Assembly: GCF_000482245.1 (NCBI RefSeq)
Contig: NZ_AWNH01000075.1
Location: 1 to 64,000 of the forward strand
Direction: 5' to 3'
Source: Leptolyngbya sp. Heron Island J
Lineage (GTDB): Bacteria > Cyanobacteriota > Cyanobacteriia > Phormidesmidales > Phormidesmidaceae
DNA length: 64,000 nucleotides
How positions within the stretch are numbered: position 1 is the first letter of the stretch; each line of letters begins with the position of its first letter. The translations under genes and the position numbers were made by a program. Shown here piece by piece: positions 1 to 64,000 of this stretch. Below the pieces are notes generated by a model that made no database searches, had not been told where the DNA came from, and saw nothing but the letters and a program-made list of their open reading frames with translations.

Positions 1-165
1 GAAGCAGTATGAGAAGGCGATTGCGCAGTACGAAAAAGCGATCGAGTTGGACCCGTCCTATGCCGTAGCTTACAACAATCTCGGCAATACGTGCTATAGC
101 TTGAAGCAGTATGAGAAGGCGATTGCGCAGTACGAAAAAGCGATCGAGTTGGACCCGTCCTATGC
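1..165 (+). repeat. Tandem DNA repeat encoding TPR units, 102-bp period
   Basis: The stretch beginning gaagcagtatgagaaggcga at position 1 recurs exactly at position 103 and stays identical for about 62 bases. The period of 102 bp equals one 34-residue TPR. The array probably continues to the left of the window. Confidence 0.85.
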
Positions 166-1279
166 TATGGCACATAATGGTATAGGTAATTTTTATCTAA
201 CTATTGGAAATTATCGAGCAGCTTGTGCGAGCTACACAAAATGCATAGAACTGCAGTCTGACTTTGCAGATGCCCTTATTGGTAATGCCAGAGCATTACT
301 ATGTCTTGGACAAATAGATAAAGCTTTAGAACATTCGATGAAAGTATTACAACTTTCCCCCGACAATTTGGAGGCAACTCTGTTGCAAATGACATTATCT
401 ACGCAAAAAGAAAATTGGATTGAAGCTGGTCAAATAATGTGCAGCGTTAGTGAACGTACTCCTGAACTTTTAGAGCTATTACAGAAAGCTGATAGTCAGC
501 CCAATCAAAGATTACAGGCGGATCAACTTAAGCAATTTGCTACGTCATTCGGTTTGGATATGGAGACTTTTCAAACACAAAGCGATGAGTTCAAAGATGT
601 TTTGAATAATCAATTGGAGAATGCATCTCAGATCTTTATGATGCAAGGACTTCAACTTCAAGCCTTAGGTTATTGTCAACAAGGTAATTATCAATCAGCC
701 ATATCGAGTTACTCTCAGGCTATTAAGATGGATGTCAATAATTCTCGGCTTCGTAGCGGCTTAGGAGATGTGTACGTTGAATGTATGCAGTATGAAAATG
801 CGATCTCAAATTATAAGAAAGCAATTGAGCTTGACCCAGATGCATCCTATGCATATAACCGTCTGGGTTGGTTGTATCTGCTTGATAATCATCTAGATGA
901 AGCTGAGAAGACTCTTGAAAAAGCCATCGAATTAGATGATGAGATTGATAACAGCTATATGTTTAATCTGGGTACTGTGTATGCCAAAAGAGGAAATGTT
1001 GAGCAAGCTCGTCAATTTTGGCAGCAAAGCCTAGAATTAGTAGATAACGAGAGTGATTGGGACAGAGTTAGCAGAGTCTTCTACAAGTTTGTTTTAGGAT
1101 ATACAGAGCAAGAAATCATAAAAATGGAGATGCTTATTAATTCTGGTGTCTCTCTTGTGGCAATAAAAGATGTTTTAGGAGATGCTGAAATCCTTGCCAC
1201 TTGCCCTCAACCTCCTGACCGTATCGAAGAAATGATCACCCTTCTCCGCAGTGCTATTGACCAACAATCAATCCAATAA
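2..1279 (+). CDS. TPR repeat protein, 5' end beyond the window
   Basis: The reading frame is open to the first base of the window, so this is the 3' part of a longer gene; the TTG at 47 lies inside a repeat and is not a believable start. The protein is built of 34-residue tetratricopeptide repeats of the type YEKAIELDPSYA, plain at the N-terminal edge and again around residues 205-320, with a more diverged middle. TPR arrays are protein-protein interaction scaffolds; no enzymatic domain is visible, so the cellular role is unknown. The first two visible repeats are almost identical at DNA level (62 bases identical at a 102-bp spacing), unlike the rest, which suggests recent repeat duplication. 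Confidence 0.85.
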   Translation, partial: KQYEKAIAQYEKAIELDPSYAVAYNNLGNTCYSLKQYEKAIAQYEKAIELDPSYAMAHNGIGNFYLTIGNYRAACASYTKCIELQSDFADALIGNARALLCLGQIDKALEHSMKVLQLSPDNLEATLLQMTLSTQKENWIEAGQIMCSVSERTPELLELLQKADSQPNQRLQADQLKQFATSFGLDMETFQTQSDEFKDVLNNQLENASQIFMMQGLQLQALGYCQQGNYQSAISSYSQAIKMDVNNSRLRSGLGDVYVECMQYENAISNYKKAIELDPDASYAYNRLGWLYLLDNHLDEAEKTLEKAIELDDEIDNSYMFNLGTVYAKRGNVEQARQFWQQSLELVDNESDWDRVSRVFYKFVLGYTEQEIIKMEMLINSGVSLVAIKDVLGDAEILATCPQPPDRIEEMITLLRSAIDQQSIQ

Positions 1280-1805
1280 TAAGAAAAGTTGATGCGAAGA
1301 AAGAAGTCAGGAGCAGGTATCCAGAGATCAGAATTTTACTGCTCACTGACTCCTGTATTCTGAATTCCCGTCTGCTAAAATTATTGACTAACCATCCACT
1401 CAACATTTCACAATTTGTATCTTGACTCCAATAGATCAAGTACTCTACCGTTAGCAACAGGTCCGCAAGACCCACAGAACTCAAACCCTTAGCGCTATCG
1501 GCGGGTGCTAGCAACACCTACCGACAGCTAACCTCACAAGCTGATCAGGCCAGCTTGAAGGCTAATGTTAAATGTACCTTAGCCCTTCCAGTTTGCAACA
1601 CTTGCGGGACGGCTAAGGCTTGAGTTTTGGTCCATGCCTGAGGTGAGTTGCCATCAAGGCAGAGGATGAAGGGAGTAGGGGATAGATGGGTTATAGGAGT
1701 AGATGCAAAAAAGCATTTGCTCACCCTCATGCCTATCCACCCTAACACCCATCCACCCTCACCCTCACCTCAGGCACTATCCACATCAAACAAACGACCA
1801 AAACC
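1280..1805. other. Intergenic region, no gene recognised
   Basis: The stretch between the TPR gene and the next small gene holds no convincing coding sequence: open frames on both strands are short, of odd composition and mutually overlapping. Part of it resembles the degenerate gtcaggag/ctcctgac spacer text common in cyanobacteria, and a 13-bp inverted repeat brackets 1635-1776. Confidence 0.6.
1635..1776. repeat. Inverted repeat pair bracketing a 142-bp segment
   Basis: TGCCTGAGGTGAG at 1635-1647 is the exact reverse complement of CTCACCTCAGGCA at 1764-1776. The interior is G-rich on the left and carries ccaccc-type text on the right, so the arms are partly complementary and the segment could fold into a long imperfect hairpin. 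It may be a small non-coding repeat element; no second copy was recognised in this window. Confidence 0.45.
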
Positions 1806-2051
1806 ATGTTCCAAGACAACACCCAGGGCGCAGGTGCGTCCAACGTTCCACCTGCCAATAATTCTCTCCCCGAGTACCAATTTGAAACTGTCAATCACAC
1901 TCTCTTTGGCACATTAGACGCGGTACAAAACACCATCAAACTGCTCCACAAGCTCAACTATGCCGAGCCCAACGACTGGAGCCGACCGTTGCCCACCGGG
2001 CGAGTCAATGAGGTGATGGCAATTTTGACCCGACGAGTGAGAGTAGGGTAA
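1806..2051 (+). CDS. Small conserved cyanobacterial protein, function unknown
   Basis: An 81-residue ORF starting at ATG. The central part (around residues 24-70, with FETVNHTLFGTLDAVQN and KLLHKLNYAEPNDWS) looks like a genuinely conserved small protein and resembles short hypothetical proteins I associate with cyanobacteria, although no named domain can be given. The N-terminus is polar and low in complexity. It has no membrane segment or signal peptide. The competing overlapping frame at 1648-1917 is rich in Pro/Ser/Thr and looks random. Function unknown. Confidence 0.6.
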   Translation: MFQDNTQGAGASNVPPANNSLPEYQFETVNHTLFGTLDAVQNTIKLLHKLNYAEPNDWSRPLPTGRVNEVMAILTRRVRVG

Positions 2052-2083
2052 TCACAAGACCTTAAAACCTTAGGGATACCCTC

Positions 2084-2175
2084 ATCCCCTCCTGGGAGGG
2101 GCAACGGGGTGGGTCGACCGATAGCGCCCAAGCCGTCGAGACCCACCCCGCCTGCGGCACCCCTCCCGAGAGGGA
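2084..2175. repeat. G/C-rich palindromic repeat, two inverted arms, upstream of the DUF559 gene
   Basis: The left arm (2084-2118) reads TCCCCTCCTGGGAGGGG then CGGGGTGGGTC; the right arm (2134-2175) is an approximate reverse complement (GACCCACCCCGCC then CCCCTCCCGAGAGGGA). The whole would form a large stem-loop. A further copy of the same unit lies at 2707-2741, just past the DUF559 gene. Confidence 0.75.
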
Positions 2176-2303
2176 ATGTTCGTAGAATAGTATTTGCTCT
2201 GCTTATAAACTTTAATTTTGATAATTGAGCTATGGGCTGTTAGCTAGCGATTTTGAGAGGGATAAATGGTTGAGACTTCCTCACATCTGAACGCTCTCGG
2301 TCT

Positions 2304-2684
2304 ATGAAACACCGCATAATACCTTACAACCCAAGACTCAAAGAGCGGGCTCATCGGTTAAGGCAAAATATGACCAAAGGTGAAATTATCCTTTGGCAAA
2401 AGCTCAAAAGAAAGCAAATGATGGGATATGACTTTGATCGACAACGTCCCATTGATCAATTCATCGTGGATTTTTACTGTAAGGCTTTACGTCTTGCCAT
2501 TGAAATCGATGGCTCCTCCCACGATAGCCCAGTAGCGCAAGCACGGGACCACCAACGCCAAGTCAAGCTTGAAGCTCTCGGAGTCAGATTTCTTAGGTTT
2601 CGCGATACCCATGTAAAACAGAATACCGACGACGTCTGTCAAGCCATCAGGCAATGGATAACTCAGCACCAACAAGACGAGTAG
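2304..2684 (+). CDS. DUF559 family endonuclease-like protein
   Basis: A 126-residue protein of the DUF559 family, which belongs to the PD-(D/E)XK/Vsr-like endonuclease fold. It shows the usual order: N-terminal LR.NMTKGE..LW..L basic helix, central FDRQRPIDQFIVDFYC, then the acidic core strand AIEIDGSSHD near residue 67 and the C-terminal LGVRFLRF strand. Length is normal for the family, so it looks intact. The true substrate is unknown; family members are usually stand-alone genes near repeats or mobile DNA. Here it is flanked on both sides by copies of the same G/C-rich palindrome, which may be meaningful (see findings). Confidence 0.88.
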   Translation: MKHRIIPYNPRLKERAHRLRQNMTKGEIILWQKLKRKQMMGYDFDRQRPIDQFIVDFYCKALRLAIEIDGSSHDSPVAQARDHQRQVKLEALGVRFLRFRDTHVKQNTDDVCQAIRQWITQHQQDE

Positions 2685-2706
2685 TAATGCCACTATCCAA
2701 GACTAA

Positions 2707-2741
2707 ATCCCCTCCAGGGAGGGGCTCCGGGGTGGGTCAAC
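2707..2741. repeat. G/C-rich palindromic repeat, single unit, downstream of the DUF559 gene
   Basis: The unit ATCCCCTCCAGGGAGGGG then CTCCGGGGTGGGTC matches the arm at 2084-2118. It sits between the 3' ends of the DUF559 gene and ileS and can form a short G/C stem (CCCCTCC/GGGAGGGG). Confidence 0.7.
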
Positions 2742-2743
2742 AC

Positions 2744-5659
2744 CTAGAACTTCCCATCTAACGCTTCTACACAACGCTCACAAACAGTCTCATGCTCTGC
2801 TGAATCGCCCACATGGGTGGAATAATTCCAGCAGCGATCGCACTTCTTACCATCCGCATCCACAATACCGATACCAAAGGCATCGGACTCACTGCGATAC
2901 TTGATGTCTTTTAGCGGTTCCACACTGTCTAAAATCTCCACCTGAGAGACCAACAGCAAATACCGGATCTCATCCACATGGTTCGCTCCAGCCGCCACCG
3001 CATCACTCGGATTCATCGCTTTAAGTTGTTCTCTTAGCTGTGTATCTGCCACATAGAGCAACGCTTTCGCCTGTAACGAAGAACCAATATCCTTGGCGGA
3101 GCGGGCCTGCTCCAAGACTTGATTCACCTCATCCCGCAGCTCCCGCAGCTGATTCCAGGTAGCCGCCAGTTCTGGTTTGGCCCACTGTGGGTCGATCTGC
3201 AGCCAGCCAGCTTCAAAGACAGATTTTGTCCCCGTCTCGTAGGGCATAAACTGCCAGATATCCTCTGCCATATGGCAAAGCACTGGCGCGATCGACTTCG
3301 CCAGATTCTCTAGGGCGACTGCCAGAACAGTCTGACAGCTGCGCCGCCGTGGAGAGGCCGCATCGCTGATGTACAGACGATCCTTGGCAATATCCAAATA
3401 GAAGTTAGATAGGTCCACCACGCAGAAGTTCTGCACCGTCTGGAAGAACCGGAAGAACTGATAGGTGTCAAAAGCGGACTCCACATCAGCAAAGATTTCG
3501 GTCATGCGGTGGAGCATGTACTGATCCAACGAAGGCATCTGGTCATAGGGAACAGCGTCCTTGGCTGGGTCAAAGTCATGTAGATTACCCAGCAAGAATC
3601 GAGCGGTATTACGAATCTTGCGATACACATCCGCCAGCTGCTTGAGGATATTTTTGCCAATCGGTACATCAGAGGAATAGTCCACTGATGAGACCCACAG
3701 CCGTAGCACGTCAGCACCGTAGGGCGGATTCTGCTTCTTGTTTTTACCACCTTCAATGATTTCGTAGGGGTCCACTACGTTACCGACGGATTTACTCATC
3801 TTGCGTCCATTTTCATCCAGGGTAAAGCCATGGGTAAGGACGGTCTTGTAGGGGGCACAGCCATGGGTCGCCACGCTAGTGAGCAGGCTGGATTGGAACC
3901 AACCCCGGTGCTGGTCCGAGCCTTCCAGGTAAAGGTCTACCGGATACTTAAGCGCGTCTCGCTGGTCGGCTACTGCGGCCCAGGAAGAGCCAGAGTCAAA
4001 CCACACATCCATGGTGTCGAAGCCCTTGCGGTAGCTATGGCCATTGTGGCGATAGCTCTCGGGCAGTAGTTCTTCTACAGACATGCTCCACCAGGCATCG
4101 GACCCATGTTCAGCAAAAATATCTCGCACATGGGAGATGGTTTCCTGGTTCATCAGCACTTCGCCGGTTTCCTCGTCGTAGAAAGCCGGAATCGGCACAC
4201 CCCAATTGCGCTGCCGGGAAATACACCAGTCAGATCGATCACCCACCATGGGTGTGATCCGGTTTTCACCCTGGGCTGGAATCCATTGAACATCTGAGAT
4301 CGCCTTCAGCGCTTCATCACGGAACCCTTCTACAGAAGCGAACCACTGCTCGGTGGCCCGGAAGATGGTGGGTTTTTTAGTACGCCAGTCGTAGGGGTAT
4401 TTGTGAACGTAGGGTTCATGCTTGAGCAGGGTTTTGGAGTCGGTGAGGGCCGAGATAATTTCGTCGTTGGCGTTTTTGAGAACATTGAGTCCTTCAAAGC
4501 TGCCCGCTTCGGCGGTGAAGTTACCACGTTCGTCTACGGGACAGAGGATGGGGAGTCCGTATTTCTGGCCAACACCAAAGTCTTCCATCCCGTGGCCAGG
4601 GGCCGTGTGGACTAAACCGGTACCCGACTCGGTGGTAACATAGTCGCCGCCGATGACGATGGGGCTTTCCCGATCGAAGGTTTCGTCCTTGGTGGCCAGG
4701 GGATGGCGATAGGTGGAGCCTGCCAGGTCAGATCCTTTGATATCTACCTTGGCGGTGAGACCGCTGCCAAAGGTGTTGGTCAGACGCTCTACCAGTTCCT
4801 TGGCGACGATCAAATACTTAAAGGGATCTTTAGAGGTGACTTCTGCAACGGTGTAGGTCAGCTCTGGATTTACCGAAACGGCGACGTTAGCGGGGATTGT
4901 CCAGGGCGTAGTGGTCCAGATGGCGACACCTAGATCATCCAGGTAAGGAGCCAGGGCTTCCTTGGCTGTCTCCGATGCGCTCACCATGGGGAAGGCGACG
5001 TAGATACTGGGAGAGGTGTGACCTTCGGGATATTCCAGCTCGGCTTCCGCCAGGGCGGTTTGTGACGATGGGCTCCAGTGGACTGACTTTAGTCCTCGGT
5101 AGATGTAGCCTTTGAGCACCATCTGGCCAAACACCTCCAGCTGAGCGGCTTCATACTCAGGCTGCAGGGTCATATAGGGCTTTTCCCAGTCACCCCACAC
5201 GCCAAAGCGACGGAAGCCTTTGGCCTGTTTCTCAATGGTGTCTAAGGCAAATTCCTTAGCTTTTTGGCGTAGCTCCAGCGGCGTCAGGTTGGCGCGCTCT
5301 TTGCGATCGATGGTTTGCAGTACCTTCAGCTCAATTGGCAGACCGTGGCAGTCCCAGCCGGGGACATAGCGGACTTTGCGATCGCGCAGCAGCTGATACT
5401 TATTGATAATGTCCTTCAGTACCTTATTCAAGGCGTGGCCCATGTGGAGGCTGCCATTGGCATAGGGCGGCCCATCGTGCAGGACAAACACATCCCCCGA
5501 ATTTTCCTGGGAAAGCGTTTCATAAATCTTGCTGTCATCCCAGAATGCCTGCAGCTCTGGCTCACGCTTTACCGCGTTAGCCCGCATACTAAAGTCGGTC
5601 TTGGGCAGTAGGACAGTGTCCTTATAGCTCTTAGCGTCGGCGCTTTTGGGGTCAGTCAC
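2744..5659 (-). CDS. ileS: Isoleucyl-tRNA synthetase
   Basis: A class I aminoacyl-tRNA synthetase of 971 residues that charges tRNA-Ile with isoleucine in the cytoplasm. The ATP-binding HIGH motif is HMGH at residues 72-75 and the KMSKS loop is intact near residue 620. A large editing insertion lies between them (TTPWTIPANVA, TGLVHTAPGHG). The C-terminus has the bacterial zinc-binding knuckle, CDRCWNY near 938 and CERC near 959. The start is a GTG preceded by no strong Shine-Dalgarno sequence, but the N-terminus (YKDTVLLPKTDFSMR) aligns with other IleRS proteins, so it is preferred. The gene stands alone; no T-box leader is seen. Confidence 0.97.
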   Translation of the reverse strand: MTDPKSADAKSYKDTVLLPKTDFSMRANAVKREPELQAFWDDSKIYETLSQENSGDVFVLHDGPPYANGSLHMGHALNKVLKDIINKYQLLRDRKVRYVPGWDCHGLPIELKVLQTIDRKERANLTPLELRQKAKEFALDTIEKQAKGFRRFGVWGDWEKPYMTLQPEYEAAQLEVFGQMVLKGYIYRGLKSVHWSPSSQTALAEAELEYPEGHTSPSIYVAFPMVSASETAKEALAPYLDDLGVAIWTTTPWTIPANVAVSVNPELTYTVAEVTSKDPFKYLIVAKELVERLTNTFGSGLTAKVDIKGSDLAGSTYRHPLATKDETFDRESPIVIGGDYVTTESGTGLVHTAPGHGMEDFGVGQKYGLPILCPVDERGNFTAEAGSFEGLNVLKNANDEIISALTDSKTLLKHEPYVHKYPYDWRTKKPTIFRATEQWFASVEGFRDEALKAISDVQWIPAQGENRITPMVGDRSDWCISRQRNWGVPIPAFYDEETGEVLMNQETISHVRDIFAEHGSDAWWSMSVEELLPESYRHNGHSYRKGFDTMDVWFDSGSSWAAVADQRDALKYPVDLYLEGSDQHRGWFQSSLLTSVATHGCAPYKTVLTHGFTLDENGRKMSKSVGNVVDPYEIIEGGKNKKQNPPYGADVLRLWVSSVDYSSDVPIGKNILKQLADVYRKIRNTARFLLGNLHDFDPAKDAVPYDQMPSLDQYMLHRMTEIFADVESAFDTYQFFRFFQTVQNFCVVDLSNFYLDIAKDRLYISDAASPRRRSCQTVLAVALENLAKSIAPVLCHMAEDIWQFMPYETGTKSVFEAGWLQIDPQWAKPELAATWNQLRELRDEVNQVLEQARSAKDIGSSLQAKALLYVADTQLREQLKAMNPSDAVAAGANHVDEIRYLLLVSQVEILDSVEPLKDIKYRSESDAFGIGIVDADGKKCDRCWNYSTHVGDSAEHETVCERCVEALDGKF

Positions 5660-5999
5660 AATGTAAGGAAAAAACTAAGGGGATTTACTACGCTCCAGTC
5701 ATTCTGCCTCAGAAGTTCCTATAGCTTCAATAGTTTTAGTTTTTTTACTTTGATTAGCCCTAGGGAAAACTGGAGACGCAGACGTTTGAAACCTAGCTTA
5801 AAGTACAAACTATCCGTGTCCAGACCTGTTAATTTTCCTGGGCACCAGCACCAGGTTTTAACTTAGACACAGACATACTTTAGTGGCCGCACCTATACAA
5901 GCGTGACTATGACTTTTCGGCTTGCTGATGTCAGTAGTTTGCCTTGAGCATCTTATCTGCTCTGGCGGGTATGCCTATTGTGTTTAAAACTCTCTCAGC
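5660..5999. other. Intergenic region upstream of ileS
   Basis: About 340 bp between the ileS start and the 3' end of the next leftward gene. It presumably holds the ileS promoter, but no convincing -35/-10 pair, tRNA, riboswitch or terminator is visible. An open frame running into 6189 on the + strand only mirrors the regulator gene. Confidence 0.5.
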
Positions 6000-7175
6000 T
6001 CAAATGACGCCGAGCACTATTAGGGTCTTCAGCACCGTCTTGGGCCGAATGGGTTTGCTTAAAAATTCTGATGCTCCAACCATTCTGGCTCGCATCCGTT
6101 CGGCAACACTATTATTGCCACTACCCACCATCACAATTGGAGTGTCCTTAAACCCTGACAGCCGCCGAATTTGCGCACATAGCTCATAGCCGTTAGTGAC
6201 TGGCATGGTCAGATTTAAAAAGATTACCTTTGGCTGTAGCTCAACTAGCTTTTTGAGTACTTCCAGCGGATCAGGAATATTGCTGTAGCGATGGCCAGCG
6301 GCTTCAATGATGGTGGCCATTGTTTGGCTGTCGATCAAGTTGTTATCGACATAAACAATCCTGGCATCCTTGGGAATAATTGTTCTTTCGAATTTAACAA
6401 CAATGTTGTTCTGCGCCACAGGTCTTGCCTGTGTAATGATGTCTCCCACAGACTTTAGCTGTAGCGACCGATTACGAAGATGTGGAAAAATCGACAACAC
6501 AAATGGCATCAGCGACTGGTTGGCTTGAAGTGCCAGATCTCGTAGGGTGTGGTTGCCATCAACCAGCGAATTTAACAATTGCACAAGTTGAGGTGATGCT
6601 AAATCTTCTAGCATCGCCAGATCGTTGATCTCCAGTGCATCATTAGGATCGATCTGAGTTAATTCTGCATATTCCCAGGCTTGCCATTCGCGTTTGGCTT
6701 GCTCCCATATTTGAATGGTTTGCAAATTAACGTAGGGCAAATTGTAGGCTTTTTGCGGCTTGATGCGATAGATAAATCCTCGACCGGTTTGTTGAAAATT
6801 AAAAGTTCCCTGCTGTTGCAGGTCAAATAAAACTTCAGCGATATATCCGGCTACGATTTTTGAGAATGCTGTCCGATTAAATTTTTTACAGATAACTAGG
6901 CGAGCTAGACGACCATAGGTCCATTCGGAGGACGCACTCAGGCCATATCTGCGTAAATCAGGTTGATGTTGCAATAACTGGCGGAACCAGCGACGCTTTG
7001 CATGGGTGCGCGTAGTTGCCCACACTAGCTGTCCTGCCAAAAAATACAAACGCCACTGATGGATGACACTGCTTTTAATCAGTAGAACGCCAGTCAGCTG
7101 TTTCTGTTTAGCAAGCTGTATCTTTTGGTCTAATTCAGAAACAAGTACATTTGACGTGGCGGCTATGGCTCTCAT
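6000..7175 (-). CDS. PatA/PixG-like response regulator with a degenerate receiver domain
   Basis: A 391-residue protein with the architecture of the cyanobacterial PatA family: an N-terminal PATAN (DUF4388-type) region (GVLLIKSSVIHQWRLYFLAGQLVWA near residues 30-55), a helical middle, and a C-terminal receiver at about 273-388. Family members act in heterocyst patterning or phototaxis; no pix-type chemotaxis genes adjoin this one, so its pathway is unknown. The receiver has lost the phospho-acceptor: the expected Asp is Asn321 (FLNLTMP), the switch Thr position is Gly (VMVGSGN) and the acidic pair is DN; the conserved KP remains. It probably works without phosphorylation. AGGAG precedes the ATG at short spacing. 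Confidence 0.85.
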   Translation of the reverse strand: MRAIAATSNVLVSELDQKIQLAKQKQLTGVLLIKSSVIHQWRLYFLAGQLVWATTRTHAKRRWFRQLLQHQPDLRRYGLSASSEWTYGRLARLVICKKFNRTAFSKIVAGYIAEVLFDLQQQGTFNFQQTGRGFIYRIKPQKAYNLPYVNLQTIQIWEQAKREWQAWEYAELTQIDPNDALEINDLAMLEDLASPQLVQLLNSLVDGNHTLRDLALQANQSLMPFVLSIFPHLRNRSLQLKSVGDIITQARPVAQNNIVVKFERTIIPKDARIVYVDNNLIDSQTMATIIEAAGHRYSNIPDPLEVLKKLVELQPKVIFLNLTMPVTNGYELCAQIRRLSGFKDTPIVMVGSGNNSVAERMRARMVGASEFLSKPIRPKTVLKTLIVLGVI

Positions 7176-7512
7176 TACTCCTACTGTCTGTGATTGTGCC
7201 TACTCAAAAATTGTCCTCACAGATTTATTTGACTATAATCTACAACAACATTTTAAACGCCAGATTTAAGCTGGCTTAACAATAATTACGCTAATATGCG
7301 TATTTTTCCCGGTTGGTTATAAAGTTTTAGAAGTCAGGTGATGACAGATGAACGCCTGAAACCAGTGGCTTTGGGAGGAATTAAAATATTTTTTAAAGAA
7401 GCTGTGTTAAGCCGTGACTAGGTGTAATTTGTCGGATTCGAACGATATCTGAAACTGCGTATGGGATGCAAATCGTCTACGTCATTTCATCATCAGGATT
7501 TTGTCGGAGGCT
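7176..7512. other. Intergenic region upstream of the PatA-like gene
   Basis: About 340 AT-rich bases with no coding potential. A TATAAT hexamer lies at 7234-7239 on the + strand, but no rightward gene follows it and no good -35 was matched, so it is not called a promoter. Confidence 0.45.
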
Positions 7513-7974
7513 TTATGATTTCTTCTTGAATCTCTCATGGATCTCTTCAAATTCTTTATCTGTCGGCTGTTGAGCGATATTTAACATATCGTCACTCAGT
7601 GTTATCCAGGGCTGAGCGTGGATAGTCCAATGATTGGCAACAGGAGATAGCCAGCTGGTGTCATCTAATGTTCCTGGCTTAATGTTGGTGATTTTGTTGT
7701 TGCGACTGGGCTGGTGAAATAGTCGGGTGCCGCAATTGCCACAGAAGAAACATACAACTGTGCGATCGCTAGCGGCAGCCGGACGGCTCCATTGTTTGGG
7801 TGTGCCCTGCAGCAGTTTAATGGCCTTCCGTGGTACCGGCATCGACATGCCAAAGGCGCTGGAGGACTGTCGCTGACATTCATTGCAGTGACAGGCATAG
7901 AGGGTTAGCGGCTCTGCCTGGATTTCATAGCGAATATTGCCGCACTGACAGCCGCCGGTATATGGAAATGGCAT
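7513..7974 (-). CDS. GFA/CENP-V family zinc-binding protein
   Basis: A 153-residue protein of the family named after glutathione-dependent formaldehyde-activating enzyme. The Cys ligands for two zinc sites are all visible: GGCQCG at residues 7-12, CHCNEC near 28-33, and FFCGNCGTRLF near 77-87. Length is normal. Most members outside the Gfa founding group have unknown substrates, so catalysis of glutathione-formaldehyde adduct formation should not be assumed. The ATG lies six bases after the Ycf66-family stop codon with AAGG just before it, so the two genes are probably co-transcribed. Confidence 0.88.
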   Translation of the reverse strand: MPFPYTGGCQCGNIRYEIQAEPLTLYACHCNECQRQSSSAFGMSMPVPRKAIKLLQGTPKQWSRPAAASDRTVVCFFCGNCGTRLFHQPSRNNKITNIKPGTLDDTSWLSPVANHWTIHAQPWITLSDDMLNIAQQPTDKEFEEIHERFKKKS

Positions 7975-7980
7975 AGTACC

Positions 7981-8859
7981 TTAATCCCAAAACTCATCAT
8001 CGGGCCAGTTGCTATCTTCATCGTCCTCAAGTGTCGGGGGCGTTGCTGGTTCGGCTTCAGGCTCAGGGACGGTAGCGGGCACATCCGGTTCAGCGCTCCG
8101 CTCTGCAGCGGGCGACGGTATATCTTTTGCCGATGATTTGTCATCGGCAGGGGGAGTTACCTGAGCTGATGGTGGAGTCGTCTCTGCATTGGCAACAGGC
8201 TTTGGAATTGACGGTGGCCGAGGTGGCAGTTCAATCATGGGTTTTGGGGCTGGCTTTTTGGAGGTGACGATGTCCTTAAGCCAGCCTGCGAAAATGCCCA
8301 CAGCTTCTAGAGGATTGGGTTTTTTCCGTTTTGGGGCTGGGCCTTTGTCGGTGGTCGGGGGCTGTTCTGGGGTTTCTACTGCCTTAGGGCTGGATTTTGC
8401 CATGGCAGCCGGGACGACCATTTTCAGGGCAAATTCGTCTGCGGCTGGTTTGATCAAAATGGGTGCATCCGGATCAAGGTCTTGATCAATGGTGTCTTCC
8501 ACACCGTCTTCTACAAATTCGTAGTCTTTGGTCAGTGGACGACTGGCAGCACCGTTGAGGCGGGTCCGCTCAGATTTACCTAGCTGGATTGGGGTTTGTT
8601 GAGCGGCAGGGGTAGTCATACGGCGCAATCGCAGGGTTTGATACCCTAACCACAGCAAAAGTCCGACCGAGGCGGTTTGCCCGAGCAGCACAGCTCCGTT
8701 CATCTGTCTGGCACAGTACCAGAGCACCACGGCATAAAACATGCCAACACCGCTCCAGAAAAAATCTGAACGACGATGTACTTCTGGCAGGATAAAAGCT
8801 GCCAGATAAAAGGCCAAACTGCCTACTCCAACTATCACCGCCAACAGATTTGCCAGCAT
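7981..8859 (-). CDS. Ycf66 family membrane protein
   Basis: A 292-residue protein whose first about 95 residues match the Ycf66 family, found in cyanobacteria and some plastids: hydrophobic helices (ANLLAVIVGVGSLAFYLAAF and the VLWYCARQMNGAVLLGQTASV region) followed by TLRLRR. The remaining two thirds are Pro/Ala/Glu-rich and probably disordered, ending in an acidic DDEDSNWPDDEFWD tail. The family function is unknown although its phylogenetic distribution points to photosynthetic cells. It is first in a leftward pair with the GFA-family gene. Confidence 0.85.
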   Translation of the reverse strand: MLANLLAVIVGVGSLAFYLAAFILPEVHRRSDFFWSGVGMFYAVVLWYCARQMNGAVLLGQTASVGLLLWLGYQTLRLRRMTTPAAQQTPIQLGKSERTRLNGAASRPLTKDYEFVEDGVEDTIDQDLDPDAPILIKPAADEFALKMVVPAAMAKSSPKAVETPEQPPTTDKGPAPKRKKPNPLEAVGIFAGWLKDIVTSKKPAPKPMIELPPRPPSIPKPVANAETTPPSAQVTPPADDKSSAKDIPSPAAERSAEPDVPATVPEPEAEPATPPTLEDDEDSNWPDDEFWD

Positions 8860-9048
8860 CCGCTTCGACTCCAGCGTGATGAACAGCCTTAATTATTAAC
8901 TATTAGGCACCACTCGGCGGGAGTTTTGCAGGGTGAGTTTTGAATTGTGAGTTGTTTCTTTGAACCGGCGCTAACTTTGGGCAACTAGACCTCAAAACTT
9001 TAGCTGCAGTTGTAAGATATCTGACTGTACCTCTGTCCTAAAAGCATT

Positions 9049-9876
9049 ATGAGCAGTCAGCCCCAACAAATTCCTGTCGTCGTTAATGGTGCCATGGGGC
9101 GAATGGGTCGCGAAATTGTCAAGGCGATTGCGGGTGCCGATGATATGAAGCTGGTCGGTGCGGTGGATCGTAAACCGGAGGATGAGGGGCAAGATATTGG
9201 TGAAATTGCAGGTTGTGGTCCTCTGGAAGTGCCGGTGACGACGGATTTGGAGGCCACTTTGGTGATGGCTCAGAGTCAGGGTAACGCGGTGATGGTGGAC
9301 GTTACCCACCCGGCTAAGATTTATGAGCAGGTCCGGGCTGCGATCGCATACGGTGTCCGCCCTGTCGTCGGCACAACCGGACTCACTCCTGAACAGATTA
9401 TCGATCTGGCCGAATTTGCCGAGAAAGCTAGCATTGGCTGTTTAATCATCCCCAACTTTGCCATTGGCGTGATTTTGATGCAGCAGGCGGCACTCAGGGC
9501 CGCTGAATATTTTGATCACGTAGAAATCATTGAGATGCACCACAACCGCAAAGCAGATGCCCCCAGCGGTACGGCGATCAAAACAGCGCAAATGCTAGAG
9601 GAGGTTAAACAATCGTTTAACCCACCCCAGGTTGAAGAAAGCGAAACCCTTCAGGGTTCGCGCGGGGGGACAACCCAAGAAGGTATCAATATTCACAGCG
9701 TCCGATTGCCAGGGTTAGTCGCCCACCAGGAAATCATGTTTGGTGCCCCCGGTCAGGTATACACATTGCGCCACGATGCCATGGACCGCGTTTGTTTTAT
9801 GCCCGGCGTGTTATTGAGCATCCGCAAGGTGCTGCCGTTGAAGTCCCTATTGTACGGTTTGGATAAGATCCTGTAG
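9049..9876 (+). CDS. dapB: 4-hydroxy-tetrahydrodipicolinate reductase
   Basis: DapB reduces the product of DapA with NAD(P)H in the diaminopimelate/lysine pathway, supplying peptidoglycan and lysine. The 275-residue protein has the N-terminal dinucleotide loop GAMGRMG at residues 14-20, GTTG near 110, the family signature [15 protein letters not shown] near 160, and a C-terminal HDAMDR.CF. Length is normal. Its last 30 bp overlap the 3' end of pyrD on the opposite strand, so the two transcripts converge and must be partly antisense. Confidence 0.96.
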
Positions 9877-11064
9877 GTTGGGTTGAGGCACGAAACCCAA
9901 CCTACGTTGGGGGCTATCGGTGTTTAAGCCAATGGCTTCCTGGATATTGTCTAATCCGTGCTCGTCCAGCTTTTTAAGCAACCCTTTCATCACATTTTTC
10001 ACCATCCAGGGGCCTTCATAAACCCAGCCGGTATAGACCTGCAGCAGCGAGGCCCCAGCGGTAATTTTCTCCCAGGCATCGTCAGCGGTGAAAATGCCGC
10101 CTACGCCGATAATGGGTAGCTGCCCGTTGGTTTTTTGATAGATATATCGAATCACCGCCGTCGAACGCTGACGCAGGGGAGCACCGCTAATGCCGCCAGC
10201 TTCTTCTGTAACCAGGTTGCCGGTAGCCTCGATCCGCTTGGTCATCAGCTGTTCCTTGGCAATGGTCGTGTTAGTGGCAATAATGCCGGCCAGATTATAC
10301 TGCTGGGCCAGCTCCAAAATGTCGTCAATGTCTTCCCAGGCTAGGTCTGGGGCAATTTTGATCAGCAGCGGCTTGTGCTCGGTGTTGGCGGTTTGCAGTG
10401 TGGCAAGAATGGGTTCTAGTTGGGCACGGGCCTGGAGCGATCGCAATCCTGGTGTATTGGGTGACGACACATTCACCACAAAGTAGCTGCCCATACTTTG
10501 CAATCGTTGAAAGCTTTGCAGATAGTCACCAGCTGCCTCCTCTAAAGGAGTCACCTTAGACTTGCCCAAGTTAATCCCTGTGGGAAAGTCTGCCGTTAGC
10601 CCTAAGGTACTGAGATGCTCTGCGAGAGCCGCCGACCCCTGATTATTAAACCCCATACGATTCAAGCCCGCTTGATCCAGGGGCAACCGAAATAAGCGCG
10701 GCTTAGGATTACCGGGCTGGGCGTGGCAGGTAACAGTCCCCAGCTCTGTAAAACCAAACCCCATCAGGGGCCAACTGGCAGCGGCTAGGCCATCTTTGTC
10801 AAACCCAGCTGCCAGCCCCAAAGGATTACTAAAGGATTGCTGCCAAAGGGACTGGCGGAGGCGAGACGATACTAGCTGACAGCTATTTTCACACCAGGCC
10901 TGGGCAAACCGTCGCAGTGGTTGGCTCCAGTAAGGCGCTGTGGTGGGCGGCTGCGCAATCCAGGCAAGGGTATTCAGGGTCTGTTGATGGACCAGTTCTG
11001 GGTCGGCCTTAACGCGCTGGAACAGCAATGGAAGCAAGCTAAATTTGTAGACATCTTGCAGCAC
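9847..11064 (-). CDS. pyrD: Dihydroorotate dehydrogenase (quinone), class 2
   Basis: This flavoenzyme oxidises dihydroorotate to orotate in pyrimidine synthesis and passes electrons to membrane quinone. The 405-residue length, the N-terminal amphipathic helix ([21 protein letters not shown]) and the core motifs [40 protein letters not shown] and IIGVGGI identify class 2. The start is GTG. The 3' end overlaps dapB on the other strand by 30 bp (9847-9876). After the conserved core comes a short tail ending [18 protein letters not shown]. Confidence 0.95.
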
Positions 11065-11430
11065 AAACCATACCCCAAAACAAACCTGTGGATTATATCG
11101 TTGAATTTGAGTCGCTTATCAGTATTAACGCATTTGGTTTAAGAGGTATCAGTTAGCTGAGGCGAGAACTGATATATAAATATGTAGCTTGTGATGTTTA
11201 GTCATTAGGATGAAAATCGTCAGTACGCCCTGTAATGATGAGCCTTTTAGCCCGCTAGCCCCTCTTAGTGCTGTGGTTTAATCTGGGTCATCCAATTAAG
11301 CAGCGATAGTGACATATTTTTCTACGTAACTGGCTTAAATAGCATTCTGTAGAGAGCTGAGCTAGTTTACATTAAGCTACAACCCCATCGTTACTACCCA
11401 GGCAATCGCCTGCTTTCCAACCGAGTTTTT
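11065..11430. other. Intergenic region between pyrD and the GAF sensor gene (divergent)
   Basis: About 366 AT-rich bases between divergent genes, presumably carrying both promoters. An 8-bp inverted repeat (TATCAGTT/AACTGATA, about 11147-11175) is visible; nothing else can be named. Confidence 0.45.
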
Positions 11431-14220
11431 ATGGTTAGCCCCACACCCCCAGCGACGTGTGAACAACATTTGGCCACCTTGGGTCAGGTCCTCAAAACCG
11501 TATGGGAACAGGATACAGTGGATGCCCAATTGGCTGAGCTGGTTAACTATATGCCACAGCTCTATCCCTATGAACTTGCCTGGATTGGTGTATATGATCC
11601 AGACGATCAGAGTTTGACCACTAAAACCGCTGTTGTGAAGAGCGGTAAGAATTTCTTGTGGCAAAAGATCCAGCTGCAGCCCGATGATGCTGTACAGCAG
11701 GTCATCGAACGAGGGGCTCCAGCCGCTGTCTATGATTTACAAGAATCCCATCGCGCCGGTGAGTGGAAAGCCATTGCTAAACGACTGGAAATCCACGACG
11801 CTCTTGTTTTTCCGATTCTACGTCAGGAGGAATGTCTAGGAATTTTGCTGCTGGCGGCGGGTCGACGTGGAGTGTCGCTCAAGTCCGGTGTGCAAAAGAA
11901 AACCTTGTCCATACTGGTGACGACTCTAGCGACTATTTTGTATCGCCATCAGCAAGACTCAATTCAGCAGTTAGAAAAGCGACCTTCCCAGTCTTTTTTC
12001 CAGCTACTGTCTAAGTTAGAGACGATTCAAGAGTTAGAGCCAAGACTGCAGGCCATTGTCGATGCTACCCATCGATTTGTCGGTCCCAGTCGTACCCGTG
12101 GGTACTGGTTTGAACCCCAGGAGCGTTATTTCTGGCATCGTGTGGCTAACGGTGGTCATAATCGCCACGCTTATGCTACTCAAGCCCCCGCCATATCCCA
12201 GCTGTCGGCCAGTGGTTACCAGGAATTTTATCAAGCCCTCTCCTGTGGCGATGTGATTGTTATTGGTGAGGGCATGTATTCCCATTCCGAGGCGGTGACT
12301 GAACCCTTAAAACAGTCGTTTGATAAGCCATCTTTAATAGTGGCACCAATCCTGATGCAGGGAGATTTACTGGGCTTTCTGGTGGTAGAGGCCTCACAAC
12401 CGCGGCAGTGGAGTTTGCCTGAAAAACGCTATTTAACGGCGGCGGCTCAAGTGGTAAGCCTGGGTATGCCTACGTCCGTGCTGCAAGAACAGGTGGCTAA
12501 TCTGGAAGCTAATCATCAGCTGTCGGCTGGGATTGCCCAAAGCATTCATGGCGATCGCGATTGGCAATCGGTGATGGCCCTGTGTGGGGAGCAGCTCATT
12601 GCCACCTTGGATATCGATGGTCTGTTAGTCCTGATTCCTGATTTGGAATGTGGTGGCTTTGAAGTGGGCTATCAGCACCATGGCACTCAGAGCAAACCCA
12701 TCCACGGCATGTGGCGTTCGCTCCACGATATTGACTGGCAGCTGCTAGCTCGGCAAGCGGCCCCAGTATGTATTGAAAATTTGGATAGTGATCTCAAATT
12801 GCGGGCATGGCATCCTCAATTTTTGCGCATGGGGATGCAGGCAGCTATGGCCTGTAACCTCTCGCCAGGGCAGGCTCCGGAAGGGGTGCTGGTGGTGACC
12901 GATAGCAGCAGTCGGCGTTGGAGCCAAACCGAACAGGACTTACTACAGTCGGTGGGCCGTCAGATTGGCTTGGTCCTCCATCAGTGGTCGTTGCAGCGGC
13001 AGGCACAGCAGCAATCCCAGATGCATGACACCATGCAGTGGGGCCTCCGCAACCTGCAGCTTACCTTTGACGTGGCTCAGCTAGAACAGACGGCAACTCA
13101 CCATATTAGTCAGCTGCTGCGGCTGCCGTTAGTGGCCCTGATTGTTTGGGAAAACGGCCAGAAAGAGGCACGGTTGGCATCCACAGTGGTTCGCGATCAG
13201 CAGTTTACCGCTAAGGATAATCCTCCTATTTTGGTGGAGAGCGATGCAATTATTAATTGGGCCATTCAAACCGACGGTGTGATTCAGATTGAATTTGAAG
13301 ATCTACCAGATGTGACGCGGCAATGGTTGCGATGTCCGCCCCATGCCCAGCTGCTGGTGGTAGCCCTAAGAACATCACCAGAGCATACGTTGAATGGTGC
13401 GATTGTGCTGGCAGATCAAGACGATCGGCGCTTTTCTGACCAGCAAATGAGTATGTTAGCGGTGTTAGTGCATCAGCTAGCCTGGTGTCGGCGTCATTTG
13501 TTGCTAACCAAACGTTTGCGTGACCATAAAAGTCAGCTGACCGAACTCAACTGGTATAAGCACCATCATATGGATGATATCCGTCGGCAAGTGCGGGATT
13601 CGCGACGTCAGCTTACAAATTTGAAACAGCTGCCGGATGTGGGCGAGCAGCCTTATTTCCATGCGGTTGAAAGTCGTTTGGCTGGTATGGAAAAGGAATT
13701 GCTCCGGCTGACCAGCCGCGAACGATGGGCGATGGCCTCTGACCCCCGGAAAGTGGCGCTGGTTGGGTTGTTAAACCGCTTGATGAAACGGGTACAAACC
13801 CAGGTGCAAAAAAAACAGCTTTGGACCCAGGTGCACTGTGATAGCAATTTAGCGTTGCAGGGCGAAATGCAAAAGATTGAATTTATTTTGTATGAGCTGA
13901 TTTCAGCCGCGTGTCGACGTTCCCCTGCCCGTGGACGGGTAGATATTTGGAGTCGTCCTCTAGAGCAGCAATGGATTGAGCTGTCGATCACAGACGATGG
14001 CGATGTGGATGAAGCGATTATTAATGCCCTCACCCAGGGCCATCGGCAGGATCACTTGGCAGATTCACCCTTGGATAGACCGCCGGGTTTAAATCTGGCG
14101 ATTTGTCAGTCGTTGATGATTCGTCTGGGCGGAGAATTTATTTTAGAAAAATTGGATGATAACCGTATCCGCAGCTCTGTAATGTTTCCAATGCATCGGC
14201 TCAATACTATTGGTGGATGA
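11431..14220 (+). CDS. Multi-GAF sensor protein with a histidine-kinase-like ATPase end
   Basis: A 929-residue soluble protein. Several consecutive GAF-like domains can be followed (about residues 10-175, 200-350, 365-520 and 540-690), then a helical linker (DIRRQVRDSRRQL) and a C-terminal HATPase-like domain (about 780-920). None of the GAF domains shows an obvious bilin-binding Cys context, so light sensing cannot be claimed. The ATPase part is degenerate: the N-box reads LISAACRRSP with Ala where the Mg-binding Asn is expected, while the G2-like segment PPGLNLAICQSLMIRLGG is kept. A phospho-acceptor His is uncertain (KHHH near 710). It may be a non-catalytic or divergent kinase. No response regulator adjoins it. 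Confidence 0.75.
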   Translation: MVSPTPPATCEQHLATLGQVLKTVWEQDTVDAQLAELVNYMPQLYPYELAWIGVYDPDDQSLTTKTAVVKSGKNFLWQKIQLQPDDAVQQVIERGAPAAVYDLQESHRAGEWKAIAKRLEIHDALVFPILRQEECLGILLLAAGRRGVSLKSGVQKKTLSILVTTLATILYRHQQDSIQQLEKRPSQSFFQLLSKLETIQELEPRLQAIVDATHRFVGPSRTRGYWFEPQERYFWHRVANGGHNRHAYATQAPAISQLSASGYQEFYQALSCGDVIVIGEGMYSHSEAVTEPLKQSFDKPSLIVAPILMQGDLLGFLVVEASQPRQWSLPEKRYLTAAAQVVSLGMPTSVLQEQVANLEANHQLSAGIAQSIHGDRDWQSVMALCGEQLIATLDIDGLLVLIPDLECGGFEVGYQHHGTQSKPIHGMWRSLHDIDWQLLARQAAPVCIENLDSDLKLRAWHPQFLRMGMQAAMACNLSPGQAPEGVLVVTDSSSRRWSQTEQDLLQSVGRQIGLVLHQWSLQRQAQQQSQMHDTMQWGLRNLQLTFDVAQLEQTATHHISQLLRLPLVALIVWENGQKEARLASTVVRDQQFTAKDNPPILVESDAIINWAIQTDGVIQIEFEDLPDVTRQWLRCPPHAQLLVVALRTSPEHTLNGAIVLADQDDRRFSDQQMSMLAVLVHQLAWCRRHLLLTKRLRDHKSQLTELNWYKHHHMDDIRRQVRDSRRQLTNLKQLPDVGEQPYFHAVESRLAGMEKELLRLTSRERWAMASDPRKVALVGLLNRLMKRVQTQVQKKQLWTQVHCDSNLALQGEMQKIEFILYELISAACRRSPARGRVDIWSRPLEQQWIELSITDDGDVDEAIINALTQGHRQDHLADSPLDRPPGLNLAICQSLMIRLGGEFILEKLDDNRIRSSVMFPMHRLNTIGG

Positions 14221-14240
14221 TATTGGCTGATAAGATCCGC

Positions 14241-14281
14241 GCAAAAATGACAGCCGCCTATACAAAACTATAGGCGGCTGT
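14241..14281 (-). terminator. Rho-independent terminator of ndhB
   Basis: A perfect 13-bp stem (ACAGCCGCCTATA at 14250-14262 with TATAGGCGGCTGT at 14269-14281) and a 6-base loop. Read leftwards it is followed by ATTTTTGC, the U-tract expected for the ndhB transcript, whose coding end is at 14342. Confidence 0.85.
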
Positions 14282-14341
14282 CGCTATGTATTTAATTGAT
14301 AGGCTGGTGGTCTATAGGATGCATCTGGCCCCTTTTAGCCT

Positions 14342-15940
14342 TTAGAAGGCGTTATTGGCAGGGTCTGGTACAGTCGCTGCCACAGTGCTGCTGCTGGTCT
14401 GCTGGCCAATGGCTTCAATATTGGCTACCTGCAGTAAGGGCGTCTTGGTGACCGAATCATTTGCCAGGATGAAGAGGGGATTTGATAACACACCGGCCAG
14501 GGACGTTGCCACAACGGCTAGCACTAAACTAACCTGCATCGGACGTAGGCCTGGTAAATCCCAGCGGATCACGGGGTAGTTTTTGATGGATTCAGACATC
14601 TCCTGGGGTTCTTTAACTACCATCATCTTGACCACACGGATGTAGTAGTAGATGGAAATGACACTAGTGATTAGACCAATCAGGACCAGGTTATAGGCCC
14701 CAGCCTGCCAGCCAGCCCAAAAGATGTAGAGCTTACCAAAAAAGCCTGCCAAGGGTGGAATACCGCCCAGGGAAAGTAGACAAAGGCATAGACACAGGGT
14801 CAAGAGCGGGTCCTTTTGATACAGGCCAGCGTATTCACTAATCTGGTCAGTACCAGTGCGTAGGGAGAAAAGAATAACGCAGGTGAAGCCGCCCAGGTTC
14901 ATGAACAGATACACCATCAGGTAGAAGATCATGCTGGCGTAACCAGCATCGGTGCCAATGACCAGGCCGATCATCATAAAGCCTGCCTGACCGATGGAAG
15001 AATAGGCCAGCATCCGCTTCATGCTGGTTTGAGCCAGGGCTACCACATTACCCAGAACCATGCTGAGGATAGCCAGGGCGGTGAAAACAAAGTGCCACTC
15101 TTCGGTCACTAGGGGAAATGCGCTCACTAGCAAGCGAATGGCCAGGGCAAACCCAGCGGCCTTAGAACCTACGGATAAAAAGGCCACCACTGGTGTAGGA
15201 GACCCTTCGTAAACGTCGGGAGTCCACTGGTGGAAAGGAACAGCGGCCACCTTGAAGGCAATGCCTGCAATGACGAATACTAGGGCAATGACCAGACCAA
15301 TGGAGTTAGCACCGTTGTTAGCTGCAAACTGGGCAGCTAGCGCCTGTGAGATCGCACTCAGTCGTGTCTCACCCCCCGATAGACCGTAGAGTAACGAAAT
15401 ACCGTACAAAAAGATGGCTGAACTTGCTGCACCAATTAGCAAATACTTAAGCGCTGCCTCATTGGAGCGGGGATCTCGCTTCATGTAGCCCGTCAACAAA
15501 TAGGACGAAATACTGAGGGTTTCCAATGCAACAAAGATGGTAACCAGTTCATCGGCCCCTGCCAGAAACATGCCACCTAGGGTGGCCGTGAGCAAAATCC
15601 CTAAAAACTCAGCCAGGGCCGTACCTGACTGCTCCACGTAGCGAATAGACATAGGGACGGTAACGGCGGCTGACAGCACGATGATGCCTCGAAAAACAAG
15701 GCTCAGAGCGTCGCTGTTAAACTCACCGAAAAAAGCGATGGGATCACTGGTGTCCCACTGGAGTGCGATCGCTCCAACGGCTGCTAAACAGCCTCCGATA
15801 GCGGCGTAAGGGATCCAGCGTGATGACGCTCGTCCGGCAATTAAATCACCTACCAAAATAACTATTATTGTCAGAATGACAATTGCTTCAGGCAGGATTG
15901 TGCCTGTATTCAATTGAGCAGCAAGGCTTGCAACATCCAT
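14342..15940 (-). CDS. ndhB: NAD(P)H-quinone oxidoreductase subunit 2 (NDH-1 NdhB)
   Basis: NdhB is a proton-pumping antiporter-like membrane subunit of the cyanobacterial NDH-1 complex in the thylakoid membrane, serving respiration and cyclic electron flow around photosystem I. The 532-residue protein has about 14 membrane helices and the family motifs [45 protein letters not shown] and [14 protein letters not shown]; Lys and Glu residues for proton transfer lie within these. The C-terminal tail ([17 protein letters not shown]) is a short extension. Single gene, ending in a strong terminator. Confidence 0.96.
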
Positions 15941-16574
15941 TGGTGCAGTGTTTGGGTACTTCCATTTGGCATCTTACCCTAGTATTCTCGCTCATCTTGC
16001 GGTTCCACTGAGGGAAATTTCTGATGAATCAGATTAAATTCCCTGGTCAAACCGCCCAAAAAAATTCCCGTCGGGTACGAGCGGTCTAGAAAATAAATAT
16101 CTTTTTAATTTCTCCAGATTTCTTGGATGAAAGTGGGTGAAACTGGCCGAATTGCTCGTTGGAGGGGCGATGGCTGCCAAATTTTGAGCCGACGGGGCTG
16201 GTTTTAGCCCCTCGCTGGTGGAACAGAAATTAAGGACTTTTCTGTCTTAGAGGTGGACGAAATTCGCCATTTCGATCTATCGATATATAAAGGCAACCAT
16301 CATAGGAAGCTTTCCGACAATGTGCAGGTACGGCTTTTTGCACTCAACCTCTGTGCTCACTTTTGATAAATTCTGAGTTGGATGCAGCGGTTATGTAATA
16401 GTTAGCCAAGGTAGCAAAATCATTGTCATTGCTTCCCATACGGGTATTTTCTCTAGTAATCAGCAGCGATGTTGGGGCGCTAGAGTGAGGCTGGGAACGG
16501 CTTGTATGCTGCTCCCGAGGCATTGACCGCCTTTCAGTTAAGCGTAGTTCGACCATTATTTTCAGTTCAGCTGT
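15941..16574. other. Long divergent intergenic region between ndhB and topA
   Basis: 634 bp without a believable gene. It must hold the ndhB and topA promoters. A small stem-loop (GGGGCT at 16194-16199 with AGCCCC at 16206-16211) and an AT-rich stretch around 16265-16290 (tcgatatataaagg) are visible. The open frame at 16344-16556 on the - strand has random composition. A non-coding RNA here cannot be excluded, but RNase P and tmRNA signatures were not seen. Confidence 0.5.
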
Positions 16575-19334
16575 ATGTCCACACTCGTCATTGTTGAGTC
16601 ACCCACAAAGGCAAAAACGATTCGCAACTATTTGCCCAAAGGCTACCGTGTGGAAGCCTCTATGGGGCATGTTCGTGATTTGCCTAAGTCGGCCAGTGAA
16701 ATTCCGGCCAATGTTAAGGGTGAAAAATGGGCGCAGCTGGGGGTAAATGTCGAGGAGGATTTTGAGCCCCTCTACCTGGTGCCTAAGGATAAAAAGAAAG
16801 TGGTCAAGGCGCTCAAAGATGCGCTCAAAGAGGCCGATGAGCTGGTACTGGCCACTGATGAAGACCGTGAAGGGGAAAGCATTAGTTGGCACTTGCTGCA
16901 GTTGCTGAAGCCTAAGGTGCCCACCAAGCGCATGGTGTTCCATGAGATTACCGAAGATGCGATCCGCGCCGCCCTTGATAGCTGTCGCGATATTGATGAT
17001 CAGTTGGTGCGAGCTCAGGAAACGCGACGGATTTTAGATCGTTTGGTGGGATACACCCTGTCGCCGTTGCTGTGGAAGAAAATTGCCTGGGGGCTATCTG
17101 CCGGGCGAGTGCAGTCGGTGGCGGTGAAGCTGCTGGTGGAACGGGAACGAGATCGCAGGGCCTTCAAACAGGGGACCTACTGGGATCTTAAAGCAATGCT
17201 ACAGCAGGCTAACAGCCCGTTTGATGCAAAACTCACTAGCCTGGGTGGTACCCGCGTAGCTACAGGGAGCGACTTTGACGAAAACACGGGTCAAATTGCG
17301 GCTGGTCGCAACGTGGTGCTGTTGGATGAGACCCAGGCCCAGGCATTAAAACAGCGGTTAGAAGCCAGCGTTTGGACCGTTTCTAATCTAGAAGAGCGGC
17401 CTTCTAGCCCTAAACCCGCACCGCCGTTTACCACTTCGACGCTACAGCAGGAATCCAATCGTAAGCTGCGGCTGTCTGCCCGAGACACGATGCGCACGGC
17501 TCAGTCTCTGTATGAGAAAGGGTTTATCACCTACATGCGTACCGACTCGGTCAATTTGTCTCAACAAGCGATCGCAGCGGCCCGCTCCTGCGTAGAGCAG
17601 AAGTATGGCCCAGAATACCTCAGCCCTAAACCACGCCAATATGCCACCAAGAGCAAAGGGGCTCAAGAGGCCCACGAGGCGATCCGACCGGCGGGTAGCA
17701 CTTTCCGTACTCCCCAAGAAACAGGCCTCAAGGATCGAGAGTTAAGTCTGTACGACCTGATTTGGAAGCGCACAGTGGCTTGCCAGATGGCCAATGCGCG
17801 TCAAACCCACATTACCGTCAGCATTGAAGTAGATGATGCCGTCTTCAAGGCGACGGGTAAACGGATCGATTTTCCGGGCTTTTTCCGGGCCTATGTAGAA
17901 GGCTCCGACGATCCCAATGCAGCCCTGGAGGATCGCGAGGTCACACTGCCGGCGCTCAAGGTGGGCGATACCCCGAGCTGCACCGAGCTAGAACCCATTG
18001 GTCACGAAACCAAACCCCCTGCTCGCTATACCGAAGCTACCCTGGTTAAAACTCTGGAAAAAGAAGGAATTGGTCGTCCTAGTACCTATGCGTCAGTTAT
18101 TGGTACGATTATCGACCGTGGCTACGTGCATCCGCTGAACAATAGTTTGATGCCCACATTTACAGCCTTTGCGGTGACGGAGCTGCTGGATAAGCATTTT
18201 CCGGATTTGGTGGATGTCAAGTTTACGGCTCGTATGGAGCAAACCCTGGATGAAATTTCCACGGGAGAAGCAGACTGGCTACCCTACCTCAAGGGCTTTT
18301 ATTCCGGTGATGATGGCCTAGCAGGGCAGGTACAGGTCCGAGAGAGCCAGATTGATCCTGCCGAGGCCCGCACCGTTGATCTAGCGGATCTCAGTGCCAA
18401 GGTGCGAATTGGCAAGTACGGCCCTTATATCGAGGCTGTCAGTGAAGATGAAACCGAAGAAACGGTGCGGGCCTCGATTCCACTCGATGTCAGCCCGGCG
18501 GACCTGAGTGATGACCAGGTACAGGTACTGCTCAAGCAAAAAACAGAAGGTCCCGAAAAGCTAGGGCTACATCCTGAGACCGGCGAACCGATTTATGCCC
18601 TGATTGGTCCCTACGGTCCCTATGTGCGTCTAGGCGACAAGACGGAGGAAAACCCTAAGCCGAAACAGGTCTCTCTACCCAAAGGGCTGACCCGTGAGTC
18701 AGTGGATCTAGAAACGGCTGTGGGGCTGTTGTCGTTGCCTCGTTTGCTGGGGGTCCATCCAGAAACGGAGGCGAAAATTAAGGCCAGTCTCGGGCGCTTT
18801 GGGCCCTATGTGGTTCATGACCAGGGCAAAGAAGGGAAGGACTATCGCTCCTTAAAGGGAGACGACAATGTGCTGACGGTGACCCTGGAGCGGGCTCTGG
18901 AGTTATTGGCTCAGCCCAAGCGAGGCCGGGGACGTAAGGCGGCTAAGCCATTACGGGAGTTGGGCAAACACCCCGAATCTGAAGAGCCCATCAATATTTA
19001 TGATGGCCCCTATGGCCCCTACATCAAGTACGAAAAGGTCAATGCTTCTTTGCCCGAGGGTAAAAAGGTTGAGGACATCACCCTGGAAGAAGCCTTAGAA
19101 ATTATTGCGGCTAAGGCGGCGACCAAGAAAAAGACGACTCGTCGAAAAACCACGACTAAAAAGTCAACTACGAAGAAGGCCACAGCCAAAAAATCAACGA
19201 CTAAAAAGACGACGACTAAAAAAGCCAGTACGGCCAAAAAGAGCAGCACTACCGCTGCTGCTAAAAAGTCAACTACGGCGAAGAGTAAATCGACCGCCCA
19301 ACGTAAAAAGAAGACTGATAGCGAAGCCGAGTAG
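16575..19334 (+). CDS. topA: DNA topoisomerase I
   Basis: A type IA topoisomerase of 919 residues that relaxes negative supercoils. The TOPRIM domain opens with [14 protein letters not shown] and has DEDREGE near 95; the catalytic Tyr is in YMRTDS at residue 320. After the core, several GKYGPY/GPYGPY-type repeats (about 615-820) replace the zinc fingers of E. coli TopA. The last about 75 residues are a Lys/Thr/Ala-rich histone-H1-like tail ([10 protein letters not shown] units), a form of non-specific DNA contact seen in other cyanobacterial and actinobacterial TopA proteins. The overlapping long frames on either strand in the tail are shadows of this low-complexity DNA. Confidence 0.97.
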
Positions 19335-19427
19335 ATAGGGTATGGCGGTCTGGTCTGCCGCAACAAAGGTGCCGTTTGAGTAAACCGATGGTAGATTAGC
19401 AGCGTTGTTTGTTTTTTGCGCGCGCCC

Positions 19428-21080
19428 ATGGTTCTCAAGCAACGTCCCCCGCTGCTGGTGACGGTCAGTACGGCGGTTTTACTAGTACTGGGGGGAGCCG
19501 CCGCCTATTTTGGTATTGTGCAGCGCCTGTCCACCGAGGTTAAGCTTCCGGCTGGCATGGAGCTGGTGCCTGATAATGCTCTGGTTACTCTGACGCTGAC
19601 GACGGATGAAAATCAGTGGAATCGCTTGCGACAGCTGGGGACACCCGCGTCTCAAAAGATTTTTGATCAGTTTTTGGTGACCTGGCGCGATCGCATCCTC
19701 ACTGCCAACGGCTATCGATTTAGAACCGATATTCAACCCTGGGTTGGTAAACAGGTCACCCTGGCATTTTTGCCTAAGACAGGGGAGGGTGAAAACGCCA
19801 CTGAGATGGTCTTGGTTGCGCCGATTGCTGATCCGCTTAAGGCCCAGGAAATCATGGCAGAACCCCAGGACGGCACTAGCTGGGTCGGGCGCGATTATCA
19901 AGGAGTAGGTATCCAGTCCATCAAAACTGCCACGGGCGAGACCTTTGAAAGTGCGATCTTAGGCAATGAGTGGCTGGTAATGGCCTCGGGAGCCGCCGGT
20001 ATTGAAGCCGTCATTGACAGCTTTGCCGGGGGGGCAGCCATGGTGGGAAACAACGCCTATCAAACGGCATTGAAGCAGCTGAAAACGCCCGTTGCCCTGG
20101 TGCAAATGTATGTAAATGTTCCCAGGGCAGCTGATGCCTTCGTTGAAAGCGACAATTTCCCCAGCATTAATGGTTTAGTCGCTGCGGCGACTGTTTTACC
20201 CAGGGGATTAGACGTTGAAGCCGCCACCTGGTTGGGGCCTGAAGATCAGCCGCTGTATCAAGACATGGTCAACACTCAGTCGTTGACTCCCCAACGGTTA
20301 CCGGATTCTACGGTACTGATGTTGTCTACTAGCAGTATTGGCCCGCTATGGCAGGCGCTGAGTGAGGCTGAAGACCTGAATGCGCTGTTACCGATCTCTG
20401 CTACATCCCTGATCGAGGGGCTTAACGCCCAGACGGGGTTAGATTTTGACAATGATCTACTGCCCTGGCTTTCCGGGGAAGTGGCCTTTGGGCTATTGCC
20501 CCCCAGTGAAACGGGTCAAGCGGCGGTGCCGATGGGGCAGTTGGCTTTGGTGGCCGAGGTTTCTGATCGTGAGGCGGCGGCGGCCACCTGGGAGCAACTG
20601 AATGAAGTCATGGTCAGTCGCTTTCGCTTTGATGTGGAGTCTTCAGAGGTTGAGTCGCAACCGATCAACCAGCTGGTGTCCTACTACGGTGGCATTGCTA
20701 TGGGACACGGCTGGCTCAGTGACGATGTCACTTTCTTTGGGGTGGGGGCTGATGTCTTAGATGCGATCGCACCTCAGCCCAGTAAACCCATTCAGGCCAA
20801 CCCAGCTTTTCAAACTCTGCTAGACCTATCTCCACAGAACAGCAGCGGCTACTTTTTTCTAGATGTAGAGCGCCTGGAGGAACTGGAAGGCACGTTGCCC
20901 TTTCCACCATTGCCCGATGCGCCCCTGTTCTCAGCCATCCAAACCATTGGCGTCACCACCAGCGTGATTGACGAACGCAGCCTTCGCTATGATGCCTTTA
21001 TTGAACTGCCGAAGGGACGACGAGTGGGACCGCTACCCCAGAACACGCTAAATAGCAGTTCCGAGGAGAAAGCAGAGTAG
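19428..21080 (+). CDS. DUF3352 domain-containing protein, membrane-anchored
   Basis: A 550-residue protein beginning with a hydrophobic N-terminal segment (VTVSTAVLLVLGGAAAYFGI) that should anchor or export it, followed by a large region matching DUF3352 (ELVPDNALVTLTL, EVAFGLLPP, ALVAEVSDREAAAATWEQL). The family is widespread in cyanobacteria; its function is unknown. ATG at 19428 is preferred over an in-frame TTG 12 bases upstream. The gene follows topA by 93 bp and converges with the Psb32-type gene, leaving only 11 bp between stops. Confidence 0.85.
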   Translation: MVLKQRPPLLVTVSTAVLLVLGGAAAYFGIVQRLSTEVKLPAGMELVPDNALVTLTLTTDENQWNRLRQLGTPASQKIFDQFLVTWRDRILTANGYRFRTDIQPWVGKQVTLAFLPKTGEGENATEMVLVAPIADPLKAQEIMAEPQDGTSWVGRDYQGVGIQSIKTATGETFESAILGNEWLVMASGAAGIEAVIDSFAGGAAMVGNNAYQTALKQLKTPVALVQMYVNVPRAADAFVESDNFPSINGLVAAATVLPRGLDVEAATWLGPEDQPLYQDMVNTQSLTPQRLPDSTVLMLSTSSIGPLWQALSEAEDLNALLPISATSLIEGLNAQTGLDFDNDLLPWLSGEVAFGLLPPSETGQAAVPMGQLALVAEVSDREAAAATWEQLNEVMVSRFRFDVESSEVESQPINQLVSYYGGIAMGHGWLSDDVTFFGVGADVLDAIAPQPSKPIQANPAFQTLLDLSPQNSSGYFFLDVERLEELEGTLPFPPLPDAPLFSAIQTIGVTTSVIDERSLRYDAFIELPKGRRVGPLPQNTLNSSSEEKAE

Positions 21081-21091
21081 CTAGAAGTTGC

Positions 21092-21910
21092 TTAGGCTTC
21101 ACCGCTGGCGGAAGAGTCCGCAAAGGCAGGGCTCAAAAAGGCTACCAGAGCACCAATGAGAAAACCAGCAATGTTACGAGTCAAGGGCAGCCAATCCTGA
21201 GTGCGACTAACTACTGGACCAATGCCGAAAGCGATAAAGAGCATGCCCCACAGCGGTGAGAAAATCAGCATCCACTGCCACGAGAACACCTGACCCTGTT
21301 TACGAGGATGGGCTGCAAATCCGCAGATTACACCGCCTAAAATCGATGTAATCAAGGTTAAAATCCACTGTTCTCTAGGTAGGCCAGGCACTACCGAACA
21401 GCCGCCTCGGGCTAGACAGGTTTCTAGAGAAGCAATGGACTGCATGACCGACTGATCTTCACCATGGTCGCGCACAAAAAACTGGTTGCCAAAGCGGGTT
21501 TGTAGCTCAATCCAAAAGACGCGCGGTAGTAGGGGATAGACAGAATCGCCAACGCTAAAGTTGAGAATATTGCCACCACGGGGATCGGCAATTAGCATAA
21601 CGCTCTTATCGTCTAAGCCCCAAAAATCCTTAACTGCTCGCCCCGGCGTCTGATCAAACTGGGTGAGTACCCTGAGTTTCCAACCCGTTTCTGATTCAAA
21701 CTCAGGTAAATGCTCATTGAGATACTCTTCCTGGGAGTTGGTCAGAATTTTGGCCAGGTCGATCACCATCGTCGGTTCATCTGGCAGCAATTCTGGATTG
21801 TTGTATGCGTGGGCAGCGGGCGCTGTGATCCCTGCAGTGAAAGCAATACAACAAACCAGCAAACCTCCTACTAAGGAAGCTTGCAACCAATTCTTGAAGC
21901 GTAGGCTCAT
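21092..21910 (-). CDS. psb32: TPM-domain protein, Psb32-type photosystem II repair factor
   Basis: A 272-residue protein with a signal-like hydrophobic N-terminus (ASLVGGLLVCCIAFTAGITAPAAHA), a TPM domain (about 45-170; PTMVIDLAKILTNSQEEYLN, WKLRVLTQFDQTPGRAVKDFW, NILNFSVGDSVY) and two C-terminal membrane helices. This layout matches cyanobacterial Psb32, a thylakoid protein reported to protect photosystem II from photodamage and help its repair. TPM domains also occur in other membrane proteins, so assignment rests on overall similarity; I am fairly but not fully sure. It is transcribed alone. Confidence 0.8.
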   Translation of the reverse strand: MSLRFKNWLQASLVGGLLVCCIAFTAGITAPAAHAYNNPELLPDEPTMVIDLAKILTNSQEEYLNEHLPEFESETGWKLRVLTQFDQTPGRAVKDFWGLDDKSVMLIADPRGGNILNFSVGDSVYPLLPRVFWIELQTRFGNQFFVRDHGEDQSVMQSIASLETCLARGGCSVVPGLPREQWILTLITSILGGVICGFAAHPRKQGQVFSWQWMLIFSPLWGMLFIAFGIGPVVSRTQDWLPLTRNIAGFLIGALVAFLSPAFADSSASGEA

Positions 21911-21967
21911 GATGTTTACACTTATTTACCTATCTTTAATGTAAAGAAGAAGACAGGTTTCCGTCAA

Positions 21968-22462
21968 TCACTGGCGACTAGGGCGTTCCTTTCTAGGCTG
22001 GTCAGGAGCACCGCTGGCTGGTGGCCGGGGCGAAGGTGAGGGCGGCTGCACCGGCTTGATCGGAGTTTGCGGGGGGGGGCGACGCTTGCGCTTACCCGCA
22101 GGCTTAGTCAGTACGCGCCAAGCAGCTCTAAAACCCACAGCCAAACTGTGAGTGGTACGTTTTGCTTGAGAGGCCTGCTGACGCACATCGCTGAGGCTAC
22201 GATCCACTTGCTTAACAATATTGCGAGCGCTACTGACACCGTCGGTCATATCGTCGGCTAAGCCGCTGAGGTCAGCCCCTGTATGGCGCATTGCTTCTAA
22301 CGTGCGCGGTAGTTCACGATCCAGGGTGTCAAAAAACTTTTCGGCACTGCGTGCAGCCCTGGCTAAACCCATCAGTGCCGGGACAGATACACAAACTAAC
22401 GCTACTAGACCGATGGCCAGCAGCAAAATCGATAGTCCTAACCAAATGACGGGATTAGTCAC
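21968..22462 (-). CDS. DUF948-like membrane protein, function unknown
   Basis: Starting at the GTG at 22462 this is a 164-residue protein: one N-terminal membrane helix (WLGLSILLLAIGLVALVCVSV), then a long helical region (ARAARSAEKFFDTLDRELPRTLEAMRHTG...) and a basic, Pro-rich tail. It resembles DUF948-like proteins found beside YtxH genes. GTG is chosen because homologues I recall begin close to DPxxWLGLS and because it overlaps the upstream stop by only 8 bp; a TTG at 22519, preceded by AGAGG, would add 19 residues and overlap 65 bp. Likely translationally coupled to the YtxH gene. Role unknown, possibly cell-envelope related. Confidence 0.7.
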   Translation of the reverse strand: MTNPVIWLGLSILLLAIGLVALVCVSVPALMGLARAARSAEKFFDTLDRELPRTLEAMRHTGADLSGLADDMTDGVSSARNIVKQVDRSLSDVRQQASQAKRTTHSLAVGFRAAWRVLTKPAGKRKRRPPPQTPIKPVQPPSPSPRPPASGAPDQPRKERPSRQ

Positions 22463-22769
22463 GCTGCGATTCGGTGGCCGTTTTCGCAAAATCTGCTTGG
22501 CTGGCGGCTTGACCTGCAATCAAGGCCTCTTTCAGACGTTCCAGGGTGCTGTCCCAATTTTGTAACGTGGTGTGGGAAAGCCGATCTGCATGGAACTGCA
22601 AGCTGGTGGACAGGTCTTCGATCATATCAGGCACGGCATCCGCCGATTTTTTGAGGACTTTGCGGGTATGTTTGCCGCTGCGGGGAGCGATCAGGATGCC
22701 AAGCACAGTGCCAAGGGCGGTGCCTGCCACTAGGCCAGTGATAAAGTTATCGGATCTGTTTTGGGACAT
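22455..22769 (-). CDS. YtxH domain-containing protein
   Basis: A 104-residue protein with the YtxH signature: one hydrophobic Gly-rich N-terminal helix (FITGLVAGTALGTVLGILIAPRSGK) followed by a charged helix. In bacteria YtxH proteins are general-stress-linked membrane-associated proteins of unknown mechanism. The gene sits between a small membrane protein gene upstream and the DUF948-like gene downstream, all leftward and closely packed, which indicates an operon. Confidence 0.82.
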   Translation of the reverse strand: MSQNRSDNFITGLVAGTALGTVLGILIAPRSGKHTRKVLKKSADAVPDMIEDLSTSLQFHADRLSHTTLQNWDSTLERLKEALIAGQAASQADFAKTATESQRD

Positions 22770-22786
22770 GGGGATGTGGGGGAAGG

Positions 22787-23083
22787 TCAGGGAAACCGAC
22801 GTTTGCTAATTAACCAGACGAGACGCAAGAATTTGGCGGTTTGAGTCAGCCGTCGTTGCTGTAGCTGCCACTGGAGATGGATTAGCTGCCACTGACGCAG
22901 GTCGGTGCGTCGTTCGGTAAAGGCTAGGGTTTGCTGAATTAAAGTGTTTTCTAATAGTACTGTCCAGTGCTTGAGATCGCGGTTGAGCTGGGTAATCTGG
23001 TGTCCAAATTTAGCTACGCGCCAGCTGAGCATAAAGCAAAAAAGCGCGATCGCAACATTCGCTATAGCAATAACCGTGAGCAT
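22787..23083 (-). CDS. Small membrane protein, function unknown
   Basis: From the ATG at 23083 this is a 98-residue protein with one N-terminal membrane helix (LTVIAIANVAIALFCFMLSW) and a long basic, Gln-rich helical remainder (QWQLIHLQWQLQQRRLTQTA). An in-frame TTG at 23092 would add three residues. It lies 17 bp upstream of the YtxH gene and probably starts the three-gene operon of small membrane-associated proteins. No named domain recognised. Confidence 0.65.
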   Translation of the reverse strand: MLTVIAIANVAIALFCFMLSWRVAKFGHQITQLNRDLKHWTVLLENTLIQQTLAFTERRTDLRQWQLIHLQWQLQQRRLTQTAKFLRLVWLISKRRFP

Positions 23084-23182
23084 AGTGATCAACTAAAGTA
23101 ATGATCAATTATTAACTATCCATGTTGTGTCAACATGCCTTTACCCTTACCCTGAGTGGGTTAACTCATCAGTCTAGTGGCC

Positions 23183-25342
23183 ATGGTGCAAGCTACTGCC
23201 TCTGTTTTATATGTCAATCCTGCCGGGAGTGCTCAAGGTAACGGTACTCGCCAGTCACCGTTTGCCACCTTGACTCAAGCCCTGCGGCAAGCCAGTAGCG
23301 GTACCACGATCCAGCTGGAGGCAGGTACCTACAGCAGTCGGGAGTCGTTTCCCCTAGTTGTGGCGACGGGCATCACACTCGTTGGCATTGGCGGTACGGT
23401 GGTTATTCGCGGTGGCGGTTCACTGGCAACTGAAGAATTTGGCTCGCAGTCAGTGGCTCTGCAGCTTCAGGACCGTACCCAGCTCCGTAGTGTCACTGTG
23501 ACCAACCCTCAGTCCCAGGGAGTAGGTGTTTGGCTAGAACAGGGCTCAGCGCTGCTGACCCGCTGTCGCTTACAAGGCTGTGGGCGAGACGGCGTGTTTG
23601 TGACTGGGGATGCGCTGCCAGTGCTCTTAGCCAATCAGTTTTCTGAGAATCAGGCCAGTGGCTTATTTATGGTGCGCAGCTCTAAAGGAGAAGTGCGTGA
23701 TAACCGCTTTGAGCAGACCGGCTACGGGATTGCCATTAGCGATCAGGCCGCCCCTTTGCTGATTGACAACGAAGTCAGCAACAACAAGGCGGGTGTTGTC
23801 CTCTCCCGTTCAGCGCGACCGGTCCTGCGCCAAAATCGTATCCGTCGCAATCAAACATCAGGCTTATGGGTGCAGGACACCGCCCAGCCCGATGTCGGTC
23901 AAAGCCAGGATCTAGGCGGTAATGAGTTTCGCGATAATGGGCAGTGGGATGTCCATAACGAGAGCCGACAGGCGCTGACCAGTGCTGGCAACCACATCAA
24001 CCCCAACCGAGTGAAAGGAGCCATTCGCTATGTAGCCAGCGAAATTCCTGATCCGGTGGCCGTGCCGTCCCTGCTGTTAGGCCGAGTCCAGCCCCAACCA
24101 GCTCCCCCAGTCCCAGACAGTCCGACGCCACCTCCCCTCAATTTAGACAGTCGTTTTCGCGATGTGGTAGGTCACTGGGCGGCACCATTCGTCGATGCTA
24201 TGGCGGCCGCAGAATTGGTGAAGGGCTTTTTTGATGGATCTTTTCGACCCGATGGTTTGGTGACGCGGGCAGAATTTGCCGCGTTAGTGATGGCTACATT
24301 TCCAGCCACCAATCGTAACGGACGTCGCTTGAAGCCCTTCAAAGACGTGGCGTTGGACTTTTGGGCTCGTTCAGTTATTTATCAAGCCCAGACCGAGGGC
24401 TTTATTGCCGGATTTCCAGATAATACGTTTCGACCCAATGACCCCATGATTCGGGCTCAGGCGGTTGTGGCCCTGATCAATGGGTTAGACCTGGGTGAAG
24501 GCATGACCTCAGAGCTAGGTGTTTATAGAGATCGCGCCCAGGTGCCTCCCTATGCAGTAGAGGAAGTGGCCATGGCCACCCGCCGTGGCATTGTGGTCAA
24601 CTATCCCGATGTCGCTGAATTTAGACCGATGCAGCCGATCACCCGAGCGGAGACTACGGCAATGGTCTACCAATGTTTGGTCAATCTAGGTCGGATGCAA
24701 CCCCTGGCATCTCCCTACATCGTGCAGCCAGCCAGGGCTGCTGTGAGCAATAGCGTCGCTGCTGTGGGCAATACAGTGGTGACTAGCCGCCACTGGGCCG
24801 ATGACTTTTGGCAGCCTCTGATAGCTCAAAACCTTTTAGACGTTACTAGTGCGCCGGATGCACCGATGACGCGGGCGCAGTTTGCCAGCTTAGTGGTAGC
24901 GGCCTTTGCTCCCCAACCCCGGCGTTATCCCGTCGCCTTTCGCGATGTGCCCGCTTCCCATTGGGCCGCCGAGGCTATCCATGCAGCCTATCGCGCTAAA
25001 TTTTTGTCAGGCTTTCCCGATTACACCTTTGCGCCAGAGCAATCGATTCTCAAAATTCAGGTGCTGCTGGCGTTGGTCAGTGGTCTAGGTTTGAACGCTC
25101 AAACTACGACTGGGTTACTCACCCGCTATCAGGATCAGGCCCAGGTACCCCGCTATGCGGTAGATGCGATCGCAACCGCCACCAAGCTTGGCCTGGTCTT
25201 CAACTATCCTGAGTTAGAGCAGCTGACCCCCAACCGCGTGGCCACCTGTGGAGAAGTTGCCGCCATAGTCTACCAGGGGCTAGTGCTACAAAAACGCATG
25301 CCGCCAGTATCCTCGCCCTATCGTATGAATGCAGCGCTATAA
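23183..25342 (+). CDS. Right-handed beta-helix protein (DUF1565-like) with six SLH domains
   Basis: A 719-residue protein. The N-terminal half (about 5-275) is a parallel beta-helix of the DUF1565/NosD type (LYVNPAGSAQGNGTRQSPF, IQLEAGTYS, then short repeats such as NQFSENQASGLFMV). After a Pro-rich linker come six S-layer homology domains in two triplets (about 325-500 and 540-715), recognisable by HWA..FVDAMAAAELVKGF, GFPDNTFRP and TRAEF. SLH domains attach proteins to the peptidoglycan-linked layer, so an outer-envelope location is expected, yet no signal peptide is visible at the start; I recall cyanobacterial homologues with the same trait. ATG 23183 is preferred over GTG 23177. Confidence 0.85.
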   Translation: MVQATASVLYVNPAGSAQGNGTRQSPFATLTQALRQASSGTTIQLEAGTYSSRESFPLVVATGITLVGIGGTVVIRGGGSLATEEFGSQSVALQLQDRTQLRSVTVTNPQSQGVGVWLEQGSALLTRCRLQGCGRDGVFVTGDALPVLLANQFSENQASGLFMVRSSKGEVRDNRFEQTGYGIAISDQAAPLLIDNEVSNNKAGVVLSRSARPVLRQNRIRRNQTSGLWVQDTAQPDVGQSQDLGGNEFRDNGQWDVHNESRQALTSAGNHINPNRVKGAIRYVASEIPDPVAVPSLLLGRVQPQPAPPVPDSPTPPPLNLDSRFRDVVGHWAAPFVDAMAAAELVKGFFDGSFRPDGLVTRAEFAALVMATFPATNRNGRRLKPFKDVALDFWARSVIYQAQTEGFIAGFPDNTFRPNDPMIRAQAVVALINGLDLGEGMTSELGVYRDRAQVPPYAVEEVAMATRRGIVVNYPDVAEFRPMQPITRAETTAMVYQCLVNLGRMQPLASPYIVQPARAAVSNSVAAVGNTVVTSRHWADDFWQPLIAQNLLDVTSAPDAPMTRAQFASLVVAAFAPQPRRYPVAFRDVPASHWAAEAIHAAYRAKFLSGFPDYTFAPEQSILKIQVLLALVSGLGLNAQTTTGLLTRYQDQAQVPRYAVDAIATATKLGLVFNYPELEQLTPNRVATCGEVAAIVYQGLVLQKRMPPVSSPYRMNAAL

Positions 25343-25394
25343 GGTGTGTTATCAACGCCTTGCCCCATACCCAGGACACCACAAATTTTTCTGA

Positions 25395-25414
25395 GAGTGT
25401 TTTAAATAACACTC
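25395..25414. promoter_or_regulatory. Palindrome upstream of psb28, possible operator
   Basis: GAGTGTT-TTAAAT-AACACTC is a 7-bp inverted repeat with a 6-base AT spacer, 72 bp before the psb28 ATG and just after the end of the SLH gene. It could be an operator or a weak terminator; no U-tract follows, which favours a protein site. Confidence 0.35.
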
Positions 25415-25485
25415 ATATGATGGGATGATGGAACTTAAAGCTTTGTAACAAACGGCCCATAATCATAACGTTAGAGGACAGTGTA

Positions 25486-25818
25486 ATGGCAGAAATCCAA
25501 TTTGCTCGGGGTGTAGCTGAGGAAGTTATTCCAGACGTGCGGTTAACTCGTGCTAAAGATGGTTCTGATGGCACTGCCACATTCTACTTTGATGAGCCCA
25601 AAGCCCTTATGGAAGAAGGCTTTGAGGTGACCGGCCTCTACTTGGTCGATGAAGAAGGTATGATGACCAGTCGTGAAGTGAATGCTAAATTTATCAACGG
25701 TGCTCCAGCGGGTCTAGAAGCACGACTGCTGCTAAAAAGCCGCGAAGAATGGGAGCGGTTTATGCGCTTTATGAACCGCTATGCTGAGGAGCATGGCCTG
25801 GGCTTTACTAAGAGTTAG
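25486..25818 (+). CDS. psb28: Photosystem II assembly factor Psb28
   Basis: Psb28 is a small soluble protein that binds the cytoplasmic side of photosystem II intermediates, near CP47 and cytochrome b559, during assembly. The 110-residue product starts [20 protein letters not shown] and contains [12 protein letters not shown] and GLYLVDEEG, all family hallmarks. GAGG precedes the ATG. A perfect palindromic repeat follows the stop, then the broken moaB gene. Confidence 0.96.
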
Positions 25819-25830
25819 TTTTGTTTACTG

Positions 25831-25856
25831 TAGGGGCATTGCATGCAATGCCCCTA
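25831..25856. repeat. Palindromic repeat centred on TTGCATGCAA, copy 1
   Basis: A perfect 26-bp palindrome, TAGGGGCATTGCA and its complement, in the psb28-moaB gap. Related copies lie at 26365-26404 and 28009-28036. Confidence 0.85.
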
Positions 25857-25865
25857 GGTTTGTCC

Positions 25866-26360
25866 ATGGCTCTCCCCCATCCCGATCCCGATTTTGTTCC
25901 AGCTGTCTGCGGTGTGCTTACCGTCAGTGATACCCGAACGGTGGACACTGATAAGAGTGGCCAGCTGATTAAGACCCGATTGCGGGAAGCGGGGCACCGA
26001 TTAGAGGTGTATCGGTTGGTGAAAGATGAGCCAGATCAGATTGCTGGCTTAGTGCAGCGGCTAACCTCGTCGGTGGATGTCATTATTTGCAATGGGGGCA
26101 CCGGGATCGCACCGAGGGATACTACCTATGATGCGATCGCAACGCTACTAGAAAAAGAAATTCCCGGCTTTGGCGAAATTTTTCGTCAGCTTAGCTATGC
26201 TGAAATTGGCGCTAGAGCGATAGCGTCTAGAGCTACAGCTGGTGTGTATTAATCTACCCTGCTGTTTTTGCTACCAGGGTCCAGCAATGCCGTCGCTCTA
26301 GCCATGGACGCGCTCATCTTGCCTGAATTACAGCACCTGGTACGACAGATGAAAGGTTAG
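25866..26360 (+). pseudogene. moaB: moaB (molybdopterin biosynthesis) interrupted by an in-frame stop
   Basis: MoaB/MogA-family proteins adenylylate molybdopterin before molybdenum insertion. Reading from ATG 25866, the family features are clear: GVLTVSDTR, the phosphate-binding NGGTGIAPRDTTYDAI and GARAIASRATAGVY. At 26250-26252 a TAA interrupts the frame after codon 128. The same frame then continues for 35 codons with the missing conserved end (LLFLLPGSSNAVALAMD), ending at TAG 26358-26360. A single change from CAA to TAA would explain it, since Gln or another residue is usual there. The truncated product lacks the substrate-binding PGSSNAV segment and is probably inactive unless the stop is read through or is a sequencing error. 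Confidence 0.85.
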
Positions 26361-26364
26361 GTAT

Positions 26365-26404
26365 GGCATTGTAGGGGCGTTGCATGCAACGCCCCTACAA
26401 TGCC
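26365..26404. repeat. Palindromic repeat centred on TTGCATGCAA, copy 2 (40-bp perfect)
   Basis: A perfect 40-bp inverted repeat with half-site GGCATTGTAGGGGCGTTGCA, five bases after the original moaB stop. It is an extended version of the copy at 25831-25856 and could form a very stable cruciform or RNA hairpin. Confidence 0.88.
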
Positions 26405-26508
26405 CAGCGTTTTCCACCCTATCCCTGAAGTCTCTTAATCGGTCCTTTACCTGTCACCTGGGCCTCCCCGTTATAGTGAGTCTTGATCAACTTTTTCGTT
26501 ATCGCAGA

Positions 26509-27186
26509 ATGGTCGCCATTGTTCGGTTGGGGGCACTGCTGGGGCTAATTTTTCTTAGCAGCTGTTCACGGCACTTAAATATGTCTCGAATCGAGGCCGA
26601 TATTCAAGATGACATTGAACGTCAAGGGCGACGGCTCACATTAAAGGATGTCATTTGTCCAAATCGTGTGGTCAAACAAGCAGAGGCTTACTTTCGCTGT
26701 GTTGGTGAGCTGCCAGCAGGAGGACAGTTCACCATCAATGTGATTCAGCAAGACGATCAAGGCACCGTAATCTGGGATGTCCCCAGCTCTAAGGTACTGA
26801 TTAATTTGGCCGCCCTCGAAGAAAAAATCCAGGCAGAGATCAGAGAAGCTGTGGGTAAGAGTCTGGTGGTAAATTGCCGCGATACATACCGCATTAACCA
26901 ACGAGGCGATTCATTTGAATGCGATGTGGTTGGGGATGGTACCATTGCCGCTGGTCGAGTTGAGTCCGTGCTGGTCAAGGTGAATGGCGAAAGCAATCTG
27001 GAATGGCAAGAAGTAATAATTGGAGCCATCCCGGTCACCGAGAATGCACCTGCCGCCGTTGGTTCATCTGCTCCCCCGTCTGAAGCAAGGCCTGATGCGA
27101 CGGCTGCCGAGGAGGCTGCAACGACCGTATCTACTCCCCTGTCCGATGGAGCGGCTGCTGAGGAGGAAGACAGTAATGGTCAGTAG
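26509..27186 (+). CDS. DUF4333-type lipoprotein
   Basis: A 225-residue protein from ATG 26509; an upstream extension of the frame to 26380 starts inside a palindromic repeat and is rejected. The N-terminus is a lipoprotein signal (LGALLGLIFLSSC, lipobox Cys at residue 18). Two DUF4333-like units follow, each with a Cys pair: VICPNRV...FRCVG and VVNCRDTY...FECDVVGDG. The C-terminal about 45 residues are Ala/Glu-rich. It should be anchored on the periplasmic face of a membrane. The gene is 115 bp before exbB, so it may be part of the energy-transduction cluster. Function unknown. Confidence 0.72.
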   Translation: MVAIVRLGALLGLIFLSSCSRHLNMSRIEADIQDDIERQGRRLTLKDVICPNRVVKQAEAYFRCVGELPAGGQFTINVIQQDDQGTVIWDVPSSKVLINLAALEEKIQAEIREAVGKSLVVNCRDTYRINQRGDSFECDVVGDGTIAAGRVESVLVKVNGESNLEWQEVIIGAIPVTENAPAAVGSSAPPSEARPDATAAEEAATTVSTPLSDGAAAEEEDSNGQ

Positions 27187-27301
27187 ACTCATTACTGCAT
27201 TGGGTGATCGCCTACAGCTTTCAACTACATTTTAAGATTCGTTGGCAATTAGTAAGCTTTTGGACAGACCTGACAGGCAAACGTAATCCAGGATATAGGC
27301 T

Positions 27302-27997
27302 ATGGCAACTGTATTTGACTTTCTAGCTAGGGGCGGCCCGGTAATGGTGCCCATTGTTGGCGCTTCGGTACTGACCATTTCATGTGCGCTTGAACGGACG
27401 CGCTTTTGGTCTGACCTGCTACGTCGGGAGGGCAAAATTGTCAGTGATGTCCTGGATGCTGCCCGACGGGATTTGAATGAGGCGGCTGCGATCGCAAATC
27501 AGCACCACGACACCCCTATTGGCCGATTTTTGTTTGCCCCCCTGCGCTTAAATAACGCCTCCCCCGAAACCTTTCGTCTAGCCATGGAAACCGCCGCCGA
27601 TCGCGAATTTGTCAAAATGCGCCAGGGTGAAAAGCTGCTAGAAACCATCGTGGCTATTGCCCCACTGCTGGGGCTATTGGGTACGGTAACCGGTCTAATT
27701 GCCACTTTCAATAGTCTTAATATTGGCGGCGGCGGCGGTGGTGAAGGAGCCAGTGAAGCTGCGGCCGGTATTGGTGAAGCCCTAATTACTACAGCCGCTG
27801 GCATGGTCGTCGCGATTTTAGCGCTGTTGGTATTGCGCATTCTAGTCTCTCTCCAGAGTCAACAGGCCGACTATTTCTCCGAAGCTGGGAATGAACTAGA
27901 GCTAATCTACCGTCAAAATTGGTATGAACCCGCCCTGTTAGCCTCAGAAAATGGCCATACCCCTGAAGAAACCTCAGTATCAGCAACCTATCAATAG
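27302..27997 (+). CDS. MotA/TolQ/ExbB proton-channel family protein
   Basis: A 231-residue inner-membrane protein. It has an N-terminal helix (GGPVMVPIVGASVLTISCALE), a cytoplasmic segment, and the family core: ETIVAIAPLLGLLGTVTGLIATF and GIGEALITTAAGMVVAILALL. With ExbD partners it forms a proton-motive-force-driven complex that energises outer-membrane or envelope processes. Two ExbD-type genes follow. No tonB, tolA or tolB is nearby. A short Gly run (GGGGGGEGA) lies between the two conserved helices. Confidence 0.92.
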   Translation: MATVFDFLARGGPVMVPIVGASVLTISCALERTRFWSDLLRREGKIVSDVLDAARRDLNEAAAIANQHHDTPIGRFLFAPLRLNNASPETFRLAMETAADREFVKMRQGEKLLETIVAIAPLLGLLGTVTGLIATFNSLNIGGGGGGEGASEAAAGIGEALITTAAGMVVAILALLVLRILVSLQSQQADYFSEAGNELELIYRQNWYEPALLASENGHTPEETSVSATYQ

Positions 27998-28008
27998 CAC
28001 CATGTGTC

Positions 28009-28036
28009 GTGGGGATGTTGCATGCAACGCCCCCAC
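28009..28036. repeat. Palindromic repeat centred on TTGCATGCAA, copy 3 (imperfect)
   Basis: GTGGGGATGTTGCA and TGCAACGCCCCCAC form an imperfect 28-bp palindrome between the exbB-type gene and the first exbD-type gene, with one G-T wobble and one mismatch per arm. Confidence 0.75.
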
Positions 28037-28061
28037 AATGACATTGCAATAGAAGAGAACT

Positions 28062-28493
28062 ATGCCCATCGTTAAACGCAAAGAAAGCAAGATCCCCAAG
28101 ATCGATCTGGTGCCAATGCTCACTGTGATGATGGGTGTACTGGCATTTTTTGTTGTGATTGCGGTCTCTTTGGGCAGTGAGCAATTAATTGAGGTAGAGC
28201 TACCACCAGAACAAACCGAAGATATTCCCCCCGACCAGCTGCCCTCCGCCGATGAGATTTTTATCGTGGAGATGGATGAGAATCAGGAGACTTCTCTCAA
28301 CGGCCAGCCGATTGATAGTACACAGCTGGTTTTAGAAATTGACAATTACCTAAAGAATAACCCTGATAAAACTGTATACCTGGTGCCAGATCAAGAGCTA
28401 CCCTATGAGAATGTCATGCAGTTTCTAGGAGATATGCGTGCGGTGGGTGGCGATCGGGTATCTCTGGCGTTAGAGGATGGCGAGGAGGAGTAG
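28062..28493 (+). CDS. ExbD/TolR family protein, first copy
   Basis: A 143-residue protein with the ExbD layout: short basic cytoplasmic N-terminus (VKRKESKIPKID), one membrane helix (LVPMLTVMMGVLAFFVVIAVSL) and a periplasmic domain (VYLVPDQELPYENVMQFLGDMR). The conserved Asp in the membrane helix, which carries protons in ExbD, is replaced here: the usual LVD/PLID position reads LVPMLTVMM, preceded by IDLVP. The gene is separated from exbB by a palindromic repeat and is followed after 3 bp by a second exbD-type gene. Confidence 0.88.
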   Translation: MPIVKRKESKIPKIDLVPMLTVMMGVLAFFVVIAVSLGSEQLIEVELPPEQTEDIPPDQLPSADEIFIVEMDENQETSLNGQPIDSTQLVLEIDNYLKNNPDKTVYLVPDQELPYENVMQFLGDMRAVGGDRVSLALEDGEEE

Positions 28494-28496
28494 AAG

Positions 28497-28910
28497 ATGG
28501 GATTACGATCTCGCCATCAGAATTCTGGAGTGCCTGAGGTGAATCTGGTACCGATGATGGATGTTTTGATGACGGTGCTTACATTCTTTGTCATTATCTC
28601 TATGGAACTCAGCGGTGTACAGATTTTTGGTGTGAGTTTGCCCCAGGCAGTCTCGGGGGTGGATGAAGAGGTCGTTGAGAAGACTGAGCCGTTAGTGGTT
28701 GGCCTACGTGAAGATGGCCAGACGGTTTACAACGACGAGGCGATAACAACTCCGGCACTGGCTCCCATTATTCAAAGCTATTTTGCAGAAAACCCAGAGG
28801 GGTTTGTCATGCTCAAGGCCGATCGCACATTGCCCTATGCAGATGTGGCAAAGTTGTTGGCAGACTTGCGAAGTATTGGTGGTAAGCGGGTTTCTTTGGC
28901 AGTAGAGTAA
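28497..28910 (+). CDS. ExbD/TolR family protein, second copy
   Basis: A 137-residue ExbD homologue: EVNLVPMMDVLMTVLTFFVII keeps the membrane Asp (MMDVLM) thought to carry protons, unlike the first copy, where Thr occupies this place. The periplasmic domain includes FVMLKADRTLPYADVAKLLADLR. The ATG lies 3 bp after the previous stop, and the GGAGGAG at the end of that gene serves as ribosome binding site, so the pair is translationally coupled. Two non-identical ExbD subunits suggest a heteromeric periplasmic partner for the ExbB channel. Confidence 0.9.
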   Translation: MGLRSRHQNSGVPEVNLVPMMDVLMTVLTFFVIISMELSGVQIFGVSLPQAVSGVDEEVVEKTEPLVVGLREDGQTVYNDEAITTPALAPIIQSYFAENPEGFVMLKADRTLPYADVAKLLADLRSIGGKRVSLAVE

Positions 28911-29028
28911 TTGTACTAATGATTAACCGCACTGCATCTGCACGTACTACAAAACTGAGATCAGTATTATGCATTTCACTTTGAATAATTCAGTCGTGAT
29001 ACCTTTTGCATGTGCATAAAAAATGATG

Positions 29029-29064
29029 TAAGTCTGTAGATAATAATAAGTCTGTAGATAATAA
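29029..29064 (+). repeat. Two tandem 18-bp repeats before a PEP-CTERM gene
   Basis: TAAGTCTGTAGATAATAA occurs twice in direct tandem at 29029-29046 and 29047-29064, one base before the ATG at 29066, so the leader contains no Shine-Dalgarno sequence. Confidence 0.85.
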
Positions 29065-29065
29065 A

Positions 29066-29938
29066 ATGAAAAAAAATACGTCGGTTAAAGGGTGTTGTGC
29101 TCGTCTTAGTCTGTTGGCCACAGCTGTCCTAGGCACCTTGGCTATACTACCCACCAAGGCGGCATCTGCTCAGCTTATTTATACTGGTGTCAATAACACG
29201 ACAATGCAATTTCCTGATGTGTTCGGGAATCCCAGTCCGCCACAGTTATTTCAAACAAGTGCGGTTTTGACGTTTGAACAGCCATTGCAGGTATTTGATC
29301 CATTCACAGGTACGGTTACCTCAGAGAGCAATCCTTTTAATCTATCCATTGGTTTTTTATCTCCACAAGATGCCCTAGCCAATGGTGCTTTAACAATTAT
29401 ATCTGCAACTGAAACATCGGGCTTAACAGGAGGTAGTTTCTTGCAGCAATTTTGGCAAATAAGCTGGTTAGACAGTTTAACCTTTCAGGGGGTGTTCACG
29501 GATTCGGGGTTTGGTAATCTTGCTAATCAGCCAAATCTTATCAATGCACCCTTTCCGTTACCCGGTGGTATTGACATTGGCGGTTTCCCATTTCCGCTAG
29601 CACCTGGAACTGAATTGGTTGGTCAATTCTCTCCTGAGTTTACGCAGGTGAGAGTTCAGGTTAGTGGCAATACAACTGATCTGGCACGACCTTTTTTTGC
29701 GGACATTACAGCAGGATTTTCTGGCCAATCACGGCGAAATATGGCATTTGTTGCATCAGCTGATGAGCCACAATTAAAAATAGCTGGGGGCATTTCGGAG
29801 CCAGCTAGTGTGCCAGAACCTCAGACTTTTGTCGGATTTGCCTTGGTGTTAGCCACGGCAGCTTTAGGTTGCTTTAAAGAACAATCTCAAAACTTAGAAG
29901 AGGGAAATTCAGTAGTATCAAGCTCCAGAAATCCCTAA
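29066..29938 (+). CDS. PEP-CTERM sorting-signal protein
   Basis: A 290-residue exported protein. The signal peptide (LSLLATAVLGTLAILPTKAASA) is followed by a beta-rich body without a named domain, then a PEP-CTERM-like end: SVPEPQTFVGFALVLATAALGCF, i.e. a VPEP motif plus membrane helix. The final segment is unusual because the basic cluster normally ending this signal is replaced by KEQSQNLEEGNSVV.... PEP-CTERM proteins are exported and processed by exosortase; no exosortase gene is in the window. Tandem repeats abut the start codon. Function unknown. Confidence 0.75.
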   Translation: MKKNTSVKGCCARLSLLATAVLGTLAILPTKAASAQLIYTGVNNTTMQFPDVFGNPSPPQLFQTSAVLTFEQPLQVFDPFTGTVTSESNPFNLSIGFLSPQDALANGALTIISATETSGLTGGSFLQQFWQISWLDSLTFQGVFTDSGFGNLANQPNLINAPFPLPGGIDIGGFPFPLAPGTELVGQFSPEFTQVRVQVSGNTTDLARPFFADITAGFSGQSRRNMAFVASADEPQLKIAGGISEPASVPEPQTFVGFALVLATAALGCFKEQSQNLEEGNSVVSSSRNP

Positions 29939-30245
29939 GTGTTCGACGAGCAACTGGGTTAATTCTCTAGGGCTCAGACAAGTTAACTGACAATAAGAAA
30001 CATTATTAGAATATCTCGATCAACTATCTGAAATAGCGTGTTGGAGGTTAAAACAATCGATTAAAAATGCTGAAACAACAAATGTTGGGGCGAGCAAGCT
30101 TAAATCTGTTGGCTAAGTGACTCATTTTGAAAGGTAGATAATCGCTTTAGTTGGTTGCTTAATCGAGGAGTGCGCGATCCCAAAAATTGGATAAGAGCCG
30201 AAGTTGTGTGAATCAACGAACGGGTCAGATTGTTCTAATAACCCA
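29939..30245. other. Intergenic region, no gene recognised
   Basis: About 307 bp between convergent genes. No terminator hairpin with a U-tract or coding sequence is evident. A short open stretch around 30145-30210 looks like protein text but has no start and is soon stopped. Confidence 0.4.
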
Positions 30246-30686
30246 CTAAACGCATCCAAAACTAGGCACTAGGTTGCATCGAGTGATTAGCGTCCGTCCT
30301 TCATGACCATGGACTCGCTCTACTATCGCCACACTCTCATACCAAAATGTAGAACCCTGGCTATCTAACCAGTGGAGCATAGTTAACTGCTCAAACTCAA
30401 AGCCTACGGCGACTAGGCCCGTCCCGCTGATGCCACTCCAATCTTCATTCCGCTGCAAATAAAAAGTTCGAGAACAATTATCAGCTGTCAGAGGTGCATC
30501 CATCTGCCTAATGCAGCGTCCGGTTCGCTGGGCCTGCATCTCTTGAAACCTAGTAAAGCTAGGAAATACCCCATGGCTGTGGCTTTTGCCATGCCAGCAT
30601 AGGGCTAACTGCCCCGATGGCAAAATCACCCCTTCGGCAATGTCTTCTTCACCCTGGAACACTTGAATATAATCCAGATTTTCCAT
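30246..30686 (-). CDS. Hypothetical protein
   Basis: From ATG 30686, preceded by GGGAG at good spacing, this is a 146-residue protein; an upstream TTG at 30761 would add 25 residues and lacks such a site. No domain is recognised. It is rich in Trp/His/Cys (LALCWHGKSHSHGVFPSF, FYLQRNEDWSGISGTGL) and lacks signal peptide or membrane helix, so it is probably cytoplasmic. Composition and ribosome site argue for a real gene; function cannot be assigned. Confidence 0.6.
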   Translation of the reverse strand: MENLDYIQVFQGEEDIAEGVILPSGQLALCWHGKSHSHGVFPSFTRFQEMQAQRTGRCIRQMDAPLTADNCSRTFYLQRNEDWSGISGTGLVAVGFEFEQLTMLHWLDSQGSTFWYESVAIVERVHGHEGRTLITRCNLVPSFGCV

Positions 30687-30994
30687 AGGTCTCCCAATCC
30701 CATAGCTAGCTTTAGACTGAGATGAGGCATAAATCCCCAAATCGTCTGCTGTTCGCCACAAGATGCCCAGAAAACGTTAAAACATATCAACTTGATATAC
30801 AATCTGGCCTTCTCTAGAAATATATAGGTGCAGTTTAGAGAAAGATAGCTGCCTCGACTTTAACGAAATGGGCAGTGGCTAGAGTCTGATGAACGATAAA
30901 CAGTGGTAGTACTCGGGTCATAGAAGTCTGTGTTCAAAAACCATGCTCAGTTAGAACATACGCTATCTGTCACCGCTTAGAAACTTGAAAGCAT

Positions 30995-31030
30995 ATAGCC
31001 GCCTTCAACCCAATGGTTGAAGGCGGCTAT
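30995..31030 (-). terminator. Strong hairpin terminator after the second PEP-CTERM gene
   Basis: A perfect 16-bp stem (ATAGCCGCCTTCAACC at 30995-31010, complement at 31015-31030) with a CAAT loop, 20 bp after the leftward gene's stop. No long U-tract follows, so termination is inferred from position and stem strength. The stem resembles that of the ndhB terminator. Confidence 0.65.
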
Positions 31031-31049
31031 GGTTTGTTTGAGCAGTGTT

Positions 31050-31790
31050 TTATTTTTTGCGACGGTGTAGCAATGCGCCTAAACCCACTAAAGCAAAGGC
31101 TACGGTAGTCATCGGTTCAGGTACCTGAGCGGGATTATCACCGGGCTGAACTGGCGGCTCCGGCGGCTGGACGATTGGCGGCTCCGGCGGTTGGACGACT
31201 GGTGGCTTATCATCATCGTCGTCTTCTCGTAGCGGTAGAACGCCTAGGGCATCAAAAGCCCATTCATTGCTACGAATGTCACCGGTAAAATCGCAAAATG
31301 GTCTGTCAGTGGTGCATCGTGAAAAATTACTGGTGAAATTACCATTCCCTGCCTGTCTAAACCCGTCTGCCAAATTATTGGTGTTGCTGAAGTTGTTATA
31401 CTGCGTTAGTGCCAGGGTATAGGTACCAGCTCCTAAGAGCACCTCTATTAAGCTGTCGTATGCTTGCCCGGTAGTGGGGTCTTGAGCAACCGTATCTGTT
31501 TCATCATCATCACCGAAGGTAATCAAAGTTCCGGTGCCGTCAAATAGCGACAGAATTGGATCAAAACCTCCTGCTGCAATTACTGTGCCATCTGCTTGAG
31601 TACCACCTGCGTAGGAATAGGTTCTGAGTGTAACCGTCGATGCTGTCTCGACTCTGAAGTTAAACAGGTGCACATCATCATCTTGAGCGAACGTGCCACG
31701 CAAAGAAAAATCGGCAGCAAAAGCTGTACTGTTCAGTGTGATCACCATCGCACCAGTGACCACCCCCAGTAGGGTTGACAATGGTTTCAT
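31050..31790 (-). CDS. PEP-CTERM protein, DVUA0089-like pre-peptidase fold
   Basis: A 246-residue exported protein: signal peptide (LLGVVTGAMVITLNSTAFA), a beta-sandwich with the pattern of the DVUA0089 family (DDDVHLFNFRVETASTVTLRTYSY, DPILSLFDGTGTLI, GAGTYTLALTQYNNF), an acidic and Pro-rich linker (REDDDDDKPPVVQPPEPP, three PPEPP units) and a canonical PEP-CTERM signal (VPEPMTTVAFALVGLGALLHRRKK). It is expected to be anchored then released by an exosortase system. A strong hairpin follows the stop. Confidence 0.85.
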   Translation of the reverse strand: MKPLSTLLGVVTGAMVITLNSTAFAADFSLRGTFAQDDDVHLFNFRVETASTVTLRTYSYAGGTQADGTVIAAGGFDPILSLFDGTGTLITFGDDDETDTVAQDPTTGQAYDSLIEVLLGAGTYTLALTQYNNFSNTNNLADGFRQAGNGNFTSNFSRCTTDRPFCDFTGDIRSNEWAFDALGVLPLREDDDDDKPPVVQPPEPPIVQPPEPPVQPGDNPAQVPEPMTTVAFALVGLGALLHRRKK

Positions 31791-32321
31791 AGGACTATCT
31801 CAAGGAATTATTGCGGCTTTGGAATGGCTATGCTGCTGCACTGCAGGGTAGATTGGCCTGTGAAGTGCCTAATGGTCGAAAGCGTTGACTGCAGTAATGG
31901 TAGAAATCTGATTAAGAACGGTGATGCTTTAAAATTCAATGGCACATGTCGTTCTCTCTGTCCGCAAGCAGTGCCCTGGATAATTTCTCTGCTTGATAGT
32001 GCCAATCTATTGTAGACACAGAAGTATCAACAACTGTTAATACTCAACTTTAAGAAGAACTCAATTAATCTCTGTTAGATATGAACTTCCTCTATTTTTG
32101 CTGCATATTACCGGGAAAAAATTGCGAAGGTTCGTGTAGACCACAGCACGTCGGAGCGCAACGTCCAGGTCACGGCGGTGCCGTCGCTGGCGACACCGCC
32201 GTTGTCTACTGAGGGCATGTCAGCATTGAGTAAAGCTGCAAAATTTCCCGTGAGGGCTAGCCTTTTGGAGCTCGTCTTTTTAAGGGAAATGGCATCATAA
32301 GATAATGCGCTAAAGATTTCT
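31791..32321. other. Intergenic region containing a decayed gene fragment
   Basis: 531 bp between divergent genes. AT-rich flanks surround a GC-rich block at about 32140-32215 that encodes part of a peptide-binding protein on the - strand (separate entry). The rest shows no coding potential. Confidence 0.5.
32138..32254 (-). pseudogene. Fragment of a peptide ABC transporter substrate-binding protein
   Basis: Translated leftwards this stretch reads LTGNFAALLNADMPSVDNGG followed by VASDGTAVTWTLRSDVLW. The same part of the intact binding protein at 32678-34591 reads PILADELPSVDNGDVSTDG then LSVTWRLQETLRW. The match is about 39 residues with no start, no export signal and no continuation; a stop follows soon after. 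It is not a recent copy, since the DNA is markedly more GC-rich than its surroundings and differs at many positions. It is a relic of a second, perhaps horizontally acquired, family 5 binding protein. Confidence 0.75.
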
Positions 32322-32630
32322 ATGAAGCAACTAGTTAAATCGTTTTACGCCTTGTATCGTAACGGCTTGCGAAATCCAAAATACCGCTGGCTGGTGATCT
32401 TTGGAACGCTAACCTATTTATTGAGTCCCATCGATGTTTCGCCCGATGTGGTGCCTCTGGTGGGTTGGATTGACGATGGTATTCTGCTTACCTTGCTAGT
32501 TGCCGAGGTCTCCCAGCTTTTGTTCGGGGGCTTTGATCGTTCTGCGCCAGCAGCCGACGCGGATGCAGCCGTTCAAGATGATGATGATGACGGCGTGGTC
32601 GTGGATGTAAAGGCTCAAGAGGTTCCTTAG
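32322..32630 (+). CDS. DUF1232 (YkvA-like) membrane protein
   Basis: A 102-residue protein whose core (NPKYRWLVIFGTLTYLLSPIDVSPDVVPLVGWIDDGILL) is the DUF1232 signature: a hydrophobic hairpin with the invariant SPIDxxPD. The tail is acidic (DDDDDG). The family is widespread and of unknown function. It converges with the binding-protein gene 47 bp downstream. Confidence 0.9.
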   Translation: MKQLVKSFYALYRNGLRNPKYRWLVIFGTLTYLLSPIDVSPDVVPLVGWIDDGILLTLLVAEVSQLLFGGFDRSAPAADADAAVQDDDDDGVVVDVKAQEVP

Positions 32631-32677
32631 GGTAGGTCTTGCCCACAGCCTCTATGCTGCCACTACTTTATCTGCCA

Positions 32678-34591
32678 TTACTCATCTGCTGCTGGTTGGT
32701 TATCTGAGCCATTTGTCTCTTCAGTCGGCTCAGGATTATTTTGGGGTTCAGAACGTTGAGATGCGTCTGCGGGTACTTCATCTGATGTGGTCTCTGCCTC
32801 GTTTTCAACTGGTTCTACTAGCTGCCAATTGGCAATATCCCAGGTGCTCGCATCCCACGGTGTAAAGGTATACCCGGTAATGCGATAGCTGACGGCGTTA
32901 GACAGGGCCCGATGGACGATGGGTAAAACAGCGATATCATCGGCCAGGATTTGATCCATCTGTCGGAATAGTTCGTTGCGTTTATCGGAGTCGCGTTCTT
33001 TGCGGGCTGCCTCCCACAGTTTGTCGTACTCTGGATTGCAATAGCGGGCATTGTTGGGTTTTTGCCAGTTGTTGGCCATGGCGGCAATATTGTCGCAGGT
33101 CCACCAGCCCATATAGATGGTGGGATCGGGGATGTCATTGCCAATGGCGTATTCTTGTATGTCGGCGTAGAAGTGGTTGATACTGTTGGTCTGGTCTGGG
33201 TCGGCGGAGAAGAAATCCTCGGCGCGTACTCGCTCGATCAGTACGTCAATACCGATTTCGCCTAGCTGTTCTTGCACCATGGCCTGGGTGGCCTGGCGAA
33301 TGGTGCCAATGGAGGTTTGGAAGACCAGCTGCAGGCGTTGGTTGTTGCGATCGCGATACCCATCCCCATCACTGTCCACCCAGCCCGCCTCATCCAAAAG
33401 CTTCTTAGCGGTTTCTACATCATGCTCAAATGGAATCGGCTCGTCTGCAGACAGCTCAGGTGCCACCAGGAGTTGGGACGTGGGCTTCCCCAAATCGCCA
33501 TAAAGTTGTTCAACAATTGCTTGACGGTCAATGCCATAGTCAATGGCCTGCCGTACTTTCAAATCTTTAAAAACTGGATGGGGAAACTCTTTGCTAGCCC
33601 GTTCCTTAGCCTCAGTTTCTTTATTTGGATCAGCAAAATTCAGCATAATCCGCTCGACCTGGCTACCAAATGTCAGCACCAGACTGCCGGTTTCACCTGT
33701 CTGGACCAAATCTATCAACGCCGCTGACTCTAGCTGAATATTGTGGGCAAAGTCGGCGGTCCCATCCCGTAGCACGTCGCGGGCCGCTACATAGGGAGGC
33801 ACGTTTCCGACAATTTCAATCCGCTTAAAGTTTTTAACAGGTTGACGATGAAGCTCATTGGGGGCAAAAAGTAAGCGACCATTAGCCTCTGTTAAATAGC
33901 GATAGGGGCCAGTGCCCACCGGTTGAAAATTAGCCGGGGCCTCCCGCGCTTGTCGATTATTGAACTCTTTGAATAAATGCTCTGGCAAAATTAACCCGTT
34001 CAGGCCGGTAAACGGCGTTTGCCAGCTGGCCGTGGGTTGTTTAAAAGTAATTTTTACCGTGTGCTCATCCACGGCTTCCATGGTCTCAATATCCTGATAA
34101 TACTGAGCGGTAACCGCAGCAACTGTGGGATTAATAATAAATTCGTAGGTAAAGACGACATCGGCAGCCGTCAAAGGCTCACCATCTGACCAGCGTAGGG
34201 TTTCCTGTAGTCGCCAGGTGACTGATAACCCATCCGTGCTGACATCACCATTGTCTACAGATGGCAGTTCATCTGCCAAAATCGGTATCAGCTCTCCATC
34301 AGGACCATAGCTGGCTAGGGGCTCATAGATAATACGAGCCGCTTCAAAATCTTGAAACCCCGTGGCCAAATGAGGATTAAGAGTAGCGGGTGACCGACTA
34401 TAAATCAACGTCAGCACGTCAGGCGCATCCACCACCTCTTCGGCCTCATCACTATTGGGCGACTCGGTGACCGATGAGGGTTGTATCGGTTGCTGGCAGC
34501 CAGCAATGACCACTGTCACTGCCATGAGGCTGGCCATCCTTGTTTGTTTGGGACGATGTTGCAGTAAGGATGTGCACCAAGAAAAAAACAT
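32678..34591 (-). CDS. ABC transporter substrate-binding lipoprotein, peptide/nickel (family 5) type
   Basis: A 637-residue periplasmic lipoprotein: N-terminal signal with lipobox VIAGC (Cys32), then the extracellular solute-binding family 5 fold (TLNPHLATGFQDFEAARIIYEPL, LRWSDGEPLTAADVVFTYEF, GTGPYRY, VRQAIDYGIDRQAIV). Such proteins deliver oligopeptides or similar ligands to an ABC importer; no permease or ATPase gene is nearby. The C-terminal about 45 residues are Glu/Pro/Asn-rich. ATG 34537 is an alternative start that would still leave a lipoprotein signal. A fragment of a relative lies at 32138-32254. Confidence 0.92.
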   Translation of the reverse strand: MFFSWCTSLLQHRPKQTRMASLMAVTVVIAGCQQPIQPSSVTESPNSDEAEEVVDAPDVLTLIYSRSPATLNPHLATGFQDFEAARIIYEPLASYGPDGELIPILADELPSVDNGDVSTDGLSVTWRLQETLRWSDGEPLTAADVVFTYEFIINPTVAAVTAQYYQDIETMEAVDEHTVKITFKQPTASWQTPFTGLNGLILPEHLFKEFNNRQAREAPANFQPVGTGPYRYLTEANGRLLFAPNELHRQPVKNFKRIEIVGNVPPYVAARDVLRDGTADFAHNIQLESAALIDLVQTGETGSLVLTFGSQVERIMLNFADPNKETEAKERASKEFPHPVFKDLKVRQAIDYGIDRQAIVEQLYGDLGKPTSQLLVAPELSADEPIPFEHDVETAKKLLDEAGWVDSDGDGYRDRNNQRLQLVFQTSIGTIRQATQAMVQEQLGEIGIDVLIERVRAEDFFSADPDQTNSINHFYADIQEYAIGNDIPDPTIYMGWWTCDNIAAMANNWQKPNNARYCNPEYDKLWEAARKERDSDKRNELFRQMDQILADDIAVLPIVHRALSNAVSYRITGYTFTPWDASTWDIANWQLVEPVENEAETTSDEVPADASQRSEPQNNPEPTEETNGSDNQPAADE

Positions 34592-34754
34592 GTTTACTCA
34601 TATGCTGTGCTCTTGTCTGTCTGATAGTAGCCTCTGCGGTCCCCAAGTTGGAGGCGATCGGTGGTCAGAAAGTTAAACTACCAACGTTCTAGATTTTCTC
34701 CTGACCAGTGTTCATTTCTTAGAAGACCTAATTGGTAGATGCACCCTGATGTCC

Positions 34755-34784
34755 TCCCCGGCGGATTCCGCTGGGGATTTTTTT
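34755..34784 (+). terminator. Rho-independent terminator without an obvious upstream gene
   Basis: A 10-bp stem (TCCCCGGCGG with CCGCTGGGGA, one G-T pair) and an ATT loop, followed by TTTTTTT at 34778-34784. It is a textbook + strand terminator, but the closest + strand gene ends at 32630 with an opposed gene between. Confidence 0.8.
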
Positions 34785-34860
34785 GGCATATTTTTAGCAA
34801 TCAGAGAAAAATAATCAGTCTGGCAAAACTTGTCAGCAGTAAGCGCCAGAATATTTGCTC

Positions 34861-34895
34861 TAAAAAGGCCTGCTGGCAGTCTGCCAGCAGGCCTT
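34861..34895 (-). terminator. Rho-independent terminator of the KG-repeat gene
   Basis: A perfect 14-bp stem (AAGGCCTGCTGGCA at 34865-34878, complement at 34882-34895), 3-base loop, followed leftwards by TTTTTA. It lies about 32 bp after the stop of the gene at 34927. Confidence 0.85.
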
Positions 34896-34926
34896 CCAAA
34901 ATCTTCGATGGTTTATCAGGCTAAAC

Positions 34927-35232
34927 TTACTCGGCTGCCGGGGTCTCAGCGTCAGCAGGCGGAGCTTCCGTCTCAGTAGCTTCATCAGCTGGAGTTTCAG
35001 CAGCGTCCTCTGCAATCACGTCCGGTTCCGGTTCGGGCTCAACTTTCTGCGTAGGCTTAGGACCTCGCATCAGAGCCGGGTTAACTGGGGGTTTCTTATC
35101 CCGCTCACCCTTATCTCGGCGACCTTTGCCCTTGCCTTTACCTTTGCCTTTGCCTTTGCCTTTATCTAATGAAGGCTTACGTTCCCTTTCTTCGGGGGGA
35201 CGATCTTTCTTCAGAATAGGCTTATCTACCAT
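34927..35232 (-). CDS. Highly charged, KG-repeat small protein
   Basis: A 101-residue protein without hydrophobic core. The N-terminal half is basic (VDKPILKKDRPPEERERKPS) with a run of seven Lys-Gly pairs, then comes a conserved-looking PVNPALMRGPKP segment, and an acidic Ala/Glu/Thr-Pro-rich tail. VDKPILKK and NPALMRGPKP resemble short cyanobacterial hypothetical proteins, so I judge the gene real. It is likely disordered and could bind nucleic acid; function unknown. It has its own strong terminator. Confidence 0.7.
   Translation of the reverse strand: MVDKPILKKDRPPEERERKPSLDKGKGKGKGKGKGKGRRDKGERDKKPPVNPALMRGPKPTQKVEPEPEPDVIAEDAAETPADEATETEAPPADAETPAAE
35123..35164. repeat. Hexanucleotide microsatellite encoding Lys-Gly
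   Basis: Near-perfect tandem copies of CCTTTG/CCTTTA (seven units) inside the charged small-protein gene. Slippage here would change the number of KG pairs without breaking the frame. Confidence 0.8.
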
Positions 35233-35355
35233 GGTTCTCCGTCAATTCCTGCCTAGTGATCCTAACACTTGCTTAATAATTTACTTTGGCAGCTTTTGAG
35301 GAGGAGAGGTGGAGAATCACAGTCGAGATCCACCAACCCTCACTTTAACCCTATG

Positions 35356-36948
35356 CTATCGAACCAGTAGCTCTGCCTCTTTGGCGACTGTAGAGGAGGC
35401 TGCCGATTTCACAGGAGCCGTCAAAGCCTCTTCCAAGGGGGCCAGTCCCAGGCGATCTTCTAAGATATCCATCACTTCTCGGCCAAAATCATTGGGGTTT
35501 TGCCGAAATGCCTGTAGGCACACATCACCAAAGAAAGAACCCAACGGCTCTGGATTCCAGAGCAGTTTGTTCGCAATCCAGGGTAGGTGTATGGCTAGGG
35601 GGTTATAGTCCTTTTTAAGGATATTATTTTCGATGGCGTAGGTTTCTAAATGGGTATGGGGCTGTAACCCAATAAAGAAGATGGCAGGCTCTACCTTATC
35701 GCGACCAAAAATCGATTCTAGAGCGCGATGATAGGCCAGGGTTTGGCGAACAGTTTCGTCGCGTTCATCAATGACGTTAAAGGAATAATTAACCGATACT
35801 AGATCGTTAAATCCGGCCGCTTTCAGGTCGCGACAGTTTTGCAAGACAGTGCGTAGGTTATATCCCATGCGCATCTTCCGCACTAACTCTTGGGAACCGC
35901 TGGTGATACCGATTTCAAAATAGTTCATGCCGGTCTTCACCATCAGCTCGCAAAGCTCGGGGGTAAGATTGTCGGCCCGGATGTAAGCAGCCCAGTGAAT
36001 ATCCTTCATACCGGAGTCGAGGATTTTTTGCAGCAGCTCAACCGCATCATCAATAAAGCGACGGGCTGGAATAAATTGAGCATCGGTAAACCAGAAGTTA
36101 CGAATGCCTCGGTCGTAGAGCTGTCGCATCTCCTTAACGACTTCATCAGCTGGGTTGATGCGTACCTGCTTGCCTTCGACAACGGTGTAGACGCAGTAGC
36201 AACAGTTGTGAGGGCAGCCACGCTTAGTCTGGACGCCAAGATAAAAGTCACTTTCCTGCAAATAGAACTCGAAGGCAGGCCAAATTTTTTCTATGTAGCC
36301 ATAGTCGCAGGCGCTTTTTTCAACTGGGGCAGGCCATTCGTGGATCAGTCGCTCTCGAGGTTCGGTTTCACCAACTATGTAACAACGTTCGTTGGCAAGC
36401 GACTCCTGGCGAACAATTTTTTCCAATAGGACTTCGCCTTCCCCAACAGAGACGACTGTTCCCTTGGGTAGCATAGAGGCCACCTGCTCATAGAAAACGC
36501 TAACTGCGCCACCGCCAACGACGAGCTTTACATCAGAGCAATGGCGCTTGGCTCGCTTGAAGCCTCGCTTGATCAAACCGGTGTTCTGCCACAGCTCATT
36601 TAGATAGGTAGACACCATACGCAGCCCACCCATAGCGCCGCGCAGTTTAACTAAAGGGTTACGAGCATAGTTAAATTCGAAGGCATTTTGCAGTGGATTG
36701 CCGCCTCGACCGCCAACGGGTGCATAAATCTGGATGTCGCGCCAGGAAAAGATCAGCAGGTTTGGTTGAAATTCGTCAATACAGCGATCTAGGGCTGAGC
36801 CGAAGTCCAATGGAGGGATGGTGCCTAAATCAAAGATGCGCTGCTCGATGTCAGGAAAAACTTTGTGAAGGTGATCCGCCAGGTACACCACCCCAATAGG
36901 AAAGATGGGGTTACAGGGAAGCCGAACGTATAGAACTCGGTTAGCCAT
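35356..36948 (-). CDS. B12-binding-domain radical SAM protein (BchE-like family)
   Basis: A 530-residue protein with an N-terminal Rossmann-like domain of the B12-binding type (LYVRLPCNPIFPIGVVYLADHL, LLIFSWRDIQ, VVGGGAVS) and a radical SAM domain whose 4Fe-4S motif is RGCPHNCCYC (Cys at about 243, 247 and 250). Downstream elements NFWFTDAQFIPA, RADNLTPEL and FEIGITSGSQE fit the family. Members range from the anaerobic Mg-protoporphyrin cyclase BchE to methyltransferases, so the substrate cannot be given. The DxHxxG cobalamin motif is not obvious; cobalamin use is uncertain. Monocistronic. Confidence 0.85.
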   Translation of the reverse strand: MANRVLYVRLPCNPIFPIGVVYLADHLHKVFPDIEQRIFDLGTIPPLDFGSALDRCIDEFQPNLLIFSWRDIQIYAPVGGRGGNPLQNAFEFNYARNPLVKLRGAMGGLRMVSTYLNELWQNTGLIKRGFKRAKRHCSDVKLVVGGGAVSVFYEQVASMLPKGTVVSVGEGEVLLEKIVRQESLANERCYIVGETEPRERLIHEWPAPVEKSACDYGYIEKIWPAFEFYLQESDFYLGVQTKRGCPHNCCYCVYTVVEGKQVRINPADEVVKEMRQLYDRGIRNFWFTDAQFIPARRFIDDAVELLQKILDSGMKDIHWAAYIRADNLTPELCELMVKTGMNYFEIGITSGSQELVRKMRMGYNLRTVLQNCRDLKAAGFNDLVSVNYSFNVIDERDETVRQTLAYHRALESIFGRDKVEPAIFFIGLQPHTHLETYAIENNILKKDYNPLAIHLPWIANKLLWNPEPLGSFFGDVCLQAFRQNPNDFGREVMDILEDRLGLAPLEEALTAPVKSAASSTVAKEAELLVR

Positions 36949-37528
36949 TGCTGCACTAGTTGCTATGTATTGTGTAGTGTAAAAAAATGAAATTAATTTT
37001 CAGTTTTTTCACATATCGTTACGATAACATTGCTGATCTGAGATTTCATCGTCAGTGTGTACCAATGAGCTTAAGGAGATCCCAGAGAACCGGCCTACCA
37101 TGCATTTTCTGGGGAGAATGATTGAAAAGTTAAATGGCAATGGATTTAACTTCTAAATCCGTCAGTCATTTTCTTGACCTCTATTGATGTCATCTTATCC
37201 AAACATTATTGATAGTTCTTAATCCTTTAAACGTAACTAAGTAAATTTCACTACATAGATTAAACAGCTAAAAAATCTTTAGTTACTTCAAAGAGTCGTT
37301 CTAATTCTTTGAACTGTTTTTTGGTTATTTGAAGCACTTTAAGTTGAGAAGAATTTTATTTTTTATTTCTTTGAAGGAATAGGCGTGATCCGTTTGTGTG
37401 GCAACGCTATCTGAGTGTGTTAAGAATTCTGAAAACCTCATTGGTAGTCGCTTTTACAGTTGTTGGGGATCGGCAAATGTTAATGTTATAGGTATTGTTG
37501 GTATACCAATGCGCTCTTTTCTCCTCCC
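36949..37528. other. AT-rich divergent intergenic region
   Basis: 580 bp upstream of both the radical SAM gene and the DUF1830 gene. A TTGACC hexamer at about 37175 followed 17 bases later by CATCTT is a weak promoter candidate for the rightward gene. The open frame at 37398-37592 overlaps the DUF1830 start and is not credible. No RNA gene recognised. Confidence 0.45.
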
Positions 37529-37873
37529 ATGGCACAAATACTTGATCCCATACCGTTTGATGATAAAAGTACAGCCCTCTGTTGCTATGTGAATAGCTCT
37601 AGTAAAATTCAGGTAGTTAGAGTTACAAATATTTCAAATTGGTACTTTGAGCGCGTTGTTTTTCCAGGGCAACGGCTAATGTTTGAAGCAAATATTGAAG
37701 GGCAATTAGAAATCCATTCTGGCTCGATGGCAAGTTCTATTTTGGAGGATACGATTCTTTGCTCTCGTTTAAGAATTGACCATATAGAGGAGTCAGTGGG
37801 TGAAATTAACTCTGATCTGGAGTTTAGTGGCGAGTCATCATCCCTTAGCGAAATGCAGCCGGTGCATGGTTAG
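37529..37873 (+). CDS. DUF1830 domain-containing protein
   Basis: A 114-residue protein with the DUF1830 core: LCCYVNSSSKIQVVRVTNIS, WYFERVVFPGQRLMFEA and LEIHSGSMASSILEDTI. This domain is found essentially in cyanobacteria and its function is unknown. The C-terminal 25 residues are Ser/Glu-rich. No signal peptide or membrane helix. It stands alone, 220 bp before the DUF4079 gene. Confidence 0.88.
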   Translation: MAQILDPIPFDDKSTALCCYVNSSSKIQVVRVTNISNWYFERVVFPGQRLMFEANIEGQLEIHSGSMASSILEDTILCSRLRIDHIEESVGEINSDLEFSGESSSLSEMQPVHG

Positions 37874-38096
37874 TTGCTAATTTTATGAGCGGCATATTTG
37901 CTATGTGACAGATTTGAATGAAGTAGAGGCAGCCCTCTGCCAAAAAAATGGGTTGATGGCTGTCTGAGACGATATGGTCAGACTCTGAGCGTGCTAGCGC
38001 GATGCTACTGCTATGTGGTAATCCTTACTCAGTTCCTCATATTCTTTTATGGATTTAGAAGAGTTGGGAAAAGTCGAGTTAGCGTTGTCCTAGGCT

Positions 38097-38531
38097 ATGG
38101 ATCTGCCATCGTTTATTTGGTTGTGGCGTATTGCAGCTTGGTCTATGGGCCTGTCGCTAGCGGTTTATTTGGGGTTACTGCTTACAGGTAGCAGTGTTTG
38201 GTATGTGCGCTCTCATCAAAAGTCACAGCCAGGCTGGCTACGGTTTATTCATTTGCTGCTGGGCGGAGCACTTGTTGCTCTAGTTCTGCTGTTATTAAGT
38301 ATTGGAATTATTGGCACCTTGGGTGAGCATGGCAACCTGGGGCATTCTTGGCATCTAGGGGCTGGTTTATTGGTGGTTAGCTTAGTGCTGGCGTCGATGG
38401 GTGCGGCTACCCAGATTGCGAGTAGGCCCTGGGCTCGGTCACTGCACGTGGTGCTAAATGCTTTGCTTTTTGTGGCATTTGCGGCGGTTAGCTACAGCGG
38501 GTGGACTGTAGTGCAGCAATATTTGCCGTAA
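38097..38531 (+). CDS. DUF4079 family integral membrane protein
   Basis: A 144-residue protein with four hydrophobic helices and conserved His residues (FIHLLLGGALVALVLLLL, HSWHLGAGLLVVSLVLA, RSLHVVLNALLFVAFAA), matching DUF4079. The helix-embedded His resemble those of cytochrome b561-like haem-binding proteins, so a redox role is possible but unproven. A frame at 37991-38191 overlaps its start and is rejected. Two further genes follow on the same strand at 105 and 48 bp. Confidence 0.8.
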   Translation: MDLPSFIWLWRIAAWSMGLSLAVYLGLLLTGSSVWYVRSHQKSQPGWLRFIHLLLGGALVALVLLLLSIGIIGTLGEHGNLGHSWHLGAGLLVVSLVLASMGAATQIASRPWARSLHVVLNALLFVAFAAVSYSGWTVVQQYLP

Positions 38532-38635
38532 TGTGCTGGCTGAGGGCAGTGTTGTACCGTGACTGCCGGACTCTATAAAGTAATGTTAAGAAAGTAATGT
38601 TAAGCTCAAAATCCCTGGCTTTTTAATGTGTATTC

Positions 38636-39181
38636 ATGTCTTCGACGGCTCAGTCTCTAGATCGATTTCGGATTTCGCCACTGATTAAAGTAACGCTGCT
38701 GAGTTTCTATGTTGCTCTGTTGTTGCCGCTGCCGTTTTTAGCTCAGGCTACTGATGCACCGGTGGGACCTGGGGCTCTGGTCGTGTTAGCGGTATTGGGG
38801 GCAGTGTTTTTAGGAGCAGGGCTGAGTGAACAAGTGCAGACCTCTGATGAAGGTATTGCTATGATTTCACCGCTGCCATGGCGTGGGTGGTTCCTAAAGT
38901 GGTCGGCAATTAAGGCGCTTAAACCACGCTCGACTGGTCAGAATGGTACGGTTTATTACTTTATTACTGAGGCGGCAGACCGGGCTTATCTGTTGCCTAT
39001 GCGAGTAGTCGGGTTTGCTCGGCTAGTGGGTACGGTTGAAGCAAAAACAGGGATTGATACTCAGGATGTGAAGCCGTTGGCGCAGCCGTGGATGTATTTG
39101 TTTTTGTTGGTGCTGACGGCCTTGCTACTGCTGATGGATGCTTGGACAGTATGGACCGCAACCCACGGTGGGGTAGGCTGA
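38636..39181 (+). CDS. Membrane protein with PH-like central domain, function unknown
   Basis: A 181-residue protein with two N-terminal hydrophobic helices (VTLLSFYVALLLPLPFLA, GALVVLAVLGAVFLGAGL), a soluble middle that looks like a bacterial PH-type sheet (GIAMISPLPWRGWFLKWSAI, NGTVYYFITE, AYLLPMRV) and one C-terminal helix (WMYLFLLVLTALLLLMDAW). The middle assignment is an inference from pattern only. It lies between the DUF4079 gene and an ABC ATPase gene on the same strand and may be co-transcribed. Confidence 0.65.
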   Translation: MSSTAQSLDRFRISPLIKVTLLSFYVALLLPLPFLAQATDAPVGPGALVVLAVLGAVFLGAGLSEQVQTSDEGIAMISPLPWRGWFLKWSAIKALKPRSTGQNGTVYYFITEAADRAYLLPMRVVGFARLVGTVEAKTGIDTQDVKPLAQPWMYLFLLVLTALLLLMDAWTVWTATHGGVG

Positions 39182-39229
39182 TGAGCGGATGGGTGCTGTT
39201 TCCCGTTTTGCAGGCTAGTTGGGTGATGT

Positions 39230-39994
39230 GTGTTGAAATCTGGTGATGCAGTTTTAGAGTTTACCGATGTGTCTTTGCGGGCCAGCGTAGGTATGGGTCT
39301 GCTGTTGGACCGGATTACATTTGCGATCGCACCCCAAACCCGCTTAGCCATTGTGGGTCCGTCCGGTGCCGGTAAAACCTCCCTGCTACGACTGATGAAC
39401 CGGCTGAGCGATCCTGACAGTGGTCAAATCTGGTATCGGCAGCAGCCCCTGAGCCAATATTCAGTGATTGAACTACGACGCCAAATCGGTTTGGTCATGC
39501 AAGATAGTAAGCTGCTTGGGCAGTCCGTTGAAGAGACCCTATGCTATCCCGCCCGACTGCGAGGAGTGGGAGCTGCTGCTGCTAGACGTACCCTGCAGCC
39601 ATGGTTCGAACGCTTAAAAATCCCCCAAGATTGGTTTGGCCGACAGACGGTAGAGCTTTCCATGGGACAGCGGCAGCGAGTTGCGATCGCACGTACCCTG
39701 GCCACCGAGCCTGACATTGTGCTACTCGATGAACCTACAGCCGCTCAAGACATGGGCTATGCTCAGCATCTGCTCACCTATCTGATGGATGCAGACAAAC
39801 TCAATGCCGTGGTGATGGTTAACCATCAGTTAGAGCTAGTGGCCGATTGGGCTACCCATGTGCTGCATTTGCAACAGGGCAAGCTGGTTAGCTACCAGGC
39901 CGCCAGTCAGGTAGATTGGCCGCTTCTCAAGCAAAGAATCATAGACGCTCAGCAAGAGAACGACTGGCAGGATGACTGGGATGAAAACCCCTAG
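39230..39994 (+). CDS. ABC transporter ATP-binding protein
   Basis: A 254-residue ABC ATPase: Walker A GPSGAGKT near residue 44, Q-loop VMQDSK, signature LSMGQRQR, Walker B IVLLDEPTAAQD and the switch His in MVNHQ. Its single-domain form and LLRLMNRLSDPDSG text recall the FetA/YbbL and phosphate-type ATPases. No permease gene is adjacent, so the substrate is unknown; the preceding membrane protein is a possible but unproven partner. The start is GTG. Its stop overlaps that of the convergent regulator gene in the palindrome CTAG (39991-39994). Confidence 0.88.
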   Translation: MLKSGDAVLEFTDVSLRASVGMGLLLDRITFAIAPQTRLAIVGPSGAGKTSLLRLMNRLSDPDSGQIWYRQQPLSQYSVIELRRQIGLVMQDSKLLGQSVEETLCYPARLRGVGAAAARRTLQPWFERLKIPQDWFGRQTVELSMGQRQRVAIARTLATEPDIVLLDEPTAAQDMGYAQHLLTYLMDADKLNAVVMVNHQLELVADWATHVLHLQQGKLVSYQAASQVDWPLLKQRIIDAQQENDWQDDWDENP

Positions 39995-40740
39995 CCCACT
40001 GCGTTGATCGCTTTAACTGAGCCCATCTCAACGGTACGGTGATTATTATAAGTATGCAGTCGCTCAATATTGAGCCGATAGCCCACATTCCGAACGGTTT
40101 GAATCACACTGGGTTGACGTGGATCAACTTCAATTTTCTTGCGTAGTGATAGCACGTGGGTGTCAACCGTGCGCGGGTTGTCAATCGCATCCGGCCAGGC
40201 CCGCCGGAGCAAATCCGCACGACTCAAGGGCGCACCTTCAGCTTGGGTGAGGACATAGAGCAAACTAAATTCCTGGGGGGTGAGGTCAATAAACTGCTCT
40301 TTAAAGCGAACACGCCGCTGAACTAGGTCAATATTTAGATCCCCATAGCTCAGAGATGCTGGCGCTGTGAGCTTACGATTCCGTCGGGTTAAGGCTTCAA
40401 CACGGGCTAAAAACTCCTGCATGCCAAAGGGCTTTTTTAAATAATCATCGGCCCCAGCCTGTAGCCCAGCTACCACATCCGGCTCTCCTGATTTGGCTGA
40501 CAGGATCATCACCAGCGGTCGTCCCCGTTTTTGTAGCCATTGACATAGCTCTAAACCGCTACCGTCTGCCAGCTCGGTTTCCATAATCACCAGGCTCGGC
40601 TGAGCTGTCTGGAAGGTCTCTTTTGCCCGCATGATGTCAGCAGACTGATTGACCCGATAACCTGCCTGCTGGAGATGCCAACTCAGCAGCGATCGCAGGT
40701 GGGGATTACCCTCAATAATTTGAATACACGTAGAGGCCAC
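39991..40740 (-). CDS. OmpR-family response regulator with Glu at the phosphorylation site
   Basis: A 249-residue regulator: receiver domain (1-118) and a winged-helix DNA-binding domain (about 130-225; IDLTPQEFSLLYVL, RTVDTHVLSLRKKIE, VIQTVRNVGYRL). The phospho-acceptor position is Glu54 (VIMETELADGSG), the following Pro is Ala, and the acidic pair is EG, while the switch region ILSAKSG and the KP motif (LKKPF) are kept. Glu at this site can mimic phospho-Asp, so the protein may be constitutively active. The start is GTG. No histidine kinase adjoins. The end overlaps the ABC ATPase gene by 4 bp. Confidence 0.9.
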   Translation of the reverse strand: MASTCIQIIEGNPHLRSLLSWHLQQAGYRVNQSADIMRAKETFQTAQPSLVIMETELADGSGLELCQWLQKRGRPLVMILSAKSGEPDVVAGLQAGADDYLKKPFGMQEFLARVEALTRRNRKLTAPASLSYGDLNIDLVQRRVRFKEQFIDLTPQEFSLLYVLTQAEGAPLSRADLLRRAWPDAIDNPRTVDTHVLSLRKKIEVDPRQPSVIQTVRNVGYRLNIERLHTYNNHRTVEMGSVKAINAVG

Positions 40741-41230
40741 AGCTAACCAAGAAGCCCAGGCTTCATAACACTCTCGTAGAAGAGTATCAAAGACCTTAGG
40801 AATATTTTGTAGTTGCGGCTACGGGGCTGAGACTGCGTCCGTATTTATATCCACTCCTTGGGTAGATACTCTATAAATAAGGACACATCGCTACTGGCGT
40901 ATATCTACTTAGCAACTCTATATAATTTGCAAAGAGAAAGGTAAATACCCCTAACAAGCTGATAAAATCTTAGAAAGACTACCGAAAAAACAAAAAAAGT
41001 TTACATAAGTCTGAGTGCATGAATAATTAGTGCGAAAATAAAATATAGCTGTATCTACCCTTCAATTCTTGTTGTACAACTGAATTTTTCGTCACTACGT
41101 TAAATTTTGCCCCCATGGAGAACTGTCAGTTATTTAGCAGACAGTTAGCTAGTTAGCCCCCATTATCTAAACAGTCCATAGCGATAGCAAACAGATCCTG
41201 GATGCGTGGTTTAGAGGAGACCCACACCTT
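40741..41230. other. AT-rich divergent intergenic region
   Basis: 490 bp between the regulator and the small gene at 41231. A TATAAT lies near 40920 and a TTTACA half-site, as used by the RpaB-type regulator, near 41000, but no complete element was matched. No coding or RNA gene recognised. Confidence 0.45.
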
Positions 41231-41479
41231 ATGCTTCAAGACGCAAAAACAATCCGCTACTACCAGAGAATTACAGATGCTCTGGTTGATCAGTGGAATC
41301 GTGGCTATCGTACTGATGATTTACGACGCTACGTCGCTGGCTACTTAGCAGCGCTTCGTCACTCAGATGCCGTAGAACCTTATCTGGTTCATCGACTAGA
41401 GGAAGAAGTTACTCGGTTTATGTTTGACCCCTCAAATTTTGCAGAGGCGCAGCCCAAGCCCGAACTTGATTACCGTTAA
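41231..41479 (+). CDS. Small conserved cyanobacterial protein (DUF6761-like)
   Basis: An 82-residue protein with a strong ribosome site (AGAGGAG). The sequence KTIRYYQRITDALVDQWNRG, TDDLRRYVAGYLAALRHS and YLVHRLEEEVTRFMFDPSNF is highly typical of a short protein found across cyanobacteria; I believe it is the family listed as DUF6761. It is all-helical, soluble, function unknown. A hairpin follows the stop. Confidence 0.8.
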   Translation: MLQDAKTIRYYQRITDALVDQWNRGYRTDDLRRYVAGYLAALRHSDAVEPYLVHRLEEEVTRFMFDPSNFAEAQPKPELDYR

Positions 41480-41493
41480 GAGTACTCATGTTA

Positions 41494-41524
41494 AAGGGGA
41501 GCCTCCGCAGCGGAAACTCCCCTT
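41494..41524. terminator. Hairpin between convergent genes, probable two-way terminator
   Basis: An outer 8-bp stem (AAGGGGAG with CTCCCCTT) enclosing an inner 4-bp stem (TCCG/CGGA). It lies between the DUF6761-like gene and the glutaredoxin gene, which converge. U-tracts are weak on both sides. Confidence 0.6.
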
Positions 41525-41549
41525 GATTGTGTCTAGTTGGTTCTCTTGC

Positions 41550-41873
41550 TTAGGAGGCCAATGCCACTTCAACCATTTCCTGAAGCTTACCGCTTTGGTA
41601 TAGCTCAATCATGATGTCAGAGCCACCAATAAACTCACCATCAATATAGACCTGAGGAATGGTGGGCCAGTTGGAATATTCCTTAATGCCTTGACGAACA
41701 TCATAATCTGCTAGGACGTCAATAGCTTCATAAGTGGCTCCCAAGGAATTCAGAATCTGAGCCACATTGTTAGAAAACCCACACTGGGGCATCAGTTTAG
41801 TACCCTTCATGAAAACAAGAATTTTATTAGAAGTGACTAAACTATCGATCTTTTCTTTAACTTCTGGAGACAT
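41550..41873 (-). CDS. grxD: Monothiol glutaredoxin, Grx4/GrxD type
   Basis: A 107-residue monothiol glutaredoxin with the active motif CGFS at residues 31-34 and the glutathione-binding elements WPTIPQVYIDGEF and GGSDI. Proteins of this class bind a bridging 2Fe-2S cluster with glutathione and carry or sense iron-sulphur clusters in the cytoplasm. A BolA gene lies 180 bp upstream on the same strand; Grx4 and BolA proteins form a known heterocomplex, which supports both assignments. Confidence 0.96.
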   Translation of the reverse strand: MSPEVKEKIDSLVTSNKILVFMKGTKLMPQCGFSNNVAQILNSLGATYEAIDVLADYDVRQGIKEYSNWPTIPQVYIDGEFIGGSDIMIELYQSGKLQEMVEVALAS

Positions 41874-42053
41874 CGCTACAGCACTCTATTTAGTAAGCTA
41901 ACTATTTTTGGGAGTCGATTTTTACCCAGTAAACAGGGCTAGAAGCAACCCCGTCAGACCTGTTTAGCTCCAATCCTTTTAAGGACTAGCAATGAAGCCT
42001 ATTATAATTCGATCTGATCGGATTAGATCCCATGACACCTTGATTAAACAGCG

Positions 42054-42305
42054 TTATCCCTGCTGTGCCCACTCGTCAGGGGTAAAGGTTTTAAGGGTAA
42101 GGGCATGCAGGTCTCCGGATGCCATGGCCGTATTGACACTTCCGTAAACTAGCTGATGCTGCTTAACCAGGTTTAACCCTTCAAACGAAGTGGATACAAT
42201 AGTTGCCTGGTAGTGATCCTGAGTACCTGTCAAGTCCTGTATAGCCACGTCGGCATCAGGCATTTTAGCTTTGATCAGTTGTTCTATTTGGTCAGGGGAA
42301 ATCAT
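42054..42305 (-). CDS. BolA family protein
   Basis: An 83-residue protein with the BolA fold: IEQLIKAKMPDADVAIQDLT, HYQATIVSTSFEGLNLVKQH and the conserved DLHALTLKTFTPDEW containing the His that ligates the shared cluster. BolA partners monothiol glutaredoxins in iron-sulphur cluster handling. It is upstream of grxD in the same direction with a 180-bp gap, so co-transcription is possible but not certain. Confidence 0.93.
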   Translation of the reverse strand: MISPDQIEQLIKAKMPDADVAIQDLTGTQDHYQATIVSTSFEGLNLVKQHQLVYGSVNTAMASGDLHALTLKTFTPDEWAQQG

Positions 42306-42452
42306 AGGAAAGTCTGTAGAAAACGTTCTAAACCTTGGCTTGGATTGTTGAACACTGCTCCATGAAGCTTGAGTGCCAGCCGTGGACGGTAGTCAGAAAA
42401 ACTACACTACTATCAATATTGGCGCAGGTTTGCTTCACTGTGAACCGTCAAT

Positions 42453-43502
42453 TCAGTTTGATTGTTCATTAGAGGTGGCAGTCTCTTCGTTCACCACATA
42501 AGGCTGCGCTACAAAACCGATTTCGAGTAGTTGATCATAGGCTTGTCTACCCAAATCGCGAGTTGGGTTTTGGCTGCCAATCACTTCTACTAGCAGAGGA
42601 ATGGCTAGGTTATGTTGCTGCTGTGCTTTATGAGCCAGAGCCTGTTGTAGCGTTGCTTGATCTCTGAGTTCCGCCGCTTCCAGTGCTTTTTGCCGCATTT
42701 CGCTGCTAACACGTCTATCAATACCAGTAAAGGTGTTAAACAGACTTTGATAATGGCTAGATGAGGTGTTTAAGGTGTCCCGTGCAGTTTGTAAACGTGC
42801 AACAGCGGTCCCATAATCAGCCGCCGCATAGGCATTCTCGGCCTCTGCTATCAAAATTTCAGCCGCTTTGATCCCAGTGGGACTATCGTCCTGGTTAAGA
42901 GGACGAGCCACATCGGCGACGGCTGTGCTGGGATCTTCCGACCCTGTGCGCCGGTACGGACGGCTAACAAAGCCCAGTTCAAATAGCTGTTGGTAAGCAT
43001 CTAGTCCTAGATCGCGAGTAGGCCCCTGACTTTGGACAATTTCGACCAGTAGAGGTACGGCTAATTCTGCCTGACCTTGAGCACGATAGATGAGGGCCTG
43101 CCGTAGTGTAGCCTGGTCGCGCATTTGAGCAGCATCACGAGCGCTGGTACGTAAGTTGCTGCTGATTTCGGCATCAATCCCTGTGAAAGCTGCGGCAATA
43201 TTTTGATAGCTAGTGGACGTTTCATTCAAATTTTCTCGCGCCGTCTGGAGCTTACGGATGGCCAAATCATATTCCTGATTATCGATGGCGGTTTCTGCTT
43301 CTGCTAGTAGACTCTCACCTGCAGCGATTCCCAAATCATCACTGATGCCTGCTTGGGCCAAGAGTGTCGGAGTGGCTGTGGCCTCTGTCTTTACTTCTAC
43401 AGTCTCTAATGCAGTAGCTGCGGGAGCCATCAGAGCTAAGCTAGCGGCGGCTCCTAATAAGGAGAACGCACCAGGTTGAAAAATGTGTGATATGGAAACC
43501 AT
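42453..43502 (-). CDS. Exported protein made of two homologous about 125-residue repeats
   Basis: From ATG 43502 this is a 349-residue protein; an upstream TTG at 43538 would spoil the signal peptide (GAFSLLGAAASLALMAPAATA). The mature part holds two clear repeats, about residues 60-190 and 212-340, each following the order LLAEAE.A....DY..A...LQTAR..LN..SS.YQ, FTGID...SS..R..A, RDQATL.QAL..KAQ, LAVPLLVE..., PTRDLG..AY.QL.E.GFV..PY. They are helical and TPR-like in pattern. It presumably acts in the periplasm or at the envelope; function unknown. Confidence 0.72.
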   Translation of the reverse strand: MVSISHIFQPGAFSLLGAAASLALMAPAATALETVEVKTEATATPTLLAQAGISDDLGIAAGESLLAEAETAIDNQEYDLAIRKLQTARENLNETSTSYQNIAAAFTGIDAEISSNLRTSARDAAQMRDQATLRQALIYRAQGQAELAVPLLVEIVQSQGPTRDLGLDAYQQLFELGFVSRPYRRTGSEDPSTAVADVARPLNQDDSPTGIKAAEILIAEAENAYAAADYGTAVARLQTARDTLNTSSSHYQSLFNTFTGIDRRVSSEMRQKALEAAELRDQATLQQALAHKAQQQHNLAIPLLVEVIGSQNPTRDLGRQAYDQLLEIGFVAQPYVVNEETATSNEQSN

Positions 43503-43635
43503 GGAGCTAACTAAATTGATGACAAAGCAGAATAACAAAGTGTAACGGTCTGCTCCACATGGGAGCTCAAAATTCAGGACCCTAATATATCGTTACAGAG
43601 GTTATCAATACATAAATCATACATTTCCAGGCCTT

Positions 43636-45777
43636 GTGCCTATTGTCAAAGTGGATGTCGTCCGTGAAATACCTGAAATGACTACAGGAGAAAGCCTACA
43701 GGGAGTTAGCCCAGAACAAGCTGGGGTAATTTTGCAGCGGGGAGGGGAGGAATTATTACTTTATAAAGTTCATGACTGGCTGACGCTTCGGTTTGAATCG
43801 TTGACAGAGCAAGCCGCTCAGCTAGAGCAGCTAACGCAACAGTGGCGGCCTTTAGCGGTGAAATCAGTGGCTCGGGGGCAGTTAGTAGCCTTAAAAGTTC
43901 GTCAGCAACAGCTAGAGAGTTGTTTGCAAACGGCACGACAAATGGATAGTGTTCGCTTTGCCAGTCATGTGTATGAGCTAGCTGCTAGCCCTAAGACCCA
44001 TCTTTATCTGCTCGAACAGCTCACGGTGCAATTTACAGCTGGGTTCCCCCTGAGAACGATTGATCAGCTATCGACGGAGCTGGGTCTGATGCGGGAAAAA
44101 GGATTAGATGGGGCTGAACGTACATACGTTTTTCGGGTAGGTAAAACAGCCGTAGAAAATCCGATTAAGTTAGCTAATCGGTTAATGCGACATCCTCAGG
44201 TATTGGTGGCTGAACCCAATGTGGTCGTATCTACAGCTCCACTCTATCGACCCAAGGACTCGCTCTATAGCCAGCAGTGGCATCTGCATCATCAAGGAGG
44301 TCAGGGGTTGGCAAGCAACTCCCATATCTCTGCAGAAAAGGCCTGGGATATTACGCGGGGTAGCCGTTCGGTAGTGATTGCTATTACCGATGATGCGTTT
44401 GATTTGAACCATCCAGATCTCCAGGGAATGGGTAAGCTAGTGGGCCCGGCCGATCTCAAACAGCGCGATAGTTTACCGATGCCCAGTCAGGACTATGAAA
44501 ATCACGGCACGGCGGTAGCTGGACTAGCTGTCGCTGAAGAAACCGGTAATGGTGTGGTCGGTGTGGCCCCAGGCTGCAGTTTTATGCCGATTCAAACCAC
44601 TGGCTATTTAGATGATGAATCCATTGAGCAGCTGTTTGACTGGGCGGTTGATCAGGGCGCGGCGGTGATTTCCTGTAGCTGGTCGCCGGCAGCTGCGTAC
44701 TTTCCCCTCTCCCTGCGTCAGCGTAATGCTATTAATCGGGCGGCGACCAAGGGACGTAATGGCAAGGGCTGCGTAGTGCTGTTTTCGGCGGGAAATGCGA
44801 ACCGACCGCTCAATGGCAAAGTCCGTGAGCTGGGCTGGCCTAAAAATGCGCTACGAGGGGTGATCCAGTGGTTAGGTGGGTTTGCCATGCACCCTGATGT
44901 GATTACAGTTTCAGCCAGCACGAGCCTAAATCGTAAGGCGGCTTATAGCAACTGGGGTAAGCATGTGTCTGTGGCGGCTCCCAGCAATAATGGGCCGCCG
45001 GTTATGGCGCTACCCGATGTAGGGCAGGTAGAAACAGGGCCTGTGGTGAAGGGCTCCTTTGATGGCTTAGGCATGACGACGGCTGATCGTCTGGGTGGCA
45101 TTGGCTATAGCAGGAGTGATTACACCAGCCGCTTTGGGGGTACATCCAGTGCCTGCCCAGTGGTTGCTGGGGTGGTGGGGCTGATGCTGTCAGCTAATCC
45201 AGATTTAGATGCCGGGGAGGTCAAGCAAATTTTGCAGGATACCGCCGACAAAATTGAAGACCATACCCCTGATCCCCAACTGGGATTAGCCTATGGCAGC
45301 TATGACAACCGTGGTCACTCCCGCTGGTTTGGGTACGGTAAGGTGAATGCCTATAAAGCTGTCAAAGCTGCTCGCGATCGCCACTTGGCAACTCGACGGC
45401 TTAGTCAAACAATTGAACAAACCAGCGCCGTCACGCTCACACTACCGGCTGATCGAGTTGCTATGCAACAGGCTGGAATTACGATTAATCAGCACGGGCA
45501 GCTGCAAGATATTCAAGTCTATTTAGAGATTCGCCATGGTTTTTTGGGGGATCTTTCCATTGCAGTTATAGACCCCCGAGGCAAATCAGTGCTGCTGCAG
45601 GGGCGTACCCTGGGGCGACAGACACAGCTGCGTAAAACCTATACCTTTGAAAACACCCCGACCCTGAGTCTGCTGATGCATCGTCAGATACATGGGCGAT
45701 GGCAGCTAAAAATTGTAGATCACAGTGAAACTCACCAGGGGCAATTGTTACAATGGTCACTTAAATTAGGTACTTAG
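43636..45777 (+). CDS. S8 family serine peptidase (subtilase) with C-terminal P-domain
   Basis: A 713-residue subtilisin-like protease. Catalytic residues: Asp252 (AITDDAFDLNHPDL), His290 (ENHGTAVAG) and Ser504 (GTSSACPVVAG), with the oxyanion Asn in VLFSAGNAN. The first about 235 residues are a prodomain-like region and the last about 115 (DRVAMQQAGITINQ to QWSLKLG) form a proprotein-convertase P-domain. No signal peptide is visible, so export is unclear. The start used is GTG; ATG 43678 is an alternative. The first Asp motif lacks the usual DTG (here DDA), but the triad is otherwise intact. Confidence 0.92.
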   Translation: MPIVKVDVVREIPEMTTGESLQGVSPEQAGVILQRGGEELLLYKVHDWLTLRFESLTEQAAQLEQLTQQWRPLAVKSVARGQLVALKVRQQQLESCLQTARQMDSVRFASHVYELAASPKTHLYLLEQLTVQFTAGFPLRTIDQLSTELGLMREKGLDGAERTYVFRVGKTAVENPIKLANRLMRHPQVLVAEPNVVVSTAPLYRPKDSLYSQQWHLHHQGGQGLASNSHISAEKAWDITRGSRSVVIAITDDAFDLNHPDLQGMGKLVGPADLKQRDSLPMPSQDYENHGTAVAGLAVAEETGNGVVGVAPGCSFMPIQTTGYLDDESIEQLFDWAVDQGAAVISCSWSPAAAYFPLSLRQRNAINRAATKGRNGKGCVVLFSAGNANRPLNGKVRELGWPKNALRGVIQWLGGFAMHPDVITVSASTSLNRKAAYSNWGKHVSVAAPSNNGPPVMALPDVGQVETGPVVKGSFDGLGMTTADRLGGIGYSRSDYTSRFGGTSSACPVVAGVVGLMLSANPDLDAGEVKQILQDTADKIEDHTPDPQLGLAYGSYDNRGHSRWFGYGKVNAYKAVKAARDRHLATRRLSQTIEQTSAVTLTLPADRVAMQQAGITINQHGQLQDIQVYLEIRHGFLGDLSIAVIDPRGKSVLLQGRTLGRQTQLRKTYTFENTPTLSLLMHRQIHGRWQLKIVDHSETHQGQLLQWSLKLGT

Positions 45778-46359
45778 CAGAGGTTTGTAAGCCATTTGTC
45801 GTATGGATACAAACCTTATCTTGTAAGCTTCTGGGCTTGCGGTATATATAGAGAGCGAGGTCAGTAGCACAGCTTACGCATTTTTTTTCTAGGAATGCTA
45901 GATTTAGGGTATGACGCTTTTATTAGCGCAATACCTACTGTCAACATCTAGCTGTGTTGTTGGCTTACTAGGGATATCTACGTGTTCTTAGTTAGCAGTA
46001 TCTACCCAGTTCTTGGGGATATCACTGGCTACTTTTAGCTATATAGGACATCAGGGTTTTATCGGTTTAAGCTACTGACATTAGTCAAGCATGTCAGTGG
46101 AACGTGTGAGTGAGTGTTTGTATTGAAATGGCTCGATATGTAACGTGTTTCCTGTTGAGTATTAGTAGTTACGTATCTGTCAGCTAAAAGGGACAAAGAG
46201 CGCGATCGCAAGGTCTGAGATACCTATATCTAATGACTTACCAGCTACTGACGGTCCAAAGATCGTCTGTAGCGTAGTGCTCAAAATTGGCCTGACTGGA
46301 TAAGCCAGCATCTGTACGAGTACCCATGGTCTCGATGGCTGACTGGACACCCTTCAAAA
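45778..46359. other. Intergenic region after the subtilase gene
   Basis: About 580 bp with no gene. A 9-bp inverted repeat, AGGTTTGTA at 45781-45789 with TACAAACCT at 45808-45816, lies just after the stop and could act as a weak terminator. A HIP1 octamer is at about 46202. Confidence 0.5.
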
Positions 46360-46433
46360 TCGGGATGACTGGATTCGAACCAGCGGCCCCTTCGTCCCGA
46401 ACGAAGTGCGCTACCAAACTGCGCTACATCCCG
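46360..46433 (-). tRNA. tRNA-Pro (anticodon CGG)
   Basis: A 74-base cloverleaf on the - strand. The acceptor stem is CGGGATG with CATCCCG plus discriminator A; the D-arm is GCGC-AGTTTGGTA-GCGC, the anticodon arm CTTCG-TTCGGGA-CGAAG with anticodon CGG, and the T-arm CTGG-TTCGAAT-CCAG. CCA is not encoded. It decodes CCG. The open frame on the opposite strand across it is an artefact. Confidence 0.97.
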
Positions 46434-46845
46434 TCTCAGCTAACCCTAAGCAACCACCCGTACAATCAAACAATGTTTGAAACGTTTGCGTTGCTAATTG
46501 CTGATACCAAACTAGGTTATCACACTAGTTTTGAGTGTGGCTTCCGAGTCAATAACGACAGGTACTAAATTGAAGAGATACGTAGTAAATTCAAGGTATG
46601 CCACGTTATAGCCAGATACTTCACTGATACTTAAAGATTATCGGTTTTGTTCGTTGGTTTCTTTATGTCGCTAACGTTTCAATCCGACTTTATATGTGCA
46701 TCCTTAATGTAAGGGTGCGGTTCATTCTCACTTTTTCTGATACATGTTAGTTCTGCCGTTATGATGAGCTGCGATTTGCCACAGACAGGTAAGGAATCAT
46801 TCAGTCAGCCAATGTAGCGAAAGATAACCGCTTAGGAGACAATCC
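46434..46845. other. Intergenic region between tRNA-Pro and a hypothetical gene
   Basis: 412 bp, divergent, presumably carrying the tRNA promoter leftwards and that of the next gene rightwards. Nothing specific recognised. Confidence 0.45.
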
Positions 46846-47337
46846 GTGTTTGCTCTTAATCTTGACTGTTCATCTGCTGCCGATCAATTAGAGGCAGATG
46901 TGTTGAACATTACTAATGTCCCTACGGGGTTTGATTTTCAAGTTTTGACCCCCTTAGAAATGGTGACCAACCAGTTTAGTGGGGTGAGCTTTGCTTGTGC
47001 GATCGCACTTATTCCATCTAATCCACGATTTGTTGCCAAACCAGGGCAGCGCGTGATCATGCCGACCGGTAATGATAACCGGCTATCCATTGCCCTGGAT
47101 GAAACTGTGTATTCATTTTGTCTATGGGGCCGCTGTACTCAGCCGATGGTGCTGAAGGTGCTAGAACGCAGTGGCAAGGTGTTACAGATACATAGCGATC
47201 GCACATTTCGGTGGTCCGACAGTTCAAAGACGGCCCTGCTACCGCTGCAGATCCTCAAGCTAGAGAACATGAGCAACATTGCCATGGTAGAACTGTCAGC
47301 CGATGCTCCCTTTACTGTTGAAGGGCTATCTGTGTAG
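46846..47337 (+). CDS. Hypothetical protein
   Basis: A 163-residue protein from GTG 46846, supported by GGAG eight bases before. It appears beta-rich (VLKVLERSGKVLQIHSDRTF, LLPLQILKLENMSNIAMVEL) and soluble, with no signal peptide or known motif. It has internal HIP1 octamers, like the native genes around it. It is 220 bp upstream of the phosphohexomutase gene, in the same direction. Function unknown. Confidence 0.65.
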   Translation: MFALNLDCSSAADQLEADVLNITNVPTGFDFQVLTPLEMVTNQFSGVSFACAIALIPSNPRFVAKPGQRVIMPTGNDNRLSIALDETVYSFCLWGRCTQPMVLKVLERSGKVLQIHSDRTFRWSDSSKTALLPLQILKLENMSNIAMVELSADAPFTVEGLSV

Positions 47338-47557
47338 TTAGTCGTATCACCGTCATCGTGTTTACATAAGCTTTATCGCTGTTTAGGCAACTCTTGAGAC
47401 CCCTAGGCAGTCGAGTTCAGTAAGGCTAAGTTCAAAAAAATGTGCTAAAGAGTTCTACCCTCTAGCATTTGCTAAGGTCACTGTTTAAACTGCTGAGGAG
47501 ATCAGGATCTCACTTAGCAGCTGTGAATTTCTTAGATGTGGCATTACTGAAATCATT

Positions 47558-49021
47558 ATGGCAACTGCATTATCTCCATCGGTATTTATAGGTAAATCGA
47601 TCAAATTTGGTACAGATGGTTGGCGTGGCATGATTGCCGCCGACTTTACATTTGAGCGGGTAGATTTAGTAGCCGCCCTGGCGGCTAAAGTACTTGAAGA
47701 ATGTTATGGCAGCAATGGCAGTCGTACCGTGATTGTGGGCTACGACCGTCGGTTTATGTCTCCTGAATTTGCCGGACATGCCGCTGAGTCCATCGCCCAG
47801 GCTGGTTACGACGTACTCCTGTCCGAGTGCTTTGCCCCCACTCCCGCCTTTAGCTGGGCCGCTCATGAAAAAGGAGCCCTGGGCGCGATTGTCATCACCG
47901 CCAGCCATAACCCCGCCGCATATTCTGGCCTTAAGGTTAAAGGCGCGTTTGGCGGCTCAGTCCCACCAGACGTTACTAAAAAAGTTGAAGCCTTGCTCCC
48001 CGAAGGGAAGCCCGTAGCAGAAAAACCAGGCACCATTACCGCCTTTGATCCCTGGCCTAGCTACTGCCAGGCCCTGCAGAGCATGGTCGACATAGATGCC
48101 ATTCGGGCCGCTATTGCTGACGGTAGTCTGAGCGTCTTTGCAGATGTCATGCATGGATCTGCAGCTGGTGGATTTGAAAAAATCCTGGGGATGCCGATTC
48201 ATGAAATCAATGGCGATGCTGATCCCCTATTTGAAGGTGGAGCACCAGAGCCACTACCTCGATATATTCCTAAGCTCTACAAGGCAGTTAAAGATCGCTA
48301 CCAGTCTGGGGCTGAGGGGCTTACAGTTGGCATCATTTTTGATGGCGATAGTGATCGGGTTGCCGGTATGGATGGCCAGGGCGAATTTCTCAGTTCCCAG
48401 GTGCTGATTCCAATTTTGATTGAGCATCTAAAAGCACGCCGTGGTTTCGATGGTGAAGTAATCAAAACCATCAGTGGTTCTAACCTGATGCAAAAGGTGG
48501 CTGAACTGCATGGGCTGTCAGTTCACGAAACCCCAATTGGCTACAAGTACATTGCCGATCGCATGCTCGAAACAAAGGTTTTGATCGGTGGTGAAGAATC
48601 TGGTGGGATTGGCTATGGCCATCACATTCCCGAGCGGGATGCATTGCTATCAGCACTGTATCTATTAGAAGCCGTTGTTAAAAGTGGTAAGGACTTTGGT
48701 CAACTCAACCAGACACTACGGCAGCAAACTGGGTTTGAAGGAGCCTACGATCGGATTGATTTACCCCTGGCCAACATGGATGTCCGTGCCAAACTGCTAG
48801 ACAGTTTGCAGAATGCGACACCAACTGAAGTTGCCGGTAAGGTAGTCAGTAGTGTGCTATCTATTGACGGTTACAAGTTTACTTTGGCCGATGGTAGCTG
48901 GTTACTCATCCGATTTAGTGGAACTGAACCGGTGTTACGTCTTTACTCTGAAGCGGCCACCATCGAAGAAGTCCACAAGCATTTGAGCTGGGCCAAAGAA
49001 TGGGCCAGTTCCGTAGGCTAG
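47558..49021 (+). CDS. Phosphoglucomutase/phosphomannomutase family protein
   Basis: A 487-residue alpha-D-phosphohexomutase, which moves phosphate between C1 and C6 of a sugar through a phosphoserine. The catalytic serine loop TASHNP is near residue 114, the Mg-binding loop DGDSDR near 261, the sugar-binding loop GGEESGG near 345 and the phosphate-binding RFSGTEP near 450. N-terminal FGTDGWRG is typical. The family includes PGM, PMM and PNGM forms; specificity cannot be read from sequence alone. A good terminator follows at 49086-49112. Confidence 0.93.
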   Translation: MATALSPSVFIGKSIKFGTDGWRGMIAADFTFERVDLVAALAAKVLEECYGSNGSRTVIVGYDRRFMSPEFAGHAAESIAQAGYDVLLSECFAPTPAFSWAAHEKGALGAIVITASHNPAAYSGLKVKGAFGGSVPPDVTKKVEALLPEGKPVAEKPGTITAFDPWPSYCQALQSMVDIDAIRAAIADGSLSVFADVMHGSAAGGFEKILGMPIHEINGDADPLFEGGAPEPLPRYIPKLYKAVKDRYQSGAEGLTVGIIFDGDSDRVAGMDGQGEFLSSQVLIPILIEHLKARRGFDGEVIKTISGSNLMQKVAELHGLSVHETPIGYKYIADRMLETKVLIGGEESGGIGYGHHIPERDALLSALYLLEAVVKSGKDFGQLNQTLRQQTGFEGAYDRIDLPLANMDVRAKLLDSLQNATPTEVAGKVVSSVLSIDGYKFTLADGSWLLIRFSGTEPVLRLYSEAATIEEVHKHLSWAKEWASSVG

Positions 49022-49085
49022 TGTTCGTTGGGTACCTGACCATGGTGCCCTCGTAGAAGATTGGTGCTTTGATTTGGGATTAAGA

Positions 49086-49112
49086 CCACGCTCCTTTGGG
49101 GTGTGGTTTTTT
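49086..49112 (+). terminator. Rho-independent terminator of the phosphohexomutase gene
   Basis: A 9-bp stem (CCACGCTCC with GGGGTGTGG, two G-T pairs), TTT loop, then TTTTTT. It lies 65 bp after the stop codon. Confidence 0.8.
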
Positions 49113-49201
49113 GACTACTTCAGGCCTCGTCGTTATGCCTCTGCCCTCATTCTTCCATCCTTCGCTATATGCTGGGATTGGTCTTTGCTCCTTGCTGTCT
49201 A

Positions 49202-49924
49202 ATGGTTGCCGAGGTTACGTTTAGCCCCATTGCCTATATTCAATCCTGCTATCCTGAGCGATTTGGCATTCCTCGACAGGCAGGGCTAGTGGCATCGGCC
49301 TATGCAGATATCGTTTTTGAGGCGACCGAAGAAAATAAGCTGGCGCTACGCGGGATCGAGGAATTCTCCCATGTGTGGGTGATATTTGTATTCCATGGTC
49401 AATCCTATGGCGACTTTAAACCGTTGGTGAGACCCCCCCGGTTGGGTGGCAATAAGAGTGTTGGCGTATATGCTACCCGCAGCCCCAATCGGCCTAATGC
49501 AATTGGCATGAGTGCGGTAAAGCTATTCGGTGTTATTGAAAAAAAGAGAACATTACGGCTACAGGTGCAAGGGGGAGATTTTTTAGATGGTACTCCGGTG
49601 ATTGATATTAAACCCTATGTACCCTATGCCGATGCCATTGAATCAGCCCAGGCTGCCTGGGCGGTTGAGCAGTCGAGTTTGTTGTCGGTTAGTTGGAGTG
49701 ATGAAGCTGAGGCGGTTTTAATTGACTGTGTTGAGCCGGGGGCAAAGAAATTACGTTGTTTAATTGAAGAGACCCTGGCCCAGGACCCAAGACCTGGCTA
49801 TGAGCGCGGTAAAGACGGTCGTGAAGGCCAACGATGGCATATGCAAGTAAGCAATTACAGTGTGTTTTGGACGGTGGAGAAGGGGGTCGCCAAGGTCATT
49901 AAGTTGGCATGGGTTGAGAGATAA
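49202..49924 (+). CDS. trmO: tRNA (adenine(37)-N6)-methyltransferase TrmO
   Basis: TrmO (old name TsaA/YaeB) methylates N6 of t6A37 in tRNA using SAM. The 240-residue protein from ATG 49202 shows PRQAGLV, FSHVWVIFVFH, VRPPRLGGN, GVYATRSPNRPNAIGMS and DGTPVIDIKPYVPYAD, then the C-terminal FIEETLAQDPRPGY-like segment (LIEETLAQDPRPGYERGK). ATG 49169 would add 11 residues; the shorter form matches the E. coli N-terminus better. No ribosome site decides between them. Confidence 0.93.
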   Translation: MVAEVTFSPIAYIQSCYPERFGIPRQAGLVASAYADIVFEATEENKLALRGIEEFSHVWVIFVFHGQSYGDFKPLVRPPRLGGNKSVGVYATRSPNRPNAIGMSAVKLFGVIEKKRTLRLQVQGGDFLDGTPVIDIKPYVPYADAIESAQAAWAVEQSSLLSVSWSDEAEAVLIDCVEPGAKKLRCLIEETLAQDPRPGYERGKDGREGQRWHMQVSNYSVFWTVEKGVAKVIKLAWVER

Positions 49925-50304
49925 GGGGATTGCACAAAAATACAGTCCCTGGTTGAGGCTGTAGATGGGTGGATGAGTGATGGAGTAACGGGGGAATTAT
50001 TTAAGCGCGTGAGCCTAACTTTGATCGCTCACAAGTTCTTATAGCTACCGTGTATACATAAGTCGGAGAATAGCTCTAGAGTTCGAGCCCTCATCCCCCA
50101 ACCCCTCTTCTCCCGCGGGGAGAAGGGGCGTCAGATCAAAGTCCCTCTCCCGCGGGAGAGGGGTTTGGGGAGAGGGCCAACTCAAGGTATGAAGCACCTT
50201 TCAAAGCACTAGCTTCCGGATGTGTATACACGGTAGGCTCTTATAGGGAGAGCGCTTTGCGCCTGCCCCGAGGCTCTTTTTGATGGCAAATAATCTTTTT
50301 CTCT
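49925..50304. other. Intergenic region filled by a repeat element
   Basis: 380 bp between trmO and azlD. About 190 bp are a palindrome-rich element with terminal inverted repeats (next entry). The left part has degenerate gatgggtggatgag text like that near 1690-1760. No gene. Confidence 0.5.
50045..50236. mobile_element. Candidate MITE with 13-14-bp terminal inverted repeats
   Basis: CTACCGTGTATAC at 50045-50057 is the exact reverse complement of GTATACACGGTAG at 50224-50236. The heptamer CTTATAG directly precedes the left end (50038-50044) and recurs at 50240-50246, three bases past the right end, as expected for a slightly eroded target-site duplication. The interior holds stacked G/C palindromes (CTTCTCCCGCGGGGAGAAG; CCTCTCCCGCGGGAGAGG). 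It encodes no protein, so it would need a transposase elsewhere. Confidence 0.5.
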
Positions 50305-50628
50305 TTAACTCAGGAGAGTCTGCCACAGCAGGAAAACCCCCATGCCTACAAGAATTGTTAGCAACAGGTTCTTTTTCCAAAGTCCAATGCCTAAAGCGGC
50401 TAGAGCACCGATAAGGCGAGGATTGTCGCTACTAAGCCAAAGATTGTTCTCTTCAACTAAAACCGTGGGAACAACAATGGCGGTGAGTACAGCTGGCGGT
50501 ACATAGTTTAAGGCCTGTAATAGGCGAGGCGGAAGGGTAATGCGACCGCTCATGGCCAGGAGCGGATAGCGAACGAGAAAGGTAACCAGGGTCATACCGC
50601 CCAGCAGGATGATTTCGTTATGAGTCAT
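50305..50628 (-). CDS. azlD: AzlD family branched-chain amino acid exporter subunit
   Basis: A 107-residue membrane protein with three to four helices and the AzlD pattern: [42 protein letters not shown]. With AzlC it forms an exporter for branched-chain amino acids or analogues in the inner membrane. The start codon overlaps the end of azlC by 11 bp, so the two are translationally coupled. Confidence 0.92.
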
Positions 50629-51346
50629 GGGTTTTCTTTAAATAGTTTTCGAGTAAGACGCCAGTGAGGATGGCTGCGATCGCAGCTACCATTAGCCCCA
50701 ACTGATGGGGCAAGCCTCGAGCTAGCAGAGCTGTAATGCCTGCTGTGACCACCGTAGCCACCATGGGTCGATTGGTCAGATAGGGAATGGTCATGCCGAT
50801 AAAAGTGGCGACCATGGCAAAGTCCAATCCCCAGGCGCTGGCATTGGGAATAGTTTGACCCAGGGTCAAACCGAGCAGTGTACAGAGCTGCCAGTTGACA
50901 TACATCGCCAGAGCTGAGCCGAGCTGAAACCAATGTTTGTGGGGGGATGGATCGGGCTGACGGTAGCGCTGGATAGCCACCATAAAATTTTCATCAGTCA
51001 GCCAAAATCCTAGGGGCAACTTCCAAGCCTGGCTGAGGTGTTTGACATAGGGCACCAGGCTGACCGCATAGAGCAGGTGCCGCAGGTTTACCACCCAGGT
51101 GGTGAGGATGATAATGCCCAAGGGAGTGCCTGCGCCTAGCAAGCCCAGGGCAATAAATTGAGATGAGCCAGCAAAAACGATGGCTGACATGCCCATAGCC
51201 CCACTAAAGGAGAGACCGCTGGACTGGGCCAGGGTGCCAAAAATAATCCCAAAGGGAGTTGCGCCGACGATGAGCGGGATGGTTTGGCGGGCTCCAGCCC
51301 AAAACTCACGATGAGCTGGCTGCCCATGTTTAGACGCCGTAGTCAT
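50618..51346 (-). CDS. azlC: AzlC family branched-chain amino acid exporter subunit
   Basis: From ATG 51346 this is a 242-residue membrane protein with the AzlC core: [69 protein letters not shown]. The frame extends 35 codons further upstream, but that part is not conserved in character and the shorter start fits the family. Together with AzlD it should export valine, leucine, isoleucine or related compounds. azlC-azlD form a two-gene operon. Confidence 0.92.
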
Positions 51347-51516
51347 GGAGATACCTGGATGCAAGTACCCGTCTAGGGTAAGCAGTCTCAATAGGGCCTG
51401 TCTTGAACGTTTTTGCACCCTGTGGCACCAACCTACGGATACGGATGTCAAAACATACTGATGCCGCTGCTGCGTAAATTTAGCTATAGTTCATATGCAC
51501 TGTTGGTTGATCACAT

Positions 51517-51948
51517 ATGCCTAATTCAGTCACGGTTGAAGCCAAAGTTGTTGGGCGTCGTCGCCCAGTCATTACTGGTTGGTCGGTACCGCTACCACCG
51601 GGCACCAGCCGTGCACCGTTTACCCTGCGAGACTTAATTACCTGCGTGGTCCGAGCAGAGGTGGAGGCATTTCAGGCTCGGCAGGCCGAACAGCGTTTAC
51701 AGCAGGTGTTGAGTAAGGCTGCGATCGCGACGGGGCTGGCCCAGGGCAAAGTTACTTTAGGGGACCGTGATTTTGAGCAGACCGTTAATCCAGAGACTGC
51801 CGTGGATAATGCCATTATGGGATTTATCGATGGTCTGTACTACGTCTTTTTGGACGATATCCAACAGGAGGATTTAGATGCCACAGTGCATTTAACCGCA
51901 CAGAGTCGTCTCACGTTTGTGCGTCTGGTGGCGCTGGTGGGTGGTTAG
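51517..51948 (+). CDS. Hypothetical protein paired with the DUF4132 gene
   Basis: A 143-residue soluble protein, no signal or membrane helix, no domain recognised. It begins with a basic strand-rich part (VEAKVVGRRRPVITGWSVPL), followed by helices (FTLRDLITCVVRAEVEAFQARQAEQ) and an acidic region (IDGLYYVFLDDIQQEDLDA). It ends 48 bp before the DUF4132 gene on the same strand, which suggests a two-gene operon and a shared process. Codon use and an internal HIP1 octamer match native genes. Confidence 0.75.
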   Translation: MPNSVTVEAKVVGRRRPVITGWSVPLPPGTSRAPFTLRDLITCVVRAEVEAFQARQAEQRLQQVLSKAAIATGLAQGKVTLGDRDFEQTVNPETAVDNAIMGFIDGLYYVFLDDIQQEDLDATVHLTAQSRLTFVRLVALVGG

Positions 51949-51996
51949 GGACACAGCTCAGAACCGCTTCAGTATTGTGAATAGCTAACTACGACT

Positions 51997-54900
51997 ATGC
52001 TTAAACGCGAAATTGCCCAGGAGAGATTAAAAGCGTTTCGAGTGGATGACTGGGCCGAGCGCAGAAGCGCCACTCTTGCCGCTTTACCGGATGCCCTAAA
52101 TCAGATTGGGCAAAGCTTATTAGGGCTTAACGGTAAACAACGTCGGGACTCCTGGCAAGATATGGCAGCGGTTAGCAAATTGTCGACTCAAGATCGCAGA
52201 CAGCTGTTTTTAGCTATTTTTCCCCAGATTGGAGCCTATGTGGATGCAGCCTATGAGCTGATGCTCCAGCTGCCCTATCAAAACGGCTACGCCAGACGGG
52301 CGTTTCGATCTAGCCAGCCTGCACATTACACTGATAAGCGCAGCCAGTGGCTATATTCTCTCCTGGGGATCACCCAAGAGTATGAACAACCGCTGGACTG
52401 GTATGCGGCCTGGTCTCCCTATATTGGCTATGGAGCTGATTGTCTCGGCTTGGTCTTTGCGGCTGCCATTAATCAAGATGATGAGACTGGCAAACAGGTT
52501 TTTGATATTCTGTGCGACTCGGCCCGAGGGGACCATGACATTGGAGCCATGGGTCGCCATGTGACGCGGGCCTTGCTGGTGGCAGAACAGCCTGAAGGCT
52601 GGCAGCTCATGGAGAATATGCTGGTGGCGGCCCAGCGTCAGGAAGGGCTGCGTCAGGTGATATTAGAAACCATTGATGAAGCTCACCCCCAGGCGTTTCA
52701 GCGGATGCTGCGGGTGATTCTAGAACAAAATTTGGTGCGGTTTAGTGCCACAATTCGGGCAGCGGATGTGTGGTTTGGTCTGGGATGGGATGTGGACCAA
52801 CGACGCTGGGTTCAGGAGAGTTTGGAGCAGGTATTAACGCTTTTAGAGCAGTCTGAAACGGTGGCACTAGAGGAGACTGAGCCGAATCGACTGTATCTAT
52901 CACTTTGGTCCCTGGCCTTTAAAGATGTTGGGCAGGCGATCAAGGCGGCTCAGGCTGTGTTCCAGACAGGTCAATTGGAGCAGCGGTTTGTGGCTGCCTA
53001 TCTGTTGCGACAACTGGATATTTCTGAAAGTCGAACAGCGCTGCTCCCTAGTCTGGCCGATGATGACCTACGGGTGGCGGGGCAGGCCTTTTTTGCTCTC
53101 TCCCATTATTCGGCTCGGTCTGACCAAGGAGATGCATTTGAGGCGTTAGAAGCTTTTCTGCAACGATTCTTGGCTAAAGAGACGGTGCTTAAATCACTGG
53201 TCTGGCCTTGGATGCAAGCGACGATTGATCGAGCCAGTATTGCGGATGAGCTGGTGAGACGGCAACAGGATCGTCCCATTGACTGTTTGCTGCCCTATGT
53301 TGCAATGATGGGACATTGGGGGAAGCGACAGCTGGCTGAACAACTGGCTCAAAGTCAGCCCTGGGATGAGGCTATGGGTGAGGTCATCTTCGGATTACTG
53401 CGAGATCGCAGCAGCTATGTGCGGGAGGAAATGATTCGACAGCTGCAGCTCCATGGCTATGTGCCCAGCGAGCTGGAGGCGAAAACCATGGAAGCCCTGA
53501 TGACCCGTAAAGCAGCTGACCTACGACAAGGGGTAATTTCGCTATTGCTAAAACAGACGGATGCAGCTGTAGTTACCAGTGCCGAACGCTTGTTAAAGAC
53601 CTCTAAGCTGCCGCAGCGTTTGGCCGGGTTAGAACTGTTAGCGCAGCTGCAGCAGGCGGAGCGTGCCGATGTTCGTGCCATTGCTGAACAGTATGGAGAA
53701 CAGCGCTCTAAGCGTACGGCCAGCGAGCAAGAACTGTTGGATAAGTTGTTGGCCAGCGAGCAAGATGTGCCTACTCTCAATGACGCATTAGGCTTGGCTC
53801 CTCCCCAGCAAAGGACCAAACCGATGTGCCCTGAGATGCCAGAAACTCCCATACCTCTGGTGACGGATGCGGCCCAGGCTGTACTACAATCCTTGGATAA
53901 TTTAGTCGATCAGCATCGGGCGACTTCTGTTCCTAGTCGTTGGGGAGACCCCGAACTTTTAGGTAACATGCACTGGTTCCCGTGGCCAGAGGCTCAGCTC
54001 TCCTTAGAAGAGAATTTGCAAAAACTGCCGCTGGCTGAGGTGTGGCAAACCTGGTTAACAGAGCAGGGACCACAGGATAGCTTAGAGCTGGTGCGAGCGA
54101 CGGCGACCTTGAGTAGTGGCTCTAGCTACAGCGTGGGCGGATATCGATTTTTTGATGAACAACCGCCTGGCTGGATTCAGGGGTTAACTCAACAGTGGTC
54201 TCTCTCCACTGAGCCACTCCAGTATCCCGCTATTGTCAACAGTGTGCTGCAGTGGCTGCAGTTGTTAGCACCTCCCAGTCAGGGGGTCGCTCGGGTGTTA
54301 AATGGGGCTCAGTATACCTTGGCCACGATTCTCGAACGGGCCTCCGGCGCTCAGCGCTATGACTGGCGACAAACTTCGTTGATGACCTGGCTGTCGTTGG
54401 CAAGGTCCCATTATCAACAGTATTCAACTGACTGGAATGACCAACAGGTGAAGCAACTTTGGCTGCTGCTACGTTGGGTGGATGAGCCGGAGGCGGCTTC
54501 TTTGCCACGCTGGCAACAGATAGAGAATGCTAAATCCTATGGACAGCAGTACGAACAGGTTAAAGAGGGCGGTTTTGTCTCCCGGCAGCGTCCAGAGCTA
54601 AACGAGGTCATGGGGGCGTTTCGGGTGGGAGCAGCCACAGCGGCGGATGTATATGATCAGCTGTTGGGCAGTCAGCAGACCGTTGGCCGCTATGGAGGAC
54701 ATAGGTTTGCGGAGCTACAACGGCTGACTAAGCGCAAGGGTGATCCGTTGTTGAAAACCTATCCGCAACTGGGGGAGATGGTGGAGCAGTGTCGCGATCG
54801 CATCCTCTCCGTTGAACTCAGTCGAGGCGATTTACCCACGGCAGCTACCGCCCCAGCCCTAGCCCTCAACTCTATCCAGGGCATTGCTGTCGTGGTGAAG

Positions 54901-56904
54901 CTGCTGCAGAACTTTGGCAAAGAGAAATTTGCTCGCGGCTGGCTATGGGATAGCCAGAGTAAATCGTCCGTGTTTAGCCATCTGTTCCGGGTGTCGTTTC
55001 CGGCAGAGGCGGATACTCCCAAGGCCTTTACCAAAGCGGTCAAAGTGGCCGAAATCCCTGAGCAGCGCCTGGTAGAGTTGGCGGTATATGCCCCCCAGTG
55101 GACCCGCTATGTGGAACATGCTCTGGGGTGGCCAGACCTGGCAGAGGCGGTTTGGTGGTTTCATGCCCACACCAAGGACAATTCTTGGCAGGTGGATGGG
55201 ACTATTCGTGATCTGTGGGCGGCTCAAATTGCGGAGCTGACGCCCTTATCAAGCCAGGATTTAGTCGATGGTGCGGTGGATGTGGCTTGGTTCCAGCGGA
55301 TATATCAGCGATTAAAGGCCGAGCGGTGGGCCAAACTCAACGAAGCGGCTAAATATGCCTCCGGTGGAGCGGGTCATAAGCGAGCCCAGCTGTTTGCAGA
55401 GGCCATGCTCGGTGAGACCAAACGTACCGAGTTGGTAAAGCGCATTCAAGATAAACGCCATCAGGATGCAGTGCGAGCCTTGGGGCTGCTGCCGCTGGCC
55501 AAGGGGAAAAAACGTCAGACCGATCTGCTAGAGCGCTATCAGATGATTCAAGAGTTTTTGCGCACCAGTCGTAAATTTGGCTCCCAACGCCAGGCCAGTG
55601 AAAAGCTGGCATCCCGTATTGGTATGGAAAATCTGGCGCGGACGGCAGGCTACCCTGACCCACAGCGGTTGGAATGGGCGATGGAAGGCGTTGCGATCGC
55701 AGACCTGGCCGCAGGTCCTGTTGCTGTTGCTGTCGACGAGGTCACCGTTAGCCTCAGCCTGACGGTGACCGGTGAACCCCAAATAGGCGTAATCAAAAAA
55801 GGCAAATCCCTCAAAAGCATTCCTGCCAAACTCAAGAAAAACCCTGATATTAAAGCCCTTCAAGCGCGTAAGCGCGACATCACTCGCCAGGCTAGGCGCA
55901 TGCGGGGGTCCCTAGAGATCGCCATGTGCCGGGGCGATGAATTTACCGGTGCTGAACTGAAACAGCTGCTCACCCATCCCGTACTCAACCCCATTTTGCA
56001 GCAGCTAGTATTTGTGGACGAGACCTTAGCAACTTGGGGATATCCCCTGGACAACACCCTGCAAAGCTATGACGGTAGCCAGATAGCACTAACGGCAAAG
56101 ATGCGATTGCGCCTGGCCCATCCGGTGGATTTTGCCAGGGGTGAAACCTGGCATCTGTGGCAGCAATACTGCTTTGACCAGAGTCTGGTGCAGCCCTTTA
56201 AACAAATCTTTCGAGAGCTGTATGTGCTCACCACCGCTGAACAACAGGGGCGCGGCTCCAGACGCTATGCTGGACATCAGGTGAACCCTCGTCAAGCATT
56301 GGCCCTATTAGGTCAGCGGGGCTGGGTTACCCATCCAGAAGAAGGAGTGCGTCGCACCTTTCATGACGAGAATCTGTTGGTATGGATTGACTTTGAAGAA
56401 GGTTGGTATACACCCACGGAAGTCGAAGGATTTACCCTTGATCAGGTGTGTTTTGTGGATCGTCAGCACCACAAACCCGTTGCCGTTAAGGATGTACCCC
56501 CCAGGGTCTTTAGCGAAGTGATGCGAGATTTAGATCTGGTAGTCAGCGTTGCCCATCAAGGGGGTGTTGATCCAGAAGCCAGTGCCTCAACTATAGAAAT
56601 GCGGGCCGCTTTGATCCGTGAAACCAATCGTTTGTTGAATATCACCAATGTGGAACTACAAGCTGCCCATGCTCTGATCGAGGGACAGCTAGGTAACTAT
56701 ACAATTCATCTAGGCAGTGCCACTGTTCACCGTCAACCTGGGGGGGCACTGTGTATTGTGCCGGTTCACAGCCAGCATCGGGGTCGATTATTTTTACCCT
56801 TTGCCGATGACGATCCAAAAACGGCGGAAGTTGTTTCTAAGGTGTTGTTGTTGGCCAATGATCAGGCGATCAAGGACCCGACGATTTTGGAACAGCTGTT
56901 GTAA
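51997..56904 (+). CDS. Giant DUF4132 (MolR-like) protein with helical-repeat body
   Basis: A 1635-residue soluble protein. About residues 50-900 are all-helical with HEAT-like pairs (LAAYLLRQLDIS.., SLADDDLRVAGQAFFALSHYS, RDRSSYVREEMIRQLQLHGY). A DUF4132 domain lies at about 1225-1420 (SLEIAMCRGDEFTGAELKQL, MRLRLAHPVDF, LVQPFKQIFRELYVLT), followed by a conserved C-terminal domain (about 1480-1635; VSVAHQGGVDPEASASTIEMR, LGSATVHRQPGG). E. coli MolR and YehI belong to this family; biochemical function is unknown. Related genes often sit with MoxR ATPase and von Willebrand A genes, but none is here; only the 143-residue protein precedes it. No enzyme motif is recognised. Confidence 0.88.
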   Translation: MLKREIAQERLKAFRVDDWAERRSATLAALPDALNQIGQSLLGLNGKQRRDSWQDMAAVSKLSTQDRRQLFLAIFPQIGAYVDAAYELMLQLPYQNGYARRAFRSSQPAHYTDKRSQWLYSLLGITQEYEQPLDWYAAWSPYIGYGADCLGLVFAAAINQDDETGKQVFDILCDSARGDHDIGAMGRHVTRALLVAEQPEGWQLMENMLVAAQRQEGLRQVILETIDEAHPQAFQRMLRVILEQNLVRFSATIRAADVWFGLGWDVDQRRWVQESLEQVLTLLEQSETVALEETEPNRLYLSLWSLAFKDVGQAIKAAQAVFQTGQLEQRFVAAYLLRQLDISESRTALLPSLADDDLRVAGQAFFALSHYSARSDQGDAFEALEAFLQRFLAKETVLKSLVWPWMQATIDRASIADELVRRQQDRPIDCLLPYVAMMGHWGKRQLAEQLAQSQPWDEAMGEVIFGLLRDRSSYVREEMIRQLQLHGYVPSELEAKTMEALMTRKAADLRQGVISLLLKQTDAAVVTSAERLLKTSKLPQRLAGLELLAQLQQAERADVRAIAEQYGEQRSKRTASEQELLDKLLASEQDVPTLNDALGLAPPQQRTKPMCPEMPETPIPLVTDAAQAVLQSLDNLVDQHRATSVPSRWGDPELLGNMHWFPWPEAQLSLEENLQKLPLAEVWQTWLTEQGPQDSLELVRATATLSSGSSYSVGGYRFFDEQPPGWIQGLTQQWSLSTEPLQYPAIVNSVLQWLQLLAPPSQGVARVLNGAQYTLATILERASGAQRYDWRQTSLMTWLSLARSHYQQYSTDWNDQQVKQLWLLLRWVDEPEAASLPRWQQIENAKSYGQQYEQVKEGGFVSRQRPELNEVMGAFRVGAATAADVYDQLLGSQQTVGRYGGHRFAELQRLTKRKGDPLLKTYPQLGEMVEQCRDRILSVELSRGDLPTAATAPALALNSIQGIAVVVKLLQNFGKEKFARGWLWDSQSKSSVFSHLFRVSFPAEADTPKAFTKAVKVAEIPEQRLVELAVYAPQWTRYVEHALGWPDLAEAVWWFHAHTKDNSWQVDGTIRDLWAAQIAELTPLSSQDLVDGAVDVAWFQRIYQRLKAERWAKLNEAAKYASGGAGHKRAQLFAEAMLGETKRTELVKRIQDKRHQDAVRALGLLPLAKGKKRQTDLLERYQMIQEFLRTSRKFGSQRQASEKLASRIGMENLARTAGYPDPQRLEWAMEGVAIADLAAGPVAVAVDEVTVSLSLTVTGEPQIGVIKKGKSLKSIPAKLKKNPDIKALQARKRDITRQARRMRGSLEIAMCRGDEFTGAELKQLLTHPVLNPILQQLVFVDETLATWGYPLDNTLQSYDGSQIALTAKMRLRLAHPVDFARGETWHLWQQYCFDQSLVQPFKQIFRELYVLTTAEQQGRGSRRYAGHQVNPRQALALLGQRGWVTHPEEGVRRTFHDENLLVWIDFEEGWYTPTEVEGFTLDQVCFVDRQHHKPVAVKDVPPRVFSEVMRDLDLVVSVAHQGGVDPEASASTIEMRAALIRETNRLLNITNVELQAAHALIEGQLGNYTIHLGSATVHRQPGGALCIVPVHSQHRGRLFLPFADDDPKTAEVVSKVLLLANDQAIKDPTILEQLL

Positions 56905-57519
56905 AAGTGTAGCTAGTTTTACGAGTTCAGGCAGATAGGTTGTGGGGCAGTTCTGTTATGGGTATCCAGCTTTTGAATTATGAATTTTGCTCATACTATT
57001 TCATCCATAACTGGACGGCTAGATTGTTTACATGAAACAACAGATATACGCTATGGTGGATTGAAATGAGCATGAGTACTATCACGTGCTCAAGGCTGAT
57101 TGATTCAACCTGCACAGTTCGCAATTTTTGTCGTTCGGAGATTTATATCATTATTTTTACTCCAACAATTTAATTAAAAGACGGAGATTTTGAAAAAGCA
57201 GATCGCGATTGCTGATTTGGGGGGTGGGCCGCTCTGTAGCCTTTGCTATTTGACGGTTCCTCACAGCTAAAATCATCCCCTCAATCAGAATGCCAGCAAA
57301 TCTTTCAATCAACAATTTTGTTGCCGAGCTTCAGTACTTGTAAGGAATTTACGAGCAACCTGCTCAGTTGAGTGGCAGCCTTCTGGTGAAACTTTGTCTA
57401 TTTCGCCAGTATCTTCAGCCTCCCACCATTTGAGCTTGCTACAAAACTACTAAAGTTCGATAATATGGAACTATTGCCTAAGAATCGTTAAGTTCGATTC
57501 CTGTCAACTTTTCATTTTT
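56905..57519. other. Intergenic region before the RND operon
   Basis: 615 bp without a convincing gene. A leftward open stretch (57309-57440) reads like protein (KLKWWEAEDTGEIDKV, then TEQVARKFL) but lacks a start and ends quickly; it may be a gene relic. No regulator gene of the TetR or MarR kind, often found beside RND pumps, is visible. Confidence 0.45.
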
Positions 57520-58881
57520 ATGACTTCAAATTCTAGTCCTTCCACGGCGGTAGAAACTGCTTCAATGCAGTCGTCTTCGATATCGGCTCAAGCCCCAACT
57601 CAGCGCAACTGGTTGATTTGGCTAGCTGCTTTAATTTTGTTGGCGGTCGGAGGGTTTGTCCTATGGCGGGTGCTGGGGAGAGGTGACGGAGCCTCGGAGA
57701 TGCCGATGGGCGGTGCGGTACCGGTGACTCTTGAATCAATGCAGCCTTCTACTCTACGTGATCAGGCTGAGTTTGTTGGTACTTTGGATGCCCAGGCTGG
57801 TGTGGTTTTGCAGCCTGAGGCCAATGGGCGGATTACTCGTATTTATGTATCCTCAGGTGATCAGGTGGCTGCAGGCGATCCAATTATGGAGCTGAGTGCC
57901 GATCGTTCCCAGGCTGAGTTAAGTGCGGCGCTGGCAAGTGTCAGTGCGGCTCAATCTGCTCGCGATAATTCCCGTGCGCAGCTGCAGTCGTTGGTGGCCC
58001 AGCGTATTCGCATTGAGGCGGATGTAAAGCTGCAGGATACTGAGTTTGAGCGGACACAGCGGCTGGTCGAGGCGGGGGCGCAGTCACAGCAGGAACTAGA
58101 TGAAGTAGAGCGCGATCGCAACGCGGCTACGGCTTCCCTGACAGCGGCTAGGGAAGAGATCGAAGCAGCCCAAGCCAGTCTGGCCCAGGCCGAAGCGTTT
58201 TTAGAACAGTCCCAGGCTACGGCTGAAGCTACCCGTGAAGATCTGCTGGACAAAACAGTGACCGCACCCATTGCCGGTGTAGTGGGCGATATTCCAGTGG
58301 AACTAGGGGATTATGTCCAGCCCGGTGCCACCTTGACTACCATTACTCAAAACGAGGTTCTGGAGCTAGAAATTGATGTTCCTGCCGAGCAGATTGGTGA
58401 AATTCAGTTAGGTATGCCTGTGGAGTTGTTCACCTTTAGCTCTGATGATCCAGTGGCGACAGGCTCCCTCAGCTTTATCTCACCCCAGACCGATGCCGCC
58501 ACCCAAACCGTGTTGGCAAAAGCCCGGTTTTCCAATTTATCTAGCAACCTGCAGGACAATCAGCGGGTGGATGTACGCGTTGTTTTAGACGAGCGTCCGG
58601 GGCTGTTAGTACCAGCCACCGCGATTACGCGTCTTGGGGGACAATCGTTTGTGTATGTAGCAGCGGATGCGCCACCTCCGGAAGACGGACAGCCGCCGAT
58701 GGAAGGGCAAGTGGCACAGCTACGGCCGGTAACATTAGGGGCAATGCAGGGCAATAATTTCCAAATATTAGACGGTCTCTCCGCAGGTGAGGAAATTGTC
58801 ACTACCGGCCTGTTGAACTTGCAGGATGGTTCGCCGATTGCTCCACAAGACGAGGCGGCGGATGCCAACGCATCTCCTTAA
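57520..58881 (+). CDS. RND efflux periplasmic adaptor subunit (membrane fusion protein)
   Basis: A 453-residue adaptor linking an inner-membrane RND pump to an outer-membrane channel. After a cytoplasmic N-terminal stretch and one membrane helix (WLIWLAALILLAVGGFVLWRVL) come a split lipoyl domain (GVVLQPEANGRITRIYVSSGDQV... and TVTAPIAGVVGDIPVELGDYV), a long coiled-coil hairpin between them (about 140-240) and beta-barrel and membrane-proximal domains (LVPATAITRLGGQSFVYV). The RND pump gene follows 115 bp later; the outer-membrane channel gene is not in the window. Confidence 0.94.
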   Translation: MTSNSSPSTAVETASMQSSSISAQAPTQRNWLIWLAALILLAVGGFVLWRVLGRGDGASEMPMGGAVPVTLESMQPSTLRDQAEFVGTLDAQAGVVLQPEANGRITRIYVSSGDQVAAGDPIMELSADRSQAELSAALASVSAAQSARDNSRAQLQSLVAQRIRIEADVKLQDTEFERTQRLVEAGAQSQQELDEVERDRNAATASLTAAREEIEAAQASLAQAEAFLEQSQATAEATREDLLDKTVTAPIAGVVGDIPVELGDYVQPGATLTTITQNEVLELEIDVPAEQIGEIQLGMPVELFTFSSDDPVATGSLSFISPQTDAATQTVLAKARFSNLSSNLQDNQRVDVRVVLDERPGLLVPATAITRLGGQSFVYVAADAPPPEDGQPPMEGQVAQLRPVTLGAMQGNNFQILDGLSAGEEIVTTGLLNLQDGSPIAPQDEAADANASP

Positions 58882-58919
58882 GATTTGGTGTCTGATACTT
58901 TCCACATGCTTAATCTAGA

Positions 58920-58973
58920 GCAGGTACAAGACCGATCCCTACGCCCAGGGCAGGTACAAGACCGGCCCCTACG
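58920..58973 (+). repeat. Two direct repeats of 24 bp between adaptor and pump genes
   Basis: GCAGGTACAAGACCGATCCC + TACG at 58920-58943 recurs with two changes at 58950-58973 (30-bp period). The GTACAAGACCGGCCCCTACG text resembles an interspersed repeat rather than a regulatory site; it may be a remnant of a repetitive element inside the operon. Confidence 0.7.
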
Positions 58974-58996
58974 ACCCACCCAATAGGCATCTCTCC

Positions 58997-61900
58997 ATGG
59001 TCAATTACTTTATTAAACGGCCTGTTTTTGCCACCGTTTGCGCCATTATCATTCTGTTAATTGGTGTTGTCAGTATTCCCACATTGCCGATTGCCCAATA
59101 TCCAGACATTAGTCCGACTCAGATTAATGTGACGGCTAGCTACATTGGTGCCGATGCTGAAACCGTCGAGAAAGCGGTGACCACGGTACTAGAGCGAGAG
59201 ATTAACGGCGTAGAAGGAATGCGCTACATATCCTCTAACAGCAGTAACAACGGTATTAGCAATATTGTTGTTACCTTTGACTCTAGCCGCGATAAAGACA
59301 TTGCAGCGGTAGATGTGCAAAACCGGGTATCTCTGGCAGAACCGCAATTGCCAGAAGAAGTCCGTCAGACTGGTGTGGTGGTATCCAAGCAGAACAGCAA
59401 CATTCTGCTGGCCATGAGTCTGTTTTCAGGGGATGATACCTTTGACAATGTATTTTTGAGCAACTATGCCGATCTATACATTGTCGATGCTCTACGCCGG
59501 GTGCCAGGTGTTGGGGATGTCGTTATCTTTGGTGAACGTACTTATGCCATGCGGCTATGGCTGGACCCACAGCGGTTGGCCAGCCGAGACCTGACTGCTG
59601 ACGACGTAGTGGATGCGCTGCGAGAACAAAATATTCAGGTGGGTGCCGGGCAAATTGGTCAGCCGCCATCGCCCGATGACCAGACATTTCAGATTGACCT
59701 GCGGGCCGTCAGCCGTCTACAAACGGTCTCTGAGTTTGAAGAATTGGTAATTCAAACCGGGGACAATGGTGCCCTGGTAAAGCTTAAGGATGTGGGCCGA
59801 GCCGAGTTGGGGGCAGAGAGCTACAACACCTTCTTACGATTTAGCGGCAATGAATCGGTTGGTTTGGGTATTTTCCAGCTGCCGGGTAGTAATGCATTGC
59901 AGGTGGCGCAGGGCGTCAAGGAAGTGATGGCGGAGCTGGCGACAGAGTTTCCCCAGGGGATGGAGTACGGCATTGGTTTTGATACTACTGAATTTGTTAG
60001 TCAGTCTCTTACCCGCGTTGTGTGGACGCTGATTCAGGCGGTTGGTCTGGTGGTATTGGTGATTTATCTCTTCCTCCAGGACTGGCGGACAACACTAATT
60101 CCAGCGATTACTATTCCGGTGGCGCTGATTGGTACCTTTGCTATTGTTAAAATCTTTGGCTTCTCCATTAATAGTCTGACTCTGTTTGGTCTGACCCTGG
60201 CTACTGGGATGGTAGTGGATGATGCCATTGTGGTGGTGGAAGATATTGCCTCTAAGATTCAGAATCGAGGGATGTCGCCAAAGCTGGCTGCGGTTGAGGC
60301 GATGCGAGAGCTGACGGGGGCGGTGATTGCTACCTCGTTGGTGTTGATGGCGGTGTTTATTCCGGTGGCGTTTTTCCCAGGGACGACAGGCGCTCTGTAT
60401 CGACAGTTTGCGTTGACCATTGCATTTGCGATCGCGCTTTCCACCTTTAACGCCCTGACCCTGACCCCTACCCTAGCAGGCCTCTTGCTGCGTCAAAACA
60501 CAGGCAGTCACGGCTGGCTCGACTATATTTTTAATCCCTTTAACCGATTTTTAGATAGCTTGCGGGCTCAGTATGGCGGGGCCTTGCAGTTGCTCAATCG
60601 ACTCAAAGTCTTTGTATTAGCTGCATTTGTTGCCTCTCTGGTACTCACTGGCTGGCTCTACAACAGTGTGCCATCTGCCTTTTTGCCCGATGAAGACCAG
60701 GGTTATTTTATTACCCTGATTCAGGGACCGGAAGGCTCGTCACTCAACCAGACCAGCAAAGTGATGCGTCAGGTTGAAGAGACGATTTTGGCCCAAGACG
60801 GCGTGCGGGCGACATTTGCCGTTGGCGGCTTTAGCTTTAGCGGTAATACGGCCAACAATGGTGTTGTCTTTACGACGCTAGTGCCCTGGGAAGAGCGTCC
60901 ATCAGGGGTAACGTCTTTTAGTCTGATTAACCAGCTATTTGGCCAGTTTTCCGGGATCACCGAAGCGCGGGTATTTCCGCTCAATCCACCATCCATTCAA
61001 GGTCTGAGCAGTTTTAGTGGTTTTCAGTTTCAGCTCCAGGATCGACGTGGCAATCTGACCATTGATACCCTGGTACAAAATATGTTTGGTCTGTTGGGGG
61101 CAGCCAATCAAGATCCCAACCTACAGGCCGTCTTTAGTACCTATGCCGCCAACTCTCCCCTGATTGAAATCGACGTAGACCGGGATAAAGCCAAGGCCCT
61201 CGATGTTGACATTGATGATGTCTTTGGCACGTTGCAAACCTATCTCGGTTCGCGTTATGTCAATGACTTTACATTGCAGGGACGTACCTATCGAGTCTAT
61301 GTCCAGGCCGATCAGCAATATCGCTCAGCCCCAGACGACATCAACAAACTCTATGTGCGCTCCAACAATGACGCCATGATTTCCATGGGTAACCTGGTGA
61401 CCCTTAAGGAAACCACCGGAGCCCAGACAATTAACCATTACAATCTTTTCCGTTCCATTGAAATCAATGGTCAAGCAGCGCCTGGTGTCAGTTCTGGCGA
61501 GGCCATCACCACAATGGAAGATGTGGCCGCCCAGGTATTGCCCGCCAGTCTGGGGTATGAATGGACCGGTAACGCTCTAGAAGAAATCGAGTCGGGCAGT
61601 CAGGCTCCCATCATCTTTGGCCTGGGGATTATCTTTGTATTCTTGGTGCTGGCCGCCCAATATGAGAGCTATGTAGACCCGGTAATTATTCTCTTTGCCG
61701 TACCTCTGGCAGTATTTGGTGCCTTGCTGGCCCAGTCGATGCGTGGGTTACCCAATGATGTGTACTGCCAGATTGGTCTGGTGATGTTGATTGGTTTGGC
61801 TAGTAAAAACTCGATTCTGATTGTAGAGTTTGCCAACCAGCTTCGCGATCGCGGTTTACCCATTGTCAAAGCCGCATTAGAAGCCGCCCAGTCCAGAATG

Positions 61901-62167
61901 CGACCGATTCTAATGACGGCCATCTCTACCCTGAGTAGTATTTTCCCCTTGGTGATTGCTACCGGGGCCGGGGCTGGCAGTCGTCAGTCGTTGGGAACAG
62001 CCGTATTTGGTGGCATGTTTGTCGCGACATTTCTAAGTTTGTTTGTTGTACCGATTTTGTACATTGTTGTCAAAAGCTTGAGCGAACCGTTTAATTCCCA
62101 CAAGGGGCCAGATGACGATGAGCAGTTAGCTGTTTACGAGAGAGAGATGACGGGGACAGGCGTTTGA
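58997..62167 (+). CDS. RND efflux pump permease, HAE1 family
   Basis: A 1056-residue proton-driven multidrug exporter of the AcrB type. It has the 12-helix RND layout in two homologous halves with large periplasmic loops. The proton-relay acids are VVDDAIVVVED (Asp at about 408-409) and the Lys is in LASKNSILIVEF (about 937). The N-terminus FIKRPVFATVCAIIILLIG and YPDISPTQINVTASYIGADAET are family hallmarks. The adaptor gene lies directly upstream; the pair should form an efflux pump with an unlinked TolC-like channel. Substrate unknown. Confidence 0.96.
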   Translation: MVNYFIKRPVFATVCAIIILLIGVVSIPTLPIAQYPDISPTQINVTASYIGADAETVEKAVTTVLEREINGVEGMRYISSNSSNNGISNIVVTFDSSRDKDIAAVDVQNRVSLAEPQLPEEVRQTGVVVSKQNSNILLAMSLFSGDDTFDNVFLSNYADLYIVDALRRVPGVGDVVIFGERTYAMRLWLDPQRLASRDLTADDVVDALREQNIQVGAGQIGQPPSPDDQTFQIDLRAVSRLQTVSEFEELVIQTGDNGALVKLKDVGRAELGAESYNTFLRFSGNESVGLGIFQLPGSNALQVAQGVKEVMAELATEFPQGMEYGIGFDTTEFVSQSLTRVVWTLIQAVGLVVLVIYLFLQDWRTTLIPAITIPVALIGTFAIVKIFGFSINSLTLFGLTLATGMVVDDAIVVVEDIASKIQNRGMSPKLAAVEAMRELTGAVIATSLVLMAVFIPVAFFPGTTGALYRQFALTIAFAIALSTFNALTLTPTLAGLLLRQNTGSHGWLDYIFNPFNRFLDSLRAQYGGALQLLNRLKVFVLAAFVASLVLTGWLYNSVPSAFLPDEDQGYFITLIQGPEGSSLNQTSKVMRQVEETILAQDGVRATFAVGGFSFSGNTANNGVVFTTLVPWEERPSGVTSFSLINQLFGQFSGITEARVFPLNPPSIQGLSSFSGFQFQLQDRRGNLTIDTLVQNMFGLLGAANQDPNLQAVFSTYAANSPLIEIDVDRDKAKALDVDIDDVFGTLQTYLGSRYVNDFTLQGRTYRVYVQADQQYRSAPDDINKLYVRSNNDAMISMGNLVTLKETTGAQTINHYNLFRSIEINGQAAPGVSSGEAITTMEDVAAQVLPASLGYEWTGNALEEIESGSQAPIIFGLGIIFVFLVLAAQYESYVDPVIILFAVPLAVFGALLAQSMRGLPNDVYCQIGLVMLIGLASKNSILIVEFANQLRDRGLPIVKAALEAAQSRMRPILMTAISTLSSIFPLVIATGAGAGSRQSLGTAVFGGMFVATFLSLFVVPILYIVVKSLSEPFNSHKGPDDDEQLAVYEREMTGTGV

Positions 62168-62252
62168 TAGAAACTCGAATTTCTATGTGTAGCCCCTGAC
62201 CAACCATAATTAACAGGCTATAGTAAGAGCGAATTAATCCTCTGCTCGATCA

Positions 62253-63350
62253 ATGCCTAAAATCCTGATTCTCGCAGCGAATCCGAATGATACTACACGC
62301 TTACGGATAGGCGAAGAGGTCCGGGATATTAGTGAAGGACTGCAGCGAGCCAGTCATCGTGATCAGTTTGAGATTGTGCAGCGGTGGGCCGTACGTCCCC
62401 GTGATTTGCAACGCGCGATGCTAGAGGAATCACCGCAGATTGTGCATTTTTCAGGCCATGGTGCTGGAGACGCAGGCCTATATTTTGAGGGTGTGTCGGG
62501 TAATAGTCAGCTGGTGACGGGGACTGCTTTAGCGAGTCTGTTTAAACTGATTGGACAGAAGTCACCGATTGACTGTGTATTACTGAACGGGTGTTACTCG
62601 CAGGCGCAAGCAGAAGCGATTGTGGAGCATGTACCCTATGTGATCGGGATGCGTGACTCCATGGGTGATCGAGCGGCAATCGAGTTTGCCGTAGGATTTT
62701 ATGATGCGCTGGGTGCCGGAGAGTCCGTCGAGTTTGCCTTTGAGTCAGGCAAAGTGGCAATGGCACTGAATAGTACGGGATATGACGAAGTACCGGTGCT
62801 GCTCAGGGGAAATGTACACCCTAAGACTCAACAAAAATCAGCTCCTGAAACTAAATCTCAAATCAAACAGCCACCCACAGCAATATCTAATTCTGCTCCA
62901 AATGAGCCGCTAGGGGTATTTATTTCATATTCCCACAGGGATGAGGAGCTAAAAGAAGAATTGGAAATGCATCTGTCGGCTCTGAAGCGACAGGGCAAAA
63001 TTAAACCCTGGCAGGATCGAGCCATCGAAGCAGGAACAGAATGGGATGCAGAGATCAAAACAAAACTAGAAGCCGCCCAGATTATTTTACTTTTGGTGAC
63101 TCCTCGATTTTTGTTTTCAGAATATATTAACGATATTGAGCTGAAACGGGCGATGGAGCGTCATGAGGCTGGTACGGCTCGCGTAATTCCCATCATTTTG
63201 AAGCCGGTGGACTTTAAAGGAACACCTTTTGCGAAGCTGCAGGCATTACCGAAGGATGCCAAGCCAGTAACTCGCTGGGATGATCAAGATGAGGCCTTTG
63301 TAAATGTGGTACGGGGAATACGACGAGTTGTTGAAGCACTGTCTGGGTGA
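62253..63350 (+). CDS. CHAT-TIR fusion protein
   Basis: A 365-residue soluble protein of two parts. Residues 1-190 form a CHAT (caspase-like) domain: AANPNDTTRLRIGEEVRDI, catalytic His69 in HFSGHG and Cys114 in LLNGCYS, then VIGMRDSMGDRAAIEFAVGFYDALGAG. After a Gln/Pro-rich linker, residues about 220-360 form a TIR domain: VFISYSHRDEE, PWQDRAIEAGTEWDAEI, ILLLVTPRFLFSEY and a Glu near 296 (NDIEL) where NAD-cleaving TIR enzymes have theirs. Separately these domains act in bacterial cell death and defence; the joint protein is predicted to be a signalling or suicide effector (inference). It is 76 bp from a convergent WD40 gene. Confidence 0.88.
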   Translation: MPKILILAANPNDTTRLRIGEEVRDISEGLQRASHRDQFEIVQRWAVRPRDLQRAMLEESPQIVHFSGHGAGDAGLYFEGVSGNSQLVTGTALASLFKLIGQKSPIDCVLLNGCYSQAQAEAIVEHVPYVIGMRDSMGDRAAIEFAVGFYDALGAGESVEFAFESGKVAMALNSTGYDEVPVLLRGNVHPKTQQKSAPETKSQIKQPPTAISNSAPNEPLGVFISYSHRDEELKEELEMHLSALKRQGKIKPWQDRAIEAGTEWDAEIKTKLEAAQIILLLVTPRFLFSEYINDIELKRAMERHEAGTARVIPIILKPVDFKGTPFAKLQALPKDAKPVTRWDDQDEAFVNVVRGIRRVVEALSG

Positions 63351-63427
63351 TAAAGTCTTACATACCAGGACTTAACAGGTTATTATTAGCGCTTGCTTTG
63401 AAGAGATATTGTTTTTTGAGTTGTATC

Positions 63428-64000
63428 TCATTCGGCAATTTTCCATACCTTAATAGCTGGATTTGTTTGGCTAGCAACGATAATTTGCCCAGATGATGAA
63501 ATCTCAATGTGGTCAATAGGCATGTCAAATCCTGTTAAAATTTGCTCCTGTGCGCCAGTTTCCACATCCCAGATACGTACAGTTTTATCTGCACTACCGG
63601 TAAATAGTTTTTGCCCGTCTCGACTAAAAACTATACCGTTAACATAGCTGGTATGACCGCTCAAAATACGCAGCGGTGCACCCGTTTCAATCTGCCATTG
63701 GCGGATGGTGCTATCAGCACTGGCGCTAAACAAAAAACGACCATCTGGACTAATAGCCGCCGCATTAATAAAACTCTCATGTCCCTCTAGGATGATTTGA
63801 AGTTCGCCGGTAGAAATGTTCCAAAGCTTGATGGTGCGATCGCTACCGCCACTAACAATATATTGACCATCTGATGTAACCACCAGGCTATTAACCGCAC
63901 CTTGCTGCGTGGCCACAGAACTCACTGCTCTACCTGTACTCGCTTCCCAAACATGAATAGCACCATCCGCTCCACCACTGACCAATCTTTGACCATCCGG
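63428..64000 (-). CDS. WD40 repeat protein, N-terminal part beyond the window
   Basis: The frame is open to the right edge, so only the C-terminal about 191 residues are seen. They are a run of WD40 blades of about 42 residues, each ending in a form of GH-x-D-x-S-x-D-x-x-IKLWNISTG (PDGRFLFSASADSTIRQWQ, RDGQKLFTGSADKTVRIWD). The last blade is followed by a short end (AIKVWKIAE). WD40 propellers are interaction platforms; in cyanobacteria they often follow kinase, NACHT/NB-ARC or TIR/caspase modules, which cannot be seen here. It converges with the CHAT-TIR gene. Confidence 0.88.
   Translation of the reverse strand, partial: PDGQRLVSGGADGAIHVWEASTGRAVSSVATQQGAVNSLVVTSDGQYIVSGGSDRTIKLWNISTGELQIILEGHESFINAAAISPDGRFLFSASADSTIRQWQIETGAPLRILSGHTSYVNGIVFSRDGQKLFTGSADKTVRIWDVETGAQEQILTGFDMPIDHIEISSSGQIIVASQTNPAIKVWKIAE

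Follow-up and report, generated by a model that had tools for sequence, protein, structure and literature searches.

An in-frame stop in an otherwise undamaged native moaB gene of Leptolyngbya sp. Heron Island J, in a family where damage to this gene goes with possession of a second MoaB

The first 64,000 nucleotides of contig C75 in the assembly of Leptolyngbya sp. Heron Island J (G000; 8.06 Mb, 119 contigs), hereafter the window, contain a MoaB-family gene on the forward strand (25866-26360) whose translation is interrupted by an in-frame TAA (Table 1). Is this a gene recently put out of use, an error of one assembly or a stop that the cell reads through, and which protein could stand in for it if the lesion is real? 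An earlier note on this DNA had described a moaB split by the stop with its conserved sequence kept on both sides, a frame that continues unshifted for 35 codons to a PGSSNAV end, and flanks that are otherwise undamaged. The translation agrees with this description, and neither piece carries further damage. A frameshift is ruled out as the cause of the split, as the reading frame runs unshifted past the TAA to the gene's own terminator, TAG at 26358-26360. A second copy of the same gene is also ruled out, since only two MoaB places were found in the genome; we refer to the window gene as type 1 and to the other MoaB as type 2.

Table 1 Features of the moaB locus, in positions of the window
Feature	Position	Strand	Remarks
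psb28-like gene, intact, 110 aa	25486..25818	+	ORF; 92% aa identity to congener G004
palindromic hairpin repeat, copy 1	25830..25856	.	ends 9 bases 5' of moaB ATG
moaB (type 1), first piece	25866..26249	+	128 codons from ATG; GGTG and PRD motifs; Asp where E. coli MoaB has Glu
in-frame TAA of type-1 moaB	26250..26252	+	congener codons: CAA 5/7, AAA 2/7
moaB (type 1), C-terminal piece	26253..26360	+	35 codons including PGSSNAV, and TAG
palindromic hairpin repeat, copy 2	26371..26397	.	just 3' of moaB stop

Profile searches assign the first piece to PF00994 (3.2e-25) and to the MoaB model TIGR02667 (1.9e-38, 131.7 bits), and in a family search of the genome the read-through frame covers positions 1-144 of the 144 in PF00994 (113.1 bits) with one internal TAA. 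Searched alone, the second piece matched no Pfam family; it gives weak matches near the C-terminal end of two MoaB models of NCBIfam, NF002947 (266-298 of 301, 1e-4) and TIGR02667 (125-151 of 163, 9.8e-4). The equivalog cut-off of TIGR02667 (222.4 bits) is reached neither by this first piece nor by the stop-free type-1 gene of congener G005, which scores 156.7 bits. By sequence, the best match of a congener type-1 MoaB among solved structures is 1y5e (2.2e-42), which we take to be the MoaB of Bacillus cereus, and a single-sequence structure prediction of the read-through protein was poor (pLDDT 39.7). The window frame reads VKDEP, and D54 is invariant in 9/9 aligned type-1 and type-2 proteins; it would correspond to Asp56 of P. 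furiosus MoaB, the alignment being of nine relatives. E. coli MoaB has a glutamate at the place aligned to this aspartate. According to passages of two papers, P. furiosus MoaB, with Asp, adenylylates molybdopterin and E. coli MoaB, with Glu there, is inactive (PMC3896444, PMC11656743). The PGSS stretch beyond the stop is invariant across the same nine relatives, which include both MoaB types, and the truncated protein, lacking this motif and the C-terminal 36 residues, is probably inactive.

The gene upstream, which by name we presume to be psb28, lies directly before type-1 moaB in all five relatives checked (G336, G028, G032, G004 and G007). The repeat GGGGC(A/G)TTGCATGCAA(C/T)GCCCC flanks moaB on both sides, with a third, weaker copy at 28009, and occurs in five copies (at most 4 mismatches) in the 359 kb of the genome that we examined, three of them within 2.2 kb here. 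The 420 bases that precede moaB in each of the seven congeners gave no copy at 4 mismatches or fewer; congener G003 has a similar hairpin copy at an equal distance after its moaB stop. RNA folding gives -20.8 kcal/mol for 25822-25885 (z -1.54; 15 of 200 shuffles as good) and -37.3 kcal/mol for 26357-26415 (z -7.88). The upstream copy may have reduced type-1 expression, which is a guess.

The type-1 gene is stop-free in all seven congeners (59 genomes searched besides G000), and the read-through frame is 84-89% identical to their proteins over residues 1-164 or nearly so. Since their codon at the stop is CAA in five and AAA in two, the TAA lies a single base from each of them, which bears out the claim of the earlier note that one change would restore glutamine and answers its call to look for CAA in close relatives. 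We compared the window with a 60-kb syntenic stretch of congener G004, whose 62 ORFs gave 56 matches, 50 of them at more than 55% identity. Stops are present in eight of these 50. Five of the eight are antisense to longer stop-free matches, and a sixth is antisense to one that has no stop, is about as long and is more similar (o7 against o35). A stop at 38624-38626 was considered as the mark of a second broken gene and ruled out, as it lies upstream of an intact ATG-started ORF; the remaining stop-bearing match is moaB. With seven of the eight explained away and moaB alone left, the window does not look error-ridden, and a general excess of broken genes in it is ruled out by this comparison.

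Codon statistics likewise resemble those of the congeners. Nei-Gojobori dN/dS between G000 and the seven congeners is 0.04-0.08 over the whole gene. Over the 35 codons after the stop dN is 0.026-0.089, compared to 0.013-0.130 among pairs of intact genes, and because dS in this stretch is either very high or saturated, dN/dS does not date the stop. Among columns with 93% conservation or more, G000 deviates at a single one, and two congeners have the same change. These statistics, with no decay in G000, fit a young lesion and fit a base error equally well.

If the lesion is real, molybdopterin adenylylation would have to fall to another protein, as the earlier note had predicted, and the genome does contain a candidate. 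PF00994 has four places in G000: the window moaB, CinA, a MoeA-like protein (best match MoeA, 361 bits against a cut-off of 440) and the type-2 MoaB on contig C119. The last is intact, with 176 residues and 51% identity to type 1; its 273.3 bits exceed the 222.4-bit cut-off of TIGR02667, and it retains the Asp at the catalytic position. The GGTG motif is present in both types. The search for a further mogA- or moaB-type gene that the note had proposed thus gave a MoaB; the PF00994 search of G000 gave no MogA, as the other two proteins of the family are CinA and the protein whose best match is MoeA. Molybdoenzymes, the other search that it proposed, are represented by an open reductase gene of 745 residues adjoining a transporter gene; we take the reductase to be NarB-like and its neighbor to be a transporter by name. 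Among NCBIfam models the reductase matches formate dehydrogenase and assimilatory nitrate reductase best, without reaching the cut-off of any. Reading frames are also open in moaA and moaE, which exceed the cut-offs of TIGR02666 and PF02391, respectively, and in moeA. The cofactor therefore still looks needed. In a wider sample of 388 genomes of the class, the matches listed for G335, which belongs to another family, include a single MoaB; it is type-2-like and exceeds the TIGR02667 cut-off, and its gene adjoins genes matching moaD, moaE and moaA, which supports a cofactor role for type-2-like MoaB; a TGA flagged in that gene proved to lie outside it, upstream of the open frame. We infer that it is the type-2 protein that adenylylates molybdopterin for nitrate reductase. 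Literature searches on moaB and mogA adenylyltransferase redundancy, and on moaB with moco biosynthesis, nitrate reductase and cyanobacteria, found no paper.

Type 2 is far closer across genera than are the native genes of this locus. At the DNA level the G000 gene is 91.8-92.7% identical to those of G336, G032 and G028, which belong to another genus (g2), whereas psb28 reaches 69-71% across three genomes and type 1 64-67% across two. Within the genus, against congener G007, the values are 91.8% for type 2, 83% for psb28 and 80% for type 1. This pattern argues that type 2 has spread horizontally between genera. No type-2 copy of more than 80% identity was found in plasmid records (86 records matched, the top-ranked at 63.9%). 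C-terminal remnants of type-2 moaB are also present, in G014:C2 (L096 6519-6663) and G012:C941:4285-4425, the former 92% identical to the C119 gene in DNA over 145 bases. Both genomes hold an intact type 2 as well, and acquired copies therefore seem to decay too.

A census of 63 genomes of the family, G000 included, searched with both MoaB types, shows how the two genes are distributed. Type 2 is present in ten genomes, from five of 14 genera. Among these carriers type 1 is intact in two (G007, G032), has an in-frame stop in two (TAA in G000, TAG in G336), is cut after about 85 residues in one (G028) and was not found in five (G012, G014, G022, G023, G029). In 47 of the 53 genomes that lack type 2, type 1 is free of stops and full-length or almost so; in one more (G328) it is divided between the ends of two contigs, and five (G017, G288, G299, G346, G381) gave no MoaB match, so loss also occurs without type 2. 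In genus g7 two genomes have type 1 only and two have type 2 only. Stop-free type 1 is thus found in 2/10 genomes with type 2 against 47/53 without (Fisher p 2.8e-5), and among genomes that keep type 1, with G328 left out, it is broken in 3/5 against 0/47 (p 4.5e-4). When G000 is left out because it prompted the question, the figures are 2/9 against 47/53 (p 1.0e-4) and 2/4 against 0/47 (p 0.0047); all these p values ignore shared ancestry and the missing data of incomplete genomes such as G029 (73% complete). Damage to the native type 1 goes with possession of type 2 in this family, kinship not being part of the statistic.

The second stop-bearing genome, Leptolyngbya sp. SIOISBB (G336), carries its TAG at the codon homologous to the TAA of G000, in a type-1 gene whose protein is 60% identical. 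The four other g2 genomes that hold this codon have GAA, GAG, AAA and CGA, all of them a single change away from a stop. In a simple model of mutation the chance of a second independent nonsense change at the same codon is 1-9%, depending on the ancestral codon and on transition bias, and the coincidence is suggestive, not strong. In a pattern scan of 84,980 species, with one genome each, SIOISBB gave the one other real stop at this codon; the scan used an exact pattern, which can miss divergent genes, in a loosened form, the stricter one missing G336, and its collection holds no contigs below 3,000 bases and may lack records of the window's own genome. A match in Erythrobacter was dropped, its codon at the site being TGG (Trp). 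G336 departs at two highly conserved columns, in the PRD motif; since two or more such departures are seen in 10 of 33 stop-free genes, these are no sign of decay on their own, and a decay signal at the conserved columns of G336 was dropped. The SIOISBB assembly was made with Canu from nanopore R9.5 reads, and the assembly section of its description names no polishing step (PMC7825088). Two 20-kb stretches of it show no frame breaks in matched genes other than the moaB stop, an interrupted nicO-like gene and stops in one match that is antisense to a stop-free gene.

The reading that we favor, at a probability of about 0.7, is a young nonsense mutation in the native type-1 moaB, which the acquired type 2 had made dispensable. 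Type 2 would have arrived horizontally, and before the damage to type 1, an order that is itself inferred; it is predicted to supply adenylylated molybdopterin and would so have relaxed selection on the native gene. A single nonsense substitution would then have inactivated type 1, giving displacement by a foreign relative at an early step. Against displacement stand the two carriers of type 2, G007 and G032, that keep an intact type 1. The three readings of the earlier note, a very young lesion, a sequencing error and a read-through site, fare unequally: the young lesion fits best, read-through is disfavored, and an error keeps a minor share of the probability. The TAA is carried by one assembly, and a base error in it, with the gene intact in the organism, would account for a lone substitution with no other damage and with codon statistics like those of the congeners. 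No other sense gene compared in the synteny with the 60 kb of G004 has such a stop, however, and errors should fall without regard to type 2, whereas the broken type-1 genes were all found in its carriers (3/5 against 0/47, or 2/4 with G000 set aside). We consider this explanation unlikely, although the least so among the alternatives.

Much less probable is a real lesion without compensation, in which C119 derives from a different organism, or its type 2 lacks activity, and molybdenum cofactor is lost from the strain. The contig is small, with hemB-like and Fur-like genes that appear incomplete and a truncated nicO-like gene, and the assembly is listed with 1.72% contamination; against this, the narB-like gene, moaA, moaE and moeA are all open, the composition of C119 falls within the range of G000 fragments and G007 has the same gene. 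By a small step more improbable still is that the stop is usefully read through or that the short protein has a role, with the SIOISBB stop at the same codon a case of convergence. Two lineages holding type 2 would then have independently stopped the same codon of the native moaB and kept the rest, because truncation there, or low-level read-through, is useful or least harmful where two kinds of MoaB subunit coexist; to this version, too, we give very little credence. TAA in G000 and TAG in G336 do fall on one codon, at the 1-9% chance given above, and the C-terminal codons remain conserved in both genomes. On the other side, a stop is found at this codon in none of the seven congeners and in none of the four other g2 genomes in which it is present, the exact-pattern scan of 84,980 species yielded SIOISBB alone besides the TGG codon, and the site is variable, with all four non-stop g2 codons one base from a stop. 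No suppressor anticodon was called either: 150 of 360 first-look tRNA candidates were scored, 54 matched and none of those 54 stretches gave a tta, cta or tca anticodon, in a list that is partial, as the number scored, the absence of any tRNA-Ile and the low-scoring, uncalled C115:40046-40116 indicate. A literature search on stop codon readthrough and moaB found no paper. The same survey showed 14 tRNA genes within 2.8 kb (G000:C115:39700-42500), some with low family scores (to 40 bits) and several with anticodons duplicated elsewhere in the genome, which may be a mobile tRNA array.

The contig that carries type 2 has 8,554 bases and encodes a WD40 protein, a short nicO-like piece, thrS, the type-2 moaB, folE, a COG0523/CobW-type GTPase, a hemB piece, a Fur-family piece and an aspartoacylase. 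Its His-rich GTPase matches ZigA/CobW models below their cut-offs, and the hemB-like and Fur-like genes look partial. A molybdenum-cofactor gene thus lies inside a zinc-homeostasis-like cluster (folE, thrS, COG0523-type GTPase). Near type-2 moaB, the nicO-like gene is truncated in G000 (L087 1854-2324) and interrupted in G336 (L102 6964-8743). The tetranucleotide profile of C119 is compatible with G000, 13 of 36 of the genome's own fragments scoring as low or lower; fragments of congeners and of other genera also score in this range, so composition does not prove that the contig belongs to the genome.

An apparent defect becomes, under displacement of the native moaB, a step of gene replacement, and the family offers its stages side by side: native gene only, both intact, native freshly broken, native cut short and acquired only. 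It therefore allows one to test how quickly decay of a housekeeping gene follows the arrival of a foreign homologue, and whether MoaB has a role in molybdenum cofactor synthesis in bacteria without MogA, a point that PMC3896444 defers to later work.

Three known systems invite comparison. Both MoaB types resemble the MoaB/MogA molybdopterin adenylyltransferase family (PF00994, TIGR02667) in their GGTG motif and Asp; the window copy differs in having lost, through the stop, its C-terminal 36 residues and the PGSS stretch. C119 resembles the clusters of Zur-type zinc limitation in having a COG0523-like GTPase, ThrS, FolE, a HemB piece and a Fur-family piece. Zur-linked HemB, ThrRS and COG0523 genes, WD40 neighbors of one COG0523 subfamily, and FolE2 are described in passages of PMC2770081. 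A possible difference from those clusters is that the FolE of C119 matches models of FolE (GTP cyclohydrolase I); moaB has no occurrence in the main text of PMC2770081. A literature search on moaB with cyanobacteria, zinc and folE found nothing relevant, and one on xenologous or pseudogene displacement, not joined with moaB, found only work on E. coli. The third system is xenologous displacement, in which a homologue acquired horizontally takes the place of a native gene. The locus resembles it in a foreign homologue of the same family, a damaged native gene, and relatives at intermediate and finished-looking stages. The acquired copy is much closer to other genera than are the neighboring native genes (91.8-92.7% against 69-71% and 64-67%), and damage to or loss of the native copy is concentrated in genomes that carry type 2 (stop-free in 2/10 against 47/53, kinship not being part of the statistic). 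It differs from xenologous displacement in general in that the native copy has been hit by one base and is otherwise complete, which implies that the stage seen here is a very early one.
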